IMG/VR virus record: IMGVR_UViG_3300028197_001183
Location: 27,220-91,219 of that record
Length of the DNA: 64,000 nt
Direction: 5' to 3' (one strand)
DNA from: a virus
Shown here: positions 1 through 64,000 of the stretch, in pieces
Layout: each line of letters starts with the position of its first letter
Position numbering within the stretch: position 1 is the first letter of the stretch
Position numbers and translations under genes: made by a program
The notes under the pieces: generated by a model
Told to the model about the DNA's origin: nothing
What the model saw: only the letters and a program-made list of their open reading frames with translations
The model's database searches: none

Positions 1-676
1 CCTTCTCTGCGTCATGCCAGAGTTTGTAAAACATATTCATCCCCTTGGGCGTGGAGATGATGATTACTTTGGTAGATTTACCAGAACTAATAGTAGGATA
101 CACAGAGCTGAAAAACTCGTCAGCAATATGCGTTGGTATAAAGGCGAATTCATCCAGAAATATGATGTTAAAAGACATACCACGGACGGCAGAAGCTGAA
201 GTAGAAGCAGCCATAATCTTGCTTCCGTTTTCCAATTCGAGACTGCCCCTGTTCCAGTTGACAACTCCTTGTTGGAGCCAGTTTGGGAGGTTTTCATAGG
301 ATAGTTGCAAGCGTTGTAACATTTCTCGTGCCGTTGCTGCCTTGTTAGCAAGGATTGCAACGTTAACATTATCATTAAAAATAATATACCACAGCAAATA
401 TGCAGTAACAACAGTTGACTTACCTGACTGTCGTGGCAGTTTTGCTATATTAAATCTATTTGCATGGAATCTTTCTACCATCGACTCTTGAAAGTCGTAT
501 AACTCAAATGGAATCAGACCACGATCCAGCGAGATGATTTGGATATAGTTTTTAATAAAGTAGACAGGATCTTTAGAGCACTTGATAAACTCTTTCACCT
601 GATCATCGGTGAAACTTTGTGCTACGTTAGCTCTTTTTAGGTTGGGATTACCTAGATAGATTTCATTTTGACTCAT
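1..676 (-). CDS. 17: Terminase large subunit gp17, N-terminal part (cut by window edge)
   Basis: This is the ATPase end of the DNA-packaging motor, which docks on the portal and translocates DNA into the prohead. Only the first 225 codons lie in the window and the frame is open to position 1. The visible part holds the ATPase core. Walker A is RQSGKST at residues 82-88, resembling T4 gp17 SRQLGKT. Walker B is IIFLDE at 171-176, with the catalytic Glu last. A coupling motif ISTPKG is at about 207-212. The ATG at 676 overlaps the end of the oxygenase gene by 14 bases and has AGGAG upstream. The C-terminal nuclease domain would lie beyond the left edge. In T4 gp17 directly follows gp16; here about 6.9 kb of other genes separates them. 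Confidence 0.95.
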   Translation of the reverse strand, partial: MSQNEIYLGNPNLKRANVAQSFTDDQVKEFIKCSKDPVYFIKNYIQIISLDRGLIPFELYDFQESMVERFHANRFNIAKLPRQSGKSTVVTAYLLWYIIFNDNVNVAILANKAATAREMLQRLQLSYENLPNWLQQGVVNWNRGSLELENGSKIMAASTSASAVRGMSFNIIFLDEFAFIPTHIADEFFSSVYPTISSGKSTKVIIISTPKGMNMFYKLWHDAEK

Positions 677-1271
677 GTGGAAATGGTCTCCTGTTTTTTT
701 CTTGTCCTTTTGCGTGTGCTTCTACAACCTCTTCCTGTCCAGGACAGAATTGAAAGACTGCGCTATACCTAGCAGCATATGGACAATGCTTTGTTGGTGC
801 TCTGCCCCCATGGGGGACTAATCCTGGGAATATTACAATCCTTCCTGGTTTAGGAATGACTGTATCTGTGATTCGGTCGCCCATCATGAAGATAGTTTCA
901 CCGCCCCATTCAGGTATCCATGCCCTGTTAGTGTAGACAAGGAAACTTAATGCGTCTATTTCTTCCCCATCACAGTGGATAGCAGGACTATCACCAAAAC
1001 GGAAAGCATTATAAACGACTCTGTGAAATGCAGGAATGGGTATCCCAGCGCGAAGAAATGCATGGTTTATACAAAAGAAATCAAACTCCCCATAGTTGGG
1101 GTAGTCGATTGCTCTACCTAGTGAATAAGTGGAAAGGTTATCGTCTGGACTATCATCAAAGATGAGTTGCCATCCGTCAAAGTTGGTGAAGTATGTATCC
1201 ATATAAAGGATCTCTTCATCTGTGAAGAGATCATCAATGACCATCACCTGATCATATTTAACAATATCCAT
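663..1271 (-). CDS. 2-oxoglutarate/Fe(II)-dependent oxygenase
   Basis: The 202-residue protein has the double-stranded beta-helix dioxygenase signature. The iron ligands appear as H99-x-D101 (IHCDGE) and distal H154 (VPHGG). R168 (AARYSAVFQF) is placed to bind 2-oxoglutarate. Enzymes of this family hydroxylate or oxidise proteins, nucleic acids or small molecules; the substrate cannot be read from sequence. Such genes are common in T4-like cyanophages, often near structural genes. The ATG overlaps the last base of the thermonuclease-like gene, and the 3' end overlaps gp17, so it is probably part of the late packaging transcript. A virion or host protein substrate is speculative. Confidence 0.85.
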   Translation of the reverse strand: MDIVKYDQVMVIDDLFTDEEILYMDTYFTNFDGWQLIFDDSPDDNLSTYSLGRAIDYPNYGEFDFFCINHAFLRAGIPIPAFHRVVYNAFRFGDSPAIHCDGEEIDALSFLVYTNRAWIPEWGGETIFMMGDRITDTVIPKPGRIVIFPGLVPHGGRAPTKHCPYAARYSAVFQFCPGQEEVVEAHAKGQEKNRRPFPHESK

Positions 1272-1732
1272 TATTCAACTAACGTACCGTGCGCCCTCCG
1301 TATCTCTTTTAGTGCTTCGAGATTCATATCCTTAGTGCCACCATCATATGCGTGAGCATATCCTTCAGTAATCATTTGCTCGTTAAGGGACACATTGTCG
1401 TCCCCAATGTAAAGCCAACCCAGAAGACGCCCGTATTTCCCAGTGCCACCAACAAGTTCAGTCCTAACAGACAACTCATCATCACCAGCCAACGTGCCTT
1501 CGAGTTTTTCTTTGAGCCAGTTGGTTGCGTCGATTCCAAGTGCTTTCTCCTCTAGGTTCCTCGTCCTTTTCTCTGGCGTATCAACTCCAGCAACTCTAAC
1601 TCTTTCTTTCTTGTATAGATCAAACCCGAGGTCAATAGTGACATCGATAGTATCGCCATCAAGAACACGATTGATCTCCGTCACTCGGAAGTTGTAACAA
1701 CTTTTCCTGCTTGGGGGCGTCAGTCCTGCCAT
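1271..1732 (-). CDS. Thermonuclease-like (SNase-fold) nuclease
   Basis: The protein of about 153 residues matches the staphylococcal nuclease family. It has VLDGDTID with the metal-binding Asp pair, then RVRVAGVDTPE carrying the expected Arg and Glu, and KYGRLLG with the second active-site Arg. The active site looks intact, so Ca2+-dependent phosphodiester hydrolysis is likely. No signal peptide is visible. The ATG at 1732 overlaps the upstream membrane-peptide gene by 74 bases, which is unusually long. A GTG start just before TEINRVLDGD, or a TTG at 1747, cannot be excluded. The role could be host DNA degradation or intravirion DNA processing. Confidence 0.8.
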   Translation of the reverse strand: MAGLTPPSRKSCYNFRVTEINRVLDGDTIDVTIDLGFDLYKKERVRVAGVDTPEKRTRNLEEKALGIDATNWLKEKLEGTLAGDDELSVRTELVGGTGKYGRLLGWLYIGDDNVSLNEQMITEGYAHAYDGGTKDMNLEALKEIRRAHGTLVE

Positions 1733-1868
1733 TTTCCAACTCTGCAAATGCTATTCTTAATATGTATATAACATAACCCAATGCTAATCCAACAGCAATA
1801 ATTACTAGAATAATTACTGACCATACAGGATAACCTGGGATATCAAGAGGACGCAATAATAAATTCAT
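1659..1868 (-). CDS. Small single-pass membrane protein
   Basis: This 69-residue protein has one strong hydrophobic segment at about residues 14-38 (VWSVIILVIIAVGLALGYVI) and a polar C-terminus. Its ATG overlaps the stop codon of the 22-codon ORF upstream (ATGA), indicating coupled translation. Its 3' end runs into the start region of the nuclease gene. I do not recognise a function. Small membrane peptides of this kind recur in cyanophage late clusters. Confidence 0.65.
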   Translation of the reverse strand: MNLLLRPLDIPGYPVWSVIILVIIAVGLALGYVIYILRIAFAELENGRTDAPKQEKLLQLPSDGDQSCS

Positions 1869-1933
1869 TTCTTAAGATTGTGAAGCGAATAATACTCGCT
1901 AATGGCTTCATCGATAGTCTGTGCGATCTCCAT
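1865..1933 (-). CDS. 22-residue micro-ORF, translationally coupled
   Basis: The ORF encodes MEIAQTIDEAISEYYSLHNL plus two Lys. It starts at an ATG with a purine-rich AGGGAAGAAG stretch just upstream, inside the 3' end of the 48-residue ORF. It stops with a TGA that overlaps the ATG of the next membrane protein by four bases (ATGA). The reading is supported by this stop/start coupling on a densely packed strand, not by homology. It may be a real micropeptide or a translational bridge. Confidence 0.45.
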   Translation of the reverse strand: MEIAQTIDEAISEYYSLHNLKK

Positions 1934-2054
1934 ATTCTTCTTCCCTTTCATCAACATCTGCATATGCATTAGTCTTAGCATCTACAGAGGACATCTTCAG
2001 TATAATGAATATGATTGCCACAGGGGCTAAACATAATAGAAATTTTACATTCAT
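1908..2054 (-). CDS. Small protein with N-terminal membrane/signal segment
   Basis: This 48-residue ORF begins MNVKFLLCLAPVAIIFIILK, a hydrophobic stretch typical of a signal anchor, followed by an acidic tail rich in Asp, Glu and Tyr. Its ATG overlaps the TGA of the upstream 72-residue gene. Function unknown; probably an inner-membrane-associated phage peptide. Confidence 0.55.
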   Translation of the reverse strand: MNVKFLLCLAPVAIIFIILKMSSVDAKTNAYADVDEREEEYGDRTDYR

Positions 2055-2269
2055 TCATCAACATCCATATAGCGAAATTTGTAGTCCAATACTCCTTTAT
2101 ACAACTCATCTCTAAGTATGCGTAAGTGCTCCTGCTCCTCATAGGGACGAGCAGGAGCACCTGGCCACAACCTTATCGTTTCACACACACAGTGATAAAG
2201 TAAATATATGTCTTCAATATTCCATTCATAACCAAATTTACCTTCGTCATCCTTCGGATCGAATTCCAT
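2051..2269 (-). CDS. Conserved-looking small cyanophage protein, unknown
   Basis: The product is a 72-residue acidic protein with a central helical part (YLLYHCVCETIRLWPG) and a Glu/Arg-rich second helix. It overlaps the preceding membrane-protein gene by 23 bases and the next ORF by four. No catalytic motif is visible and I cannot assign a function. The gene packing and codon use match the neighbours. Confidence 0.6.
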   Translation of the reverse strand: MEFDPKDDEGKFGYEWNIEDIYLLYHCVCETIRLWPGAPARPYEEQEHLRILRDELYKGVLDYKFRYMDVDE

Positions 2270-2429
2270 GTTTTTTAGTGAATGGTTCCCAATGACTCCA
2301 TTGGTATTCGTGGACTGCCCACATTCCTATAATAGGGACAAAGACTAGCGTCCATGATAGGATGGCAATAGTCCACCAAGTATTTAGTAACCATGCAGAG
2401 AATTGCCCTGCAGTGTGGAAAAAAGTCAT
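2247..2429 (-). CDS. Small membrane protein
   Basis: The 60-residue protein has a Trp-rich hydrophobic region at about residues 8-40 (LLNTWWTIAILSWTLVFVPI) likely to span the membrane once. A charged C-terminus follows. Its start overlaps the stop of the 66-residue gene (ATGA). Function unknown. Confidence 0.6.
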   Translation of the reverse strand: MTFFHTAGQFSAWLLNTWWTIAILSWTLVFVPIIGMWAVHEYQWSHWEPFTKKHGIRSEG

Positions 2430-2626
2430 AGAAAATACTTTGATAGAACGTCTATACGCTCTTGCTCGTGAGCAATAACGTCTAATTGATCTTGAATAGC
2501 AGCGAGCACATCAGGGTGCTCACCAATACCTACTGGATTCTTAAGGTAGATCTCACAATTGAGTCGTGCCTTTTCGATGTTACCTTCAGCATCAACGCGA
2601 AGTGCTTTAAGAATTTCGTTTCTCAT
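2426..2626 (-). CDS. Small helical protein, unknown
   Basis: The 66-residue protein is predicted to be largely alpha-helical. It has a conserved-looking core, KARLNCEIYLKNPVGIGEHP, followed by a helix rich in Gln and Asp. It is coupled to the membrane-protein gene downstream by a four-base overlap. Similar short proteins occur in T4-like cyanophages, but I know of no assigned role. Confidence 0.6.
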   Translation of the reverse strand: MRNEILKALRVDAEGNIEKARLNCEIYLKNPVGIGEHPDVLAAIQDQLDVIAHEQERIDVLSKYFL

Positions 2627-2635
2627 AATTAATTT

Positions 2636-2719
2636 TTAATGATAGGCATTTTCTAGTCCCCATGTAACAGAATACACTACTACCGAGATAATTGCAATTG
2701 CTTGTACCGCTAACCCCAT
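2636..2719 (-). CDS. 27-residue membrane peptide
   Basis: The ORF encodes MGLAVQAIAIISVVVYSVTW plus seven residues, almost entirely one hydrophobic helix. The ATG overlaps the 3' end of the 49-residue coiled-coil gene by 10 bases, fitting the overlapping style of this cluster. It is too short for family assignment. Confidence 0.45.
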   Translation of the reverse strand: MGLAVQAIAIISVVVYSVTWGLENAYH

Positions 2720-2859
2720 TTTTTCCATGGATCCTCGTTATGTAGGCAAGAATTTGGATGTACCCACCCTTTATTTAATTCTTTTAGATCTTCACGGAGC
2801 CTTTTATTTTCGAGTTTCAACATATAAATCTGTTGCTTTAACTTTTCAATTGGGGTCAT
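2710..2859 (-). CDS. Small coiled-coil protein
   Basis: Starting at the ATG (MTPIEKLK...), the 49-residue product has a heptad-like N-terminal half, EKLKQQIYMLKLENKRLRED, typical of a short coiled coil. A C-terminal part carries a Cys and a His. AAAGGT precedes the ATG; an upstream TTG would add 12 residues but looks less likely. The 5' end overlaps the 71-residue gene by 14 bases. Function unknown. Confidence 0.55.
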   Translation of the reverse strand: MTPIEKLKQQIYMLKLENKRLREDLKELNKGWVHPNSCLHNEDPWKKWG

Positions 2860-3061
2860 ACCTTTTTTTCCAAATCTCCAAGAAATACCTATCAACTTGA
2901 TACAAGTCAGATTGGTGTGGTGGTAATCTATCTAGGTCTTTAGACCATAACTCACATATAGATTTCATTTCTGGATTGATGCCATTTGGTCGAAACATTC
3001 TACCAAAGGATGACATAGCAAACGCATACCTCATCCTAATGCGTTGATCGGTTAGGGGCAT
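2846..3061 (-). CDS. Small conserved-looking phage protein, unknown
   Basis: The 71-residue basic protein contains RMRYAFAMSSFGRMFRPNG and a charged C-terminal helix. It overlaps the gnd-like gene by 10 bases and the coiled-coil gene by 14. No family recognised. Its place right after the carbon-metabolism genes may be only positional. Confidence 0.6.
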   Translation of the reverse strand: MPLTDQRIRMRYAFAMSSFGRMFRPNGINPEMKSICELWSKDLDRLPPHQSDLYQVDRYFLEIWKKRYDPN

Positions 3062-3528
3062 GGTGCTAATGATCGAAAGATTTTAGAGCACGTATCAACA
3101 GCAACTCTTGATCCATACACATTAGAGAAGATATATGCTATGCCTAACTTGGAGCAATACAATTCTAACTCTTTACATGATGTGACATCAGCACTACTGA
3201 AATCAATGAGCACATCTCCCTCATCTAGTAGTGGCAACAACTCATCAAGTGTATGCTCTACTGATTCAGGTGGGACAACCAGCATAAAGATACCAGATTC
3301 AGTGAAAGGGACGGTCTCTCCTGACTTAATTCCATAGATTAGTTTTGTCTTAATCTGGGAAACTAGAAGTGGAATACTGGTGGTGCATCCACTAATGTAT
3401 CCAGAATCATACTGCTCGCTTGACATGTCATAATTTCTTTGGTAAGAAAACACATCAATATTATCTGACATCATACGGCGAGCAATGCTCTCGCCCATAC
3501 GACCCAGAGTAATCATCCCAACTTTCAT
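3052..3528 (-). CDS. Truncated 6-phosphogluconate dehydrogenase-like protein
   Basis: The 158-residue product resembles only the N-terminal Rossmann domain of 6-phosphogluconate dehydrogenase. MKVGMITLGRMGESIARRM aligns with the family's nucleotide-binding GLGRMG, but the first Gly is Thr7. PPESVEHTLDELLPLL followed by GDVLID matches the domain's later strands. Full-length phage and bacterial enzymes exceed 300 residues. Here the IDGGNS substrate motif reads IDFSSA, the SGG motif is absent, and the helical domain with catalytic Lys and Glu is missing. It is unlikely to oxidise 6-phosphogluconate. It follows talC by 4 bases, so it is probably a decayed or repurposed partner of that gene. ATG at 3528 was preferred over an upstream start inside talC. 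Confidence 0.7.
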   Translation of the reverse strand: MKVGMITLGRMGESIARRMMSDNIDVFSYQRNYDMSSEQYDSGYISGCTTSIPLLVSQIKTKLIYGIKSGETVPFTESGIFMLVVPPESVEHTLDELLPLLDEGDVLIDFSSADVTSCKELELYCSKLGIAYIFSNVYGSRVAVDTCSKIFRSLAPCP

Positions 3529-3532
3529 AATG

Positions 3533-4189
3533 TTAAACTGTGGAGTTTGCAGATTCCCAATCCTTCTGGAATTGATCAAGTCCCTCACGAGTCAAGACGT
3601 GATCATACATCTTCCAGAAGATCTTAGGTGGCATAGTAACGGTACTAGCCCCATAAGTATAGCACCTTGAGACGTGATGCACATCCCTCAGGGACGCTGC
3701 AAGGATCTCAGTGGGCATCTGTTGCACACTAAATGCATTAGCAATTGCACGGACCAACTCAATGCCACTGAATGAGTTATCATTACAACGACCAATGAAA
3801 GGAGACACGTATGCTGCTCCTGCCTTCGCTGATATCAACGCCTGCGCCACTGAGAAGATCAAAGTGACATTAACCTTAACACCTTGCTCTGAGAGGATCT
3901 TACATGCCTTCAGTCCCTCAACAGTGCATGGGACTTTAATTGTAATTGCTTTGCCTAATAGAGCGTAGTGGACCGCTTGCTTAATCATTTCGTCAGCTGT
4001 CTCGGCAACCACCTCCGTGGAGACGCTAATTAGGTTTGGACATTCTTTCAGTAGTCTTGATGCTACATTATAAAGAGTATCACCCGATCTCAAAATTAGT
4101 GTCGGGTTTGTTGTAACGCCATCGATTAAACCTGTGCTATATGCCTTCTGAATTTCAGAGACATCCGCAGTATCTAGAAATATTTTCAT
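3533..4189 (-). CDS. talC: Transaldolase TalC (fructose-6-phosphate aldolase family)
   Basis: The 218-residue protein is a full-length short transaldolase of the TalC/Fsa family. MKIFLDTADVSEI gives the catalytic Asp (D6), TTNPTLI the conserved Asn, and ITIKVPCT the Schiff-base Lys (K85). GRCNDNSFSG and ILAASLRD complete the barrel signature. It interconverts sugar phosphates of the non-oxidative pentose phosphate pathway. In T4-like cyanophages talC is a well-known auxiliary metabolic gene, thought to steer host carbon toward ribose-5-phosphate and NADPH for phage DNA synthesis. It is followed immediately by the truncated gnd-like ORF. The approximately 50-base upstream gap contains a possible GTAGC/GCTAC stem of unclear meaning. 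Confidence 0.95.
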   Translation of the reverse strand: MKIFLDTADVSEIQKAYSTGLIDGVTTNPTLILRSGDTLYNVASRLLKECPNLISVSTEVVAETADEMIKQAVHYALLGKAITIKVPCTVEGLKACKILSEQGVKVNVTLIFSVAQALISAKAGAAYVSPFIGRCNDNSFSGIELVRAIANAFSVQQMPTEILAASLRDVHHVSRCYTYGASTVTMPPKIFWKMYDHVLTREGLDQFQKDWESANSTV

Positions 4190-4239
4190 AATTTAATTAG
4201 ACTGTAGCTATGTAGGGGGTTTATGCTACTCCAACATAT

Positions 4240-4527
4240 TCAAATATCAAGTTTTCCTAACTCCTCTAATGCATCCTTTCTTGCCTTAAAAGCACCGTCA
4301 ATAAAACCAGCACGATATTCCCAAGTCTGTCCACCATCTTTCCCTTTCATAGGATTGATGCAGGTGGCGTCTCCATTCTTATTGCAGACAAGACCAGCAA
4401 GATCTAATTCACTTTTAGCATATGATGATGCTGTGCCTCGGAACACATGCGTACCATTAATCCAAGTAGCACCACATTTAGGACATTCCTTTCTCTCTAG
4501 TTTGAGATCAGACAGTTCTTTAGTCAT
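4240..4527 (-). CDS. Small protein with zinc-ribbon-like CxxC
   Basis: The 95-residue protein has CPKCGATW near residue 15 and two further Cys at about 48 and 56, which could form a zinc site. The C-terminal half (GQTWEYRAGFIDGAFKARKD) is helical. I believe it belongs to a conserved cyanophage family of unknown function. A late-promoter-like AATAAATA lies 30 bases upstream of the ATG, inside the end of the DUF6321-type gene, so it may be transcribed separately together with talC. Confidence 0.6.
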   Translation of the reverse strand: MTKELSDLKLERKECPKCGATWINGTHVFRGTASSYAKSELDLAGLVCNKNGDATCINPMKGKDGGQTWEYRAGFIDGAFKARKDALEELGKLDI

Positions 4528-4530
4528 GAT

Positions 4531-4800
4531 TTAGCAATTCCAAGCTCTTAAAGATTTATTTATTCTACTATCTGGATCAGATGCTGTCTTCTTAGATGTG
4601 AGTTTCCTCTTCATCCCCGACATCCTCGCGCAAAAACTCGCTCTACGAGGGTTCCCAGTTTTCTTTGAAGGTCTTTTAAGATCGCTTCCTGGGTTTTCAC
4701 GCTCATACGACTTTCTACCTTTTTCATTCAGTCCACCTTCACTATTTTTACCTGACTTTTTCTGCCAGTCTTCAGTAATAAATTCATCGAAGGATTTCAT
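4531..4800 (-). CDS. DUF6321-type basic protein with T4-like capsid-targeting N-terminus
   Basis: The 89-residue, strongly basic protein begins MKSFDEFITED. This closely resembles MKTYQEFIAEA, the capsid-targeting sequence that T4 internal proteins lose by gp21 cleavage after Glu. The rest carries GGLNEKGRKSYERENPGSDL, NPRRASFCARMSGMK and a C-terminal RAWNC, the pattern of the DUF6321 family. The inference is that it is packaged in the prohead as a DNA-associated internal protein and processed at E10. Its ATG overlaps the stop of the 41-residue zinc-finger ORF by four bases. Family membership is from memory of the motif. Confidence 0.7.
   Translation of the reverse strand: MKSFDEFITEDWQKKSGKNSEGGLNEKGRKSYERENPGSDLKRPSKKTGNPRRASFCARMSGMKRKLTSKKTASDPDSRINKSLRAWNC
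4557..4564 (-). promoter_or_regulatory. Late-promoter-like motif (AATAAATA)
   Basis: The minus strand reads AATAAATA, one mismatch from the T4 late promoter TATAAATA. It lies 30 bases upstream of the 95-residue zinc-ribbon-like gene start, at the 3' end of the previous gene. A second overlapping TAAATA follows. Function inferred by similarity and spacing. Confidence 0.4.
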
Positions 4801-4922
4801 TCTTCTTTATTGTTAGGGTTGTTAGCACAATTCTTCTCATGCTTATCCATCCACGTCTTGGGACGTTGGTGTCCAATGGGCACTGTGATGCCACAGTATT
4901 GACACTTCTTAGTTTCAGCCAT
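4797..4922 (-). CDS. 41-residue zinc-finger peptide
   Basis: Starting at MAETKKCQYC, the peptide has CxxC at residues 7 and 10, His residues near 18 and 29, and a final Cys near 32. This is a compact C2HC-type zinc finger. GGAG lies upstream of the ATG, which overlaps the 3' end of the large basic protein gene by 8 bases. A longer frame back to 5030 exists but lies within the upstream gene. A DNA- or protein-binding role is plausible but not shown. Confidence 0.6.
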   Translation of the reverse strand: MAETKKCQYCGITVPIGHQRPKTWMDKHEKNCANNPNNKEE

Positions 4923-6990
4923 AATGATACGCTCCTTTAGTAGTTTTCTTAGGTAGTTTACCACTTCTAGCTTTGGTGCCAGAAGTTTCACCATACCCTT
5001 CAGGATGTTTGCCTGCTTTGGTCTTACCAATAGAATCAGACTTTGCTTTGCTACCCTTCTCAGTATAGTGAAGTTTAGCAGACTTGTCCTTGTCCTTGGT
5101 GATCACGGATTCTTGCCCGTGCTTGCGTCCCATGCGACGCATAACTTTACCGAATCTGCGCTTACTCATCTTATCAGGTTTTGATGTCTGATAGGAAACC
5201 TCTCGACCAGTTTCTCCACTGTCATACTTGTATTCGCCCACGCCTTTCTTGTGACCGATACCATGCTTCTTCATATCCTTTTCGAGACCTTTACGTCCAT
5301 CACGGTTCTTTTTTTCGTCAGACCCCCTGTCAGCACTGATGTGTCCAGTAACCTGAGTCTTTGACTTTTGCATCATACGACCAGTACGATTACCTTCTGC
5401 AAGGAATGCACCGAATGAAAGTGTAGACACTTCCTCACGCTTGATACCACCGATCTTATCGAGTGCTTTACCGATTGCTTTACCGATCTTGTCGCGCTTA
5501 CGCTCTTTGGGTTTGATATTAGCACCCAACTTATTCAATCTGCTAGTAGCAGTGCCAGACTTTGCTGCCTTCTGACGTTTGGAATAGTCCATGTAGGACT
5601 CACCAGATTTCAGTTTCTTAGGATCTGCTTTAGGTTTTGCTGCATCAGCACGATCTTCACGAGCACGAGCATTAGCACCAGGACCACCCAGTTTCTTATC
5701 CTTCTCAGGATCTGGATGCCACATGTCAGCACGCTCAGTGATAGACTCTTCACCCAGTTTGCGTGCTACGTTACGAGCACCACGGGAAAGGGATCTTGCA
5801 CCAGCACCAACTGCTTTCTTGATACCACGCTTCAGTTTGCTACCAATTCTGCTGAGTAGACCAGGCTTCTTAGGACCTGAATCACTACTGCTAGAAGAGG
5901 AGTCACTGCTACTGCTAGAAGAGGAGTCACTACTTGAATCGCTAGAAGAAGAGGACGATTGGGTGGAGTTATAACCACTCTTAGCGGCACTACCCATGTC
6001 TTTCGCGAGATTTTTCGCGTGTCCTGCTGCCTTACCAGCAACTGCAGCACCCTTAACAGCACCCTTACGTGCCAGTTTAGCGCCAGTCTTAAGACCAGAC
6101 TTCAGTGCAGACCCAATTTTCTTAGCGGCACTCTTAACTTTAGAAAGTTTATCGGATCTTGATGAAGAACCACTTCCGATACGACTCCTCGCTTCAGCAC
6201 CAGCATCCTTGCCAGCACTCTGACCTTCACCAGAAGCAGCAGATGCCTTATCCTTCAAGCGAAGAGCATTGACCTTAGCGGGACTGGTAACCTCAGTAAG
6301 TAAACTCAGTGAATAGTCAACAGACTCACAGAGCATATTTGAGACGCTATCAATATCTCTACCTTCTGCCATCTCCTCAACAAAGACTTCTGCCACGATC
6401 TCTTCAATAAGAGTATCGCTAAGGAGTGAGACCTCCCAATCATTCAATTCAGCAAAGATGTCAACTTGATTCCAGAGACTTTCTTTCTGTAGTTTAGCGG
6501 CTCTCTTTGCCTTAGTCTTAGCAAGGATACGTGCCTTTGCATCAGATGCATCTTGCTTAGAAATCATACTCACTGCGCCAACCTTCTTGTCAACGTCACC
6601 AGGAGCATAACCTTCTACTTCAAGAGTCTTAGGGTAATCCTTAGATCCTTTCTTAGCAGGTTTCTCACCACGCTTACGCTTGGCATGAATATTTGCCCAG
6701 AGACCTGGCTTATTTCCTTCATTTGCAATACCGTCCTTTGGCTCAATGAAAGGACCTTCCTCTTCCTTAATTGCTTTGTCACCATGCTTAGCACGGATGC
6801 TTGCCTTTACTTTCTCAAGTGCAGACATACCATCATACTTTTGCCCAGGCTTCTTACCGAATGTATTAGGTGCTCCAATAGGTGCTTTATTCCTACTACG
6901 AGCACCCATACCGCCACGCTCTAGTTGACGGTCTTTCATTTTATCGGATTCTTCCTCACTGAGGGAAGCGATGTCGGAAAAGGATTTCAT
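4915..6990 (-). CDS. Large basic, Ser-rich putative capsid internal protein (fusion-like)
   Basis: The 691-residue protein is extremely rich in Lys, Arg, Ala, Gly and Ser. It begins MKSFSDIASLSEE, reminiscent of T4 internal-protein targeting sequences. Residues about 170-240 form a more acidic, hydrophobic block. Residues about 285-345 are Ala/Lys-rich like a histone tail. Near 345-375 comes a run of Ser interrupted by Asp. At about 523-531 an internal LSFGAFLAEG again resembles a prohead-protease site. The last 165 residues (ending in GAYHYG) look like a separate basic domain. This suggests fusion of two internal-type proteins. A DNA-condensing or head-packaged role is inferred from composition and targeting-like motifs. 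No enzyme domain is visible. Confidence 0.6.
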   Translation of the reverse strand: MKSFSDIASLSEEESDKMKDRQLERGGMGARSRNKAPIGAPNTFGKKPGQKYDGMSALEKVKASIRAKHGDKAIKEEEGPFIEPKDGIANEGNKPGLWANIHAKRKRGEKPAKKGSKDYPKTLEVEGYAPGDVDKKVGAVSMISKQDASDAKARILAKTKAKRAAKLQKESLWNQVDIFAELNDWEVSLLSDTLIEEIVAEVFVEEMAEGRDIDSVSNMLCESVDYSLSLLTEVTSPAKVNALRLKDKASAASGEGQSAGKDAGAEARSRIGSGSSSRSDKLSKVKSAAKKIGSALKSGLKTGAKLARKGAVKGAAVAGKAAGHAKNLAKDMGSAAKSGYNSTQSSSSSSDSSSDSSSSSSSDSSSSSSDSGPKKPGLLSRIGSKLKRGIKKAVGAGARSLSRGARNVARKLGEESITERADMWHPDPEKDKKLGGPGANARAREDRADAAKPKADPKKLKSGESYMDYSKRQKAAKSGTATSRLNKLGANIKPKERKRDKIGKAIGKALDKIGGIKREEVSTLSFGAFLAEGNRTGRMMQKSKTQVTGHISADRGSDEKKNRDGRKGLEKDMKKHGIGHKKGVGEYKYDSGETGREVSYQTSKPDKMSKRRFGKVMRRMGRKHGQESVITKDKDKSAKLHYTEKGSKAKSDSIGKTKAGKHPEGYGETSGTKARSGKLPKKTTKGAYHYG

Positions 6991-7017
6991 GTTCTTCTCT
7001 TTATTTAATTAGTGTGA

Positions 7018-7551
7018 TCAACCACCAACCACTTGGACTTGCTCGACTACAACGTCGGCTCCTCCAGCAGTGAGTTTAACTGCACGCTTAAGTGCGGGGA
7101 CAGTGCCTGCTGCAACCTTTGCAGTAGCCAGAGCATAGTCAGCACTTGCTGCACTACTGTCATAGTCAGTAGTGATTGTGGTATTAGAAACTGCAGTTAC
7201 TTTCTTACCACCAGATCCAGCAGCTACAAAATCACTTGTAAACGCTGCATCACTATTTGCTTCAGTTGCAATATAATCGCCAACGGCAAACTTATGTGCG
7301 GGGGTGCCACCACCAAGGACTGTGATAACAGCAGCTGCTGCATCAGTCATCGCGTTGATTTGTGCATTCTTTGCCTTACCGCAAGACAGGAGCAGTGCTT
7401 CACCTGCTGCAAGAGTTACGGCAGGACCAGCATCAATCTTGATTGTGGACGCTGACGCTGCATAGCAGCGGAGGACACCTGACTTCACCACAACGTAGCC
7501 AACGCCACTTGCAGAAATGGTTTGGGTGTCAATGACATTTAATACTGACAT
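7018..7551 (-). CDS. Beta-rich virion protein, likely head or tail decoration
   Basis: The 177-residue protein is low in charge and rich in Ala, Val, Thr and Gly. Segments such as SGVGYVVVKSGVLRCYA and VTLAAGEALLLSCGKA resemble a jelly-roll or Ig-like decoration protein. It has its own late-promoter-like GATAAATA 25 bases upstream and AGGAG before the ATG, suggesting high expression. It lies between gp16 and the capsid-targeted basic proteins, which favours a head-associated role. I believe homologues occur in cyanophages but know no confirmed function. Confidence 0.55.
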   Translation of the reverse strand: MSVLNVIDTQTISASGVGYVVVKSGVLRCYAASASTIKIDAGPAVTLAAGEALLLSCGKAKNAQINAMTDAAAAVITVLGGGTPAHKFAVGDYIATEANSDAAFTSDFVAAGSGGKKVTAVSNTTITTDYDSSAASADYALATAKVAAGTVPALKRAVKLTAGGADVVVEQVQVVGG

Positions 7552-7574
7552 TGTTAATACGTACTCCTACGATT

Positions 7575-8033
7575 CTATTTATCGCGTTGTTGTTTTAGAA
7601 ACTTGGCGAGATCTGCTGTGCTACCTACAAACATGGTATTGTTTGTAGTGTTAACTTCTTTAGTAGATCCTTTTGGATTTTCGATATCGTTGACTTTCTT
7701 TTGAAGGTCTACGAGTTTATCCGCCACGTCGCCAACGTGCTTGATCAATTGACCAGCAACCTCAAACGCACGAGGTTGATCGGATTGTTGTGCTAACTCA
7801 AGAATTCCATCTACTGCTTCCTGACCTTTTTCGATCAGAGAGTATAAATTACCACGAGTATACTCATAGTCTTTCTTCAGTTGATCCCGCGTAGAGGTAG
7901 GATCCTCTACAGGCACAATAGGTTCGGGTTTTGTTTCAGGGACGATTTCGCTAGAGACATCGAGTGCTTCCTCAATGCCGTCATACTTACTCGTCTTGTC
8001 CTGTGACTGGGTTGTAATCTTTTGCATCGACAT
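7575..8033 (-). CDS. 16: Terminase small subunit gp16
   Basis: The product of about 152 residues matches the cyanophage small terminase. It has an acidic N-terminus, a central helical pair (LKKDYEYTRGNLYSLIEKGQ and AFEVAGQLIKHVGDVADKL) and a C-terminal TADLAKFLKQQR. The length is close to T4 gp16 (164). gp16 forms a ring that recognises DNA and stimulates gp17. It follows gp15 as in T4. I chose MSMQKITTQ at 8033, overlapping gp15 by 47 bases. The frame stays open upstream to 8180 inside gp15, which is probably not translated. No strong Shine-Dalgarno distinguishes the start from the Met two codons later. Confidence 0.85.
   Translation of the reverse strand: MSMQKITTQSQDKTSKYDGIEEALDVSSEIVPETKPEPIVPVEDPTSTRDQLKKDYEYTRGNLYSLIEKGQEAVDGILELAQQSDQPRAFEVAGQLIKHVGDVADKLVDLQKKVNDIENPKGSTKEVNTTNNTMFVGSTADLAKFLKQQRDK
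7576..7583 (-). promoter_or_regulatory. Late-promoter-like motif (GATAAATA)
   Basis: The minus strand GATAAATA resembles the T4 late promoter. It sits at the stop of gp16, 25 bases before the ATG of the 177-residue beta-rich protein, with AGGAG between. Confidence 0.5.
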
Positions 8034-8784
8034 AATGAGATGAGAACTCGGAGAATCCAAAATCGTCCGTAGGATCTGCATTGAGCGGATCTGGTTGGAC
8101 GGTATAACGCAATTCCCGTGGAGCCTGACGGTCCATAGTAGTTGCATAGTCCACCTGGACCTTCTTGATGACTTCGCCACTTGCGTCGCCTACAGGACCG
8201 TACAGGTATGTCTTAGCGACAAACTGTAGGGTATATACAAGTGTGCGGCGAGTATCATAGTCACCCTCATATTCATCACTATAATCTACTGATGTGAGGG
8301 TCACAGGATAGTCTCTTTTCTCACCCAGGTCTGGGACCAGATTCATGGTGAGACTAAAACTTGGTTGGAAGTATGGGAGAATCTGCTCCAAGATTTGCAG
8401 GGAGTCGTCCTGATTCTTTGCAAGAATTGACAATTCAAAATTGATATTATATGGCACAGGCATGAAAGCCTTTGTTTCAGTGCCGTCAGATTTAGTATTT
8501 CTGATTGCAGAAATAGGTGACAACTTTCTGGTAGGATCATAGGAGATACCACCAATCTCAAAAGAGACTCTAGGAAGTGTGATCTGTGCCTGATCTTGTG
8601 CAGACAAGTCACCGACTTGACGAAGACGTGCCAAGAATTTATTCTTAGGACCATATGCCAGGGGCACCTTCATAACTTCGGTCTTCGATCCTTTAGTGCG
8701 ACGAAGCTCGATGTTGTTAAACAGTGTGCCAAATCCGACAACTGTCTTTCTTATAATCTCGTGATATGTATAAGTGCCTAGCAT
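7987..8784 (-). CDS. 15: Proximal tail sheath stabilisation / tail completion protein gp15
   Basis: The 265-residue protein aligns with T4 gp15 (272 residues). MLGTYTYHEIIRKTVVGFGT resembles the T4 start. ILEQILPYFQPSFSLTMN is nearly the T4 motif IVEQILPYFQPHFNTTM. LARLRQ and ITLPRVSFEI also fit. gp15 forms the terminator ring at the top of the tail that receives the head. Its ATG overlaps the end of gp14 (one base), and gp16 overlaps its 3' end. Confidence 0.95.
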   Translation of the reverse strand: MLGTYTYHEIIRKTVVGFGTLFNNIELRRTKGSKTEVMKVPLAYGPKNKFLARLRQVGDLSAQDQAQITLPRVSFEIGGISYDPTRKLSPISAIRNTKSDGTETKAFMPVPYNINFELSILAKNQDDSLQILEQILPYFQPSFSLTMNLVPDLGEKRDYPVTLTSVDYSDEYEGDYDTRRTLVYTLQFVAKTYLYGPVGDASGEVIKKVQVDYATTMDRQAPRELRYTVQPDPLNADPTDDFGFSEFSSHYVDAKDYNPVTGQDE

Positions 8785-9665
8785 TAAATTGTACCGCCTG
8801 AATTACCAAACTCACCAAAGGGATTACCCTCTGTGAAATCGACAATACCATCTGCCTGCGTTTCGATGGTCCAGTTGGAATCGATAGTGTCAGAAGTATT
8901 CACATTATTTAGGGTGTTGTAATTAGCACTTGTCCAGGATGCACTAGATGTATCTCCAGTGATAGTCTCAGGAATAGTGAATCTACCGTCACGATTGATG
9001 ACAATTAACTTACCAGTAGCAGAGTCCCACGATTTAACATCAGCCGTGGTGTTGGAGGTACCGCCCGTAACAGTCTCACCAACGGTAAAGTCTCCTGACC
9101 CACCTGAAGCCATGGTGACGGTGATAGCGTTGGCGAAGTTGAGCTCGATAGCATCAATTTCTGCGACTCCTGTATTGATATCTTCATCAGAGTACTCAAA
9201 GAGCTCACAACGTAAACCCCAGACATGGATTTTCCCGAGTTGGTAGAAGGGAATTTCATGCTCGACGAATTGAATTTCAAAAGTTTTGTTAGCAAGGGGG
9301 AAATGTATGAGGTCTCCTTCATTTGGTCTTCCTTCTACTATAAGTGTTGCGTTGTCGTCTACTGCTTCAGTAAACCTAGTGCGTGAAATGATGAATGTAA
9401 CTTGGTCGGAGATTCTGACTCCGAATTTGCTAAACATGTCGCCATCACCACGAAACCCATTGGCGTCTTCGATGTATGCTTCGAGAAGATATGCACCATT
9501 GAATGATGATAAATTGTCCTCTCCAAAAACAGTATCTTCATTAACCAACGTCCTCGGAATATAATAAACATCTTTACCGAACATCTTGATCTGCTCGACC
9601 ACTAGATCTCCTACGAGATCTTGCTCCCCTGTTGTGCCTTGACTGAAGTAACTGTTAGTAGTCAT
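8784..9665 (-). CDS. 14: Neck protein gp14
   Basis: The 293-residue protein matches T4 gp14 (256) over the first 180 residues: DVYYIPRTLVNEDTVFGED, GDLIHFPLANKTFEIQFVE and PFYQLGKI. gp14 joins gp13 in the neck that closes the filled head and accepts the tail. After the conserved core, residues about 185-245 carry an extra beta module (VGETVTGGTSNTTADV, then FTIPETITGDTSSASW). It is of the TSGA type also found in the large tail proteins here, which explains the greater length. It lies two bases after gp13. Confidence 0.92.
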   Translation of the reverse strand: MTTNSYFSQGTTGEQDLVGDLVVEQIKMFGKDVYYIPRTLVNEDTVFGEDNLSSFNGAYLLEAYIEDANGFRGDGDMFSKFGVRISDQVTFIISRTRFTEAVDDNATLIVEGRPNEGDLIHFPLANKTFEIQFVEHEIPFYQLGKIHVWGLRCELFEYSDEDINTGVAEIDAIELNFANAITVTMASGGSGDFTVGETVTGGTSNTTADVKSWDSATGKLIVINRDGRFTIPETITGDTSSASWTSANYNTLNNVNTSDTIDSNWTIETQADGIVDFTEGNPFGEFGNSGGTI

Positions 9666-9666
9666 C

Positions 9667-10467
9667 TTATCCGATCATATCTAGAGGTGGTAATTCCCAT
9701 TCTGTACGTAGTTGCTCTTCAAGAGACTTGAGCTCATCTACAGCATCGTTATAAATCATCTCACCATTTAGAGACACACCACCTGGCATTTGCACTCCAG
9801 TAAATTTAGTCATATTGCTTCCCCATTGCTTTTTAATCTTAGCGGAAGCATAATCCTTGACCCACATCTGATTATAAATCTCTGTCCATGTGTCTGGATT
9901 CAGAGCACGATATGCGTGGATAACGATATACTGACCAACCAAAGCATCCATTGACCAATCAAAGTCAATATACAGTCTGTCTTGCACAGCACTATATCTG
10001 ACTGGTTTCATACCTTCCAATAGGAAGTCAATAGTTTCCAGGTGCTGCTGGACCATGTAATAATTATAAAACTGAGTAGACGTAAAGTCATACAAATCAT
10101 TCAGTCTCATCTGATAACGAATATCAAACATATTTCTGGTGCCCTTATCGGTAAAACCGAAGAGACCTTCTACTGAAAGAATATGCTCAGGCATTTCAAT
10201 ATACCCATTTGCTTCAGACCAGATATCATTACCAGCATCAGACGTTGAGTTTGTGTTGGTCTTTGCTCGGTCAACAACATCCTGTGTCAACAGATGTTTC
10301 AGATAAACTTTCTCACATCCATCATAATGAAACTGTTGGAATTTTTGCAGAGTGTAATCGATAGCATCATCGACCTGATCGTCAGAGACATTAATCTCCA
10401 AGACTGGTTTACCCAGTCTACGGAGGCAATACTCCTTTAATTCTGCTTTGGAAGTAGGTTTTGCCAT
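9667..10467 (-). CDS. 13: Neck protein gp13
   Basis: The 266-residue protein has the gp13 pattern: SKAELKEYCLRRLGKPVLEI, DDQVDDAIDYTLQKFQQFHY, and a long helical middle ending in KDYASAKIKKQWGSNMTKF. T4 gp13 has 309 residues. It forms the connector ring under the portal. It begins just after the tail-fibre gene and is followed by gp14 and gp15 with almost no spacing, matching T4 order. Confidence 0.93.
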   Translation of the reverse strand: MAKPTSKAELKEYCLRRLGKPVLEINVSDDQVDDAIDYTLQKFQQFHYDGCEKVYLKHLLTQDVVDRAKTNTNSTSDAGNDIWSEANGYIEMPEHILSVEGLFGFTDKGTRNMFDIRYQMRLNDLYDFTSTQFYNYYMVQQHLETIDFLLEGMKPVRYSAVQDRLYIDFDWSMDALVGQYIVIHAYRALNPDTWTEIYNQMWVKDYASAKIKKQWGSNMTKFTGVQMPGGVSLNGEMIYNDAVDELKSLEEQLRTEWELPPLDMIG

Positions 10468-10473
10468 TTGTTA

Positions 10474-13400
10474 TCAGAGAGCAGCGATTGCAGCCTGGAA
10501 TGCTGCGAAATCAGCAGCAGCCGCGGCGACGGACTTGAGAGTTGTGAGGGTAATAGTCTCTGCTTGTAGTGCAGAGTCAGCAGTTGTGCCTTGTGCAGCA
10601 GTAGCATAAGCGGTTGCAGCAGTTGCAGCAGCAGTGCCTAGTGTTGGTTTGCCTGTTAGATCATTATATGCACCAGAGAATAATGTAGGTTTGCCAGTTA
10701 GGTCATTGTATGCTCCAGAGAAGAGCGAAGGCAGGTTAGCAAGATCGTTGTAAGATCCACTGGTTGCTACGGTTGCCAGATCTCCTGGTTGTGTAGCAGA
10801 AGCAGCAAGTGTGCCCTGTGCAGCAGTTGCATATGCAGTTGCCGCAGTGGTAGCAGCAGTGCCAAGACCTAAAGCGGTGATGGCTGCTGATGCACGAGCA
10901 TCGGCACGAGCGTCTGTGTAATAAAGATTTGTGCCTTCAGACAGATCACTCGTAGACTGGTTGCTAATATCAAGGTTTGCACCAACTTGGAGTGCAATGC
11001 GAGCATCGGCACGAGAGTTGGTGTAGTAGAGGTTAGTGCCCTCTGCCAAATCTGCTGTATCCTGATTACTCAGATCAAGGTTTGTGCCAACATTCAGTGC
11101 AATACGGGTGTCGGCAAGTCCGTTTACCTGAGAGTTAGTGCGTTGAGTGAAGGAGAAGACACCAGTAGAAGCGTTATAAGCGAGATCGCCACCAGCACTA
11201 AATGCACCCCTAGCGCGAGACTGAGTAAAGAAGATGTTTGTGGATCCTTCTGTGACATTATCAGTATTAATATCAGATTGGGTAACAGAAAGAGCACCAG
11301 ATCCATCATGCTCGATGCCAGTGCCATACGAGAAGTGTGACCTTGTGCGTGCAGCAGTGGTGAATAGAGCAGAAGATCCTTCTGTAATGTTGTCAGTATT
11401 GATGTCACCCTGAGTTGCACTCAGAGTCAGGATATTACCTGCATCATCATATGTAGCAGTGATGCCAGTGCCACCTGTGATCAGAGCGTTAACTCTGTCA
11501 TCAACTCTCTCATCAGTGAAGTAGAGGTTAGTGCCCTCTACAAGATCACCAGTATCGTGGTTGGCGATACTACCAACCTGTGACTGGAAGAAGGTCAATG
11601 CACCAGTAACATTCAAGTTACCTTGAATCTCAAAGTCAGTAACTGATTTGAAGTTATCAACCGTAAGTGTATTAGTGCTTGGGTTGTATGTAAGGTTAGT
11701 GGAGTCTGTGCGGACCTCAGTGAATCCGTTGTTACTCGAAACGAATGCAGGGAAGTAAGTAAGGTTAGAAGTTGTAGTGTCAGTAACGTCAACCAGATTT
11801 GTCTTGTCTGCAGTACCTGTAAGGTCACCAGTAACGTTACCAGTAATCTGACCAGTAACACCCAACGTGCCACCCATGGTGGAGTTATTAGTAACATCAA
11901 GACTTCCAAGGGTGCCAAGACCAGTGATCTCAGCGTTACCTGAAGTAGAGTTAAGTGTAATCTTGTCAGTGCCACTACCATTCTGCAACTTGAGAGTCTT
12001 AGTAGCACCACGAAGGACCATGCTGTCCTTAAACAGTGAGGTGCTATCAACAGTCAGGGTGCCGTCTAGTTGCTGATTGCCATCAACATTAAGATCAGAA
12101 TCAAAGTCTACATTCTGAGTAACATTCAGAGTGTCATCAATAATGACTCTGCCTGCAACGTCTAGGGTGCCATCAATAGTAACGTTACCTGTTGATCCTT
12201 GGACAATAAACTTATTAGTGTTAACAACGATCGATCCACCAACGTTGACGTTAGAAGTCGTGTTAACGGTAGCAATGTTTGCTGTAGTTGCTGCTACTAC
12301 TGCAGAGGTGATTGTGCCGTCTGCAGTAATGTTACCTGTAGCACCAAAGAAGGTGATGGTTTCATTCTGGTCAGGTCCGACAAAGATATCTTGACCGAAG
12401 TAAGAATCTTCATAGACTGCAATACCACCGTTGGTGACCATCAATGCTGCGTTAGCAGTCAGACGATTCGCAGTAGCATTGACGTTAAGTGTGACCTTCT
12501 CAGCAAAAGCAGCAGTGTCAGTGACTGCCAGTGTGCCTTCAACTAGACCGTTACCAACAGTAGAGAAGTTACCAGTTGCTGAGGCAATACTAAACTTATC
12601 AGTAGTGCCAGAGCGGACAGCGAAGTCAGCATCAACATCTACAATACCATTCAACTCTGTGCGTCCACCAACAGTCAGTGTGCCAGAAGTATCCTGGTTG
12701 CCGTTATGGTCAATGTTATCATTGACAGTTAGCAGACCTTCAATCTGAGTTGTGCCAGCAATAAAGGTATTACCGTTGTCAGTGTCAACGGTAAATCTGT
12801 CAACCAGAGAAGATCTGATGACAAAGTTTTCGTTAGTAGCATCAATGATTAGAGTGTCATTGATGGTTGTCTGATCAGATACGACCAGAGTGCCACTGAC
12901 TGTAGCATTGTCAGTGATATCTACTGATCCACCAGCAGAGTCAAGGACAAGGTTACCAGCAGTGGTATCAATCTCGTTAGAAGCAGCAACACCGATTCTT
13001 ACAGCATCAGCAGTGATGTCTGTAGAGATGATTGCAGCATTGAATGTAGATGTAGCGTTAACTGTCAGAGTGTCGCCAGAAGCGTCACCAAGAGTTGTGT
13101 TGCCGTCTACCTGAAGGTTGCCATCAACTTCAGCGTTGTCTGTGATGTGGACCTTTCCAGCGGCGGAGTCGAGGATAAGGTTACCAGTTGTGGTACTAAT
13201 CTCATTGTTAGCATCGACCCCGATCTGGACGGCATCTGCGGTGATATCTGTACTGGTGATTGCTTGGTTAAATGTAACCGTGCCAGTAACGATGTGGTTA
13301 TCTCCTGCCTGGTTGCCAATAGTAGCATTGCCATCAACAGTAAGAGTGCCATCGATTTGAGTATTGCCGTCAACATTTAAGTTTCCATCTACATCAGCAT

Positions 13401-16400
13401 TGTCTGTGATATTGACGGTGCCACCTGCAGAATCAAGAATCAGATTACCTGAGGAGGTGCCGATCTCGTTAGCGGCATCTGTGCCGACCTTAAGGTCGCG
13501 AATATTAAGTCTTTCAGCAGCAGTCAGTGCTTGGTTAAACTGGACTGTGCCGTTAACAGTATGGGAGTCACCTGACTGGTTACCAATCTGTGAATTACCA
13601 TTGACATTGAATGTGCCGTTGGCAAATGTATTACCAGTCTGTGCATCTACAGTAAATGTAGTGCCAACTGCAAAGTCATCGGTAACATCTAGGGTGCCTG
13701 TAATATCAACGTTACCGCCGAAACTACCATCGTCGGTAACAACCAGATCGTCGCCCACATAAAGATCGAGACCGATGCCAACACCGCCACCAACGATGAG
13801 AGCACCAGAAGATGCGTTGGTTGCATTTGTTGTATCAAATAGTTTAATAGATCCAGCGTCAAGACCTGATCTTGATCCACTGAATGCTTCACTGCTATTA
13901 GTTGCGTTGTGATAGAGAGCATATCTTGCAGCACTCACATCCCAACCGAAGAAACCAACACGAGCAGTCGAGTCGTAGTATCGGAATTCGACACCACGAT
14001 CTTTAGCATCCGACTGGGTAGGAGCAGTGTCCCCACCTAAAGTAATGACAGGATCATCCAGCGTCACTACTGTGCTATTAACTGTAGTCGTAACTCCGTT
14101 AACTGTCAAGTTTCCTTCGATAATGGCATTGCCATCGATATCAAAGTCACCATTAATAGTAACGTTATCGGTGAATGTAGAGACAGCGTTGACTGTCAAG
14201 ACATCAGTATTTGCATCACCGATAGTGGTCAGAGGACCATTGATTGTAAACTGCTCGTTAAACGTAGCGTAACCATGGACCAGAATGGCACCATCAGTAG
14301 CGTTACCCTGTCCAACACGACCAATGGTTGTGTAACCAGACTCGCCAAGGATAGAGAATTCAACGTTATCATTAGTGTCAACCTTACCAACGTAGAAGTC
14401 ATCACCAACATGCAGATCTTGGACAATACCAACACCACCAGCAACTCTCAGTTGAGCATCAGCATCATTTGCAAAGGATGCGTTGTGTGCTGTGCCACCA
14501 CCCATATAGGTGCGGTATAGGACATCAACATTATTAAGCAGGGAAGGACGTGTGCGAGCAGTGCCAGCATCTTTGACGACCAGACGATCTGCCAGATAGA
14601 TGTCACCACCAACACGGAGATCCTTATCCATGTTGACGCCACCAGCGAAGGTAGCATTACCTCCAGTGCTTAGGGTGATATCAGAATCAGTCTCGCCAAT
14701 AGTAATATTGTTAGTGCGCTCAAAAGTGTTGACGCCGCCAACATTAAGACTACCTTCGATATCTGTATTGCCATTCGTGCTCAGAATACGGAACGTTTGA
14801 TTACTGCCGTTGGTAATAGTAAGATACTTACCAGTGACATCCATCAAGAAGTCATTGTGGAAGACCACATCATCATCGACATCCAATTCAGCATTGAATG
14901 TTACGTTGCTATCAACATTAAGAGTTGAATCAAAGTCAACACCTTGGACTACATGAAGTGTCCCTTGGACATCAGTATTACCGTTATCAGAATCAACAGT
15001 AAACTTATTGACTGATCCAGCAGTGCGGATAATAAATTCTTTGTTATCAGCAGTGAGGATGAGATTATCTGTAATCTCAGTCTCAAGTTGAATGTCCAGG
15101 GTGCCTTCGATAACAGTGTTACCAGTTGCACTCGCGATAGTAAACTTATCAGTAGTATTATTTCTAACAGCAAAGTTGGCATCAATGTCAACTGTGCCGT
15201 CAATCTCAACGTTACCATTCAGGTGGGTTGTGCCACCGACGTTAAGATTCTCAGAGATACCTGTGCCACCAGTCACCACCAAGGTGCCAGTTGTAGGTGT
15301 CTTCCAAGTAGAAGAAGTATCTGTAGTTAGTCTGAGGTTACCAGCAATGATAGGAGCGTCAGTGCCAGCGTAGACTTCAGAGGTGTTAGTCGCATTGTAG
15401 AGGAACCTATACCCGCCAGTGCCAGACCAAATGTTAGAGTCCGCATAGTCTTCATCCCAACCATAGAATCCAAATCGCTCTTGACTATCATAATACCTAA
15501 ATTCAATACCACGATCCTTATTGTCATCAACTGTAAGAGTATCCTCACCACCCAAAGTCATGATGGGGTCTTGGATAGTCACCACAGTTGAGTTAACGGT
15601 GGTTGTAACACCATCAACTGTCAGGTCACCACGGATACGGACGGTGCCAGTAATGTCATCGTCGTCATTAGGATCCAACACCATAATGGCATTGGTTGTA
15701 GAGAAGACGTTATCTTGGAAGTGGAAGTCTTCAACATTAACTCTATGGTCAACGTCGGTAACCAAGATCGTAATATCCTGATCTGAAGTAACGTTAAGAG
15801 TTGCATCTCCACTACCAGCATTGGTAACATTGATGTCCATGGAGCGATCTGTCGCTTCATTTACCTCTAGAGCAATCTCTAGATTTCCTGAGGTCCGCTT
15901 AATAAACTGGTTGGCCTTTGTAACATCAAGAGTAATGTTACCACTGATGGTAGCATCGAGGTTAACGTCAACAAGACCAGTGAGAGATGATCCACTGGTG
16001 GCACTACCGTTACCGTTAGCGTCGTCAGCAGTAATAGCAGGATAGGAATTGCCCTGACCCAGAATGCTAGGTTGGAAAGGATACTCACCAGTATCGTAAC
16101 CAACGATACGGAATACGCTACCGCCAGTTCTGTTGTTAACGTTAATATGATTAAGCTTGGTAATGCCATGATAAGCATTATCAGTCGTTCTTTCGGGGTC
16201 CAGCTCAAAGGTTTCAGTTGCATTTTGGTCCGTAAACATCAAATGACCCAGTGATTGCAACTGGGAATTCTCTACTGCGTTAGCAGCAATTGTCACATGA
16301 CCGTTGGCATCTACGTCAAAGTCTTCTTGGTCAAAACTCGCAAGACCCTTTTGCTCTGTGGTATCAGTACCCAGATCTCTCCATCCACCTTGATCGTCTG

Positions 16401-17412
16401 CATCACCACCTTGGATGCTGTGTGATGGCTCTCCAAGTCCTGAACCGATATCCCTAATCGCTGCTTGATAAATTCTACCGTTACTTGCAATAACCTTGGA
16501 AAATCTAGGATATGCAGTAGCGTTATCGTAAGTGGTGAAAGATGTGCCAGTCTTCGCGCCCTCCGTTGCTGTGGCGATTGGTGAAGTATTAGCATAAACT
16601 AGACGACCATATCTGTCAACTTGGAAGTTAACGGTGTTAACTGTTTCCTCACCAGTTGAAGCACTAATCAAAGGATTGATTAGAGCATCCATCGAGTTGA
16701 GTGGATTATACTTACCCACCACAACTGTGGTATCTGCTAGGTCAACGAATGGATTATTAGTTTGAGCATTACCATTTTGTACAATGATACGCCCACTACC
16801 ACCAGTAACAGTGCGGTTTACTAGAGTGCCTTCTGCCTGACGAGAGATGAAACCAAAACCCGACATGTTTGCCAGAGAGGTTAGATCACTATCTAAAGGT
16901 TGTGCGTCACCAATACCATACTCAGCAAGAGTGCCAGGTGTTTCAGCATCGATAATACGACCACGAGAGTCTACCGTGATACGTGTGTAGGTGCCAGTTG
17001 CTGCTAGGTCATTCTCATCGTAGTGAGGCAGTGCCACCACATAATTCAATTCGGCAGTAATGGTCAGGTTTGAGGATCCATCAAACGTGCCAGCACCAGA
17101 CATATCACCACCCAGGGCGATCTGTCGTGCGTTTGCCAGTCGGGTTGCCGTAGCAGAGTTACCAACGAGAGAAGCAGTAATTGCACCTGCCTCAAAGTTA
17201 CCGTCAGCATCACGTTTAACAAGCGTGTTAGCGGTATTAGATTCCGTCTCAATCGGTCTCTCATATCTTAGAGAGTTCCAGGCGGTTACACCATCACCGA
17301 TTTTGATACGCGAGGTATCAATTTCGATTCCCAACTCACCTTGGGCGAGAATAGGGTTGACGTTTGCCCACTGCTGAGCACCGTCACGTCTTAATTGTAT
17401 TCTATTTGCCAT
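10474..17412 (-). CDS. Very long tail fibre protein (2312 residues)
   Basis: The N-terminus (MANRIQLRRDGAQQWANVNP, LAQGELGIEID, KIGDGVTAWNSL) is the fibre/tropism-determinant attachment module found in many phages. The body is a long series of short beta repeats of the type DGTLTVDGNATIGNQAGDN, fitting a trimeric fibrous shaft. Two copies of a module of about 100 residues (VDGVTTTVNSTVV ... GIEFRYYDS ... GWD) are present. The C-terminal third has repeated AEGTNLYYTNSRADARIAL and GAYNDLTGKPTLF units. There is no transmembrane segment or visible autocleaving chaperone. It lies immediately before gp13, where T4 has gp12 and wac. A host-recognition fibre is inferred. A terminator and late promoter sit directly upstream. 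Confidence 0.85.
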   Translation of the reverse strand: MANRIQLRRDGAQQWANVNPILAQGELGIEIDTSRIKIGDGVTAWNSLRYERPIETESNTANTLVKRDADGNFEAGAITASLVGNSATATRLANARQIALGGDMSGAGTFDGSSNLTITAELNYVVALPHYDENDLAATGTYTRITVDSRGRIIDAETPGTLAEYGIGDAQPLDSDLTSLANMSGFGFISRQAEGTLVNRTVTGGSGRIIVQNGNAQTNNPFVDLADTTVVVGKYNPLNSMDALINPLISASTGEETVNTVNFQVDRYGRLVYANTSPIATATEGAKTGTSFTTYDNATAYPRFSKVIASNGRIYQAAIRDIGSGLGEPSHSIQGGDADDQGGWRDLGTDTTEQKGLASFDQEDFDVDANGHVTIAANAVENSQLQSLGHLMFTDQNATETFELDPERTTDNAYHGITKLNHINVNNRTGGSVFRIVGYDTGEYPFQPSILGQGNSYPAITADDANGNGSATSGSSLTGLVDVNLDATISGNITLDVTKANQFIKRTSGNLEIALEVNEATDRSMDINVTNAGSGDATLNVTSDQDITILVTDVDHRVNVEDFHFQDNVFSTTNAIMVLDPNDDDDITGTVRIRGDLTVDGVTTTVNSTVVTIQDPIMTLGGEDTLTVDDNKDRGIEFRYYDSQERFGFYGWDEDYADSNIWSGTGGYRFLYNATNTSEVYAGTDAPIIAGNLRLTTDTSSTWKTPTTGTLVVTGGTGISENLNVGGTTHLNGNVEIDGTVDIDANFAVRNNTTDKFTIASATGNTVIEGTLDIQLETEITDNLILTADNKEFIIRTAGSVNKFTVDSDNGNTDVQGTLHVVQGVDFDSTLNVDSNVTFNAELDVDDDVVFHNDFLMDVTGKYLTITNGSNQTFRILSTNGNTDIEGSLNVGGVNTFERTNNITIGETDSDITLSTGGNATFAGGVNMDKDLRVGGDIYLADRLVVKDAGTARTRPSLLNNVDVLYRTYMGGGTAHNASFANDADAQLRVAGGVGIVQDLHVGDDFYVGKVDTNDNVEFSILGESGYTTIGRVGQGNATDGAILVHGYATFNEQFTINGPLTTIGDANTDVLTVNAVSTFTDNVTINGDFDIDGNAIIEGNLTVNGVTTTVNSTVVTLDDPVITLGGDTAPTQSDAKDRGVEFRYYDSTARVGFFGWDVSAARYALYHNATNSSEAFSGSRSGLDAGSIKLFDTTNATNASSGALIVGGGVGIGLDLYVGDDLVVTDDGSFGGNVDITGTLDVTDDFAVGTTFTVDAQTGNTFANGTFNVNGNSQIGNQSGDSHTVNGTVQFNQALTAAERLNIRDLKVGTDAANEIGTSSGNLILDSAGGTVNITDNADVDGNLNVDGNTQIDGTLTVDGNATIGNQAGDNHIVTGTVTFNQAITSTDITADAVQIGVDANNEISTTTGNLILDSAAGKVHITDNAEVDGNLQVDGNTTLGDASGDTLTVNATSTFNAAIISTDITADAVRIGVAASNEIDTTAGNLVLDSAGGSVDITDNATVSGTLVVSDQTTINDTLIIDATNENFVIRSSLVDRFTVDTDNGNTFIAGTTQIEGLLTVNDNIDHNGNQDTSGTLTVGGRTELNGIVDVDADFAVRSGTTDKFSIASATGNFSTVGNGLVEGTLAVTDTAAFAEKVTLNVNATANRLTANAALMVTNGGIAVYEDSYFGQDIFVGPDQNETITFFGATGNITADGTITSAVVAATTANIATVNTTSNVNVGGSIVVNTNKFIVQGSTGNVTIDGTLDVAGRVIIDDTLNVTQNVDFDSDLNVDGNQQLDGTLTVDSTSLFKDSMVLRGATKTLKLQNGSGTDKITLNSTSGNAEITGLGTLGSLDVTNNSTMGGTLGVTGQITGNVTGDLTGTADKTNLVDVTDTTTSNLTYFPAFVSSNNGFTEVRTDSTNLTYNPSTNTLTVDNFKSVTDFEIQGNLNVTGALTFFQSQVGSIANHDTGDLVEGTNLYFTDERVDDRVNALITGGTGITATYDDAGNILTLSATQGDINTDNITEGSSALFTTAARTRSHFSYGTGIEHDGSGALSVTQSDINTDNVTEGSTNIFFTQSRARGAFSAGGDLAYNASTGVFSFTQRTNSQVNGLADTRIALNVGTNLDLSNQDTADLAEGTNLYYTNSRADARIALQVGANLDISNQSTSDLSEGTNLYYTDARADARASAAITALGLGTAATTAATAYATAAQGTLAASATQPGDLATVATSGSYNDLANLPSLFSGAYNDLTGKPTLFSGAYNDLTGKPTLGTAAATAATAYATAAQGTTADSALQAETITLTTLKSVAAAAADFAAFQAAIAAL

Positions 17413-17453
17413 TGCTTAAAAGGATCCTAGCACAACAGTTAGTCTGTCTGACT

Positions 17454-17461
17454 TATTTATG
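17454..17461 (-). promoter_or_regulatory. Late-promoter-like motif (CATAAATA)
   Basis: CATAAATA on the minus strand resembles T4 TATAAATA. It lies 42 bases before the tail-fibre start and just downstream of a rho-independent terminator, so the fibre and neck genes probably form a new late transcription unit. Confidence 0.6.
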
Positions 17462-17466
17462 TCACG

Positions 17467-17488
17467 AAAAACCCCCTTTTCGGGGGGT
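17467..17488 (-). terminator. Rho-independent terminator
   Basis: On the minus strand CCCCCCGAAAAGGGGG is followed by TTTTT, a GC-only stem with a GAAA-type loop and U-tract. It starts five bases after the stop of the 81-residue protein gene. It would end transcription from the DUF4815-type gene group before the tail-fibre gene. Confidence 0.85.
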
Positions 17489-17493
17489 AGGGG

Positions 17494-17739
17494 TCAAGTA
17501 GTTTCCAGGTCATCGGGATCGACAGTCCCGTCTGGAAGTGGCTCAGCTTCTTCTTCAGTAGCAGGTGGATTGAGATACTCAAGAGTCTCAATAGCACCTA
17601 GAAGTTTTAGAGCGGTAGCTTCATTGCTCTTAATCTTGTCTGCCATCTCACGGTTGTCTTTCAAAAGACCCTGGTAGCGAGTTTTGAATTGCTCAAGCAA
17701 TTCCTCTTGTGAGGCAGTTTCAGTCACATCAGCTGGCAT
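17494..17739 (-). CDS. Small conserved-looking cyanophage protein
   Basis: From the ATG at MPADVTE, which has a good AAGGAGAC four bases upstream, the 81-residue product has a central helix (QFKTRYQGLLKDNREMADKI). A second helix contains LKLLGAIETLEYLNPP, and the tail is acidic. It resembles a short protein often seen next to cyanophage tail genes; function unknown. Its start overlaps the upstream 96-residue gene by 11 bases, and the strong terminator follows its stop. Confidence 0.65.
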   Translation of the reverse strand: MPADVTETASQEELLEQFKTRYQGLLKDNREMADKIKSNEATALKLLGAIETLEYLNPPATEEEAEPLPDGTVDPDDLETT

Positions 17740-18019
17740 TGTTGTCTCCTTGTAGTAATGATTTAAGTAGGTTTTTGATTTCACCGATATCTGATTTTAA
17801 CCCAGATACCTCATCTTGTAAAGTGTTTAACTTCTCCTCTTTCTTGGTGCGACGATTAAATGCCGCCATATAGTTGTCATACTCTGACATATTACAATTC
17901 ACAATAGCATTACTATTTGGGTCACGAAACCAACCATCCCTGCCTTCAACAGGGATTAGGTCTTCTTTGAATGGTTTAATGTAATCAGTTGAGTCAGTTG
18001 AGTCAGAAATGCTTGACAT
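17729..18019 (-). CDS. Small coiled-coil protein, unknown
   Basis: The protein of about 96 residues contains GRDGWFRDPNSNAIVNCN. This is followed by a heptad-like helix (LNTLQDEVSGLKSDIGEIKN) likely to form a coiled coil. I take the ATG at 18019; the TTG two codons upstream is a weaker choice. It lies between the 2435-residue structural gene and the 81-residue gene and may assist tail assembly, but no family is recognised. Confidence 0.6.
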   Translation of the reverse strand: MSSISDSTDSTDYIKPFKEDLIPVEGRDGWFRDPNSNAIVNCNMSEYDNYMAAFNRRTKKEEKLNTLQDEVSGLKSDIGEIKNLLKSLLQGDNNAS

Positions 18020-18048
18020 ATCCAAGAATAATTATTATAATAACCGTG

Positions 18049-21000
18049 TTAGGTTGCAAGAGCAATGGATCTGAGATCAGCTATGAGTGGTACTCGTGCT
18101 TGATTTTTAGATCTCATTACAATCTTCACTTGGAAGGCGTTAAAGTTAAGTCCCCTTGCTTCATATGTATAATCCTTCCAAAGGTATTCTTCTGTAGGAG
18201 TTGTATCATATGCTTCACCTAAGTTTTGATTGGAAGTGGGGAGACCCATTTGTGTCCAACCAATAGTCTGAGGATCAGTTGCATCACCAACCTTGAATGC
18301 CTTGTAGTAAATACGAAGCTCGGTAGCAGGGTGACGGGTAACTTGGAAGTCAATCTTCAGTGAGCGTGCTTCTTTACCCAAACGTGCGAGACGTGTGACA
18401 TAGACAGCATCATTTTGATCACCAATTGCAAGAGTAGAAACATCCTGGTCTCTATCAATTTGTGATTGCTGACCGTAAGTTGATTGTCCACCTGGCCACA
18501 TATTCACGCGGTTAGATGTTGTAATCAGTGACACACGGTCAAGGTCAATACAAGGTGAGAGGGATGATTTCTCAGTCTCAAGCATGATTGACATAGTAAG
18601 AGACTTGTTACCATCCAGTTTGTTTTGCTCATTAATCTTAGATGCTACCATCTGAGGAGCAGTAAACTGGTTTTGCTCATTCAATACAATGTCAACATAA
18701 GTGCCATTATTGATGAAAGAGTTTTGGTCAACTACATTAGATCCATCACCAACGGATGTAGCAGTAGTGGTATTCAATCTTGCTGATATTTGTGTGTCTG
18801 CCATAACCATCGTAGACACCGTAGGTGTAATGGTTTCAAACTGGACATTCTGCGAAGAATAAACGTTAGTGCCACCACCACGAATACCGTTAGTCGCAAC
18901 ACTATCAATGTGCAACATGTAGGTATCTAACCATGGGCAAGAGATAGTAGTATGGACCTTATTGATTTGGGTTAGAGGAATGCCATCAAGGTTGTAGCAT
19001 TCAACAACTGCACCAGAGGCGTGCTCAACATCAGCAGTGCCATTGTTACCTCTACCAGAGGTTGCCACTGTGATAACTTGACCGTTAGAAGAGATCGAAG
19101 AGTATTGAATAATCTCATCTTCAATCTTCAAATAACCTTGGTTAAGGTTGCCAATTGGAGATCCACCAATAATGATATGGAATTGAGATCCGTCATTGAC
19201 CTGAATTGAAGTTGATCCAGCAGTCAGAGTAGTTGTCAACGTAGTAGGAGGCACTTCGGAGATAATACCCTCAACCTCAACGTTGTTGCTACGTTGGTGC
19301 ATACCATGGTTTCTGTGATAAACCAATACTTCCTTGTCATCATTAGGATAAGAAGGAGCAGCAGTTGGGAATGCATTGTAGGAATCGCCGCTGTAGGTGA
19401 CGCTAGTGATCGTTGCAGATGTGCCACCTGGCTCAGATAGAGTATCCGAAAGATCGTATGCTCTAGTGATGTAGTTAAGTGTCAATGTCTGGGTCCCAGT
19501 ATCATATGCTGTGACAACACCAGTTGAAGCAGATGTGGATCCACTTACAACATCACCAACTTCAAACGTGCCGTTAAAGATTGCAGACAGGACAATCGTG
19601 GCGACAGATTGGGAAGAGGCGATGCCTTGGAATGTATTGTTGTTAGCATCGAGGAAACCAGCAGACCAGATACCGTCAATATCTGAGATAGTAATGGTTT
19701 CAGGATCAGTAGTTGCGTCAAATTCAGTAATCGTGCCTTCTGCATTAGAAGGTGTTTGGACGATTCTTGCACCAACTGTAAATGTGTAGTTGGTACCCAC
19801 AGGAAGCGTGAGAGTCTGCTTAGGTTTCAGAGTCTGAATTGGATTTTCAATCAGTCTGTGAATACCATTGTTACCCTTACCAAGCTCAGCGTTGTTAAAG
19901 ATCGCAGTGCCCAGATTCTGAGTAAACTCAGCACGATACATTGTAAACTTAAGATCTTCATACTGGTCAGCAGTCCAGGTAGAAGCGTTTTGGGACTTGA
20001 AGAGCACACCAGCATATGGTTGCTCGGAAATTGTCCTTGTGCCTGTCACATCAACGTCACCCATTCTGGAGATCCAAACGTTATATTCGTTGGAGTCAGA
20101 CAGAAGCACGAAGCAATATTCAATGTTTGATTTAATATAAACAGGAGATCTGAATGTAAATCTTGTAGGAATACTTGCGTTTTCCGACAACTCCACAGTG
20201 TCAGGATCGATAGTAGTATCAGAGAAAGGAATAATATCCTTGGTAGGATAACCATTCTCCATTGTCCTGATCTGAATTGAGATAGGAATGTTAGCGTCCT
20301 TAGTCCTGAAGAAGATGTCAACACCTGTCAAGAATACGCCGCCTTCCGAATCGCAAATAAAGGATTGTGCAAGAGGGTCATACCAACCAATCTGACGTTG
20401 CTCAGTTCTGGTAGTAATAACAGTCCTTTCATCGTTAACTGTATCGCGGACGATCTCAGCATTACGCATAGCAAGGATGTTTTCTCTAACAGTCTGTAAG
20501 GTGCCAGTTGCAGAGTATGCTGCATCTGCAGAAGAGTCTACATTTCCAGGAGTCCTATCATTAGTATCCGAAGTTGTGACTCTAACCGTCCTTGTGCCAG
20601 TTGCCCAGCGTGGGTTAGAATCATTCTTAGGAGAAGGAATGAAGAAAGTACCTTGTAGGTTACCAACGTTATCAGCAAGAAGACGACGGTCTCTTACAAC
20701 AGCACGAGCGCCAGAGGTCAGTCCAAGAAGGACTTCACCCACGTTGACGTTACCGTAGAAGTTGGGGTTGACTGTCTCTGCCATTGCAGTGATATCAATA
20801 TTCAAGAAGTTGGTTTGTGATGCATAAGACTCAGCAAGTCCAGTTGCACCAACACCATAGGGGTCAGTCTTATATCCATCATTAGCAGGAGCAACTAATA
20901 TTCTTGCACCAGAAGTCTGACCCACCACAGTTTCACCAACCACGAAAGGAGTTTCGTTGGAGTTGGGATCTGAAGTAGAAGACTTAGTAAGCTCAATAAC

Positions 21001-24000
21001 CTTGGGTGTTACATAACCACTGACATTAACGCCATCGAAGAAGTAATACATTCTTGTGCGAGGTTTCAGACGGTCGATGTTGAAACCAATGTTTCTAGAC
21101 CTAATCCAAGGGATTGCTGTTTGCGACAGCATAGTGTCACCTAAAGACTTACGATCAATCTTGGGAGTAACACGAGTCCTAACACCTTGACGTGCTTGGT
21201 TGTTAACAACACGATAGGTGCGTCTCTCATGCACAAACAGAGGTTGACGACCTTGACCATGACCCAATCTACCAAGTCTACGACCACCAGAGGCGAAACT
21301 ACCAGATCTGTTGGAGAATCTAGAAGTAGATTGGACCGACTCACCAGTCCAGTTAGTTTGCCAACCACCCCATTGGATAGGAGCAAAACCATTCTGGTCA
21401 ATCTGAAGGTCTCTAGCAACAGCAGAGAAGTCACCTTCAACGTTTTCAACACGAGCAGGAAGACGCTCGATATCAATCCAGTCGTCAGATGCAGGTGTCA
21501 GGTCAATACGACCAATGAATGTAAACACGTTGAATGGGTTAACATTCTCAGTCCTAGATGCATATGGTTGGGTAATGATTGCCAAATCTTCGTAAGGCAG
21601 CATCACCATGTTTCCAGTAGTCTTAACGACGTTGCTGGATGCACCCATGTTAATTTGCAGGGGCACATTAGTAGTATAGTGTGAAGGACGGAGGTGACCC
21701 TCCTTAAAGTCCATAGAGCACTTATAGTCAATACTGAGCACGTCACCAACAGTGTGGTCGGTAAAGTCATCTACAACATAACCATTCTTCAGGCGGTCGA
21801 AACCGTTATCATCATATGTTTTAGTATTATCTGCTTGTACTTCCAACAGAGACAATGAAGTGTAATACTCAACATGAGAGAGTCTGGTCTCCAGATCTCC
21901 AATGTCCTTCATTGTATAGCGTTTAATGATCTCAGGATAGATCAAAACATCACGCTCAACGTCATACACATATGGACGCATCTCAATCGTTGCGAGAAGC
22001 ATCGCATTATCAATTTTATCAGGATGAGGAAGATTCTCAGATGACACACCCTTGACAATCTTCAGTTTGTTATCATGTGTCAAATACAACTTGTCTGCTC
22101 TAGGAAGATAGAAGCAGTAGTCACATCTAAATTCTGTGTTGACCTTTGGTATATCAAAGATGGTAGATCCACCAACACCACCAGAGGTATCAAATTGCCT
22201 AGATCCAAAATCAAGTGACGCACAATTCACAAAGAACGGTGACGTGATGGTGCCAGATCCAGATGCTAATTCACCGATACCAGGACGGAAGTCAATCTGG
22301 TCACGGATATAGTTAATTGATCCATCCAGTTTATACTTAGGAATCTCCTTATACATGATGCCAGTGTAAGACTGGGCTGAGAAGTAGTCACCTGAAGACT
22401 CATGCAAGAAGTAATCAAAGACCACGAGTACCTTACGGATTGGAGGAGAGAATCCAGGAAGACGAGTCAGTTTGCAAACATCATAGAAGTGTGCTTTCTG
22501 ACCACTCTCCAACTCAAACTGAGTTGTGATAACCTTAGATCCTTTAGAAACAGATCCTTCAGAGTCATCAACAATTGCCTGTAAAGGATTGCTATCATCA
22601 TCAACACCATCGATGGTTTCACCAGGGATGAATGGAATTTCGTTAAGAGCAACAAAGTACAGTCTCAGGGTGCTGTTGACAAACTGCACGACTCGACCAC
22701 GAGCACCAGAGGTTTTACCAACAACAACTGTGCCGTTATCAAAGAAAGTAGATTCTGACAACACCATGTAAGGTGATTCAGCATCATTATCATTCTCAGA
22801 TTCATACACAGCATGAATTTTATAGACATCATTCAATGCAAATGAAATCTCTTCATCTTCAATACGGGTGCCATACAGGTTACCATATGCCAGACCATAC
22901 TTGGTTTGGTCATTGTTAACTCGTGTGCGGGTCACCTTCATTGCACGCATCTTAGCGGCAGTCTTAATTTTTCTAGTGACAATATTCTTAGAGATAAGAG
23001 CAGTCAACTTAACGGTGTTGACATTAGTCAAACCAGAGATGGTAATAGACTGTGCATCAGCACCAAAGGTAACAGTCAGAGATCCAAGGTCATTGAGGTT
23101 ATCAATGTCAAGGTTATCACCAACGTTATATGAAGATCCAGACTCAGCAACAATCGTCAATACATAGTTTTCATCATCAAGTGATGCAAACTGCTCAGAT
23201 TCAGGCAGAGATACAGTAACACCACCAGACACAACGGTCTTATTAGCGAATGTCCTATAGACAAAGAATGATTCGTCAGAGATTGACTTCATCGATGTGC
23301 GAGGTGTGTCAATAGACAACTCGCCATTCTGGTAGTCTTTTTGGAAGATGAAAGGACGCATCCTTACCATCTCAGAATACTCACCGTCAGCGTTACCACT
23401 ACCCTTCTTAAGGGAGGCATCCATAACAGCAGTTTGGGCGAGGTAATCAAAGATTGCTGCTCCACCTGTAGCGATGTTACCAGTGTTGGTAGCAATCAGT
23501 GTAGGATCAACTCTCTTAATTCTTAAAGTATTGGCACCATTTAGACCAGATGCAGTTGTAGTAACAACATCACCAGGACGAAGATCTTGTGCAAACTTGG
23601 TCCTAAAACCTGTAGCAAGAGCACCAGTACCACTAACGGTAACAGTAGAAGACTCAATAGATGATGCATCATTTAGCAACCAGTTTGCTGCAAATGTTAC
23701 AACGTTGCTACCATTTCTACCAAGAGAGCGGCGGACATCAGACAGGTTATAAGTATGTGCTGCTTCTAGCGTGCCGATCACACGACCATCTCTTTCAACA
23801 ACTTCGTTGTTAAGGAAACGACCAGAGACCTGCTCTAGTTTGCAGTGGGTGCCACTACCATTGTCAGCAACAAAACCACGAGCACCAGAGGTGCGACCTC
23901 TTAATACATCACCAATAGCAACAGAGTTGTTACCAGAAGCAAAGTTGACGGCAGTAAACATCTGTGGGTCAAAGAACCACATGTCATACTGGTTTGTCTG

Positions 24001-25356
24001 ATCAACTTGAATCTGTACAATACGAGCACGACCGATTTGAGTGCCGACAACTGAGTTGGATACACCAACATTCCAGTCATCATATAATTCAATAACTTGG
24101 TATGCATCAGATACACCTTCACCAGTTAGGTCAGCCCAACCATACTGATCATAGACCTTAACAAAGTTGCCAAGTCTAAAATGGATAATTCCATTTTCTA
24201 CACAAGAGAAATCTCTAGGTTTGGGAGAGTCAATATACTGAGGTGTAAGGAATTCAGTCCTGTATCCTTTAACGTACGCTCTACCAGGAGAGATCTCATA
24301 ACTTAAGAGATCATCTGTAGGAGTATTGTTTTGCTGAGTCGTTTGAGCAGGAGTGTAGACCCCGTTGTTAAACCCATCATCAAGACATTCTCTTGCCTTG
24401 ATACTGAAAGTGTCGATAACATAGTCACCAGACTCTTCATATGTCCGACGTGCAAGAGACTTCTCAAGCTCTGAGTATGCAGTATGATCAACAAACTGCT
24501 CAACTTTACTGTTGTTGATTCGTAGTAATTCAACGAAGTTTTTGTCAGTTGAATCATTGATTGCTTTCTTAACAAGCGTAGTCTTAATCTTAAATCTATG
24601 ACCGCCAGGTGCTGAGTAGTTTGAAGTGCCTGCAGCATTGTCATTCAGTGACGGATCGTCTTCTGGGGTAACAATAGATTCACTAACTTCTAAACCAACC
24701 CTATAAGAAGGGTTATTGCTATATTGCTCAAGGATCAGGTTTGCAGATTCAACATCAACAAAGTGACCTCTAATAAAGTACACACCATTGTTAATGTATG
24801 CAGCAGATGCAACCGCAGTAGAGTCAACGGGTAGCAACTGTCCAAATGGTGATCCAATTTCAATCAGTGTTGTGCCGAAAGTAATTTCGTTTTGGGCAAG
24901 CAACTGTTCGTTTGGTTGGAATCCTTTAATGGTGGTGTCAGAAACTGTATCACCAGACTCAATATACTTAACGTATAAAGTAACGTAACCACGCTCAGAT
25001 TCTGAACCAGCAATTGAATACAAGACCTTTGCTTTCACGCCAGTCGTGATGCCCTCAATAATCTGACCGTGTAGCTGAGTCCTGTAGGTTTCGACATCTA
25101 CACCTAGGAATGATTGTTGCAGAATGATTGCCTGAACATTCAGGTCATAACCGACCTGACCAGGAATAACCATCGCACCTTCTTTGAAGAAGTGTTGACC
25201 GATGGATTCAATCTGATTCTGGAGAATCGATTGTAGAGTCGTTAATTCACGAGCTTGGATAGGATACCCAGGTCGAAACAACACTCGGTAGAAATTCTTA
25301 TCCTTATCGAAGTCGTCGAAATAAGGAGCAATATTTAGATTGGTATTCTGGGGCAT
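18049..25356 (-). CDS. Giant virion structural protein, DUF4815-type (2435 residues)
   Basis: The N-terminus (LNIAPYFDDFDKDKNFYRVL, GYPIQARELTTLQSILQNQI) matches the DUF4815 pattern of cyanophage tail/baseplate proteins. The remaining protein is beta-rich. It includes several GxTSGARGxV units (GRTSGARGFVAD, GKTSGARGRVVQF, GQTSGARILVAP, GLTSGARAVVRD, GSTSASTGVV). The C-terminus ends in a compact beta domain (ATELRIYYKAF ... ARVPLIADLRSI). It follows gp8 by three bases, the place of gp9/gp10 in T4, so a baseplate-periphery or fibre-attachment role is likely. I see no clear similarity to T4 gp9 or gp10. No catalytic motif or membrane segment is visible. Confidence 0.8.
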   Translation of the reverse strand: MPQNTNLNIAPYFDDFDKDKNFYRVLFRPGYPIQARELTTLQSILQNQIESIGQHFFKEGAMVIPGQVGYDLNVQAIILQQSFLGVDVETYRTQLHGQIIEGITTGVKAKVLYSIAGSESERGYVTLYVKYIESGDTVSDTTIKGFQPNEQLLAQNEITFGTTLIEIGSPFGQLLPVDSTAVASAAYINNGVYFIRGHFVDVESANLILEQYSNNPSYRVGLEVSESIVTPEDDPSLNDNAAGTSNYSAPGGHRFKIKTTLVKKAINDSTDKNFVELLRINNSKVEQFVDHTAYSELEKSLARRTYEESGDYVIDTFSIKARECLDDGFNNGVYTPAQTTQQNNTPTDDLLSYEISPGRAYVKGYRTEFLTPQYIDSPKPRDFSCVENGIIHFRLGNFVKVYDQYGWADLTGEGVSDAYQVIELYDDWNVGVSNSVVGTQIGRARIVQIQVDQTNQYDMWFFDPQMFTAVNFASGNNSVAIGDVLRGRTSGARGFVADNGSGTHCKLEQVSGRFLNNEVVERDGRVIGTLEAAHTYNLSDVRRSLGRNGSNVVTFAANWLLNDASSIESSTVTVSGTGALATGFRTKFAQDLRPGDVVTTTASGLNGANTLRIKRVDPTLIATNTGNIATGGAAIFDYLAQTAVMDASLKKGSGNADGEYSEMVRMRPFIFQKDYQNGELSIDTPRTSMKSISDESFFVYRTFANKTVVSGGVTVSLPESEQFASLDDENYVLTIVAESGSSYNVGDNLDIDNLNDLGSLTVTFGADAQSITISGLTNVNTVKLTALISKNIVTRKIKTAAKMRAMKVTRTRVNNDQTKYGLAYGNLYGTRIEDEEISFALNDVYKIHAVYESENDNDAESPYMVLSESTFFDNGTVVVGKTSGARGRVVQFVNSTLRLYFVALNEIPFIPGETIDGVDDDSNPLQAIVDDSEGSVSKGSKVITTQFELESGQKAHFYDVCKLTRLPGFSPPIRKVLVVFDYFLHESSGDYFSAQSYTGIMYKEIPKYKLDGSINYIRDQIDFRPGIGELASGSGTITSPFFVNCASLDFGSRQFDTSGGVGGSTIFDIPKVNTEFRCDYCFYLPRADKLYLTHDNKLKIVKGVSSENLPHPDKIDNAMLLATIEMRPYVYDVERDVLIYPEIIKRYTMKDIGDLETRLSHVEYYTSLSLLEVQADNTKTYDDNGFDRLKNGYVVDDFTDHTVGDVLSIDYKCSMDFKEGHLRPSHYTTNVPLQINMGASSNVVKTTGNMVMLPYEDLAIITQPYASRTENVNPFNVFTFIGRIDLTPASDDWIDIERLPARVENVEGDFSAVARDLQIDQNGFAPIQWGGWQTNWTGESVQSTSRFSNRSGSFASGGRRLGRLGHGQGRQPLFVHERRTYRVVNNQARQGVRTRVTPKIDRKSLGDTMLSQTAIPWIRSRNIGFNIDRLKPRTRMYYFFDGVNVSGYVTPKVIELTKSSTSDPNSNETPFVVGETVVGQTSGARILVAPANDGYKTDPYGVGATGLAESYASQTNFLNIDITAMAETVNPNFYGNVNVGEVLLGLTSGARAVVRDRRLLADNVGNLQGTFFIPSPKNDSNPRWATGTRTVRVTTSDTNDRTPGNVDSSADAAYSATGTLQTVRENILAMRNAEIVRDTVNDERTVITTRTEQRQIGWYDPLAQSFICDSEGGVFLTGVDIFFRTKDANIPISIQIRTMENGYPTKDIIPFSDTTIDPDTVELSENASIPTRFTFRSPVYIKSNIEYCFVLLSDSNEYNVWISRMGDVDVTGTRTISEQPYAGVLFKSQNASTWTADQYEDLKFTMYRAEFTQNLGTAIFNNAELGKGNNGIHRLIENPIQTLKPKQTLTLPVGTNYTFTVGARIVQTPSNAEGTITEFDATTDPETITISDIDGIWSAGFLDANNNTFQGIASSQSVATIVLSAIFNGTFEVGDVVSGSTSASTGVVTAYDTGTQTLTLNYITRAYDLSDTLSEPGGTSATITSVTYSGDSYNAFPTAAPSYPNDDKEVLVYHRNHGMHQRSNNVEVEGIISEVPPTTLTTTLTAGSTSIQVNDGSQFHIIIGGSPIGNLNQGYLKIEDEIIQYSSISSNGQVITVATSGRGNNGTADVEHASGAVVECYNLDGIPLTQINKVHTTISCPWLDTYMLHIDSVATNGIRGGGTNVYSSQNVQFETITPTVSTMVMADTQISARLNTTTATSVGDGSNVVDQNSFINNGTYVDIVLNEQNQFTAPQMVASKINEQNKLDGNKSLTMSIMLETEKSSLSPCIDLDRVSLITTSNRVNMWPGGQSTYGQQSQIDRDQDVSTLAIGDQNDAVYVTRLARLGKEARSLKIDFQVTRHPATELRIYYKAFKVGDATDPQTIGWTQMGLPTSNQNLGEAYDTTPTEEYLWKDYTYEARGLNFNAFQVKIVMRSKNQARVPLIADLRSIALAT

Positions 25357-25359
25357 CGT

Positions 25360-26895
25360 TTAGAACTCTACTACGATCTTAATGTCTTCGATTTGGTCAC
25401 CAGCACGAGTGATAGCGCCTCTATTATCTATGTAAATAACCCGACCCGAATTTGGCTCAACCTCAGGTTTTGCATAACCGTTGGTAAAAGACATACCCAA
25501 GTCATACTCAGTGTTGTTAATAACACGAGTAGATGCACCTGATACAATTGGGAAGTTGATATCAGGGTCTGCAGATGCACCAGATGTTGCACCCACAACA
25601 GGGTTACCACCCTCAAACTCAATTAGACTACCAGTGAATTCAGGGAAGACACCATCAATTCTATTCTGGTAATACTTAAGCACTTTGGTTGTGCTATTCC
25701 ATGAGATCACACGCCCACGGGCAGTCACTTGCTGACCACCAATTGTGCGAGACTGTGTCATAATTTCGTCAGTAGCAAAGTTACCCGTAAAGGTAGGAGC
25801 AAAGATAACTGACTTTGTGGCGGACAGAGTAAGATCTGCTGCCAATTCTGTTGTGCCGAATTTGTTGGGGTTGATCACCAGACCAATACGACGGTAGTCG
25901 TTATCAGTTGGGAAGTCACCACTACCCTCAGCGTAGGTAAATTTGGTGTTGATCATGACTCGGTATCCACCCATTTCTGTCCCTGGCTCAGCACCATGAC
26001 CGACAGTTGGGGGAATGATCACTTCAACGGTGCCACCTGATCCTGCACCTGCACCGATACCGTTGACTTCATCGATGATGACTTTACCGAAGGTGTATCC
26101 TGATCCACCCGATGTGACAGTAGCATTAACAATACGCCCCCCATCGACAACCAGAGAAACACGACCGCCAACACCATCTCCTTTGATAGGCACATTCTCG
26201 TAGGTACCATTGTTATATCCTGCACCAGAAGAAGAAATAATAACTGTATCAATCTCACCACCGATTGCATCAGACACCACAGCGGTGTCACTCAGCACAG
26301 GCATGTATTCGTTAGAGAAGAATTTCAGTACAAGACCCACAGGGATCGTATACATATACTTCCAACGATAACCGTCAGCAGTGGTAATAATAGAAGTTGA
26401 AGTACCCGTAGGCTCAACAGTAGAAGGCTTACCGTTAGGATCACTAGGGGATGTCCCGTTATAGATGCACTTATAGACTTGATACGATGAGTTAACAACG
26501 TAAAAGTCTGCATCATAAAGTTTGGTAGCACCAGAAGATGCGGTTTTAGTTGCACTGTAGTCATGACGATACATATCGTAAACATAACCCAAGCCACCAG
26601 TGGTCTGCTCAGGAGGAATCCAGTCAGTCCTACGAATAACTTGAATAGTATCATTCGCCAGCACCCGCTTCATTGATATCATGTCAGCGAAGTCATCGCT
26701 AAACTCTTGGAAAGAGTCCACAGGATCGGGCGCTGCATTCTCGTTATCCCAAGGTTGGGGACGACCGATGAAAACATACAGACGATCACGACTACTTCCA
26801 GCATCACTATCAGTCTGAGCAGGATCGGGACCTTGCAAAGACTTGATGAGCCGACTGGCAGTAAAAATTCTAAATTGGTCGGTTAATAGCGCCAT
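25360..26895 (-). CDS. 8: Baseplate wedge subunit gp8
   Basis: The 511-residue protein matches T4 gp8 (334) in its first 230 residues: SRDRLYVFIGRPQPWDNENA aligns with the T4 FITFGRSEPW region. RRTDWIPPE and the strongly conserved TTADGYRWKYMYTIPVGL align with T4 GDGYVWEYLFEIP. gp8 bridges wedge subunits of the baseplate. The extra length includes GxGY-type beta repeats (GAGYNNGTYENVPI, GGSGYTFGKVIID) near residues 230-290 and a TSGA unit. A late-promoter-like CATAAATA lies 35 bases upstream. In T4 gp8 directly follows gp7; here three adhesin-like genes intervene. Confidence 0.9.
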   Translation of the reverse strand: MALLTDQFRIFTASRLIKSLQGPDPAQTDSDAGSSRDRLYVFIGRPQPWDNENAAPDPVDSFQEFSDDFADMISMKRVLANDTIQVIRRTDWIPPEQTTGGLGYVYDMYRHDYSATKTASSGATKLYDADFYVVNSSYQVYKCIYNGTSPSDPNGKPSTVEPTGTSTSIITTADGYRWKYMYTIPVGLVLKFFSNEYMPVLSDTAVVSDAIGGEIDTVIISSSGAGYNNGTYENVPIKGDGVGGRVSLVVDGGRIVNATVTSGGSGYTFGKVIIDEVNGIGAGAGSGGTVEVIIPPTVGHGAEPGTEMGGYRVMINTKFTYAEGSGDFPTDNDYRRIGLVINPNKFGTTELAADLTLSATKSVIFAPTFTGNFATDEIMTQSRTIGGQQVTARGRVISWNSTTKVLKYYQNRIDGVFPEFTGSLIEFEGGNPVVGATSGASADPDINFPIVSGASTRVINNTEYDLGMSFTNGYAKPEVEPNSGRVIYIDNRGAITRAGDQIEDIKIVVEF

Positions 26896-26929
26896 TGGTT
26901 ACCAATTATCCTATAGATTTATTTATGGG

Positions 26930-26937
26930 GTTAATAC
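26930..26937 (-). promoter_or_regulatory. Late-promoter-like motif (CATAAATA)
   Basis: CATAAATA on the minus strand overlaps the stop of the 627-residue gene and lies 35 bases before the gp8 start, so gp8 and downstream genes may have their own late transcript. Confidence 0.55.
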
Positions 26938-28814
26938 TCACCCTCATTTCTGAGGAATTTGTTATACTCGACTGCGATGATTTTTGCTTGAGCACCAGAG
27001 GTGTTTCCTTGCAATGTCTCACCAGCAGCAAATTTGTAAGTTGGATCATTACTTTGGATTGATTTAACATCCAAATAATATTGACCTGACCTAGGTGCAA
27101 GTCTTCTTGCTGTTGTAGTTGCTGTGATGCCAGATGTCTGTCCAGCTACGACCTCTTCACCACCTGCAGTGGGGACATTAAACAGAGAAGCCGTAATGTA
27201 TTCAATTGTAATAATTGCAGTAGAGATATGTGAATCACCATCTCCTAATGCACCTGCAGATTGGACAGTAGCAACCAGTTGGTTAGGACTACCATCATAA
27301 ATTTGATCACCAATTTGGAAGAGTGTGGTATTTGTGCCACCCAATTCTTCCTCAATACCATATTTAGACGAGGCAACGCCTCCATCTAAATTAACTTGGG
27401 ATTCATAATCCGTTCCTGTGTTAAGAAGATCGGGAATACCATCTCCAAACTGTTGGATACCATCAGCATCAACATACTCTTCGTCATTATCTTCAAATTT
27501 TCTATTTTGGATAATTGTAAAAGGTGTGGTAAATGCAACAATATCATTACCTTCCAATTCAACCAGAGTATGTGGTGCAACACCAGTTGAAGATGATCCA
27601 GAAGTGCCTGCAAAGAATGCGATAATTTTAGACTTCTCACCTGATCTGCCAGCATCAATAAATGCCAACTCATCAACTTGGAATGTTAGATATAATGCTC
27701 GCTCGGTCTCATCCCAGTCATAGACAATAGCGACTCTATTAGTTGCGTTTTCAACAACACGTCTAACTTTATCAGTAACTTGGAAATTATAAAGAGTGTC
27801 TCCCGTTGCGGCATCATTTTGGAGAGTATCAAGAATGATCTTTTGGTCAAATCTAAAGTTTGTGCCCCTGTCACATCCATCAAATGTTGTAGCAGTTTTA
27901 CCTGTATATCTAACAATTTCTCTACCAAGAAGGAATTTACCAGATCCAGGATAAGGTGCAGTTGATTCAACATGAATGGTTTCGGTGCCAGTTGTCACGT
28001 CGGTCAGAATACCTGACAAATTATAAACAACAGAGTTTAGAGACTGTCTGTTTCTCGCAGTCTTGATTAGGTTTGTATCTCTAGTAAAGATGACCTGAGG
28101 GGAATTTACATAACCAGCACCACCTGCTATGAGGTCGATAGAAGTAATAGCACCAAGATCAATAAATGCCGCAGCACTAGCACCAGATCCACCACCACCA
28201 ATAATTTGAATTAGGGGAGGATCTTCAAAGAATTCACCAGAGTTAGTGAGGGTAATTGCCGTAACTTTACCAAATGGGTTTACACCAGCAACACCAGTTG
28301 CACCTTGACCACCACCACCTGAGATGATAATGTTGACATCTTCTTCGGTATAGTTTCTACCAAACTCTTCAATAGCAAGACCTGTGACTAGACCTGTGAT
28401 AGGCACCAACTCAGATCCAGATCCACCACCACCTTTAACTTCTGCGTCAGTGGCATAGTATTCATCACCAAACTGAGTCATCTGAATGAAGTCAATACCG
28501 CCGTCATCCTTCAGGAAGATCTTACCTTGAGCAGGGACAGATGCATCTTCATCTACAATTTCCAGACGCATGGGATCATACCCTTCACCTGGATCCAACA
28601 CTTCTACAGCAGTGATCTCACCACGAATACCATCGATGACTGGTCTAAGTACAGCATCTCTAATGGGTGTGCCGCAATTTTCAATACGAAGTCTAGGGGG
28701 GTCAGCGGGATCATACCCACTACCTCCTGCAGTAACATAAACTTCTCTTACCCCGAATATACTATTAAATACGGGGAAAATTGAAGCACCAGATCCAGGG
28801 ACTGTTCTTGTCAT
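26931..28814 (-). CDS. Beta-repeat virion structural protein (627 residues)
   Basis: The N-terminal 270 residues consist of GGSGY-type beta modules (TAGGSGYDPADPPRLRI, DPGEGYDPMRLEI, SGGGGQGATGVAGV, AGGAGYVNSPQVIF), the same family as in the giant gp7. The rest is mixed beta sequence. It includes FLLGREIVRYTGKTATTFDG, which resembles the short hairpin region near the start of gp7, and TSGA-type units near the C-terminus (AGQTSGITATTTA, LQGNTSGAQAKII). Its ATG shares a base with the stop of the upstream cupredoxin-fibre gene. It is a likely baseplate or fibre component; no precise function is known. Confidence 0.75.
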   Translation of the reverse strand: MTRTVPGSGASIFPVFNSIFGVREVYVTAGGSGYDPADPPRLRIENCGTPIRDAVLRPVIDGIRGEITAVEVLDPGEGYDPMRLEIVDEDASVPAQGKIFLKDDGGIDFIQMTQFGDEYYATDAEVKGGGGSGSELVPITGLVTGLAIEEFGRNYTEEDVNIIISGGGGQGATGVAGVNPFGKVTAITLTNSGEFFEDPPLIQIIGGGGSGASAAAFIDLGAITSIDLIAGGAGYVNSPQVIFTRDTNLIKTARNRQSLNSVVYNLSGILTDVTTGTETIHVESTAPYPGSGKFLLGREIVRYTGKTATTFDGCDRGTNFRFDQKIILDTLQNDAATGDTLYNFQVTDKVRRVVENATNRVAIVYDWDETERALYLTFQVDELAFIDAGRSGEKSKIIAFFAGTSGSSSTGVAPHTLVELEGNDIVAFTTPFTIIQNRKFEDNDEEYVDADGIQQFGDGIPDLLNTGTDYESQVNLDGGVASSKYGIEEELGGTNTTLFQIGDQIYDGSPNQLVATVQSAGALGDGDSHISTAIITIEYITASLFNVPTAGGEEVVAGQTSGITATTTARRLAPRSGQYYLDVKSIQSNDPTYKFAAGETLQGNTSGAQAKIIAVEYNKFLRNEGEY

Positions 28815-30298
28815 TAGACAACCACGAGATTACCGACCATTCCAGAGTGAATGGTGCATTGATAGACATATGATGTGCCTGCTGCAAGCGTCATAGGCAC
28901 TGTCCAGTATTGGACACCACTTTGTGATCCACTCACACCAGCACTTACAGCAGATCCACCACTCGTCTGTCTCAGAGCAAATGGGTGACCACCACCAGTG
29001 GTGTTGTTAAATCTGTATGTGAATCCACGATAGACATAGATGGTTGGGTTTCCACTTCCACTCCATCCGCCGTTGCTGAAGTTATATCCAGCACTTGTGC
29101 TTCCAGAAATCTCGAAACCAACAGCAGCAGATGAAACAGCTTCAACTTCACCACTTGCATTAGTAATGAAACTCTGATTCTCTGACAGAGTAACGCCACT
29201 AGCAAGAAACAGATCAGCAGCAATACTAACAGTGTTAGCAGTAACAGTTGTTGTTACACCGTTACCACCACTTACTGCCAATGATCCAGTAATGGAGCTG
29301 GAAGTAGTAGTGCCGCTATCACCAGTTACTGTTGCAAAAATGTTTTGATCAGCGTTAGGTGAATCATTGGTGATTGTCAGATTATCGCCATTAATAGCAG
29401 TAGAGACCCCAGTGCCACCAACAAAATTAACAGTGGTAGTAGCAGAATTGGCAGTTTTAGATCCAGAGTCAGATCCAATCACCGAGAAAAGGTTTTGATC
29501 AACATCACCTAACGTCCCAGTCATTGCAATTGTTAATGTATCTCCAGCAATAGACGTGGAGATATTTGTGCCACCAGCCACAGTAAGCACGTCAGTAGGA
29601 GCACTCGCTGTAGTAGACCCCGTATCAGCATTGAAACCTTCAAATAGATTCTGTGTAGTGCTGCCACCACCAGATGCAGTAGCATCGTTGTCTGGATACC
29701 AATGACTATTGGCAGCAGACCACTTGAGCACCTGACCATCGGAGGGACCACCACCAACTGTCATATCAACGTCAGTGAGCTCACCAACACTAGATCCAGA
29801 GTCAATCAGTTGAATCCAAGCACCACCATGTGCAAAGTATCCATGATTTTCAGCATGGACATGAGCAAACATACCATGATGATCTGCTGCTGCAGGGAGA
29901 TCTGCCGTAGTGTCAAAATGGTTTGTATACTTTAACTTACCGTCCGTGCCATCGATATATGTCAGAGCACTTCCAGTGCCACCCGCCCAAAACTTAATAT
30001 CACCACTACCATGAGGTTTGATGACTACATCACCATTAGCGGTAGATCCGATCTCAAATCCACCAACGTCTAAGTTTGAAGTTAGTGTGTCAAAATTTCC
30101 CTCAGCAAATTGAGATCCATTCCATTTCAACAACTGCCCTGCGGAAGGGGTGCCAACATTCACCAACAGGTTGGTGTCATTACCAAGAGCGGTATATAAT
30201 TCGTCAATTACGCTATTCAGTTTGATAGCACCATCTCTGAGACTATCACCTGTTCCGTCATTTGCTGACGATCCAATACTAAGATTCTGTTTTGCCAT
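28814..30298 (-). CDS. Short tail fibre-like protein with C-terminal cupredoxin domain
   Basis: The 494-residue protein starts MAKQNLSIGSSANDGTGDSL and contains LLKWNGSQF and QVLKWSAANSHWYPD, motifs of cyanophage fibre proteins. The middle is a low-complexity Ser/Thr/Gly shaft with repeated GDSGTTT-like units. The last 100 residues resemble a plastocyanin/amicyanin-type cupredoxin. H438 is in GGGHPFALR, and C481-x2-H484-x2-M487 sits in YQCTIHSGMVGNLVVV, a complete type-1 copper ligand set. It has no signal peptide. Its neighbours are tail proteins, so the domain probably sits at the virion surface. Whether it binds copper is untested. Confidence 0.8.
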   Translation of the reverse strand: MAKQNLSIGSSANDGTGDSLRDGAIKLNSVIDELYTALGNDTNLLVNVGTPSAGQLLKWNGSQFAEGNFDTLTSNLDVGGFEIGSTANGDVVIKPHGSGDIKFWAGGTGSALTYIDGTDGKLKYTNHFDTTADLPAAADHHGMFAHVHAENHGYFAHGGAWIQLIDSGSSVGELTDVDMTVGGGPSDGQVLKWSAANSHWYPDNDATASGGGSTTQNLFEGFNADTGSTTASAPTDVLTVAGGTNISTSIAGDTLTIAMTGTLGDVDQNLFSVIGSDSGSKTANSATTTVNFVGGTGVSTAINGDNLTITNDSPNADQNIFATVTGDSGTTTSSSITGSLAVSGGNGVTTTVTANTVSIAADLFLASGVTLSENQSFITNASGEVEAVSSAAVGFEISGSTSAGYNFSNGGWSGSGNPTIYVYRGFTYRFNNTTGGGHPFALRQTSGGSAVSAGVSGSQSGVQYWTVPMTLAAGTSYVYQCTIHSGMVGNLVVV

Positions 30299-30323
30299 GG
30301 TGGGTAGATTTCTACAGTGTTAT

Positions 30324-31913
30324 TTAGGTGCCATCGAAGGTTTGTGCCGTAGAGTCAAGAGTACTCGACGTGCTATCGAATCTATTAGCGGTAGATCCGC
30401 TGCCACCGCCAGATCCAGTAACAGTCAATGTTGCTGCATTGGAGTCAAGTGGTGAGTTTTGTGCTTGAGTTGATACTCCAAGAGGACCGATGATACGACA
30501 ACGGAATCTGTATCCCGTCATATATGTAAGGACGCTGAGAGTATAAGAGTTTGTAGTTGCTCCTGTAATAGCAGCAAATGCGAAACCGCCATCTGTGGAG
30601 CGATACCACTGATAAGCAATAGGTCCGTTTTCTGGACTGATCTCTGCCTGCACAGAGAATGTTGCTGTTTCTCCTGGGTTTGCCGAAGCATTCTGAGGTT
30701 GGTTTGTAAATACCAGAGTTGGGAGGACTGGTGGTCCACCGTCACCACCACCATCAGGGGGAGCTGCAGGTGCTTGTAATGTAAATCCAGTATTGATAGT
30801 CTCTCGTGTCGAGGTCCCAATCATATATGGAAACTCAGGAGCATCAATATCGTCTGGGTCTACAGATAGAAAATACGCATAGGTTCCAGTCTGGAATTCT
30901 GGAGTAATGCAAAATCTACCATTATGGATGTCTAGGTCACCCGTTGCCTCAATATACTCCCAGTCCTGCACCAGAGCGCCTGCAGGGGGGTTTTGAATGG
31001 TGTTACCATAGTCAGGTCTACCTGATGTCTCAACTGATTTAGTTGAGAAAGAAGACTGCATAATTCTGGGAGTGGACAGATTATCCCATGAAGATGCATA
31101 AGCATACGGACCATAGATTGGGAATCCGTCAAATGCAATACCAACGATCTTGGAATGTCCGTCAGGATGTCTCAGGTTGTCACCGTTATATTGTGTAGTG
31201 CCATAATAATCATTGTATCCTGCCATCGATGACCCTTCTCGCCAACAATCAAGGAAGTGTGTATCATGATAATGATACTGACCACTTTGCTCAGGATGAC
31301 CACCACAGTTATCATCACCAAAATCTACAGGAGACTGTGGGTAGTGTGCATTCCAACTAAATCCTACTGGAGGGTTTCCGCCAGCACCAGCAGAAGGATT
31401 AAACAGGGCAACGCCATTAGCAGCAATACCGATAGTGCCTAAAGGTGTAGCACTTCTACCGTTTCGATCATCATAATACTCATATGTGCCGCTAGTTAGA
31501 GACTCTTGGTCTCTCATAATAAGGTCAAGTCTATCTGATGTTGCTAACCAACATTCGTTTTCAATAGATGTAAAGGTAGTGCCTTTATAAAGGAATACTC
31601 TTTTAATACCATCACTGAAGGTAAACATAAGTCTGTCACCCACTTGGATCTCGCTGTTAAACAACGAGTTATCATTACCAGATATGACTATAGACCTAAG
31701 GAATCCGTCTTGATTCCAAACGTTAGTGTCGAATGTGCGACTAATACCAAAGGTCCCACCACGGTAAACGAAAGCATGATCGAAATCTTGCTCCGTTACT
31801 GTGTTTGGGTTATTGGCGTTAGGAAACGTGCCAAACCCCACAGGAGCGGGAAGACCATCCGCCGCTACTGTGAGAATTTCAGTGGCATTGTTATAACTTG
31901 CAGTTGCCCCCAT
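30324..31913 (-). CDS. YHYH-domain and Ig-like domain virion protein (529 residues)
   Basis: Residues about 170-375 match the YHYH domain: GQYHYHDTHFLDCW, GIAFDGFPIYGPYAY and FCITPEFQTGTYAYFLSVDP. Residues about 400-495 form an Ig-like beta sandwich (FTNQPQNASANPGETATFSV, YQWYRSTDGG, GYRFRCRI). A short FDSTSSTLDSTAQTFDGT tail ends the protein. It lies directly after the giant gp7, which carries a related domain. A surface adhesin or decoration role is likely. The biochemical role of YHYH domains is not established to my knowledge. Confidence 0.8.
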   Translation of the reverse strand: MGATASYNNATEILTVAADGLPAPVGFGTFPNANNPNTVTEQDFDHAFVYRGGTFGISRTFDTNVWNQDGFLRSIVISGNDNSLFNSEIQVGDRLMFTFSDGIKRVFLYKGTTFTSIENECWLATSDRLDLIMRDQESLTSGTYEYYDDRNGRSATPLGTIGIAANGVALFNPSAGAGGNPPVGFSWNAHYPQSPVDFGDDNCGGHPEQSGQYHYHDTHFLDCWREGSSMAGYNDYYGTTQYNGDNLRHPDGHSKIVGIAFDGFPIYGPYAYASSWDNLSTPRIMQSSFSTKSVETSGRPDYGNTIQNPPAGALVQDWEYIEATGDLDIHNGRFCITPEFQTGTYAYFLSVDPDDIDAPEFPYMIGTSTRETINTGFTLQAPAAPPDGGGDGGPPVLPTLVFTNQPQNASANPGETATFSVQAEISPENGPIAYQWYRSTDGGFAFAAITGATTNSYTLSVLTYMTGYRFRCRIIGPLGVSTQAQNSPLDSNAATLTVTGSGGGSGSTANRFDSTSSTLDSTAQTFDGT

Positions 31914-31927
31914 GGTTTTACTTTTAT

Positions 31928-34900
31928 TTAGATGTCATCGAAGATTGATGCTGGGTTGAAGTTACTAATTACAGTAGCTCCAGTCTGCACCGTAAGTACT
32001 GCGCTCAGTGAGTAGACAGGCGTTGCACCTGCAGCAGTAATTGCAACTCTGTATTCGTCACCATCGTCTGCCTGAGCGGCATCGTTGGTGTTGAATGTTG
32101 ACTGGTTAGCACCGATGATGTTACTCCAGGTCTGAGTGCCATATTCCTTCTTCTGCCACTGGTAGTTGAGTTGCTGACTGTTTGTGACAGTAGCAGCAAC
32201 CGTGAAGGATGCAGTCTGACCTTGGTTAACTGTTACGTTTACAGGATCCTGAATGATCGCAATCGTGCCAGCAGTAATCGTAGTGGTGTCGCCATCAATT
32301 GCCTCATCAGCGTTGTAGATATCTCTACCACCGTTGACAGGCGTGCCCGAAGGATTAATAAAGTCGTCTGGGACAATGTTATCAATCTGGACTAATGGTT
32401 GCAGATAAGAAGTGCCAGGGGTCTTCACGTCAATGCGTGTGATGCCCATGAGTGCCTTGATACGACCATCAAAACCAGAGGATGAAATCACGTCCACGTT
32501 AGGGCGTGAGGTGTAACCATCACCAGAGTTGGTGAGAAGTGCAGTATTCAACTGACCCGAGCGGATAGTTGCCAATGCAGCAGCGTTACGTCCCTTAACA
32601 GATCCCGTATATTCAAAGGTGATCAAGGAGTTTGAAGATTCGATCAGAGCAACGTCACGAGGGAATTCCTCACCGTCAATCTCAAGTTTGTCACCTGCTT
32701 CCACAGGAGGCACAACAGTTGCAGCAATCACGTCCGTGTCAGATCCAATATAGGAGAATCCGACGAAGGTTGATCCTGCGCGAGGCACTTCAGCAAAGAT
32801 GACTCTAGATCCGACAAGATCGTATGCGACGCCAGGTTCCTGAATGATACCGTTGAGTGAAACAATGATGTTGTTTTCTGGGCGAATCACGTTAGAAGAG
32901 ACACCCTCAGTCAGAGTCAGTGAGTAGAAGAGACCTTCACGTTTGAGGTTGAAGGACGACCGCAAGGAGTCAAACTCGAAGCTAATATCGTCCATCTGAC
33001 GGAGTTTACCAACGTAGTAACCAACGAATTCAGATCCAATGTCGGGTGCCTCAGAGAAGTTAATCTTGTCAGAGAATGCGACATAGGAGTTGTTACCGCC
33101 AGGAGGTTGCAGGATACCGTTGACGAAGATGAGCATGTGACCAGCGGGATCTGGGAAGTATGCTTCACCGTTGCTGATCGTAAGATCAAACTGTGTCTGA
33201 GCACCGTCGAAACCACGGAAGTAGCGATCAACACGACCCTCAAGCGTGCGTGCCTTAGCAATCACACCACCCCAACCATAGTCAGAAATGACGGTCATGT
33301 TGTCAAGGAAGTTGCCTTTAACATTTTCCAACCAGACGGTTGCGGTGATACCCTGCTGGTTGATAGCAGCCACGCGCCCGTAAGAGTTATATGCAGTGTC
33401 TGTGATCGTAGTAACATTAGCATAGATGCTTGGGAAGTTACTACCAATATCAAGTTTACCGATGTTATTACCACCCGTGGTAAGAGCATTGATATCTTCA
33501 CCAGTGCCCACAGGAATCAAGTTACCGATAAACAAGCGATGGATTCCATAGTTTGGATCGGCAGGATCTATGTTGATGCCATTGATATATTGAGTTACCG
33601 TTGCACGGAAACCAGGATCTTTCAATGTGGTGCCTTGTAGGAGGACAACCTCATCACCCACGCGGAATGTGTCAGCAACACCCGTATCAACAATTGCAGT
33701 GCCAAGCTCCAACTGATAGATGTTGGTGCCATGGATATACTGGTTAAGTTGAATCTGCGTACCAGAGAGACCCTTAATTTCAAGGATGTAGTCAGTGACG
33801 CTACCGTAGATAATATCGCCAGTAGACCATGCATCTCCGATGGTTTCAACGTCAATCGTAATACGACCACCGTCATTACCTGTAAGAGATCCAGACTTAT
33901 TGGCATATGTATTAGCGTATGCCTCAACAGCAGATGCTTTATCAAACAACCAGTCGCCTTGTGCGAATGATCCCTTCTCGACGTTGATTAACATGCGAGA
34001 ATCGAAGGAAGTAACTTCAGCAGTCGTGCCGCTATCAGCACCAACTAGGATATCACCTACGTTAATTACGCCCGCGACAGTAGTTAGATTGACAAAGTTT
34101 ATACCATCTGAATTTGTCTTGTCTGTCTGTAAAACCTGTCCAGTAATACTAGGATTTGTTTGGACTGTAACAATCTCACCATTCTGGAAGTTTTCATAAA
34201 CACCCAGATTCTGACTGACATTATTCAGATTATAACGAGTATAGAGTCTGTTAATCTCTGCTTGGTTAAGTGAGATACTACCAACTTCAGAGGAAGACTC
34301 AGAAGTGGTGCCGTAGATAACATCTGCGGGGTTAAATCCACCCTGGATAGGAGTCTGCGAAGGATCCGCTGGGAAGAGGGGAGTTGATCTATCGATACCA
34401 GTACGTCTGACGACAGAGAAGATCTGCTGACCAGAGTTAGTGGTGTCAACTTCAATTTTTCTAAATCTGCCATCGTGCATGTAATGGGCACCAACCTCAA
34501 ACCACTGTGCAGTGGCAGTCATCACATACCAGTAAGATTGACCAGTAAGTTCTTTGACTGAAGTCTCAGATGCTGGGATATACTGGAGAATATCACCACG
34601 ACGGAAGGAGTTTGTGCGATAGATTCTAACTCTATACTCGGCGCGGTCGAAACCAACGGGGACGATAGGAGTCAGAGTAACCAGAGCGGGGTCAGTGTTG
34701 TAGTCATATCCCAACTCATACTTGGTGCTAATGTTAACAACGTCGCTGCTAGGCACCCAGGTAACACTACCTTGAGTTGGGAATTTAGATGTCTCCAGTG
34801 AATACTCAATACAGTTGATTGAAGAATCCATAATAAATTCAGATGCTTCACGGTTATAATCTAGGCGACCATTGAGTCCTAACTGATAGGTGTTGTATGC

Positions 34901-37900
34901 TGCCCAACCTGCATCTGAAGTCAATTGATACAATACCGACTTGATATACTCGCGTATACGAGTAGTTGCATAAATTAGATGCGTGCGAGATACATCTTGG
35001 AATGCAATGAAGGTACCTTCACCATCAAACCAGTTTTGGACCAGTCCAAATGCACCTGCGTTACCACCAGTAATCATGTCATATCTGATTGCCTTGACGA
35101 CATCACTACAGAAGTCCACTGTCATGTTAGTGGTGCTGTAGTAGGTCACAGTTTGATCAAATGCTCTCTGTGCGATAGCATCCTTATTAAACAACAACAT
35201 GTTAGCAATACTCTTGTCAGTGTTTAATCCACCGCCAAGAGTATCTGTCATCAGATCAAACAGAGTATCAATGGCAGATTGTGGTCCTTCACATGTGCCT
35301 TGCTGATAATTGCTATTTGTGTAAGCGTCAAGTCTAGTTGTCCTAACGATATTAGACAACTGATTAATATTGCTATTTGCTGCGTTTTCAATTGTAGTGA
35401 TGTAGATATCAATGAGTGTATCGATAGCAGAAGCAACTTCAGCACAAGTCTGATTCCACTCAGCAGCAGAAGAGTCATATGTAAGATCCGTGTCTCTAAC
35501 TGCAATTTCAGGCGTGTATTTAATTGGCCAAATCTTAGGCAGCGTGGTAGCGCGGCTTGCAACGTTACCAGGATTACTAATTGCATCTGTAACCAGTGCC
35601 ATTAGATTATCAATTTCAGTTGCAACGGCATCAGCCTCACTACCTGTGTAGGCAGGATCAACCAGACGTGATCTGTAGTATGAAAGATCACCTGTTGTAT
35701 ACGCCCATGCTGTTGTTGATTCGCCCGATGGCACAGCACCTGCCGTAGCGGCAAAACCGCCAGCATTGGTGCCTGCCAGTAATCCACCTGCTTCATAAAG
35801 ACCAACATTCAATCCAGGTGTCTCTGCAGAAGCGATTTCGTTGCCATCAATCCAAAGTTTGACACGACCAGATCCAGAAGCAACTGTGCCACCAATTCTA
35901 ATCTCCCAAGTAATCTCATGCTGACCACCATCAAAGTAATCTGAGAGACTAGAGACTTGGACATCAAGAAGTGCGAGACCGTTGTCGGAGGCAGCAGATG
36001 CACCACCAGAATAGGAGTTAGCACCATTACCAGCACGGAGACGGAGGTATGTGCCACTATCTCTGATACCGATGTATGCACCAGCACTACTGTCACCAAG
36101 CTCCCAGAGGACGCCATCGGTAGGTGTGCCACTAGGAAGCACTGTTACACAACTACAAGTCAAATCTTCATCGTTGGAAATACCAGTTGTGGAGTTGGAT
36201 GCACTAGCAATGTCAGTTGTGCCATTGGTGAATGATCGAGTAATAACGTTGTTATAATCGCCCCCGAGAGTGATGCCGTCAGATGTAGAATTGCGAAGCA
36301 CCGTAGTAGGTTTAGGTGTTGAATTTGAGAATGACTGCCCACCATCCGCTTCAAGAGATCCACCGTAATTTGCAACGTTATTAATAATCTGACCACGAAT
36401 TGCACGTTTTACTAATCTCTTAGTTTCATTCAGAATCCAATTTACCTCTGTTGCCAGGGATGTAACGTGTGCAAGAGATCCAGAATATGTCGTATAGAAT
36501 TCAGATACCCAGTTAATCCAGTTGTCACCGTCATACTTGAGGTTGAATACCAGTGCTCTGAGGATATCAGTTACATCATGGACACAATCAATACTTCCAG
36601 CGGAAGTAAGTGAATCTGGTGTAGATCTTACAAATGTGTGAGTATATTGTTGACCAACAGGAGAAGCGCCAACGTTAACTGTAACCTGACTATCTTGCTT
36701 AATAACTGCGCCAGCGGTAGCACTCACGAATGCATGTGTATACTGATTTGCATTTGCAGCAACACCCACATAGCAGGTGAATGTGTCAGAATCTACAACA
36801 CTAACAATTAACCACTTATCAGCAGCAGGGTCTGTAGCACGAGGATAAGCATGGTTGCTACCATTACCATCCATTGTGCAAGTGAATGTAATTCCATCAG
36901 TTGCAATTTTAATTCTGTTTCCAGTTGACAACCCATGAGCACCAGTTGTATTGATAGTCATCAGACCTGAAACTGCATCATATGCAGCAGAGGATACATC
37001 TTGATTGGTTGTGCCAATTGCAGTAATTGCAACTGTTGTGCCGTATGCTGGATCACCCTTGCGTGGGTAAGAATGCTCACTACCGTTAGCATCCTGAGAG
37101 CAGGTAAAGACCAAACTATCAGTAGCAATAGACATTCTATTACCAACATTAAAGGAATGGTTAGGTATAGTGAGGACCATATCACCCGAAGATGCCGTGT
37201 ATGCAGCAGCTGTTGGGGCGAAATGCTCTCCACCATCACTCCATCCATAGCGAATAGCACCAGTCACTGCAGATACAAATGTATGTGTATACTGTTGACC
37301 AGCAGGAGATTTGCCGACATCAACTGAGATTGTATCTGCAGTAGTGTCTACAATTACAATACGTTTTTCATAAACAGGGTCAGTATTGCGTGGATATGGA
37401 TGGAGTGATGCATTACTATCTTGACTACAGGTGAAGGTTATACCCATTCCTGCAATACTGATATGCTCACCAATATTCAATCCATGATTAGGAATTGTGA
37501 GAGTCAATACACCAGACCCTGCAGCATAGGTTGCAGTAGTGGGAGTGAATTCCTTCCACCACATTGCACTAGCTCCACCGTTAATGCTTAATGCAGGATA
37601 TTGTGTAGTGCCTGCTTTAACTGCTTGCTCAGCAATCCAACGAATGTTTGCATCAATAGCATCACCACAGTCAGCGAAAATTTGCTCTCTGGGGTTTGCC
37701 TCGTATGAGGAAGGATCTATACTATTAGGATCGTTTCCAGGAATATAATCTCTACCAAAACCATTTCTTATGGTAAGAGTTGCTATATCTCTGACAAGTT
37801 TCATGACAGTGACAGTTGCTTCCCAGTCGTCTTCAATATGCTTCAGTGAGTTATTCTCAGTTTCAACATATAGACTTGTAGCATCCCATGTCTTCTCATT

Positions 37901-40900
37901 ACAGTTGTAGTTGAGGTCATGGACCATGGCATTAAGGATATCCTTAACATCATCCATGCAGTTAACAGCACCACCCTTGATCTGGAATGCAGCAAACTTA
38001 GACATATCATTCATTGTCTCGACTGCCTCATGTGCAATCAGATCAACGTTAGCCTTGAGTGCATTGGTAGCATCTTTATAACGATTCCAGTTAGAAACAT
38101 TATCCTGAGGATATCCTTCATCATCGATAGTGATGGTATCATCTCTAAATGCACCGCGAGCAGTAAACAGAGGTGTGTGATAGTCGTCTTGTGCCCATGC
38201 TGGTCCACCAAGGTCTCCTGCAACTTCTCCAGGAGAAAGGAGCAAGTTGTTACCTGCTTTCTGGGTAAGATACTTAGCGTGCTCAAATGCATCAAGCATT
38301 GGATTCAACTCATGCTCAACATGGAGCACATTGTTTTGATCATCTAGATACTGATCAATAACTGCTTCTACGTTGTATGTCCCACCTGTGCAAAGGTCAG
38401 CAATTACAGCAGGGAGAATGAATTGCTTAACATCTCTCTCACAATATGGTTGACCATAACCAGGAATCACCAAGAATTGTGTAGGAGTGCCATTAACGTC
38501 AACTTCATACTTATCAAGTATGTAACCAGCAACTTCTTCTGCAATGTAATCGCGGTTTTTCCAGATTAAGACACCAGTGTCTCTGAAGATATCAGGATTA
38601 GGTGCTAGGACTTCCAGCACTTCACGACCGAGAATATCAAACTCATTCTGAATTGAAGCAGAGGCAGGGGAAGAGAAGTTGTTAGGAAGTCTCAGTCTGT
38701 TTGTATAGGTGCCAGTCAGATCTGTATCAGTTGTAGTAATTACATACTTACAAAGGACGAATGTCTGATCCCATGCATACAGAGTTTGCAGAATCTCGCC
38801 ACCAACGTGCTTCAGTTTGCCTGATGCTTCAAGGTAAGTACGAGCGGTGTAAAGTGAATTATAGTTACCACCGTCTCTCAAGTCCTTGACAAGAGCGCCG
38901 ATGATGTAGTCTTTGGTATCCCTGATACACACATTGGTGCCACCATAACTACCTTCGGCCATGTTGTTGCCAGGGATCGTAAAATCAGGGAATGCTGCTT
39001 GCATTCTACCGACTGCCTCTTCAGCAATCCATGCAGCGTTAAGGTCGATAATATCAGCACAGTTTCTGTGATCTGATCTACCAAGGTCAACGTTTTCAAT
39101 GATCGCGAAGTTTTGATCGTAGTTGATCTCCTTAATAGCAGCAGAAGAAATACGCTGACCTGTGTAGATAGCATATGTTTCCTGATTATCGATGACGAAT
39201 GGTTGCTCACCATCGAGACCAAACATGACATACTGGTTAGAGTAGTCGATCTGAGTGGGAGGCACGAATCCAGTATTGAAGTCGGACTGACCATTCTTGA
39301 CAACCACGTTATCCATGTAACCAGCAAACTGATTAGCACCGTTGAAGTCAGATCCGATGTAGATAGCAGCGTAACCGTAATCGTTAGTGTCGGCATAGTT
39401 ACCACCAACTTGCACGCCATCAACATAGAGTTGCAAGACGCTAGTAGTCCTAACAACCGCAATATGATGCCAGTTTTGAGCAATTAGCGTACCACCAGTC
39501 AGCAGTTGAGATGTGCCATTATAAACTGTGATTGCACCAGAAGTCTGGAGAGTAATTCTCAGACCTGAAGCTGCGGACAGACGACGGAAGTCAAACAGAT
39601 GCTGAGTCGTGCTCAGGTTATCTGCTCTAACCCAACCTTGGACTGTAAAGTCTGCAGTATTACCAAAGGAGAAATCGTAACTATCTCTAGTAACCAGATA
39701 TCCATTAGATGAGAATTTGACAGACTTACTACCGCTAAGTTTCTTATATTTTGTAATAACACTTAGAGAAACGCCATTCTGGTTAGCAGTGCTGGAGTTG
39801 GTAATATACTCACCATCTTGGAATGATCCAGTAACAGCGTCAGCAAAGATCCACTTCAAACCAGAGTTAGATCCAATTGCTTCAAATGATGCACCGCTGG
39901 TAACACCAGTGATGTTGTCGCCAACAATAAACAGACCACCCGAGCGATCCTTATATGCAATCTTCGTGGTGCGGATGTTTTCACCAGCAACAAAGGTGCC
40001 ATCAGTGATGCTTGCGAGAGCGTTAATATTATTGAGATTTTGTGCTGCAATCGCAGTCGTAGAGATGTCTACGAGCGTAGCGATATATGCCTGGACGTTA
40101 GCACAATTCTGGATTGTTTCATTTCGGCCTGAGTAGTAATTGGGGTCGAAATACTTGGCAGTTGTGCCACCACCAGTGAAGACTGCGTTATCAAGTGCCT
40201 TGACGAATGCATGAGTATATCCACCACCACTACTAACTGAGTTGGCAGAAGCAGAAACAAAGGTGTGGACATACTGTTGATCTGCAGGAGATGCTGCAAC
40301 GTTGACCGTAATTGTGGTTGCAGTAGCGCCATGGATAAACAGACGACGACCAGCAGCAGGATCAGTAGATCTAGGATATGTGTGAGTAGTTGCATTAGCA
40401 TCCATATCACATGTAAATACCAACGAATCGTTAGCAATAGTCACATAGTCATTGATTTCAAGACTATGAGATCCAATGGTCAATACCATATCACCCGTTG
40501 CTGGAGTGTAGGTAGCAGCAGTTGGTGTGTATTGGACTAGAGGAGATGCACCGACGTTGACTGTAATTGTAGTGCCAGTCTCAGCACTAATAGCAAGAGG
40601 AGTGTTGAATGCAGGATCTCCAGCACGAGGATAGGCGTGGAAGGATGCATCGTTATCAGCATCACAAGTAAACACCAAAGAGTGTGGACGGACAGTAACA
40701 GTATCAGAAGTTGTCAGTGTGTGAGTGCCAATGGTAAGAACCATTTCACCACTTGCAGGTGTGTAGACTGCAGAAGACACGTCAAATTCTTGCAGATCAT
40801 CCTCACCACCATTATAAGTGCCTTGATATGTTGTAGGATCTTTCAGCATGAAACCAGTGACAGAAGTCCTGGAATTGACTTGATAATATAGAAGGTTGGT

Positions 40901-43900
40901 GATTGCCTGGAAGGACAAGTGCATTGCCTTATCGATAGCAGTCAGAGATTCTGCATACTCACCGATTAGACCGTTAGCAATAGGTGCTCCAGCAGCATCG
41001 AAATACTTCTTAGTGAATTCGATGATGTTGTAGTTACCACCCTGAGAAACGTCTTCTGCCAAAGCATCGATCATCAGACCGATGTCACGACGACACTTGA
41101 TTTGACCAGGAGAATAAGATCCAAGGCTCTCATCAGGAAGGTCAACCAGCGTGCCATTCAGCAGAGTCTCATCAACCACATCATAGAGAGTGGTGATTGC
41201 TGCTTGGACATCTGTGCAGTTGTCAGTGCCATTGTTAGACTGGTTAGCACCGTTAGTGCCATAAGGATCGTTGGGTGATGGATCAGCAGTAATACCGTTG
41301 CCATCATAACCACCATGATCTACTTCACTCCAAGGGACATATGTAATACCTGCATTAGGTTGACCAGATGGTGCTGTGAAACTATTAGTCAGATTGTTGA
41401 CGATTGCCAACTTCATCATGTCTTTTGCTTTTTCAAATCCATAACGAGTCTCAGCAGACTCATTGTTGACATACACAAAGTTGCCACTTACATCAAAATA
41501 CTTGGCGCAAAGTTTACGAGTATAGACGTTACCACCACGGAAGATATCGATAGAAATTGCATCGATATACAACTCAAGGTCACGAATGCACTTATTAGGA
41601 TCAGGTACTGTGAGTGACGTATATTGCGTCATCATCTCATCGTATGCCTTATTAGCAATGTATGACTTATTTTTTTGAATCAAACGATATGCATCAGAAT
41701 ACCTACTCCAGGAGTTGGTAATAATATCACCAGGGAAGTAGAATCTGGGGTGCTTGACAGCAATTTCTGCTTCAGCAAAATCAACGATTTGATCTTTGTT
41801 GCCAAGGATCATTGCCGAAGCATCTTTGAATCTGTTGGTAGCAACACCATGGAAAACCGAGACTGGGTTACCGTAGTTTGCTCTGTTGTTAATAACAATA
41901 TCGCCTTCAGAGAATGCCCCACCTGTTAATTGGGTGTATTCAACTTCAGTATTTCTAACTTCTTCAAAGTCAAGGAAGTCTGCATTAATTCTGTTAGCGG
42001 CGTTGTAAATCTCAGTAGGTGTAATAGAAGATTGTGAAATGTTATCGATAATAACATTAGGATTAGTAATACTAACCAAACGCTCAAACAGCAGACCATA
42101 GAATGTAGATCCTGGGTTGATGATCAACTCATCAACAGCATCGGAGGTTGCGGGGTCAATATAAGGAGAGATATTTGTAATCTGACCAGCAATCTTAGAG
42201 GATGCTGAGTAAACAAACTCATTCAATCTCAGATCAAATATACCAGTCTCAAACTGTGCAGTACCTGAAGTCTTACTTACAACCAGTGAATCAGTAACAC
42301 CACCCTGAGGATCAATATTAGTTTCTTCAATAATAGCAGTGTCGCCTTCAAGGTTAGTGATGGACTCACCAAACTGGAAGATAGTATTGCTATTGATAAG
42401 AGTAACACTCTCAATAAGTCCAGAGAAGAGGGTGCCACGGACAATCTCTTCATTCAGATTAAATGTGCCACCAACCAAGTTGATAACATCAATAGTAGTT
42501 GTGCCAGAATCGATAACAGTGGCAATAACATCACTATCTGCACCTTGCACTTGTTGTCCAAGTGTTGGGAAGATTCCGAAGTTTGCCACCCCTGCCTGAC
42601 CAGAATACAATTGAATTCTGTAAATTGGTGTAGGAGTAACTGATAGAGATCTATAGTTAACTCTAGATGCTGGTTTTGGAGGCTCACTGAATACAATGTT
42701 TCCACCAACGATGGTGTATGAGACGCCAGGTGCCTGAATCACACCGTTGATAGTGATCAACAACTGATTCTGTTGGACGATAACCTGTCCACCTTCTACA
42801 GTAATTGGGAATTGCTTATCAATACCGTTAAACTGAGGTGAAATATCATCAAGTTTCTTCACGATAGAGGTCAAGATTTCCTCAGAGGAAGTCAAACGCT
42901 TTTTACGGAAGAGGACTTCAGTATTGTTGTAATCGGTGTAAATTGGTTGTGCTGCACCGAAAGATGTGATCTGGTTGACGTTGGAGTAGTTATTAATGTT
43001 AACTTCCTTCGTAAACTCAGTACCAACCTTTCTACCCGAAACATCCTTACCACCAACGATCTGCAACTGTCCAAACAGTTGGAATCCCGCAGGGTGGTTG
43101 TTTTCAAGGATTTGAGTCTTCCATTTTGTGATGGGGATCTCAGACTTAACAACGTAAGAGAAGTTTTGGTAGAAGAAGGAATCTTGAATTTTTTGGACAA
43201 TTTCGGAAGGTTTACCGACGTTATCGATAAACTTACCAGGAGTCCTTGTCAAAGATCCAATATTTAACACACCACGAGCAATACTCAGGTTATCGATGAC
43301 ACCAGACGCTTTGGAAATAGATCCAGTGACTTTTTCGCCAACTTTCCAATCTCCATCATAATCAACGATCTTGAGGATCTTAGGACCGATTTGCCAACCA
43401 GTATTAGTAGAAACCTTACCAGTTGCACTTGCAAGCTCAACTGCACTACCTTGGAAGACTTGCTCGCCTTCAAGGAAACGAGAGGTCGCAACAACTGCTT
43501 CTGCTCTACCACCAAAGACTTCGGTGAGTAATACTTGACGACCAGTGCCTTGTGTCAAGAATGTGATGTAATCACCTGCTTGTGCTGACTGTAAAGTCAG
43601 TCCAAAGCGGATTTGATCAGATTCAAGTGAATTTGATTGACCAGCAATCGCATAATAGATTTGTCCTGCAATCAAAGAGGTCAAACCTGCGCTGGATGGT
43701 TTAGGTAAAACACCATCAGTGCTACCTACACTTTCAGCACGGAATTGAATTTCTGCACCAGTTGTAATACCGTGAGGGAAGTTAAACTGCAGATAGTTGA
43801 GGTCGAGGTTAACAACGTAGTTAAACTCAGACTTCAGCGTAACTGAGGGCTCCGAAGAGTATCCAGCACCAGGATTCTTGATAATAATTTCATTGAGTCG

Positions 43901-46900
43901 ATTATTCTTGATAACTGCGACTGCATCGGCACCAATACCGCCACCACCGTCAATAACAACTGCAGGAGTCGATGTATAACCAGCACCAGGATCTACAATC
44001 TTGATTTCTGAAAGAATCGACGTATTGAAGAGTTGGAGGTTAACGGGGAAGGTAATTTCAGGTTTCAGGGTATAATCGTGAGAATATCCGAAACCAAACT
44101 CATTATTCTTAAGTCTCTTAATCTTACCAATGTTTCTACCTGTCAGGAAGACGGATGCACCACTACCTTCGCTAGGAATGTTAACACTAACAGATCCACC
44201 AGATCCAGACAGTGTGGGACCAAGAATACCAGTAATAGCATCAATATCTACGCTAGCAGTGGTATAACCTTTACCTGGGTCTGCAACTGCAACCGAAGCA
44301 AGAGCACCTGATCCAGTTTCATCATCTAGGAGGACTGTAACGGTAACTTTACCGCCTTCACCGTCTCCAGCAACAGGAACGTCATAGTAAACGCCAGGTG
44401 CATATTCTGTGCCACCATCAACGACAACAACTTTCTCAATTTGACGGAAGGATGCAATATCTGAGATAATTGGTAGTTTCTTATAGAATCCACCAGGAGA
44501 AACCAGTTTGATGCTGTTAATAGGACCAACTGCTCTAGTAGAGGTTGTAGAGTAGAAAGAATACTCCTGTCCTTGATCATTAGATCCGATCTCAGCGTTA
44601 CTACGCTCAGGTTCTCTAAAGAGTGGGAATTTGAATTCAGTATCACTTACAATTTCACTAATTGTAAATCTACCTTGGTATGGAGTTGTGATAACGTCAA
44701 CATATGAGTTTTCTCCAACTGGTGAGTTATCCCCAGTCCTAGATGGGTCAAAGTAGTATGAAATGTTAGTAACATCGCCAAGCACCAAGAATTTAACGAA
44801 TGGATTACTTGCACCTGCACCTGCAATACCAGGAGTGCCATCTCTAACAGTATTGTTGAAGGAATATTCCAGTTTATACTGGTTATCCTGAGAGAATGAC
44901 ATGTAATACCCGAAGTTGGAAACATCGCTAACATCGAAGTTATACTGATGATTTCTAGTGAAAATCAGAGTAGGATGTTTAGCATAGATGTTGACGTTTG
45001 CAATTCCATTGTTTACAAACGTTGGATCGGACACTGCGGTGTCTCTAATTCCAAATGTGAATTCTCTAGATCCAATAACATCATCGATGAAGAATGATCC
45101 GTTAAATTGATTGCCAGAGAATCCTTCAGTAAAGATAATCTCGGCTTCTTTATAGAAGTGTGGAGAATTAGATGTGCAATAGACCTTATCAGTTCTAGTA
45201 CTGCTAGCAAGAAGAATATCTTTTTCAAGACGTGCAGTAACACGAATCTTCTTAACAGATGCAAAACCAGAGATCTCTACAGACTTCTCATCTGCTGCTA
45301 GAGTGATGTTTCCAGTATTAACGCTAACAACATCATTAGGAATGAAGTTTGATCCAGGTTGGACTTCTAAGATCTCGATACTATAGTTGTTACCTTGATT
45401 GTAAGGCATCAAACGGGTATACAGACTGATTGCCTCGATAGTTTCAACGAAAGACCAAGTAACAGTGCCATCAGACACATCACCAGTGGTATGTGTAGGA
45501 GGAGTAGGCGTAGTAACACCACCGCCACCAACAGCAACCTGATAAACGTTGAGTTTATACCACACACGCTGACCAACAGCATATAGACGATGTGGCAACC
45601 ACTCAGGCATATCCAGACCAGTATATTGAGGTCTAGGGAAAGGATGCTCAGTCAGATCAAGAGTAAACTTACCTGCGTCATCGATGAATGACCAGTTAAT
45701 AACACCATCGGAAACAACACCATTGTTGTGCTGAGGTGAAATAGTGCCAGATGTGCCAGCACCCTGTGCTTCATAGATTCTCTTCTGATTGTAAACACGA
45801 TCGCCTTGTGCATATGCAGTTGATGCTGCCCAAGGGGATTCCTCTTCAATAGTATCGAAGTATGTACCTTCAATCTGGTTAATATCTCCACCAGGAGTTG
45901 TAGTGCGGAATCTATCAGTAGTATTAAATGTACCGTAAGTCTTACCAATTCTATACTTGGTGCCAACGCCAGGATTCAGTAGAGTGCCTGCAGGGACCTC
46001 AGTAATGGTTGCAAATGCAGTTGTAGTGCCAACATTATTAAACTGCTGCAGAATCGAATACTGAGTAAGTTTGATTGGTTGGGTAAATGTAAACTCTTGG
46101 ACGTTATCAACCTTCTGATACAGAGCATCTCTGATATAGAATTTGGGGATAACATCAGCAGAGATAATTAATCTCTTACCACGAGGTGATGGGATGGTAG
46201 AAGTCTTAGATGCATACTGATCATATGCTGAAGATAGTGTATATGTACCAGGGTTTAACGTGGAGAAAGTCTGGGACATGTCCAGAATTTGCAGACCACC
46301 AGGACCCTCTAACCATGGAGAAATTGCACCAGGACTAATAGATGTCCAATTCATACCGATTACATGATCGGTGAATGCAATAGTGCTGTACTTGTTAAGA
46401 CCAGTTAAGGTATAGGATGCACGTTGGGTATGTGCTCTATCAAACTTGATCAGTGCAATATCAGAGTTAGATGTCGTGATTGCAATTTCAGCAGTGGGCA
46501 CAGTATAAGAAGTGCCAGAATATGGAGCAACATCATCGAGCACGAAGTCGTCGATGTTACCACGGAAACTATTTGCAGTTGTTGGGGCACTGACAGGACC
46601 ACAGATAACAACGTCATCAAGAGCAACATCAGTAGTGCTCTGATAAGTGATCTGTTGGTTACCGCCAATGAATACCTCATAACGATACAGACCCAAAGAT
46701 TCTTGACGTTTCTGGAAAGTAACATGGACCCATGCACCAGAAGCAAAGGCATCCCAGTTGGTTGCAGCAACAGAAGAAGCAACCTGAGTGCCATTCAAGT
46801 AAAGAATAACCTTCTGATAATCAGGATCGGTATTATCACCTTTAATTGTTACCGTAATGCCGTTGGTATTAGTTGCATCATTTACATGAAGCAGTGTGGG

Positions 46901-49900
46901 CTCATGAGCAGTACTCCATACTGTCGTATTCATGGACATCCACATTCTGCCACTCCACTCAAGTGGTTGTAAACCTAAGTTGGCAATGGTGATAGGTGCA
47001 ACATCATTAAATTTTAGCGATCCGCCATCAAACTTGTAAACAGCAGCATCGTGAATAATATCAGACTGACTGAAGTAGTTGTATGTGCCAAGATCTTGCT
47101 TGGTGGTATCTTCTACAGGATTTGCATTGTTGCCCATTCTCCAAGAGACGAGCTGATCAGATTTCTGACGGTTGACAGCAAGAATAGTATCACCAGAGTT
47201 ATCCAGAGCATGAGTAGTTGCTTGGAAACCGATGTTTGCAGTATCATCAACTTTAGTCTGATATAACAGGGTGCCATCATACTTCATATAAGAGATAACT
47301 GAATATCTCTGATTCTGGGATTCAATAACATCAGAAACTAGAGTGTAGTTACCCCATTGATCATATGAGATACCTGCATGATGCATTTCAAGGAAATCAC
47401 CAGTAGTAGTAACAGTCTTACTCCAGTCCCAAGTGGTTTGTGCAGTAGAAAGAAGGAATTTGTTAATCTGGATCTTATCGTACTTAGATGCTGCAGAGTT
47501 GAAGATGTCCCAAGCAACAATAATTGCACCATAGTCATCCATAACCATTGTTGGGTTTACAACACGTCCACCCACCGTAGGAATCTGCTTGATCCAATCC
47601 ATCTCAACGTTTGCACCGTCATAGAAGAATTCACCGAAGATCAAGTCATCATTTTGGTCGTTAACGCCAATAAAGAAGAATCTATCATCGGAGATCATCA
47701 TGATCTGATGCATTTTCTCAGAATCATCCTGAGATGCAACCTTACGTTTCTCGACCAGATCACCTTCAATGCCACACTGAATGATCCACATATCATCGGG
47801 ATCAACAGAGTTAGTATCAGTGTAACCACAAAGGTAGATACGTTGTGCCTGATCAAGAGCGATAGAAGTTACATAGTCTCTTCTGGTGCTACCAGAGATA
47901 CCAGCGATTGCTCTCTGCCACTGTAGGATACCGTCAGGATTGTTTGCATTATTGAATCCAGACTCATATAAACCTAACCAGATGTCTGGGTTGTAGACAT
48001 CGTTGTCAGGATTCTTTGTTTGGCCTGTAACATATATGAGGTCGTTTTCTGGAGTGTCATTCACTACCATCTTGAGGAATTCAGCCCTCTTCTGGTTAGC
48101 ATTAATAGGAATGAGAGTTCTCTCCCAGATCTTCTGACCCAAGTCATCAAACTTGGCAAGGAAACCAGACTCATCACCATCTGTCTCAGTAATCTTACCG
48201 CAAATATAAGTATAGCGTTGTGAGGTGACCTTGATATCATTAACGTTAATGATACCAGTTGCTTCCATATATTCGCTCAACCAGTAGCGAGTCTTCTTAT
48301 ACTGCTGTGGGTGAGAGACACGAATTTGGGGAGGATCTGCAGGATCATAACCATTACCCGAGTTGATAATGTCAACTCTGCTGATCTGACCTGTATTTTG
48401 TAGAACAATTTCAAGTTGACCATCCTGACCAGCAGATGTGATCAATTCAAACGTAGGAGGAATATCTTCATTATAACCAACACCACTCTGAGTTACATTG
48501 ATACGCTCAATGCCAGACACAACTTTAACTTTGAAGTTTTTGTTAGTGTTGTCAATAACAGGGGAAGAGTTGAGAATCAACTCATCTTGCTGGCGCAAGT
48601 CATGGTTAGCTGATGTAGTAATCACACCATATGGACGATCGCCAATGATCTCCTTACTGTATGATTGGATGATTTGACCCTTAACAGATTCGATGAATGC
48701 TGAAGCACCGAAACCACCAGTATCTCCATCATCAAAGAAGATGGTATCATTAACCTGATAGGACTCACCTGGATTCTCAATAACAAAACCATCAATCTGA
48801 GCATCCTCAAACTGAGTGGTTGTCTCAACTTCGATGTCAACTCTAGACTCTTCAGAGACTTTAGGGAAGTAATCATAGATTTGTAGAGTTGCCTCTTCAG
48901 ACATCTCAAGGATTTCTTGCTGCTCATTGGCATCAATGATTCCGTCGTTATTACTATCCTGCACCTCAAAGATAAGAGGATATCCTTCGATCTCAGTCGT
49001 CAGGACATCTGCTTCTTGGTTAGGTTGACGATCAACATCAATATCAACGTTGACATAAGGATCTCTATATCTTACAACATTTTGTGGAATATTTTCCTGA
49101 GTTGCACCTTGGGCAAAATTCCAACTATCGGGTAGAGAGTTAAACTGTGGACCGAGGATATATGGGAATTCTGCAATACCTGCTTCCGATGCATCAATAG
49201 TAATAAAGTATGCATAGGTGCCATTAGGATATTGTGGCGACTTACAGAAACGACCGTTGTAGTTGTCAAGGTCACCAGACTGGAAGTCATACTCATAATC
49301 AGCAACAAACGATCCTGCAGGATATGTTGCTAAAGAAGGTCCATCAATACGAGCAGGATTTGGATTAGTTGCTAAGTCATATACAACGTTATCTTTTAGT
49401 TTATATGAAGTGCGAAGTCTTCTGACTCCGCTGTTCTGGTCAGTTGGGTCAATGTAACCATAGGGACCGTAGATTGGGTTACCATCATACGCCCAACCCA
49501 AAATAGGAGAGTGCTCATAGTTTGATGCTACTTCTTGGAATTGTTGTGTAACCGCATTAAGGAAGACGTTATCGCCAACCACATAGCGGAGTTCTTTAGG
49601 ATCACTAACGTGGGCATATTCACCACCAAACTGATTATTCAGACCAGTAAAGACGTATCCTCTTGCCCCATCATATTTGGTACTAAGATCATATTGGAGG
49701 TTTTTATTCCACTCAAAAACTTGTGGAGTAAACTCTGCAAAGTCACCAACAGACTCAAGTCTGACAGTAGTAAGACCTTGGGTATATCCAATACCTCTGT
49801 TAGTGAGTACAACGCTAAGGACTCTGCCCTTATCTTCACCAATAGTGCCAATGACTGCTCTTGCAATAGCACCAAAACCATCACCATTGATGATAATTGT

Positions 49901-52900
49901 GGGAGCAGTAGTATAACCACTACCAGAGTTAATAATAGCAATAGAAACAATACGACCATTGATAACAATGGGTTGTGCCAAAGCACCTTCACCAGAGTTA
50001 ACTCGGATTGTAGGCAACGCTGTATAACCACTACCAGCAGCAGTAATGCTAACAGTTTGGATAGGACCACGGACGTTTGCATTTGCTGTAGCACCTGTAC
50101 CGCCACCACCAGTAACTGAAATACTAGGTTGTGAAGTATATCCAGATCCTGGTTGCTCAACCAGAATTCTAGTGACACGACCACCAGTTACGATAGCTTG
50201 TGCAGTTGCTCCAATACCACCACCACCAACGATAGAGACTAGAGGAGATTCTATATATCCACTACCTTCTGCAGTAACGTCAAGTGAAGTCAGACTACCG
50301 TTAACAACAACTTCGCCAGTAGCACCTGTACCGCCACCACCAGTAATTTCCAGAGCAGGTTTGGATCCTGCATCATAATCCTGACCAGTGTTGGTAACTG
50401 TGATACCAGTCAGAGGACCAAATCTAACAAAGTCGCCAGACTTGTATGCCCAGATAGAAACACCATTTACCCAAGCACCAATCGAGCTCCCAGCTGAGAT
50501 GTTTTGACGCTCAGAGATCGTTTGGACTAAACGAGGGAGACGGATTAGTTTACGTTGGTTACCAGGAATCAGTGCCGATCCTGTGAAAGGACCAACCTTA
50601 TAATTGGGTAGACCAGAGGAAGCAATATAAACATACTCATCATTAAAGAATGAGTTTTGGATATTTGTTGTAAATTCACTAACAACACTGTTAATAGAAG
50701 TTATATCAGACTTACCTCTATTAAGGTCCACAGAGAGAAGAATGTTACCCTCAGGAATGATCTCTGTAGGAGTATTAATCTGGTATGTGAATTGCAGGGT
50801 ATCAATACGAGAAGTGACAGTGAAAGTGCCGTTGAATACAACAGGGTTTGCACCATAAATCGTCACCTGATCTGATACTAAGAGACCATGTGGATTAGTA
50901 CAAACAACAGTAGCAGTCTGGTTATTAACACCACCAGGAGTAACAGTATCAACTTGAATAAGTTTCTTAACGTTATACAACCAAGAGGATAGTCTCTCAT
51001 CTTCAGAAGAAGATCCGAGCTTAGCAACCTTAAGTTTGTCACCTTGTAGATAGTAAGATCCAGTATCATCTAGGATCGTTGTACCTGCTTCTGCAATACC
51101 AAGCACTCTGAGTTTACACTCAGTATCGGTATCCTTGTTGACATACACAAAGATATCAGAGTGGACAATAGTACCAGGATCCCAATCTTCTACAACACCA
51201 TTCTGAGATCTGGTGCATTCGATAAACTGGTTAAGTGATTTCTCTTTATACTGTGCAATCTCTTGATCGTTGATACGAATGGTGCCGTTTCTTTCTGGCC
51301 ATCCAATCGTGGAGTCAACGGTAATAATCTGACCGTCAGTAGCCAGGGGCTCAACTAGAGTAGTCTTATAAGGGATAATGAAACTACCACTTAGAGTCTC
51401 TTCGGAAATTGCTAATTCATAGATGGTGTCCTTACCTTCGATGATGGTAATGACGTTTTCAATCAGAGCATTTGCTGCCTTAACACTAAGATCGACAGGA
51501 TCAGTATACTGAATAAGTTGAGAGTCGATGAGATTAGCAGGATTACCTGAAATCAATTCAGCACGCAACACTGTGTCAACAACCCATGTTGCAGCAGATG
51601 GAGCGATGATCTCATCTCTAGGATAGTAGATCTCCACCTGCTCGCCAAACATGATCTTAAACAGATACTGTGTGGAAAGCTCAGTACCTTTACTGATGTA
51701 AAAATCAGTGATGCTTTTAATAACTTGGACTGGATTAATTGAAGAATAATCAATCTCAATAGTAGGAAGATACTGTCTTCTAAACTTATCAAAGACCTCT
51801 CTAATAAACAGAGAGTCTAGGTTAATAACCGTAGATGATCCAGGGTGAGTAGACTGACGCAGTGCTGCCTCACCAGCATAGATCTCATTATGGAGGTTGT
51901 CATATCCAATAGCACCAGATACACCACGACTACACTCAAGGAATGCAGAGGGAGAATAACCAGCACCTCTTTCAATAATTTCATAACCAGTCAGTTCGTT
52001 GAAACCAACAGCAACAGATGCTCTTGCAGATTTAGGCTCAGCAATGTAAATCTTAGGAGGCTCTGCTTCAGAATATCCAGTACCGAAGTTGGTAATGTTG
52101 ATATCAGTGATCTGTCCATTAAAGATGGTTGCTGCAGCAGTTGCTCCTGTGCCACCAATAGGATCGCCATAAGGATCCTTTCTATCGTCAACAATATACA
52201 CAGAAGGGGCATCGGTATAACCGTTGCCACCTGTTAGCATTTCGATGTTGGTGACGTTACCAGATGCAACAGTAACATCGAGAACCTGAGCACCAATAGG
52301 TTGAATAATCCTTGCTCTAGGTGGGGTTACATACCCTCTACCTCTATTTGTAATTACGATCTCGTAAACTTGACCGTCTTGATTGATTCTGGAAATTGCC
52401 TGAGCATTAATACCGCCTGCAGGTGCAGGATCCAGATAAACAATAGGAGGATTGCTGTAGTTAAGACCAAAATCTTCGACAACAATACTATTAATGTTTA
52501 CACGACCTTCACTATCAATCGTTGGTTGACCGATTTTACAACCACCAGGATTGACGAAAGAAATAGCAGGGATAAAGTCATATCCACTACCAGAATTCAT
52601 AATAGTCAGACTATCAACCTGACCAGTTTCATCATTTACGGTTAGGGCAACCTTTGCCAGTGTACCACCTGTAGGAGCGCCTACAAGAGCAAGAGGAGGG
52701 TTGTATGACGTGTAACCTTGTCCACCATCAATTAGGTTGATATTCTTGATACCACTAACCAAAGTTTTGGCAGTTGCACCTACACCTTCACTGTGCTGGA
52801 TTGAAACTTTAGGTTCAAAGTCCAGTCTATAACCACTACCACCAGTTTTAGGAATCAGACGGTCAACTTGACCAACTGCATCAACGGAGACAATTGCAGA

Positions 52901-53803
52901 TGCTCCAGATCCAAAACTAGGGGCATTATACTCAACAGAGCGAATATGGATATCATCAGCGCCACCCAGTGGGAATCTAAAGACAATTTCACTTCCAAAT
53001 ACAGTATAATCAGTGTATACTTCAAGTTGGCGATTATTCTTCTTAACAATCAGACCAATTGCTGAAGTTGGCGTATATGGTTGAGTATTTACTCTGAGGG
53101 GATATTCTTTCTTACCTTGATATTCTCCAAAGGGTATTGCATCAGTTGTGACGATCGTTTGATCGGCATACCCAACCAAATATACAATTTCAGTGAATGC
53201 AGAGTCGTCAGCACCAGATCTTTCGCGGGGAGCAACAGCAAAGCGAATTTCATTGCCTTCAAGGAAATAGTCAGTGCCAGGAACCAATATTTCGTTGTAC
53301 GTGACAACAATTAGGTGCTCTACCGAAGGAGGATTTACAGGAGTCCCTAAAAAGTTTAGGGGAAATTTATTTCTAGTCCCATCAAACAAAGTGAAGGGAT
53401 TTTCTAGTTGTTGTTTCTTTTTGTCAAATTGACTAGGAGAAACACCTGGAGTAATAATCGCATCAGGTCCACGAGTAACATTCTCGTAATAAATGACCTC
53501 ATTATCGATCATGATCGATCCATCGGTTTCTTTGAAACCGTCAATCGATTCAATTTGGATAGTTGTATCGTTCAGACCGATATCACTCAATAAGAGTGTA
53601 TCGCTTGATAATTCATCTGACGTATAAGCATCCAGGTCCAGATAACCCAGAAGATTATTCAGGATATCGTAAGGACGACCTGTTTTTTCTTGAGACTTGT
53701 AATATTGGAAGAGAAAGTCAACAAATTGTCGATCTTCCTCCCTAATAAATTCTGGGAGTTGGTTTTCAACTCTATCCGAAATGTTGATATTTTTGGTAGG
53801 CAT
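31928..53803 (-). CDS. 7: Giant baseplate wedge protein gp7 (7291 residues)
   Basis: A single uninterrupted 21.9-kb frame between gp6 and the YHYH gene, roughly 800 kDa. Two stretches match the C-terminal part of T4 gp7 (1032 residues). TDFYISKGTELSTQYLFKIM followed by FGEQVEIYYP (about residue 700-730) matches T4 KGIEASYKFLFKVLYNEEVEI. YVVKSEIPITKWKTQ followed by NNHPAGFQLFG (about 3550-3580) matches T4 YVMKIKSNLPSSRWKSDVIR followed by FVHPVGFGF. Other parts, in approximate residue order: GxGY beta repeats (330-650, 1135-1320); degenerate YHYH domain (1420-1560); propeller-like repeats (1860-2225); LamG-like domain (2240-2435); more GxGY repeats (about 3150-3330); hairpin module INGVIQAPG (3645-3700); seven helical C-x2-D modules (from 4070) interleaved with five FTCxxDxN modules (4345-5730) and two more LamG-like domains (4690-4870, 5845-6050); two LNGIIQ-type modules (6870-7020); Ig-like C-terminus (7180-7280). 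Expected role: wedge core plus a large peripheral adhesin. Confidence 0.85.
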   Translation of the reverse strand: MPTKNINISDRVENQLPEFIREEDRQFVDFLFQYYKSQEKTGRPYDILNNLLGYLDLDAYTSDELSSDTLLLSDIGLNDTTIQIESIDGFKETDGSIMIDNEVIYYENVTRGPDAIITPGVSPSQFDKKKQQLENPFTLFDGTRNKFPLNFLGTPVNPPSVEHLIVVTYNEILVPGTDYFLEGNEIRFAVAPRERSGADDSAFTEIVYLVGYADQTIVTTDAIPFGEYQGKKEYPLRVNTQPYTPTSAIGLIVKKNNRQLEVYTDYTVFGSEIVFRFPLGGADDIHIRSVEYNAPSFGSGASAIVSVDAVGQVDRLIPKTGGSGYRLDFEPKVSIQHSEGVGATAKTLVSGIKNINLIDGGQGYTSYNPPLALVGAPTGGTLAKVALTVNDETGQVDSLTIMNSGSGYDFIPAISFVNPGGCKIGQPTIDSEGRVNINSIVVEDFGLNYSNPPIVYLDPAPAGGINAQAISRINQDGQVYEIVITNRGRGYVTPPRARIIQPIGAQVLDVTVASGNVTNIEMLTGGNGYTDAPSVYIVDDRKDPYGDPIGGTGATAAATIFNGQITDINITNFGTGYSEAEPPKIYIAEPKSARASVAVGFNELTGYEIIERGAGYSPSAFLECSRGVSGAIGYDNLHNEIYAGEAALRQSTHPGSSTVINLDSLFIREVFDKFRRQYLPTIEIDYSSINPVQVIKSITDFYISKGTELSTQYLFKIMFGEQVEIYYPRDEIIAPSAATWVVDTVLRAELISGNPANLIDSQLIQYTDPVDLSVKAANALIENVITIIEGKDTIYELAISEETLSGSFIIPYKTTLVEPLATDGQIITVDSTIGWPERNGTIRINDQEIAQYKEKSLNQFIECTRSQNGVVEDWDPGTIVHSDIFVYVNKDTDTECKLRVLGIAEAGTTILDDTGSYYLQGDKLKVAKLGSSSEDERLSSWLYNVKKLIQVDTVTPGGVNNQTATVVCTNPHGLLVSDQVTIYGANPVVFNGTFTVTSRIDTLQFTYQINTPTEIIPEGNILLSVDLNRGKSDITSINSVVSEFTTNIQNSFFNDEYVYIASSGLPNYKVGPFTGSALIPGNQRKLIRLPRLVQTISERQNISAGSSIGAWVNGVSIWAYKSGDFVRFGPLTGITVTNTGQDYDAGSKPALEITGGGGTGATGEVVVNGSLTSLDVTAEGSGYIESPLVSIVGGGGIGATAQAIVTGGRVTRILVEQPGSGYTSQPSISVTGGGGTGATANANVRGPIQTVSITAAGSGYTALPTIRVNSGEGALAQPIVINGRIVSIAIINSGSGYTTAPTIIINGDGFGAIARAVIGTIGEDKGRVLSVVLTNRGIGYTQGLTTVRLESVGDFAEFTPQVFEWNKNLQYDLSTKYDGARGYVFTGLNNQFGGEYAHVSDPKELRYVVGDNVFLNAVTQQFQEVASNYEHSPILGWAYDGNPIYGPYGYIDPTDQNSGVRRLRTSYKLKDNVVYDLATNPNPARIDGPSLATYPAGSFVADYEYDFQSGDLDNYNGRFCKSPQYPNGTYAYFITIDASEAGIAEFPYILGPQFNSLPDSWNFAQGATQENIPQNVVRYRDPYVNVDIDVDRQPNQEADVLTTEIEGYPLIFEVQDSNNDGIIDANEQQEILEMSEEATLQIYDYFPKVSEESRVDIEVETTTQFEDAQIDGFVIENPGESYQVNDTIFFDDGDTGGFGASAFIESVKGQIIQSYSKEIIGDRPYGVITTSANHDLRQQDELILNSSPVIDNTNKNFKVKVVSGIERINVTQSGVGYNEDIPPTFELITSAGQDGQLEIVLQNTGQISRVDIINSGNGYDPADPPQIRVSHPQQYKKTRYWLSEYMEATGIINVNDIKVTSQRYTYICGKITETDGDESGFLAKFDDLGQKIWERTLIPINANQKRAEFLKMVVNDTPENDLIYVTGQTKNPDNDVYNPDIWLGLYESGFNNANNPDGILQWQRAIAGISGSTRRDYVTSIALDQAQRIYLCGYTDTNSVDPDDMWIIQCGIEGDLVEKRKVASQDDSEKMHQIMMISDDRFFFIGVNDQNDDLIFGEFFYDGANVEMDWIKQIPTVGGRVVNPTMVMDDYGAIIVAWDIFNSAASKYDKIQINKFLLSTAQTTWDWSKTVTTTGDFLEMHHAGISYDQWGNYTLVSDVIESQNQRYSVISYMKYDGTLLYQTKVDDTANIGFQATTHALDNSGDTILAVNRQKSDQLVSWRMGNNANPVEDTTKQDLGTYNYFSQSDIIHDAAVYKFDGGSLKFNDVAPITIANLGLQPLEWSGRMWMSMNTTVWSTAHEPTLLHVNDATNTNGITVTIKGDNTDPDYQKVILYLNGTQVASSVAATNWDAFASGAWVHVTFQKRQESLGLYRYEVFIGGNQQITYQSTTDVALDDVVICGPVSAPTTANSFRGNIDDFVLDDVAPYSGTSYTVPTAEIAITTSNSDIALIKFDRAHTQRASYTLTGLNKYSTIAFTDHVIGMNWTSISPGAISPWLEGPGGLQILDMSQTFSTLNPGTYTLSSAYDQYASKTSTIPSPRGKRLIISADVIPKFYIRDALYQKVDNVQEFTFTQPIKLTQYSILQQFNNVGTTTAFATITEVPAGTLLNPGVGTKYRIGKTYGTFNTTDRFRTTTPGGDINQIEGTYFDTIEEESPWAASTAYAQGDRVYNQKRIYEAQGAGTSGTISPQHNNGVVSDGVINWSFIDDAGKFTLDLTEHPFPRPQYTGLDMPEWLPHRLYAVGQRVWYKLNVYQVAVGGGGVTTPTPPTHTTGDVSDGTVTWSFVETIEAISLYTRLMPYNQGNNYSIEILEVQPGSNFIPNDVVSVNTGNITLAADEKSVEISGFASVKKIRVTARLEKDILLASSTRTDKVYCTSNSPHFYKEAEIIFTEGFSGNQFNGSFFIDDVIGSREFTFGIRDTAVSDPTFVNNGIANVNIYAKHPTLIFTRNHQYNFDVSDVSNFGYYMSFSQDNQYKLEYSFNNTVRDGTPGIAGAGASNPFVKFLVLGDVTNISYYFDPSRTGDNSPVGENSYVDVITTPYQGRFTISEIVSDTEFKFPLFREPERSNAEIGSNDQGQEYSFYSTTSTRAVGPINSIKLVSPGGFYKKLPIISDIASFRQIEKVVVVDGGTEYAPGVYYDVPVAGDGEGGKVTVTVLLDDETGSGALASVAVADPGKGYTTASVDIDAITGILGPTLSGSGGSVSVNIPSEGSGASVFLTGRNIGKIKRLKNNEFGFGYSHDYTLKPEITFPVNLQLFNTSILSEIKIVDPGAGYTSTPAVVIDGGGGIGADAVAVIKNNRLNEIIIKNPGAGYSSEPSVTLKSEFNYVVNLDLNYLQFNFPHGITTGAEIQFRAESVGSTDGVLPKPSSAGLTSLIAGQIYYAIAGQSNSLESDQIRFGLTLQSAQAGDYITFLTQGTGRQVLLTEVFGGRAEAVVATSRFLEGEQVFQGSAVELASATGKVSTNTGWQIGPKILKIVDYDGDWKVGEKVTGSISKASGVIDNLSIARGVLNIGSLTRTPGKFIDNVGKPSEIVQKIQDSFFYQNFSYVVKSEIPITKWKTQILENNHPAGFQLFGQLQIVGGKDVSGRKVGTEFTKEVNINNYSNVNQITSFGAAQPIYTDYNNTEVLFRKKRLTSSEEILTSIVKKLDDISPQFNGIDKQFPITVEGGQVIVQQNQLLITINGVIQAPGVSYTIVGGNIVFSEPPKPASRVNYRSLSVTPTPIYRIQLYSGQAGVANFGIFPTLGQQVQGADSDVIATVIDSGTTTIDVINLVGGTFNLNEEIVRGTLFSGLIESVTLINSNTIFQFGESITNLEGDTAIIEETNIDPQGGVTDSLVVSKTSGTAQFETGIFDLRLNEFVYSASSKIAGQITNISPYIDPATSDAVDELIINPGSTFYGLLFERLVSITNPNVIIDNISQSSITPTEIYNAANRINADFLDFEEVRNTEVEYTQLTGGAFSEGDIVINNRANYGNPVSVFHGVATNRFKDASAMILGNKDQIVDFAEAEIAVKHPRFYFPGDIITNSWSRYSDAYRLIQKNKSYIANKAYDEMMTQYTSLTVPDPNKCIRDLELYIDAISIDIFRGGNVYTRKLCAKYFDVSGNFVYVNNESAETRYGFEKAKDMMKLAIVNNLTNSFTAPSGQPNAGITYVPWSEVDHGGYDGNGITADPSPNDPYGTNGANQSNNGTDNCTDVQAAITTLYDVVDETLLNGTLVDLPDESLGSYSPGQIKCRRDIGLMIDALAEDVSQGGNYNIIEFTKKYFDAAGAPIANGLIGEYAESLTAIDKAMHLSFQAITNLLYYQVNSRTSVTGFMLKDPTTYQGTYNGGEDDLQEFDVSSAVYTPASGEMVLTIGTHTLTTSDTVTVRPHSLVFTCDADNDASFHAYPRAGDPAFNTPLAISAETGTTITVNVGASPLVQYTPTAATYTPATGDMVLTIGSHSLEINDYVTIANDSLVFTCDMDANATTHTYPRSTDPAAGRRLFIHGATATTITVNVAASPADQQYVHTFVSASANSVSSGGGYTHAFVKALDNAVFTGGGTTAKYFDPNYYSGRNETIQNCANVQAYIATLVDISTTAIAAQNLNNINALASITDGTFVAGENIRTTKIAYKDRSGGLFIVGDNITGVTSGASFEAIGSNSGLKWIFADAVTGSFQDGEYITNSSTANQNGVSLSVITKYKKLSGSKSVKFSSNGYLVTRDSYDFSFGNTADFTVQGWVRADNLSTTQHLFDFRRLSAASGLRITLQTSGAITVYNGTSQLLTGGTLIAQNWHHIAVVRTTSVLQLYVDGVQVGGNYADTNDYGYAAIYIGSDFNGANQFAGYMDNVVVKNGQSDFNTGFVPPTQIDYSNQYVMFGLDGEQPFVIDNQETYAIYTGQRISSAAIKEINYDQNFAIIENVDLGRSDHRNCADIIDLNAAWIAEEAVGRMQAAFPDFTIPGNNMAEGSYGGTNVCIRDTKDYIIGALVKDLRDGGNYNSLYTARTYLEASGKLKHVGGEILQTLYAWDQTFVLCKYVITTTDTDLTGTYTNRLRLPNNFSSPASASIQNEFDILGREVLEVLAPNPDIFRDTGVLIWKNRDYIAEEVAGYILDKYEVDVNGTPTQFLVIPGYGQPYCERDVKQFILPAVIADLCTGGTYNVEAVIDQYLDDQNNVLHVEHELNPMLDAFEHAKYLTQKAGNNLLLSPGEVAGDLGGPAWAQDDYHTPLFTARGAFRDDTITIDDEGYPQDNVSNWNRYKDATNALKANVDLIAHEAVETMNDMSKFAAFQIKGGAVNCMDDVKDILNAMVHDLNYNCNEKTWDATSLYVETENNSLKHIEDDWEATVTVMKLVRDIATLTIRNGFGRDYIPGNDPNSIDPSSYEANPREQIFADCGDAIDANIRWIAEQAVKAGTTQYPALSINGGASAMWWKEFTPTTATYAAGSGVLTLTIPNHGLNIGEHISIAGMGITFTCSQDSNASLHPYPRNTDPVYEKRIVIVDTTADTISVDVGKSPAGQQYTHTFVSAVTGAIRYGWSDGGEHFAPTAAAYTASSGDMVLTIPNHSFNVGNRMSIATDSLVFTCSQDANGSEHSYPRKGDPAYGTTVAITAIGTTNQDVSSAAYDAVSGLMTINTTGAHGLSTGNRIKIATDGITFTCTMDGNGSNHAYPRATDPAADKWLIVSVVDSDTFTCYVGVAANANQYTHAFVSATAGAVIKQDSQVTVNVGASPVGQQYTHTFVRSTPDSLTSAGSIDCVHDVTDILRALVFNLKYDGDNWINWVSEFYTTYSGSLAHVTSLATEVNWILNETKRLVKRAIRGQIINNVANYGGSLEADGGQSFSNSTPKPTTVLRNSTSDGITLGGDYNNVITRSFTNGTTDIASASNSTTGISNDEDLTCSCVTVLPSGTPTDGVLWELGDSSAGAYIGIRDSGTYLRLRAGNGANSYSGGASAASDNGLALLDVQVSSLSDYFDGGQHEITWEIRIGGTVASGSGRVKLWIDGNEIASAETPGLNVGLYEAGGLLAGTNAGGFAATAGAVPSGESTTAWAYTTGDLSYYRSRLVDPAYTGSEADAVATEIDNLMALVTDAISNPGNVASRATTLPKIWPIKYTPEIAVRDTDLTYDSSAAEWNQTCAEVASAIDTLIDIYITTIENAANSNINQLSNIVRTTRLDAYTNSNYQQGTCEGPQSAIDTLFDLMTDTLGGGLNTDKSIANMLLFNKDAIAQRAFDQTVTYYSTTNMTVDFCSDVVKAIRYDMITGGNAGAFGLVQNWFDGEGTFIAFQDVSRTHLIYATTRIREYIKSVLYQLTSDAGWAAYNTYQLGLNGRLDYNREASEFIMDSSINCIEYSLETSKFPTQGSVTWVPSSDVVNISTKYELGYDYNTDPALVTLTPIVPVGFDRAEYRVRIYRTNSFRRGDILQYIPASETSVKELTGQSYWYVMTATAQWFEVGAHYMHDGRFRKIEVDTTNSGQQIFSVVRRTGIDRSTPLFPADPSQTPIQGGFNPADVIYGTTSESSSEVGSISLNQAEINRLYTRYNLNNVSQNLGVYENFQNGEIVTVQTNPSITGQVLQTDKTNSDGINFVNLTTVAGVINVGDILVGADSGTTAEVTSFDSRMLINVEKGSFAQGDWLFDKASAVEAYANTYANKSGSLTGNDGGRITIDVETIGDAWSTGDIIYGSVTDYILEIKGLSGTQIQLNQYIHGTNIYQLELGTAIVDTGVADTFRVGDEVVLLQGTTLKDPGFRATVTQYINGINIDPADPNYGIHRLFIGNLIPVGTGEDINALTTGGNNIGKLDIGSNFPSIYANVTTITDTAYNSYGRVAAINQQGITATVWLENVKGNFLDNMTVISDYGWGGVIAKARTLEGRVDRYFRGFDGAQTQFDLTISNGEAYFPDPAGHMLIFVNGILQPPGGNNSYVAFSDKINFSEAPDIGSEFVGYYVGKLRQMDDISFEFDSLRSSFNLKREGLFYSLTLTEGVSSNVIRPENNIIVSLNGIIQEPGVAYDLVGSRVIFAEVPRAGSTFVGFSYIGSDTDVIAATVVPPVEAGDKLEIDGEEFPRDVALIESSNSLITFEYTGSVKGRNAAALATIRSGQLNTALLTNSGDGYTSRPNVDVISSSGFDGRIKALMGITRIDVKTPGTSYLQPLVQIDNIVPDDFINPSGTPVNGGRDIYNADEAIDGDTTTITAGTIAIIQDPVNVTVNQGQTASFTVAATVTNSQQLNYQWQKKEYGTQTWSNIIGANQSTFNTNDAAQADDGDEYRVAITAAGATPVYSLSAVLTVQTGATVISNFNPASIFDDI
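35020..41600 (-). repeat. Seven helical C-x2-D repeat modules in gp7
   Basis: Seven protein-level repeats start with Cys-x-x-Asp followed by an amphipathic helix. They are CIRDLELYIDAISIDIFRGG, CRRDIGLMIDALAEDV, CIRDTKDYIIGALVKDL, CERDVKQFILPAVIADL, CMDDVKDILNAMVHDL, CVHDVTDILRALVFNL and CSDVVKAIRYDM. Each is followed by a Gly/Asn-rich turn and a second helical half, often with a His or Tyr before it. Copies are about 150-500 residues apart because beta modules and LamG-like domains are interleaved. They are visible in protein, not as DNA repeats. Confidence 0.7.
36610..40790 (-). repeat. Five FTCxxDxNxxxHxYPRxxDP beta modules in gp7
   Basis: Five copies share a lead such as TYTPATGDMVLTIGSHSLE and a core FTC-x2-D-x3-N/D-x3-H-x-YPR-x2-DP. 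Most end in TITVNVGASP and QQYTHTFVSA. Two copies are near 40.2-40.8 kb and three near 36.6-37.6 kb, about 90 residues each. The invariant Cys, Asp, His and Arg suggest a compact metal- or disulfide-stabilised beta domain. I do not know a named family. Confidence 0.7.
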
Positions 53804-53808
53804 CTATC

Positions 53809-55980
53809 TCAGAAACAGGAGGTATCTACTGGATATGTAAAACTATCCGTGGGATAATCAATGATATTTATCCCATTGGGATCACCGAAGTTATAACCAC
53901 TAAAGTTGTTAGGATCGAAGTTGGGGATTGATATGTCATTAGTCTTCCAATCGATTGGGAAGACGTTGACATCGAATAATGTAGGATCAACGCCAGGTGG
54001 AATGAGGATAGATCCACCGTAAGGCAATACTTGAATAGGAAGACGAGTTGAATCGTCAGGTGTGCCTTGGATTGCAATGGGACCAACGCAAACTTGTCCT
54101 TTACTGTAATCAACAGTCCCAACAGCATTATTTAACACAACTTCAACCTCATCTCTTTTAGTGATAAGGAGAAGATTGCCTTTTCCATCATCTCTGATGT
54201 TAACTGGCACCAATACTTCATTTTCTCCAGTAATTGAGTTGGAAGATACAACAGCACTGGTGGAATTAGTACCAGCACCTTGCATTGTCAAATTAACGAG
54301 ATCTTCAGAGTAACCTGTTGCGTAGAATGTGCCCGATTTGACTACAGAGAAGGAAGGAGCACAAGTTCCTTTATCTCCACCATCATCCTCACATCTACCG
54401 TTAATACAGACTTGACCCTCTGGACAATCTGCATCAGTAGAGCAAGAAGTGCCATCTCCACCTTCAGGACTTCCTGAATAATCGCCAGGATTATAAAGTG
54501 GGTTGCCAAAGTCAAGACACTGAGTAAAGACACTACCAAACTCAAATTGGTCAAGATTCTGACCAACGGTCACCTGAGTAACACTACCAGAGATTGCAGG
54601 GTCGCTATTATCGACCATTGCGTTATATTTGGAAGTATCGATGCGACCACCGAAACGATTGGTTTGACCATTCTTGTTAAACTGGTCAACATTACGCAAA
54701 ACATCACTTCCGAGTTGAGCACCACTCTTATTAGTGTTGTTTCCGTCGTAATAAACGTAAGATTTAGGAATAACGTAGAAAATAGTAGGATCAATGATCA
54801 CAGGATCGATTGATGCAACTGTATAACGCTTCAGATCGTTTTTGATCTTTGCTTTTGTCGTTTCATTCAGTTTATTGCCAGTTTTGGGGCGAATAGCAAC
54901 ATAAACTTTACCGTAAATGGGTGGAGTGAGTTTCTCACCACCATATGCGGTTACAGACGCTGCTTGAGGATAGATCTCTGAGACAATATGCTCATAATCA
55001 GTTTCAGTCACTGCTCGGTTTTGAGTAGCGAAGGCTCTAGGTGCCCTAAACTTAATAGATAGCGCACTTTCGCGTGCTTCACCGTCTGCTGCAGACTCTC
55101 TAGTGATAACTGCAATGTTTGCAGGTGCAATTGCGCGTTGATCACTGTCTCTAATGGTGCCAATGAATGCAAAGTCCTTACAACCGTTTGCCTCTTCACC
55201 AAAAGTTGTGACATATGACAGTCTGATGAATTCACCATCAATCAACCTACGTCCAAGGACACCATCACCGAAAACTAGGCGGTATCTAAGGTCATCTGAC
55301 TCCTCAAGGTAGTAAACACGAGAAGTACTGTTGAGTGTAGTTACGTTTGCAGCAAGGTTATATGTGTCAATCTCTTGCGACTGTGCGTTAGGCGAAATAT
55401 CAACATAAACCAAGGCTGTGTCTACGTCTTCGGTAGGGATAAGATAGTCCTGCCTCTTCGTATAATCAACTGTGTAGTTAAACTTGAGCAAATTGCCCTG
55501 ATAAACAAGCACAGGGTCAAATATTGCGATACCAGTTGCGGGATCTACCGTAGTTTGCAACTCTCTAGTCACACAGAAGGTGTAAGTATCATTAAAGTTA
55601 CGGGCAACAAACACATCTCCTGCAGACAGTGTGCAGAATTCTGGAAATGTAGTGCCATTTAGCGAAACTTGTGTCTGCACACGGATAGTCACACACGCTC
55701 TAGGTGCTTTAATTGACCTAGGAGTGTAATTTAACTGCTTTGCGATGCGGATAACGTTGTCTCTGACCGTAGCAGTCTCAAGAAATGCTTCATTCAGCGC
55801 CATGTTAGCGTTGAATGCCGTATAATATGTGTTATAAGCGAGGGTATCGATAAGATACGACGCAGCACTACCTTCAAAATCGTAATCGGTAAACTCGTTA
55901 CGCGTTCTGAGGTAGGATTTGATAGACTCTTTAATCTCAAAGAAGTCTAACGATGTTAGTTGTGATGGGATAGCAGACAT
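53809..55980 (-). CDS. 6: Baseplate wedge subunit gp6
   Basis: The 723-residue protein aligns with T4 gp6 (660). Matching stretches are RNEFTDYDFEGSAASYLIDT with LAYNTYY near the start (T4 NEFLDYDFEGS, LLAYNTLY), FGDGVLGR, AVTETDYEHIVSEIYPQAAS (T4 ATDYDTFVSERFGSI) and YVAIRPKTGNKL. gp6 forms the inner wedge ring that holds the baseplate together. Residues about 495-545 carry an insertion with a Cys-rich motif (CSTDADCPEGQVCINGRC) absent from T4 gp6. It sits one base after gp25 and six bases before the giant gp7, keeping T4 wedge-gene order. Confidence 0.93.
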   Translation of the reverse strand: MSAIPSQLTSLDFFEIKESIKSYLRTRNEFTDYDFEGSAASYLIDTLAYNTYYTAFNANMALNEAFLETATVRDNVIRIAKQLNYTPRSIKAPRACVTIRVQTQVSLNGTTFPEFCTLSAGDVFVARNFNDTYTFCVTRELQTTVDPATGIAIFDPVLVYQGNLLKFNYTVDYTKRQDYLIPTEDVDTALVYVDISPNAQSQEIDTYNLAANVTTLNSTSRVYYLEESDDLRYRLVFGDGVLGRRLIDGEFIRLSYVTTFGEEANGCKDFAFIGTIRDSDQRAIAPANIAVITRESAADGEARESALSIKFRAPRAFATQNRAVTETDYEHIVSEIYPQAASVTAYGGEKLTPPIYGKVYVAIRPKTGNKLNETTKAKIKNDLKRYTVASIDPVIIDPTIFYVIPKSYVYYDGNNTNKSGAQLGSDVLRNVDQFNKNGQTNRFGGRIDTSKYNAMVDNSDPAISGSVTQVTVGQNLDQFEFGSVFTQCLDFGNPLYNPGDYSGSPEGGDGTSCSTDADCPEGQVCINGRCEDDGGDKGTCAPSFSVVKSGTFYATGYSEDLVNLTMQGAGTNSTSAVVSSNSITGENEVLVPVNIRDDGKGNLLLITKRDEVEVVLNNAVGTVDYSKGQVCVGPIAIQGTPDDSTRLPIQVLPYGGSILIPPGVDPTLFDVNVFPIDWKTNDISIPNFDPNNFSGYNFGDPNGINIIDYPTDSFTYPVDTSCF

Positions 55981-55981
55981 T

Positions 55982-56395
55982 TCAGGTCTTCTCTAAGAGG
56001 AATGTTACTTCTTGGGTTAAGTTTTCTCCAGTAATCAAATATTCAAGCTCAACTTGAATTTCATTTAGATCACTGTTATCTTCGACACGCACATCCTCAA
56101 CAGTAATCCGTGGTTCAAGACGTTGGAGACAATCACGAATTTCAGTCTCGATCGCATCTTTAGAGAATGGATCCCATGGCTCAAAAAGAAGACCTTTCAC
56201 CCGACTTCCAATGTTCGGTTGAAAAGGTCTTTCACCTAATATAGTCAATAATAAATTTCTTACAGATTGATTGATTGCTCTCTCATTCTTGACAGCACCA
56301 AAATCGTCAGTAGAAGGATTTGAATTAAAGGAAATTGCTAAGTCCTTAAACCCTCTACTGACGTACTGGTCTGATCTAAATCTGTAAGCAGGCAT
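55982..56395 (-). CDS. 25: Baseplate wedge subunit gp25
   Basis: The 137-residue protein has the gp25/GPW signature: INQSVRNLLLTILGERPFQP, IGSRVKGLLFEPWDPFSKDA, IRDCLQRLEPRITVEDVRV. These match T4 gp25 (132 residues), including the conserved EPR. gp25 sits in the wedge core and helps trigger sheath assembly. The ATG directly follows the stop of the 48-residue GTG-start ORF, suggesting coupling. A late-promoter-like motif lies about 170 bases upstream. Confidence 0.95.
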   Translation of the reverse strand: MPAYRFRSDQYVSRGFKDLAISFNSNPSTDDFGAVKNERAINQSVRNLLLTILGERPFQPNIGSRVKGLLFEPWDPFSKDAIETEIRDCLQRLEPRITVEDVRVEDNSDLNEIQVELEYLITGENLTQEVTFLLEKT

Positions 56396-56542
56396 TTAAC
56401 CCTCTTTTTTCTTTGGTCTCTCAGGTGGTTGGATGTTACGACTCACCTTATGAAGATATTTATCACTTCGTGGGTCGGTTATTAGGCGCATACCCGATTT
56501 GATAAAATCTTCACTCTGATCAGGTACTGGACTGTTAGCCAC
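56396..56542 (-). CDS. 48-residue basic protein with GTG start
   Basis: The ORF runs from a GTG preceded by a clear GGAGG seven bases upstream to a TAA adjoining the gp25 ATG. The product (VANSPVPDQSEDFIKSGMRL, then a basic NIQPPERPKKKEG tail) is small and unstructured-looking. The strong ribosome site, late-promoter-like motif 25 bases upstream and stop/start junction support it. Function unknown; possibly a small baseplate assembly factor. Confidence 0.6.
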   Translation of the reverse strand: MANSPVPDQSEDFIKSGMRLITDPRSDKYLHKVSRNIQPPERPKKKEG

Positions 56543-56566
56543 GATGATTCCTCCACATGGTAATTT

Positions 56567-56574
56567 TATTTATG
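56567..56574 (-). promoter_or_regulatory. Late-promoter-like motif (CATAAATA)
   Basis: CATAAATA on the minus strand lies 25 bases before the GTG of the 48-residue ORF and two bases from the stop of the previous gene. It is placed to start the gp25-gp6-gp7 wedge operon with a short leader carrying GGAGG. Confidence 0.6.
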
Positions 56575-56575
56575 G

Positions 56576-57232
56576 TCATTGAGAAGATTCCTCCTCAGGT
56601 GTTTTCCAATGGTAATCATTGGTGTCTCCTAACCTACCCCATTTGATACCATTTTCAACTTGATAGTATTTGGTTGATACTTTGAAGTCTGGTGTCTTAG
56701 GTTCGTTAGGTGTGATCGACAGATCAAAAATTCTGATCCTATTGTTTGGATACAAAGCAAACTGACCATTCTCTAAGAGAATGCAGTTATGTGATTTGTG
56801 CTCCTGTGGGTTCTCACTGACATTGGTGTCGATCATGTCAACATCAGCGTGGAAGTTGTCCAGTGTAAACAGATACTGACCAGCAACATTTCCATGATCA
56901 CGGGTGCGGCACTCAAAATCCATAGTGCCAATAAATTGCTTCTGTATGCAACGCACTCCGTAATCCATACAATTCCAAAACTGCAAGTTGGGTAGATCCA
57001 TGTCTACCTTTGGAGTTTCGGGACTACTTACAAATGCACTGATAGGTAATTTGTCAAACATTGCAGCATACTCAGGTAAGTATGTCTCAAAATAAAAAGC
57101 GCGTCCAGGTATCGATTTTGCCGATACCCATACGCCCTCTACAAATTCACCATGCCCATCGATGTGGTCCCTAAGATATTCCTTACGGACCCACACTTTG
57201 TGCGATGGTAAGTTGACAATTAACTGACTCAT
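56576..57232 (-). CDS. Conserved-looking cyanophage protein in baseplate cluster, unknown
   Basis: The 218-residue protein begins MSQLIVNLPSHKVWVRKEYL. It contains GRAFYFETYLPEYAAMFDKL, NLQFWNCMDYGVRCIQKQFI and a C-terminal NDYHWKTPEEE. I associate it with a protein found next to gp25 in T4-like cyanophages, but know no function. It is a predicted mixed alpha/beta soluble protein without membrane segments. The ATG overlaps the previous 52-residue ORF (ATGA). Its position before gp25 fits a structural or assembly role; I see no firm similarity to T4 gp53. Confidence 0.6.
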   Translation of the reverse strand: MSQLIVNLPSHKVWVRKEYLRDHIDGHGEFVEGVWVSAKSIPGRAFYFETYLPEYAAMFDKLPISAFVSSPETPKVDMDLPNLQFWNCMDYGVRCIQKQFIGTMDFECRTRDHGNVAGQYLFTLDNFHADVDMIDTNVSENPQEHKSHNCILLENGQFALYPNNRIRIFDLSITPNEPKTPDFKVSTKYYQVENGIKWGRLGDTNDYHWKTPEEESSQ

Positions 57233-57387
57233 TCCTCACTAACCCAAGTTGCTGGATGAAAGTTACAATACTCGTTAAAGGTAATCTTCATCTCTTTATT
57301 AGAGAGTCCACAATGCCTGGCTGCTTTAGGAAGATTCCATTTAGCAGACCAAAGCATCTCCATAGACTCTCTGGTCTCAACTCTCAT
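57229..57387 (-). CDS. 52-residue small protein, unknown
   Basis: The product (MRVETRESMEMLWSAKWNLP, AARHCGLSNKEMKITFNEYC) has a short helix-turn-helix-like look around KAARHCGLSNKEMK. It overlaps the previous ORF and the next one by four bases each, a strong sign of real coupled genes. A regulatory or DNA-binding role is only a possibility. Confidence 0.6.
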   Translation of the reverse strand: MRVETRESMEMLWSAKWNLPKAARHCGLSNKEMKITFNEYCNFHPATWVSEE

Positions 57388-57533
57388 CGACCTTGACCAC
57401 GATACCGCTTACCTTTACTGTTGCGAGATGTTGCAGAATATTTAGTATTTTTAGAGTTACCCTGTCGAGTCATTTTCGGGTTTCCAGGTACCCATCCATC
57501 TTTGACCAGTCCTGTCGTTGCGCGTGCGGGCAT
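57384..57533 (-). CDS. 49-residue very basic small protein
   Basis: The ORF encodes MPARATTGLVKDGWVPGNPK followed by a Lys/Arg/Ser-rich tail (KNTKYSATSRNSKGKRYRGQ). It has AAAGGGA before the ATG and a four-base overlap with the next gene. The net charge suggests nucleic-acid binding or a disordered ribosomal-protein-like tail. No family recognised. Confidence 0.55.
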   Translation of the reverse strand: MPARATTGLVKDGWVPGNPKMTRQGNSKNTKYSATSRNSKGKRYRGQGR

Positions 57534-57552
57534 TAGTCCCTTTCAAACTACC

Positions 57553-58086
57553 TCAAGATGATAGCACAGTTGGATGCCCAAAGGCAACCACTGAGGAGCA
57601 TGGATATGAGAATCCAGGGAATCCAACACCAAGTGGATCTAGGATCCTTGCAATAGGGATCTTGAATGCGAAGACTGTCAGGGTAGTCGGGAAGAGGATT
57701 CTAGGGTGTCCAAGACCACCAGCATCCTCAATGGTTAGTGTGCTACAAGGGAATGGTGTAGGGATAGGACATACACCCTTACCACAAGGACAGATGAAAA
57801 TTACAATATTTGTACACAACGCAATGTGTGGAGTGAATACATCACCACCAATCATGATGGGGATAAACTGCACCAGCACTGTTGCTCGTAATGGATTGAT
57901 CGCTGAAAGAGGAATTAGTGGTGTGGGTGGCCACCAGCATGTAAAATTCTTAATGACGATGCTGTAGGGCACTGGAGGGGTGCCACACGCCTGCACTGAG
58001 TGGACAGTGGATGGTAAGCAAAGACCATGCCCTGAGCAGGGTAGACCATTCAGTGATGCAACTGGTTTTAGAAATCCGTATGCCAT
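57553..58086 (-). CDS. Pro/Cys-rich protein, possible PAAR-like spike-tip component
   Basis: The 177-residue protein is rich in Pro, Cys, Gly and hydrophobic beta residues. It contains NGLPCSGHGLCLPSTVHS, FTPHIALCTNIVIFICPCGK and SYPCSSVVAFGHPTVLS. The alternation of short beta stretches with GH, C and P resembles PAAR-type tail-spike tips that bind a metal. It lies after a large virion protein and before wedge genes, a fitting place. The match to PAAR is weak and from appearance only. The start shares TAATG with the previous stop. An overlapping plus-strand frame exists but is judged a shadow. Confidence 0.5.
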   Translation of the reverse strand: MAYGFLKPVASLNGLPCSGHGLCLPSTVHSVQACGTPPVPYSIVIKNFTCWWPPTPLIPLSAINPLRATVLVQFIPIMIGGDVFTPHIALCTNIVIFICPCGKGVCPIPTPFPCSTLTIEDAGGLGHPRILFPTTLTVFAFKIPIARILDPLGVGFPGFSYPCSSVVAFGHPTVLSS

Positions 58087-61000
58087 TAAAATTCTTGGTT
58101 AATATCTTTACCTGCAGTATCAGGTCGAGCAACATCACACTCAGTGAAGTATGGATTGCCAAAGTTATTTAATGCGTTACTTAATGCCTGCACTCCACCA
58201 GTCAACCAATTCCTCACACGCATTGTGCCGCTGTAAGATCCCATCTTGAATACCTTGTCGCCATCTGAGTTGGTATACATTCTGGATGGGTCAATAGCAA
58301 TAGACGCATCATTAACATTCTCCAAACCAGCAGCAGGAGGTCCACCAAAGATCCAAGCATAGTAACTCGTTGCAGAAGGTGAGCAGGTTGCACAGAATGG
58401 ATTGACTGGTCCTGTAGGACTATTCTGTACAGTGCCTACGCCTGGTCCTGTGATCTCCCAGAAGCGGTTGCCAGCGATAGGGTCACCATTGCTATCATAT
58501 CCACAATACACGTCTAGAGGGGCGTCTGCGGGTGCTCCTGTCTTCCTTGCATAAGTATCCCAACACTCATGGTTAGGCACATTAGTGTTTGCAGGGTTTG
58601 GACTGCAGTCTACACCAAATGCAGTATATGTTCCATTGCCAGAATACGGTGTAGTCGTAGATGTAGTGTTACCATTCTCGTCTGGGTCTGATGTTGTGGT
58701 CACATCGTATGCCCAAGACACTGATGCGCCACCTGTGAGTGCTCCACCAGTCAAATTATCACCTAACCAGAGCTGGAATTGCTCGTATTCACTAAAACCT
58801 AGACGGTTATAGTCAAAAGTATTCTCATCTAGACCCACTGGGACGAAAATAATGTCATTTTCGTCATTGGGATCGCGATAACAGCGCCCATCGACAGATC
58901 CATTGTTACAATTCCACGTTTTGTAACCATCAGCAACCTTTCTACGCGGTGTTACCTTGGGTTTTTTGAAACTTTCCATGAAATCCATGAAAGCTGCGCC
59001 CTGAGATCCAGTAACTCTGCCTTCAACCATGATCGACACGTTAAATTCTGCCTCTTTAACTTTAGAAGCGCAGTATTTGTAAGGCAAATATCCAAAAGCA
59101 CGCTCATCAGTGAGGTTTCTACCCTTCTCAATCATGTCAAGAGTGGCAGATCCCCTCTCAGTAGTGCTAACGTACGCACATGGCATGTCAAACCAGCGTC
59201 TGATGTTGTAAATTTTGGGTTGTCCCATGGTTAAACAGCGGTCTTTCTGGAAAGGACCGTAAACATGCGACGTTTGCTCCTGGTATTCCTCCAAGTTTTG
59301 GACCGTTGCATAGACATCGGGCATAACTTGAGACTCAAATCCGCGAATGCGGTCATCTAGACCACTCATAATCTCCCAGAAGTCCTTTTTAGGGATAGCA
59401 TCAAGCACATTGCCGCGACCATTTACTTCTAAACAGTTAGGTGGAAGGTCAAAACACAGTTTTGTTACATTCTCTTGATCAATCTCTGCCATTCTAATGT
59501 AAGAATCAGGTGCTGCAGAGGCAATAGGGGTATTCATAAGAGTGAAACCTGTGTTTGCAACCTGATTAGGAGAGGTTGGAGACCCAAGACCCTTAGTATT
59601 AAGAGATTCAAACTCAGTAGGTGCTCCCCTAAAGTCATTTCCAGTGTTAGTGTTGATCCATTCAAGAGGATCTTGCTGACTACCAGTAGGTAAACTACTA
59701 TCAAACTCTTGAAACTGGTCAGAGATGCCCTGTCCTAGTGCGGCAATGTCACCAATATTGGGACTTTCATACTCAATATACTCAGGATCAGTGACAAATA
59801 CATCAGGTGGCTCTTCAGGATCGTATCCTGATCCAGGTTTAACTACTCTAATTCTCTTGATACCGCCAATTTCATCGAATGCAGCAATCTTTAACTTAGC
59901 TGTTGTCAGTTTTACCGCAATATTATCATGATCAACAGGGAAATCTAGGGACCCCTGAGCAGACCCAGCTGCAATTTGCACATCTTTAATGGGATCATCA
60001 CCCGCAAATGAAGATTCTGTAAAACCAATTGCTCTATTCCAGTCAGGATCCTTGAGTATTAGGTCTTCTAAGTGCTCTGTAGTGTCTGTAGCAGAGAAAT
60101 TCTTAAGGACCTTGGGTGTAATTGCAGTAACCTTTGCATTTTTAGAGTAACCACGCCCACTATTAATGATAACAACCTCATCAATACCGCCTTTATCATT
60201 AATAATTGCCTCAAACTTTGCCTCATCTAGCGTACGATTGGGGATAAGTGCCTTTGGAGAAAGCTCAACCTTATAGAAATCTACTTTTTTAGGGAATTCA
60301 TACACACCAGCAAACGCACATTTGTCTTTAATGCCGTATCCAGCAAGGATTTCACATGTACCTCCGTCTGTAGAGGTGAATTGTTGTTGATATGCGAATG
60401 CATTCCCACTACCTTCCAACTCAATGATACCGCATTTGAGTTGATCACCGTAATAAAGGACGGAAACTATATTCCAACCGTTGATTTGCTCACCCCTATT
60501 GAAGTCTCCAGTCCGTGTTGTGTATCTAAACAGGATTCTAGGACTGTCTGTATCAATAGTTTCAAAGGATTCGTTAACTGCATTGGTAGATGCATCAGTT
60601 AAAACACATCTAGTCTTAGTAGTCTCCCAAGAATCTTCACGAATCTTATAGAAGTGTGAGTAGAAATGCTCGTTAGGTACGCATATAGGATTACCTTCGT
60701 CGTCATCAGCGTTAGGACAGCAAGGAATATCATTCAGTGCATACTGAATACCAAACAGCGGTCCATTCCAAGGATATGATGTATCATACAAGTAATAGTA
60801 AAACTGGGAGTCATACGAATCCTCAAACCCTAAGAAGCGTGGCACAGCACCTTTGATCGCTCCATTGAGTCCATACATCCACTCGAAGTTTGCTTCCTCA
60901 CTTATCTTCTCTGCATTGTCGGGATTACCAAAACCAACAACACCAGGAGTACTTGCTGCTCTGTAATATCCAGGTCTTCCGTATACACCATCCTCAGCAA

Positions 61001-61880
61001 ATGCATACCAAGATGTTTTGTCTACACACTGTCCAGTAGGTCCTAGTTTACCAACGTCTATTACACGCTCTTGTGGCGCATTAGGAGCGTCTGCAGGATA
61101 CACATACCCAACGATACCCACATACTGATATTCCCTATCCATGGGTTTCTTACATGGGATAGGACTATCAACTAGGTTGACTTCCTCTGCAGGGTTAATA
61201 GTATAGAAGTCATCAATATCTTTACCACTACTCTTGCTGTAATTACCATAGCGATAATGATACAGAGGCACAGCGTCAGGACCATATGCCTGTGCATCAG
61301 ATAGACTCGTGCAAATATAACCTATCGTATAAGCTTCGTAATATTTTCCTTTACCACAACCAGTGCTAACACCAGAAGGACTACCAACACTTAGAATAGT
61401 ATTGTCAGGCCAATATGAATACCACACTTTGAGTGGCACACTATTGGTTCTCTGACGATCTAAACAGAAGAAGTATGGAGTGCCTTTTCTAGGCTCATGA
61501 TTATATCCACTTGATATCTTCTTCCACGATTCATTCTCACATCCTGCATCTGCTTCGATCATCGAAGGATTCTTTGTATACTTGTGATCACGCTTTGCAC
61601 CACGATACCATCTGTATACAGGCGCACGAGTATATCCGCAATACGCTACACAGGTCTCCTCTTGATCACCGATATAGTGTACAGCATCTTTCCCCAGAGG
61701 ATAGGATCCAGGTCCGCTACCCTCAAAGGTGATAAAGTAATCTGTGCCCGTGCCAAGTCCATTACCAGACGAATGACTTTCATAGTCACCACTAGATGGT
61801 CTTTTCCAGGTTGTGTTATACTCTTCCCCTGCAATCGGGTTGGGAAAACTCCGAGCAGACTCTAGGAGATATGCTGGCAT
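58086..61880 (-). CDS. Large virion structural protein (1264 residues)
   Basis: The N-terminal 450 residues contain several Tyr/Trp-rich units: YRWYRGAKRDHKYTKNPS, PLYHYRYGNYSKSSGKDIDD with FYTINPAEE and GIVGYVYP, and a later Tyr-rich FYYYLYDTSY stretch. These resemble DUF5648-type surface repeats. GxGY beta units follow (NSGRGYSKNAKVTAI, KPGSGYDPEEPPDVFV). A middle helical region (QVMPDVYATVQNLEEYQ) precedes a Cys-rich C-terminal part. It is likely a tail or baseplate-associated adhesin. It is downstream of the NlpC/P60 peptidase and ends by coupling to the PAAR-like gene. Its exact T4 counterpart is unclear. Confidence 0.7.
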   Translation of the reverse strand: MPAYLLESARSFPNPIAGEEYNTTWKRPSSGDYESHSSGNGLGTGTDYFITFEGSGPGSYPLGKDAVHYIGDQEETCVAYCGYTRAPVYRWYRGAKRDHKYTKNPSMIEADAGCENESWKKISSGYNHEPRKGTPYFFCLDRQRTNSVPLKVWYSYWPDNTILSVGSPSGVSTGCGKGKYYEAYTIGYICTSLSDAQAYGPDAVPLYHYRYGNYSKSSGKDIDDFYTINPAEEVNLVDSPIPCKKPMDREYQYVGIVGYVYPADAPNAPQERVIDVGKLGPTGQCVDKTSWYAFAEDGVYGRPGYYRAASTPGVVGFGNPDNAEKISEEANFEWMYGLNGAIKGAVPRFLGFEDSYDSQFYYYLYDTSYPWNGPLFGIQYALNDIPCCPNADDDEGNPICVPNEHFYSHFYKIREDSWETTKTRCVLTDASTNAVNESFETIDTDSPRILFRYTTRTGDFNRGEQINGWNIVSVLYYGDQLKCGIIELEGSGNAFAYQQQFTSTDGGTCEILAGYGIKDKCAFAGVYEFPKKVDFYKVELSPKALIPNRTLDEAKFEAIINDKGGIDEVVIINSGRGYSKNAKVTAITPKVLKNFSATDTTEHLEDLILKDPDWNRAIGFTESSFAGDDPIKDVQIAAGSAQGSLDFPVDHDNIAVKLTTAKLKIAAFDEIGGIKRIRVVKPGSGYDPEEPPDVFVTDPEYIEYESPNIGDIAALGQGISDQFQEFDSSLPTGSQQDPLEWINTNTGNDFRGAPTEFESLNTKGLGSPTSPNQVANTGFTLMNTPIASAAPDSYIRMAEIDQENVTKLCFDLPPNCLEVNGRGNVLDAIPKKDFWEIMSGLDDRIRGFESQVMPDVYATVQNLEEYQEQTSHVYGPFQKDRCLTMGQPKIYNIRRWFDMPCAYVSTTERGSATLDMIEKGRNLTDERAFGYLPYKYCASKVKEAEFNVSIMVEGRVTGSQGAAFMDFMESFKKPKVTPRRKVADGYKTWNCNNGSVDGRCYRDPNDENDIIFVPVGLDENTFDYNRLGFSEYEQFQLWLGDNLTGGALTGGASVSWAYDVTTTSDPDENGNTTSTTTPYSGNGTYTAFGVDCSPNPANTNVPNHECWDTYARKTGAPADAPLDVYCGYDSNGDPIAGNRFWEITGPGVGTVQNSPTGPVNPFCATCSPSATSYYAWIFGGPPAAGLENVNDASIAIDPSRMYTNSDGDKVFKMGSYSGTMRVRNWLTGGVQALSNALNNFGNPYFTECDVARPDTAGKDINQEF

Positions 61881-61886
61881 TACAAA

Positions 61887-62129
61887 TCATTTGTCTTCCA
61901 AATTATTTAGACGGGTATATAGATCGTCAAATAATTCAGGTAGATTAGAATATTCTTCCTTACCAGGAATCTTATACTTAATCATATCCGCACCAGGCGG
62001 GGGAAACTTAGATACTGCCTGCTCTAAGGCAGTCACGCGATTAGTCAGTTGCACTAACGCTTGGGATAATTGCTCAAACCCCCAGTTGGTATATTCTTCT
62101 AGGGTTTCAAACTTTGGAGTCTCACTCAT
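61887..62129 (-). CDS. 80-residue coiled-coil protein
   Basis: From the ATG (MSETPKFETLEEYTNWGF) the product has a heptad helix (QLSQALVQLTNRVTALEQAV), a Pro-rich linker (KFPPPGADMIKYKIPG) and a second helix (LPELFDDLYTRLNNLEDK). A TTG at 62162 would add 11 residues. It directly precedes the large virion protein, so it may be a small assembly helper. Function unknown. Confidence 0.6.
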   Translation of the reverse strand: MSETPKFETLEEYTNWGFEQLSQALVQLTNRVTALEQAVSKFPPPGADMIKYKIPGKEEYSNLPELFDDLYTRLNNLEDK

Positions 62130-62158
62130 AAATTTAGACGCGGTTTTTCGCGGATTTT

Positions 62159-62323
62159 TCAAGGCACAAATTTTGTGATAATAATGGATCCGTCGATATC
62201 TTCAGAGTATTCTAAGACATCACCCACGTCCCACTGTGCATCTTCAAGCAATTGATCGGGTAATGTAACAAAGCATTCACCGTGCTCATCTACCTCGACT
62301 TCTAGGACATAGCGTTTCGACAT
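62159..62323 (-). CDS. 54-residue AbrB/MazE-like small protein
   Basis: The product has MSKRYVLEVEVDEHGECFVT, LPDQLLEDAQWDVGDVLEY and a final DGSIIITK. This is the swapped-hairpin pattern of AbrB/MazE/SpoVT-type proteins. In bacteria such domains bind DNA; in cyanophages similar short proteins are common and uncharacterised. It lies between the NlpC/P60 gene and the coiled-coil gene. Confidence 0.6.
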   Translation of the reverse strand: MSKRYVLEVEVDEHGECFVTLPDQLLEDAQWDVGDVLEYSEDIDGSIIITKFVP

Positions 62324-62343
62324 ACGTTCGTTGTTTCTACACC

Positions 62344-62826
62344 TTATGTAGACTTTTTACGGATTGCACCAATGCAACTCGTATTCCATATATGATTACC
62401 TTCTTTCTCTAAGTCTACTACCATACTCATAGCATCGTATGGATGGTGAAGCATGAAACCATTACCTAGGTAAATCCCTCCATGATTCGGTGCTCTGCCC
62501 CGTGGTGCTGAGTATGATCCTCCTAATGGATTGGTATACAACCTGAAGAGAATAACATCTTCTGCAACGAGTGTAGAGAAGTCTGTCTCCTCTCCCCATT
62601 CACTCTCCCATAGTTTCTCTGCACCACCCTCTTCGATTGCTTCATCAGTGAATGTGATGATTCCTCTTGCGTTGAAGTCTGGTAGATCATCATCATGGAT
62701 ATACTTGTAATACTTACGAATGATTTCATAACATCCGTAGATACGTCGTCCTGTCCATGGTAATCCTATGAGCTCACTGTATTGCTCTCTAAGGGCAATC
62801 ATTTCTTCTTTGCGAGTAATACTCAT
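62344..62826 (-). CDS. NlpC/P60-family cell-wall peptidase, tail-associated
   Basis: The 160-residue protein carries the NlpC/P60 catalytic pattern. C32 is in RRIYGCYEIIRKYY and H115 in APNHGGIYLGN, followed by LHH (127-128). This papain-like fold cleaves gamma-D-glutamyl-diaminopimelate bonds in peptidoglycan. The family occurs in phage tail-tip proteins. The gene precedes a large tail protein, so it may open the cell wall during injection and replace the T4 gp5 lysozyme function, which I do not see here. No signal peptide or holin is adjacent, arguing against a simple endolysin, though that remains possible. Confidence 0.8.
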   Translation of the reverse strand: MSITRKEEMIALREQYSELIGLPWTGRRIYGCYEIIRKYYKYIHDDDLPDFNARGIITFTDEAIEEGGAEKLWESEWGEETDFSTLVAEDVILFRLYTNPLGGSYSAPRGRAPNHGGIYLGNGFMLHHPYDAMSMVVDLEKEGNHIWNTSCIGAIRKKST

Positions 62827-62990
62827 GTTTTGGTAGTCTTGTTTGTAATTGAGGCGCGAAGGGCACTAGCGGCGATCCTAGCGGTCTCTGAGAGTGATTC
62901 CCAGATATAATTCAACTGTGCTCTCAAAGGGGTTGAGAGTGTAAAATTATACTGGGAATTTTTTTGTGTAGGGGGGACCCGAAGTTTCAT
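62823..62990 (-). CDS. 55-residue small protein upstream of NlpC/P60 gene
   Basis: The ORF encodes MKLRVPPTQKNSQYNFTLST and a helical WESLSETARIAASALRASI. Its TGA overlaps the NlpC/P60 ATG (ATGA), and the frame is clean. A long inverted repeat lies inside it. Function unknown; coupling suggests it aids expression or folding of the peptidase. Confidence 0.55.
   Translation of the reverse strand: MKLRVPPTQKNSQYNFTLSTPLRAQLNYIWESLSETARIAASALRASITNKTTKT
62897..62965. other. Nested inverted repeat with adjoining T-run
   Basis: An outer stem pairs attcccagatataatt (62897-62912) with aattatactgggaat (62945-62959), with one bulged base. Inside it ctctcaa (62921-62927) pairs with ttgagag (62933-62939). 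On the plus strand the stem is followed by seven T, giving a terminator shape, yet the surrounding gene is on the minus strand. Confidence 0.6.
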
Positions 62991-63096
62991 TTGAATAATA
63001 TTGAGAGCTCGGATAGTTACTTTTGTAGGTTAGGGACTTAAGCGTTTTTAATATACCCGCTTCGCGGTAACATCAACCAAGCGCCAAAACACTGTC

Positions 63097-63303
63097 CTAG
63101 GTGTCTCCTACCTCTACATCATAGCACATACCCTCAGCAATGCAATAGTCACAGAATTGTTGATACTGTCTCAGGTCATCATCTAGATCTAAGTCTATCA
63201 ACTCCTGTGCTAGATCTATTTGCTCTGCTGGTGGTAGTTGTCCCTCATCGTATAACTCTAGAAGTCTTTCTAGTTTAACAGATAGTGACGTGTCTGGTGT
63301 CAT
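63097..63303 (-). CDS. 68-residue acidic small protein
   Basis: The acidic product contains LERLLELYDEGQLPPAEQID and a Cys-bearing end (FCDYCIAEGMCYDVE). It is of a type common in cyanophage genomes, with no known role. The ATG overlaps the previous stop (ATGA). The 106-base gap to the next ORF holds a small GCGAAGC hairpin and no supported gene. Confidence 0.6.
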   Translation of the reverse strand: MTPDTSLSVKLERLLELYDEGQLPPAEQIDLAQELIDLDLDDDLRQYQQFCDYCIAEGMCYDVEVGDT

Positions 63304-63467
63304 AGTTGTGCTGAGAATGTGCGTGCATCGTTAACTGCTTGCTGCTTAGACTTGAAAGGACCATTCTTAGGACAACCCTCGTAATCGTATCTCCAAAAGT
63401 AACGCTTACTCTTCTCCCATAGTTTAACCTGTATAGGGGGAGATGTGTCGAGTGTGATTGTATTCAT
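63300..63467 (-). CDS. 55-residue small protein, unknown
   Basis: The product (MNTITLDTSPPIQVKLWEKS, FWRYDYEGCPKNGPFKS, QQAVNDARTFS) looks like a compact beta-beta-alpha domain. One base overlaps the upstream 34-residue ORF stop (TAATG) and four overlap the downstream ORF. It is too short for the long ORF track but well supported by coupling on both sides. Confidence 0.6.
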   Translation of the reverse strand: MNTITLDTSPPIQVKLWEKSKRYFWRYDYEGCPKNGPFKSKQQAVNDARTFSAQL

Positions 63468-63571
63468 TAATCGGTGTAGGTGTCAGATAGGGTGTCTTCA
63501 GATGAATCATCATACTCGGGTGAATCTTCGTCTAGGATGTCATCAATCCAATCGTTGTCGATGTCATTCAT
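63467..63571 (-). CDS. 34-residue highly acidic peptide
   Basis: The ORF encodes MNDIDNDWIDDILDEDSPEY and an Asp/Ser-rich tail. It is coupled to the 55-residue ORFs on both sides by overlapping stop/start codons. Such acidic micropeptides could bind a basic partner; nothing is known. Confidence 0.5.
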   Translation of the reverse strand: MNDIDNDWIDDILDEDSPEYDDSSEDTLSDTYTD

Positions 63572-63735
63572 GAGCGGTAGTCCTCTGGGCGATTGGTGGC
63601 ATCTCTTGTTGTGGATTCATCTGTGGAAAACTCATCACTCACTGTGCGATTAGTCTTTGAATACTGTCTCTTTTCTCTAATAGATTTGGGGCGTCGTGAG
63701 TTGTGTAGATCGTTACGTTTGTAGGTCCTTCCCAT
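63568..63735 (-). CDS. 55-residue basic small protein, first gene of cluster
   Basis: The product begins MGRTYKRNDLHNSRRPKSIR and is Arg/Lys-rich with an acidic end (RPEDYRS). It follows the sigma70-type promoter by about 40 bases and starts the chain of overlapping small ORFs. I recall similar cyanophage proteins but know no function. Confidence 0.6.
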   Translation of the reverse strand: MGRTYKRNDLHNSRRPKSIREKRQYSKTNRTVSDEFSTDESTTRDATNRPEDYRS

Positions 63736-63776
63736 TAGTCAGCAGATCAAAAGTGTCTTTGGTTAACTACTCAATC

Positions 63777-63805
63777 AATATAGGATCAATTGGCATGATT
63801 GTCAA
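63777..63805 (-). promoter_or_regulatory. Sigma70-type promoter
   Basis: The minus strand has TTGACA (63805-63800), a 17-base spacer and TATATT (63782-63777), close to the bacterial consensus. It is placed about 40 bases before the 55-residue basic protein start. It suggests host-polymerase transcription, probably early or middle, of the small-ORF cluster. Confidence 0.75.
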
Positions 63806-63912
63806 GTGGTCTGTGTGGGTTTGTGTAGTGTCCTCGGTATACTTGACAAAAAAATCCTCTTGCGTTACGCTCTTAGGTAACTATAACTCCGTAGATATAA
63901 TTCTCGGAGGTA

Positions 63913-63920
63913 TATTTATT
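63913..63920 (-). promoter_or_regulatory. Late-promoter-like motif (AATAAATA)
   Basis: AATAAATA on the minus strand lies 178 bases upstream of the first small ORF, within the gene-free right end. It could give late transcripts of the same cluster, in addition to the sigma70-type promoter. Confidence 0.3.
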
Positions 63921-63932
63921 AAGGTATTTTAA

Positions 63933-63975
63933 TTATCCACAGGAAATGCGGAAACTGTGGAAATCATGTGGAAAA
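63933..63975. other. Cluster of DnaA-box-like motifs
   Basis: The plus strand has TTATCCACA at 63933-63941. The minus strand has ATTTCCACA (63964-63956) and TTTTCCACA (63975-63967). The first equals the general DnaA box, and the last resembles the form I recall from cyanobacteria. The rest of 63736-64000 holds the promoters above and no supported gene. Confidence 0.45.
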
Positions 63976-64000
63976 CTATTAGATAGGGACGATGTTAGCA

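Follow-up and report, generated by a model that had tools for sequence, protein, structure and literature searches.

The window analysed here comprises 64,000 nucleotides of a virus record of 91,219 bases (IMG/VR record IMGVR_UViG_3300028197_001183). A gene on its minus strand (28814..30298) encodes a 494-residue protein that is assigned to the gp9/gp10-like baseplate wedge/tail-fibre connectors on the basis of PF07880, PHROG 677 and gene order. Residues 3–71 (30086..30292, minus strand) match the T4 gp9/10-like N-terminal domain PF07880 in Pfam (E-value 1.5e-9), PHROG 677 ('baseplate wedge tail fiber protein connector') covers residues 1–265 (E-value 4e-136), and the gene is located among baseplate genes, in keeping with the T4 gp9/gp10 family. 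The genes downstream encode a 627-residue protein and a gp8-like wedge protein (25360-26895). Directly upstream is the gene for a protein with a YHYH domain (30324-31913, minus strand; PF14240, E-value 5.6e-35) and an Ig-like C-terminus. Zinc binding has been predicted for the YHYH domain (PMC7824862), and this protein is a second one with a predicted metal site beside the cupredoxin-bearing connector. The gene order around the connector gene is the same in phages P-TIM40, P-RSM6 and S-WAM1, the records for this comparison having been chosen from a search with a part-composed query (see below). The nearest named relative of the cupredoxin domain is found in P-TIM40 (Kyanoviridae; 86% over 77 residues) and, judged from sequence, the source phage is a Kyanoviridae cyanophage near P-TIM40.

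Residues 3–71 of the connector are presumed, by analogy with T4, to attach the protein to the baseplate wedge, and its location at the baseplate would likewise follow that of the T4 proteins. A His-rich stretch further along the chain, HHGMFAHVHAENHGYFAH (residues 140–157; 29828..29881, minus strand), contains the HxH motif H146-V-H148, which resembles the iron-binding HxH motif of other phage fibres; its histidines are kept in about half of the homologues. The C-terminus is formed by a cupredoxin domain (residues 390–494; 28817..29131, minus strand), identified by AlphaFold2, Foldseek and profile matches. An earlier note on this DNA had recognized a cupredoxin at the C-terminus, which these three methods bear out; it had placed the domain at 28814-29115, slightly shorter than found here, and at the tip of a fibre, whereas the protein is a gp9/10-like connector (PF07880, PHROG 677) with the domain as its C-terminal end.

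The AlphaFold2 model of the last 105 residues, built with an alignment of 65 natural sequences, has a mean pLDDT of 92.5 and a pTM of 0.85, and displays the Greek-key beta-sandwich of cupredoxins. When this model was compared with the PDB using Foldseek, the best 50 folds listed were all cupredoxins, with amicyanin at the top and with rusticyanin, plastocyanin, pseudoazurin, AcoP, nitrite reductases and multicopper oxidases, including laccases, among the others. The TM-scores are moderate (0.45–0.65, about 0.55), and the highest query-normalised value among the matches listed (0.65) belongs to a nitrite reductase. Scores of this size indicate that the fold match is clear, yet that the domain, as modelled, is a distinct cupredoxin branch. 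Blue-copper proteins also rank first when a profile of 14 divergent phage copies is compared with all PDB sequences (plastocyanin 2plt, E-value 3.7e-6; nitrite reductase, 6.6e-6; amicyanin, 8.8e-6). Against PF00127 (Copper-bind) the window domain scores 17.3 bits, below the gathering cut-off of 21.2, and a relative from phage ACG-2014j clears it with 21.5 bits; automatic Pfam annotation should therefore reach at least one relative. The model of the full-length protein is poor (pLDDT 61.5), and the position of the domain in the virion therefore rests on the T4 analogy.

The ordered ligand set of type-1 copper sites, His...Cys-x(2-4)-His-x(2-4)-Met, is present as H438 and C481-x2-H484-x2-M487, the four residues named in the earlier note. 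All four codons are on the minus strand. H438 (28985..28987), the first predicted ligand, immediately precedes a strand of the model and is followed by the invariant P439; C481 (28856..28858), the predicted thiolate ligand and the sole cysteine of the protein, closes a strand; H484 (28847..28849) is located in the loop joining the last two strands; and M487 (28838..28840), the predicted axial ligand, adjoins the start of the last strand. In domain numbering, H49 is found just before strand 51–54, C92 is the last residue of strand 87–92, H95 is within the loop and M98 is just before strand 99–104, so that, according to DSSP of the model, the first His, the Cys and the Met are placed relative to the strands as in canonical cupredoxins. 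A six-frame scan of the window found C-x2-H-x2-M inside a real gene only in the connector, and this uniqueness, the lone cysteine and the invariance of the ligands argue that the motif is not due to chance.

The C-x2-H-x2-M spacing equals that of amicyanin, as had been noted; plastocyanin, to which it had also been likened, has C-x2-H-x4-M, a spacing that is also seen in our alignments. In the profile alignments, the four conserved residues are aligned to H37, C84, H87 and M92 of plastocyanin, which we take to be its copper ligands; the first His pairs with H37 and is displaced relative to amicyanin, since HP there is set against PH. The residue after the first His is the invariant Pro439 instead of the Asn of plastocyanin, amicyanin and azurin, which removes one second-sphere hydrogen bond. 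The laccase type-1 site likewise has His-Pro, and Pro439 is therefore compatible with copper. From the sequence, the spectrum and potential of the predicted site would differ from those of plastocyanin.

All four residues are kept in every complete gp9/10-type relative examined, which answers the question of ligand conservation that the earlier note had raised. H438, C481, H484 and M487 are found unchanged in 38/38 full-length homologues, part of which came from a scan selected by motif pattern, while the other His and Met residues vary, the start Met excepted; 34 of these 38 contain a single Cys. In the 14 divergent copies, gathered by a loose motif pattern, four of the seven invariant columns are the ligands (hypergeometric, 7e-6). 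Rows selected by a Cys-His-Met pattern, which make up part of alignments A3 and A4, were left out as evidence for Cys-His-Met, and conservation of these three residues was counted from the N-terminal-only search and the first viral scan. C-x2-H-x2-M is kept in 30/30 loci retrieved with an N-terminal query that ends before Cys-His-Met, and, in the first viral scan, 79 complete loci match the four ligands, one more copy (L040) being cut by the contig end. H438 is also invariant in alignment A3 and in the 14-copy alignment A1. Cys, His and Met are present in the best-matching copy of each of the 16 records examined, and phage S-SKS1, outside the 14-copy set, keeps them with a longer spacing (C-x5-H-x2-M). 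The domain is at the extreme C-terminus in all 113 distinct full-length homologues, with the Met seven or eight residues from the end. In other tail proteins, remote copies (about 10–40 bits) mostly retain C-x2-H-x2-M while the rest has diverged, the pattern that selection on the site itself would produce.

The window domain, used as a query of pure window sequence, matched 294 phage records, nearly all from Synechococcus or Prochlorococcus phages, and the N-terminal part matched 319. A separate search, from whose hits the records for the gene-order comparison were chosen, used a query in which a stretch of about 28 N-terminal residues was not window sequence but had been written to resemble cyanophage homologues. 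The similar counts of 294 and 319 indicate that the N-terminal part and the domain largely co-occur. Going by these sequences, the cupredoxin domain is near-universal in T4-like cyanophages, and such a domain is unusual in comparison with the textbook phages, though not among cyanophages. The domain recurs in further tail proteins, long-tail-fibre proteins among them, in podovirus P-GSP1 and in a phage of Actinomycetia, and the genomes of P-SSM5 and P-HM1 each carry several copies; a scan of the window for further copies with ligands found none. None of the hit annotations printed names copper.

The closest cellular relatives found, with identities to a phage copy of up to about 50%, are apparently secreted bacterial proteins, including Bacteroidota lipoproteins with CHRD domains. 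In a tree of the domain, phage and bacterial copies are interleaved, with mostly weak support. These closest relatives, PF25489 (At5g54830-like) domains of apparently exported bacterial proteins, share the signature H...LYYxCxxHxxM with the phage domain; their carriers are cellular lipoproteins or secreted proteins, some with CHRD, and not virion proteins, and we know of no copper binding by PF25489 domains. The phage domain agrees with the amicyanin/plastocyanin family (PF00127) in its cupredoxin fold and in the order of its four type-1 ligands. It differs from that family in being a predicted virion part, in the Pro that replaces Asn, and in sequence, with about 17–26% identity over the fold match; to our knowledge, it has no electron-transfer partner. 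The cupredoxin domains of copper nitrite reductases (for example 2vmj and 2dv6), the second-best profile match, also have a C-x2-H-x2-M loop but belong to a multidomain enzyme. T4 gp9/gp10 share the PF07880 N-terminal family and the baseplate wedge role with the window protein, and a cupredoxin C-terminal domain is not known to us in T4.

Sequence profiles, fold prediction and conservation together support the view that the last 105 residues are a true cupredoxin domain whose ligand set is complete. Our best explanation, to which we assign a probability of roughly 65%, is that this domain has a His-Cys-His-Met site predicted to bind copper and a mainly structural and adhesive role at the baseplate periphery. 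One copper ion per chain would most likely be held. The N-terminus would dock on the baseplate wedge in the manner of T4 gp9/gp10, the repeats would build the shaft, and, from the gene family and the C-terminal position, the copper-locked beta-sandwich would be a stable outer end that touches a cyanophage fibre or the cell envelope. If T4 stoichiometry applies, a virion would carry about 18 copies. Genes 10, 11, 12, 34, 35 and 37 are among the T4 genes absent from cyanomyoviruses, and gene 9 is common to some of them (review, PMC2984593); the partner of the C-terminal domain would therefore be some other fibre or the cell surface. The simplest role is that of a stable beta-sandwich locked by metal at the end of the chain, and redox cycling of the predicted copper is at most a possibility.

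The invariance of the four residues, including the lone reactive Cys, among divergent copies with about 30–50% identity makes it unlikely that the beta-sandwich is a metal-free module for adhesion or assembly in which they are kept for packing, since packing does not require Cys, two His and Met. Two observations fit such a module: a remote P-RSM6 copy in another protein (L245, 87715-87879, in a 2539-residue open frame) reads CHHHTGQ, a C-x2-H-x2-Q in which Gln replaces the axial Met, and a 7291-residue giant virion protein of the window (31928-53803, minus strand) has a very weak, ligand-less profile match at residues about 2915–3018 (E-value 0.33), which is possibly a degenerate cupredoxin copy; some relatives may thus manage without the site. 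Gln is also the axial ligand of stellacyanin. Slightly more doubtful is that the site is filled by zinc or iron in the virion, on the pattern of other metal sites in phage tails. Free copper is very low in the bacterial cytosol, where virions are assembled, and the predicted zinc of the adjoining YHYH domain (PMC7824862) and the iron of T4 gp37, one of the known phage fibre metals as cited in PMC11705849, would be in line with another metal. Tail iron is known in phages and has been discussed for marine phages (PMC11705849), and these iron sites and the 'Ferrojan horse' are a further case of metal on tail proteins. The T4 gp37-type site, however, binds iron with octahedral HxH histidines in a trimeric fibre, whereas the conserved site here is His-Cys-His-Met, with one predicted copper inside the beta-sandwich of each monomer, and His2-Cys-Met in a cupredoxin fold is a copper signature.

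A redox switch, in which the copper swaps electrons with the host surface and tunes attachment or contraction, perhaps in light-dependent adsorption, would suit the concentration of the domain in cyanophages and the light-dependent adsorption of several marine cyanomyoviruses (PMC2984593), but the domain is also present in the Actinomycetia phage and in proteins that heterotrophic bacteria secrete, and we consider such a switch very improbable. Mimicry of a host electron-transfer protein, as suggested in the earlier note, is hardly credible: although the hosts use plastocyanin and the fold is common to both, the nearest relatives are other phage copies and the secreted bacterial proteins, which reach about 50% identity to a phage copy, the best plastocyanin match is remote (about 17–26% in the fold match), and plastocyanin acts in the thylakoid lumen and not at the cell surface. 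Host plastocyanin was also considered as the source of the domain and is disfavoured by the low identity.

Cupredoxins are a large known family, and a full-text literature search on cyanophage virions returned nothing relevant about cupredoxins or copper; as far as searched, the conserved domain in a cyanophage virion protein is undescribed. The sequences and the model suggest that these viruses, which are abundant in the ocean, may have copper on their tails. If copper is held, each of these very abundant marine viruses would have several tail copper sites, with a metal not before tied to phage tails within the literature searched. Copper would then join the phage-iron ('Ferrojan horse') idea, there would be a testable handle on cyanophage attachment, and the domain would help to account for the unassigned parts of the cyanophage baseplate, given that several T4 tail proteins are absent. 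That most marine T4-like cyanophages bear a ring of redox-competent type-1 copper at the baseplate periphery, acting in attachment or triggering, with the virions as an ocean copper pool, is a speculative extension that we think unlikely.

The domain is additionally found on six MAG contigs assigned to Planctomycetota, Bacteroidota or Gammaproteobacteria (L208, L209, L210, L217, L218 and L219), in phage-like tail proteins; these are probably mis-binned phage contigs, and the spacing in L217 and L218 is C-x4-H-x2-M. Among predicted structures in BFVD, beta-sandwich proteins of Pithovirus and Marseillevirus (A0A481Z6J5 and A0A481YVH3) resemble the cupredoxin model.

Follow-up and report, generated by a model that had tools for sequence, protein, structure and literature searches.

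Why would a T4-like phage carry a cluster of putative binding sites for DnaA, the protein that starts replication in its host? T4 itself initiates replication by its own transcripts and by recombination. In the 64,000-nucleotide stretch of viral DNA analysed here (the window), a preliminary description had pointed to three 9-mers matching or nearly matching DnaA boxes within 43 bases. A motif scan of the window found all three as described at 63933-63975, two of them exact and one with a single mismatch. Is this cluster the product of chance? Or does it serve the phage, and if so, as part of a replication origin, as a promoter switch or as a trap for host DnaA?

The gp25 and gp6 genes mark the phage as T4-like. 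Its DNA matches are cyanophages, 272 records in all, 207 of them under the name of Synechococcus, 42 under that of Cyanophage and 20 under that of Prochlorococcus. On the minus strand of the window, 31928-53803 is a single ORF of 7,291 codons; P-TIM40, P-RSM6, S-WAM1 and S-SZBM1 annotate a giant virion structural protein where it lies.

The box cluster and its surroundings

The cluster occupies a 243-base intergenic stretch. The features in and around it, by position in the window, are:

63568..63735, minus strand: small ORF of 55 aa, MGRTYKRND..., from ORF reading
63622..63630, minus strand: fourth DnaA box TTTTCCACA, exact, in frame as Phe-Ser-Thr of the small ORF
63777..63805, minus strand: sigma70-like promoter motif TTGACA-17-TATATT, directed at the small ORF, its TTGACA conserved in the alignment
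63843..63871, plus strand: sigma70-like promoter motif TTGACA-17-TACGCT, directed at the boxes, found by reading the sequence
63877..63936, no strand: A+T-rich stretch, candidate duplex-unwinding element, 45/60 A/T, a value reached by 0.13% of the 60-base windows of the contig
63913..63920, minus strand: AATAAATA, resembling a T4-type late promoter
63933..63941, plus strand: DnaA box TTATCCACA, exact match to TTWTCCACA
63947..63954, minus strand: central degenerate box TTTCCGCA, between the flanking boxes, found by reading the sequence
63956..63964, minus strand: near box ATTTCCACA, one mismatch, the same word at the same place in relatives L013 and L016
63967..63975, minus strand: DnaA box TTTTCCACA, exact, identical to the published cyanobacterial consensus
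63979..64000, minus strand: last six codons of the upstream gene, which probably encodes a 2OG-Fe(II) oxygenase and is truncated where the contig stops

The contig (G000, 91,219 bases) stops at the window edge, so the sequence past it is unreadable in this genome; in S-WAM1 the end of the next gene adjoins the last box. The last six codons of the upstream gene resemble the end of S-WAM1 gp172, which belongs to Pfam PF13759. On the other side, the small ORF has no Pfam match, and its S-WAM1 relative matches phrog_3226 and phrog_1464, to which no function is assigned. The exact box within the small ORF, at 63622, is about 300 bases from the three-box cluster.

Near-boxes (TTWTNCACA, at most one mismatch) are scarce in the window, with 107 found and 156 expected from shuffles. 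Of 200 dinucleotide shuffles of the window, one produced two exact TTWTCCACA boxes within 40 bp, and none produced the box triple of the window. Such pairs are also present in S-WAM1, Syn9 and S-PM2, and none of 100 shuffles of each genome matched their number.

The preliminary description had suggested looking for an A+T-rich element, and one is found beside the boxes. Judged by base composition only, the most A+T-rich 60-mer near the boxes is reached by 0.10% of windows in S-WAM1, 0.13% in the contig, 0.55% in Syn9 and 0.93% in S-PM2. Promoter regions are A+T-rich in any case, which counts against reading this stretch as part of an origin. With the 13-mers of E. coli oriC as a model, tandem repeats were also sought in the A+T-rich stretch; against plain shuffles the autocorrelation peaks, at lags 4 and 12, were small, and because the loci are related and the effect is weak, tandem 12-mers are not claimed.

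The promoter motifs were identified by eye and by alignment. Sites similar to TTGACA-17-TACGCT are present at the same place in S-WAM1, in P-TIM40 and in the locus alignment. The usual order towards gp25 is the boxes, the A+T-rich stretch, a back-facing TTGACA-type site and then a TTGACA-17-TATAAT-type site, which reads into the small ORF or its replacement. The words AATAAATA, CATAAATA and TATAAATA, which we take to be T4-type late promoter-like, occur between the boxes and the ATG in part of the dereplicated loci only. A 78-aa ORF on the plus strand (63696-63932) would place a gene over the intergenic stretch, and is taken as spurious because it crosses the promoter sites.

Conservation of the cluster in T4-like cyanophages

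To follow the conservation of the cluster, three versions of the small ORF were aligned and used as a query, which gave 62 IMG/VR loci. In 55 of the 62 the 800 bases upstream of the ORF hold one exact box or more, and in 43 they hold two or more. Four of the seven box-free loci hold fewer than 180 bases upstream; the other three (L070-L072) have 800 bases and no box. There are 116 sites in 41,980 upstream bases versus 59 in 280,733 other bases, and the small ORF itself accounts for 53 of these 59, with boxes at its positions +80 to +130 in 50 of the 62 loci; these counts are not independent, since the loci are related. Twelve larger records from the same loci hold 2 to 11 sites per whole record, with two or more sites together at the box locus in 11 of them and one there in G009. 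A search of the viral contigs with the oxygenase P0003 as sole query gave one locus.

Contig ends gather at this place, that of the window included. Upstream of the ORF, 30 of the 62 small-ORF loci break off within 3 kb (14 of them within 600 bases); downstream, one of the 62 does so within 3 kb. Of the best 80 of 510 gp25 loci, 11 break off 7-8 kb upstream of gp25. The neighbour on the upstream side varies from locus to locus, and the box locus may therefore mark the edge of a variable region.

The window, S-WAM1 and 56 of the loci, those with a match start below 250 being left out, made a set of 58 sequences, which reduction by similarity brought to 36. The word TTTTCCACA is the top 9-mer of the far upstream part, in 34 of the 36, and the best unrelated word is found in 15. 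Within the small ORF, Phe-Ser-Thr is present in 28 of the 36 loci, and all 31 copies are spelled TTTTCCACA (TTT TCC ACA). Elsewhere only 1 of 55 Phe-Ser-Thr is spelled in this way, in ORFs of at least 100 codons from S-WAM1, Syn9, S-PM2 and the contig that were read in six frames and so are not all genes. From this difference selection seems to act on the DNA, and it seems to be the DNA word, more than the peptide, that is kept in the small ORF.

A test independent of selection by motif was provided by 80 gp25 loci, which are close relatives, being the best 80 of 510. In these there are 81 sites in 383,262 bases upstream of gp25 versus 3 in 459,801 downstream, and no locus of the best 80 has a box pair downstream of gp25. 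Where at least 6 kb is available upstream, 30 of 32 loci from the same best 80 of 510 have a site and 19 of 32 have a pair within 40 bp.

When viral contigs were scanned for exact inverted pairs, at least 120 loci were found, which are motif-selected and hence are not used as a frequency; at least 51 of them were judged from ORF matches to be T4-like cyanophages. Among the inverted-pair loci listed, the pair is on the 5' side of gp25 and gp6 wherever both are in range, and this placement holds even in loci that gave neither the small ORF nor the oxygenase. The gap between the boxes is exactly 14 bases in 36 of 63 distinct inverted cores (126 sources; gaps of 12 to 16 allowed), and TGCGGA or TCCGCA is present in the gap of 12 of the 63, versus 0.4% of shuffled gaps. 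A near-constant motif of the TTTTCCACAGATGCCCGTAAGCCTGTGGATAA type, an inverted DnaA-box pair with a conserved middle, is present in another group of viral contigs (L080, L088, L099, L139, L146, L158 and others), most of which have no ORF matches to cyanophages.

Complete genomes were also compared, with T4 and 22 hand-picked, rather than randomly drawn, T4-like cyanophage records scanned for TTWTCCACA; G013 and P-SSM7 share site positions and were counted once. A pair within 40 bp is present in 12 of the 22: S-WAM1, S-SZBM1, Syn9, S-PM2, S-SM2, S-ShM2, P-SSM7, S-SM1, Syn19, Syn1, S-SSM5 and Syn33. In these 12 isolates no more than about 0.7 kb separates one pair from another, and the pairs lie 1.5-7.8 kb 5' of gp25 (in S-SZBM1, which is circular, the stretch from gp25 to the pair spans the record start), and no pair is present elsewhere in the genome. 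S-SSM5 has only two exact sites genome-wide, and these are the pair. The possibility raised at the outset, that the motif is no more frequent here than in the background of the genome, therefore does not hold: the boxes are far above background, their position is conserved, and they are the sole paired boxes in the genomes that have them. The scan found no pair in T4, nor in P-SSM2, S-RSM4, Bellamy, S-SSM7, ACG-2014j, P-TIM40, P-RSM6, P-SSM4, P-HM2 and P-RSM4; as 10 of the 22 isolates are pairless, T4-like cyanophages can live without the pair.

Six of the ten pairless isolates are Prochlorococcus phages. The pair is present in 11 of 13 isolates with a Synechococcus host versus 1 of 7 with a Prochlorococcus host (Fisher p = 0.0044, kinship uncorrected, leaving out S-RSM4 and ACG-2014j, which have an empty host field and no pair). 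Counting these two as Synechococcus phages gives 11 of 15 and p = 0.020, again uncorrected for kinship.

Likeness to host and T4 origins

The word TTTTCCACA is the published DnaA box of cyanobacterial origins, for which Synechococcus elongatus PCC 7942 and Anabaena PCC 7120 are named in the available text (PMC4674748); the boxes of the marine hosts of these phages may differ from that consensus. Prochlorococcus origins have been checked for DnaA boxes, and the part of that report consulted does not give the word itself (PMC2836286). In our sample of cyanobacteria, G051 has a cluster of eight boxes beside dnaN, which spans about 190 bases and has spacings of 9, 11, 12 and 23 bp among others, and G160, of the same family, has a similar eight-box cluster; TTTTCCACA and TTATCCACA occur together in both. 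In G048, 11 boxes lie upstream of what was identified by eye as a DnaN ORF. In the G104 family, box pairs are present in 28 of 29 genomes, and spacings near 11 and 21-23 bp are common.

The phage box spacings resemble those of these dnaN-side clusters. Cyanobacterial oriC and the phage locus share the box TTTTCCACA and some TTATCCACA, clustered in both orientations at spacings of about 9-12 and 20-23 bp. The phage boxes are fewer, however (2-5, against eight in G051 and G160), have no adjoining dnaN and sit beside T4-type promoters. Across 117 genomes sampled from the phylum, the box triple is present in 20. Among 25 genomes of small size picked from this sample, dnaN was found in 24 and the pair in two, one of which is G051 with its cluster beside dnaN. 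Where dnaN lay in the translated strand and frame, the comparable DnaN proteins are about 30% identical to those of G051 and G048; the compared small genomes are therefore unlikely to be phage hosts, and their missing pairs tell little.

Two further arrangements were seen in the cyanobacterial genomes. Away from the main cluster, members of the G104 family (e.g. G104:C1:371348) have a second conserved pair of the type TTTTCCACAGAT-N-GGGGCA-AAG-TTTTCCACA, and this second pair, in several cyanobacterial genomes, is a possible DnaA control site. The genome G062, which is very A+T-rich, has many exact TTATCCACA boxes past the dnaN end at locus L463, with spacings of about 11 and 21 bp; these are of the E. 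coli type rather than TTTTCCACA.

Host DnaA boxes are found in other mobile elements too. The origins P1 oriR and mini-F have host DnaA boxes beside an A+T-rich stretch; they also have their own Rep protein and iterons, and none were recognised at the phage locus.

How does the locus compare with the origins of T4? As far as the consulted text of a review goes, oriF and oriG need about 100 bp, made up of a promoter and an A+T-rich element that forms an R-loop, oriE consists of an early promoter and repeats, and a term search found no mention of DnaA (PMC3016281). The phage locus is like oriF and oriG in that a promoter adjoins an A+T-rich stretch. The phage site reads as a sigma70-like TTGACA promoter; origins of the oriF/oriG type have a middle-mode (MotA) promoter. 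The T4 origins lack the DnaA-box pair of the phage cluster. Both oriF and the phage cluster lie near gene 25, but oriF is annotated 83 bp past the 3' end of the gene and the phage cluster is 1.5-7.8 kb away on the 5' side; since these are opposite sides, the nearness is noted and homology by place is not claimed. The locus has two features of an oriC, a cluster of boxes of the host consensus and, by composition, an adjacent A+T-rich element, and one of the oriF/oriG type, a promoter reading into the A+T-rich element, by sequence motif only.

Possible roles of the cluster

Host DnaA likely binds the cluster, given the match of its words to the host consensus. Duplex opening, priming and origin activity are less certain than this binding, and we infer them from the company that the boxes keep. 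Boxes of the host consensus in a fixed place and spacing, under selection at the DNA level, and next to an A+T-rich stretch and promoter-like motifs fit a DnaA binding and opening site joined to a possible primer promoter. Our leading reading, held tentatively and a little short of an even chance, is that a large share of T4-like cyanophages use a replication origin whose DnaA-binding part is the cluster. It is with similar reserve that we regard the module as a hybrid origin responsive to host DnaA, part oriC and part T4-type promoter with unwinding element. GC skew lends no support, with no consistent change at the site in S-WAM1, Syn9, S-PM2 or the 91-kb contig; such a change is not a required feature of an origin.

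At such an origin, host DnaA would bind the phased boxes, which form an inverted pair spaced by about 23 bp and often have a further box 8-12 bp off, and would help to open the adjoining A+T-rich stretch. Transcription into this stretch from the TTGACA-type promoter could supply a primer or an R-loop, as at T4 oriF, after which the helicase and primase of the phage would take over. With the outlying box of the small ORF, the array may be bipartite. A more doubtful proposition, for which we would give about one chance in three, is that early replication in a large part of the T4-like cyanophages begins from a hybrid origin needing both host DnaA and a transcript from a phage promoter.

Several other roles must be weighed against an origin. 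The boxes sit in a promoter hub between two genes, and bound host DnaA might time the expression of the small ORF and of the genes that follow it, by repressing or activating the late-promoter-like site and the early promoters that stand back to back, with no replication start at the cluster. P-TIM40, L070 and L071 have no boxes but retain TTGACA-type sites in this position. Since the promoters can thus occur on their own, the boxes could be a modulator. Yet the boxes are about 180-340 bases from the start of the small ORF, beyond the usual distance of a repressor, and the box-directed promoter would give RNA antisense to the upstream gene; such a switch is the main rival of an origin, unlikely but worth serious attention. 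The cluster might instead act as a sink, phage copies soaking up or converting host DnaA and so halting host replication. In E. coli, datA, DARS1 and DARS2 are short non-coding sequences with about three DnaA boxes in a conserved place, as far as described in the portion of the source consulted (PMC4585315), and the phage cluster is like their core in box number. These elements act on the nucleotide state of DnaA, and DARS2 needs IHF and Fis. A sink would gain from sites multiplied by many phage copies, but it needs no fixed place, phased spacing or A+T-rich neighbour, and each genome has 2-5 strong sites at the locus, with few in the rest of its sequence. As the sites are few and fixed in place, a sink is improbable.

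Marginally less probable again is that the words are sites of another phage or host protein that reads DnaA-like sequence. DnaA binding is predicted from sequence and 10 of 22 isolates do without the pair, which leaves room for such a protein; on the other hand, the word is exactly the published cyanobacterial box, and the joint presence of TTTTCCACA and TTATCCACA in the dnaN-side clusters of G051 and G160, at spacings that agree, speaks for DnaA. A+T-rich DNA often contains single 9-mers of this kind, and a cluster without function could be imagined to arise from them by chance. This is hardly credible, and background is effectively ruled out by the shuffles (1 of 200 for the pair and none of 200 for the triple), the conserved place and the codon choice. 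Sequence cannot decide between the remaining roles, which we would rank with the origin first, the promoter switch second and titration third.

No report of the cluster was found in the open-access literature, and one may exist in subscription papers. A term search of the accessible text of the S-SZBM1 paper found neither DnaA nor promoter (PMC9146016).

The conserved module is a concrete candidate for the start of replication in many T4-like cyanophages, and it suggests that these phages may borrow the replication starter protein of their host, which T4 is not known to do. The in-frame boxes of the small gene, with their fixed codon choice, are a clear case of DNA-level selection within coding sequence. 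If a DnaA-dependent hybrid origin does exist, it would tie the phage to the replication-initiation machinery of the host, and to the type of host as well, the cluster being common in Synechococcus phages and rare in Prochlorococcus phages. This split raises the question of whether a replication element bears on host range.
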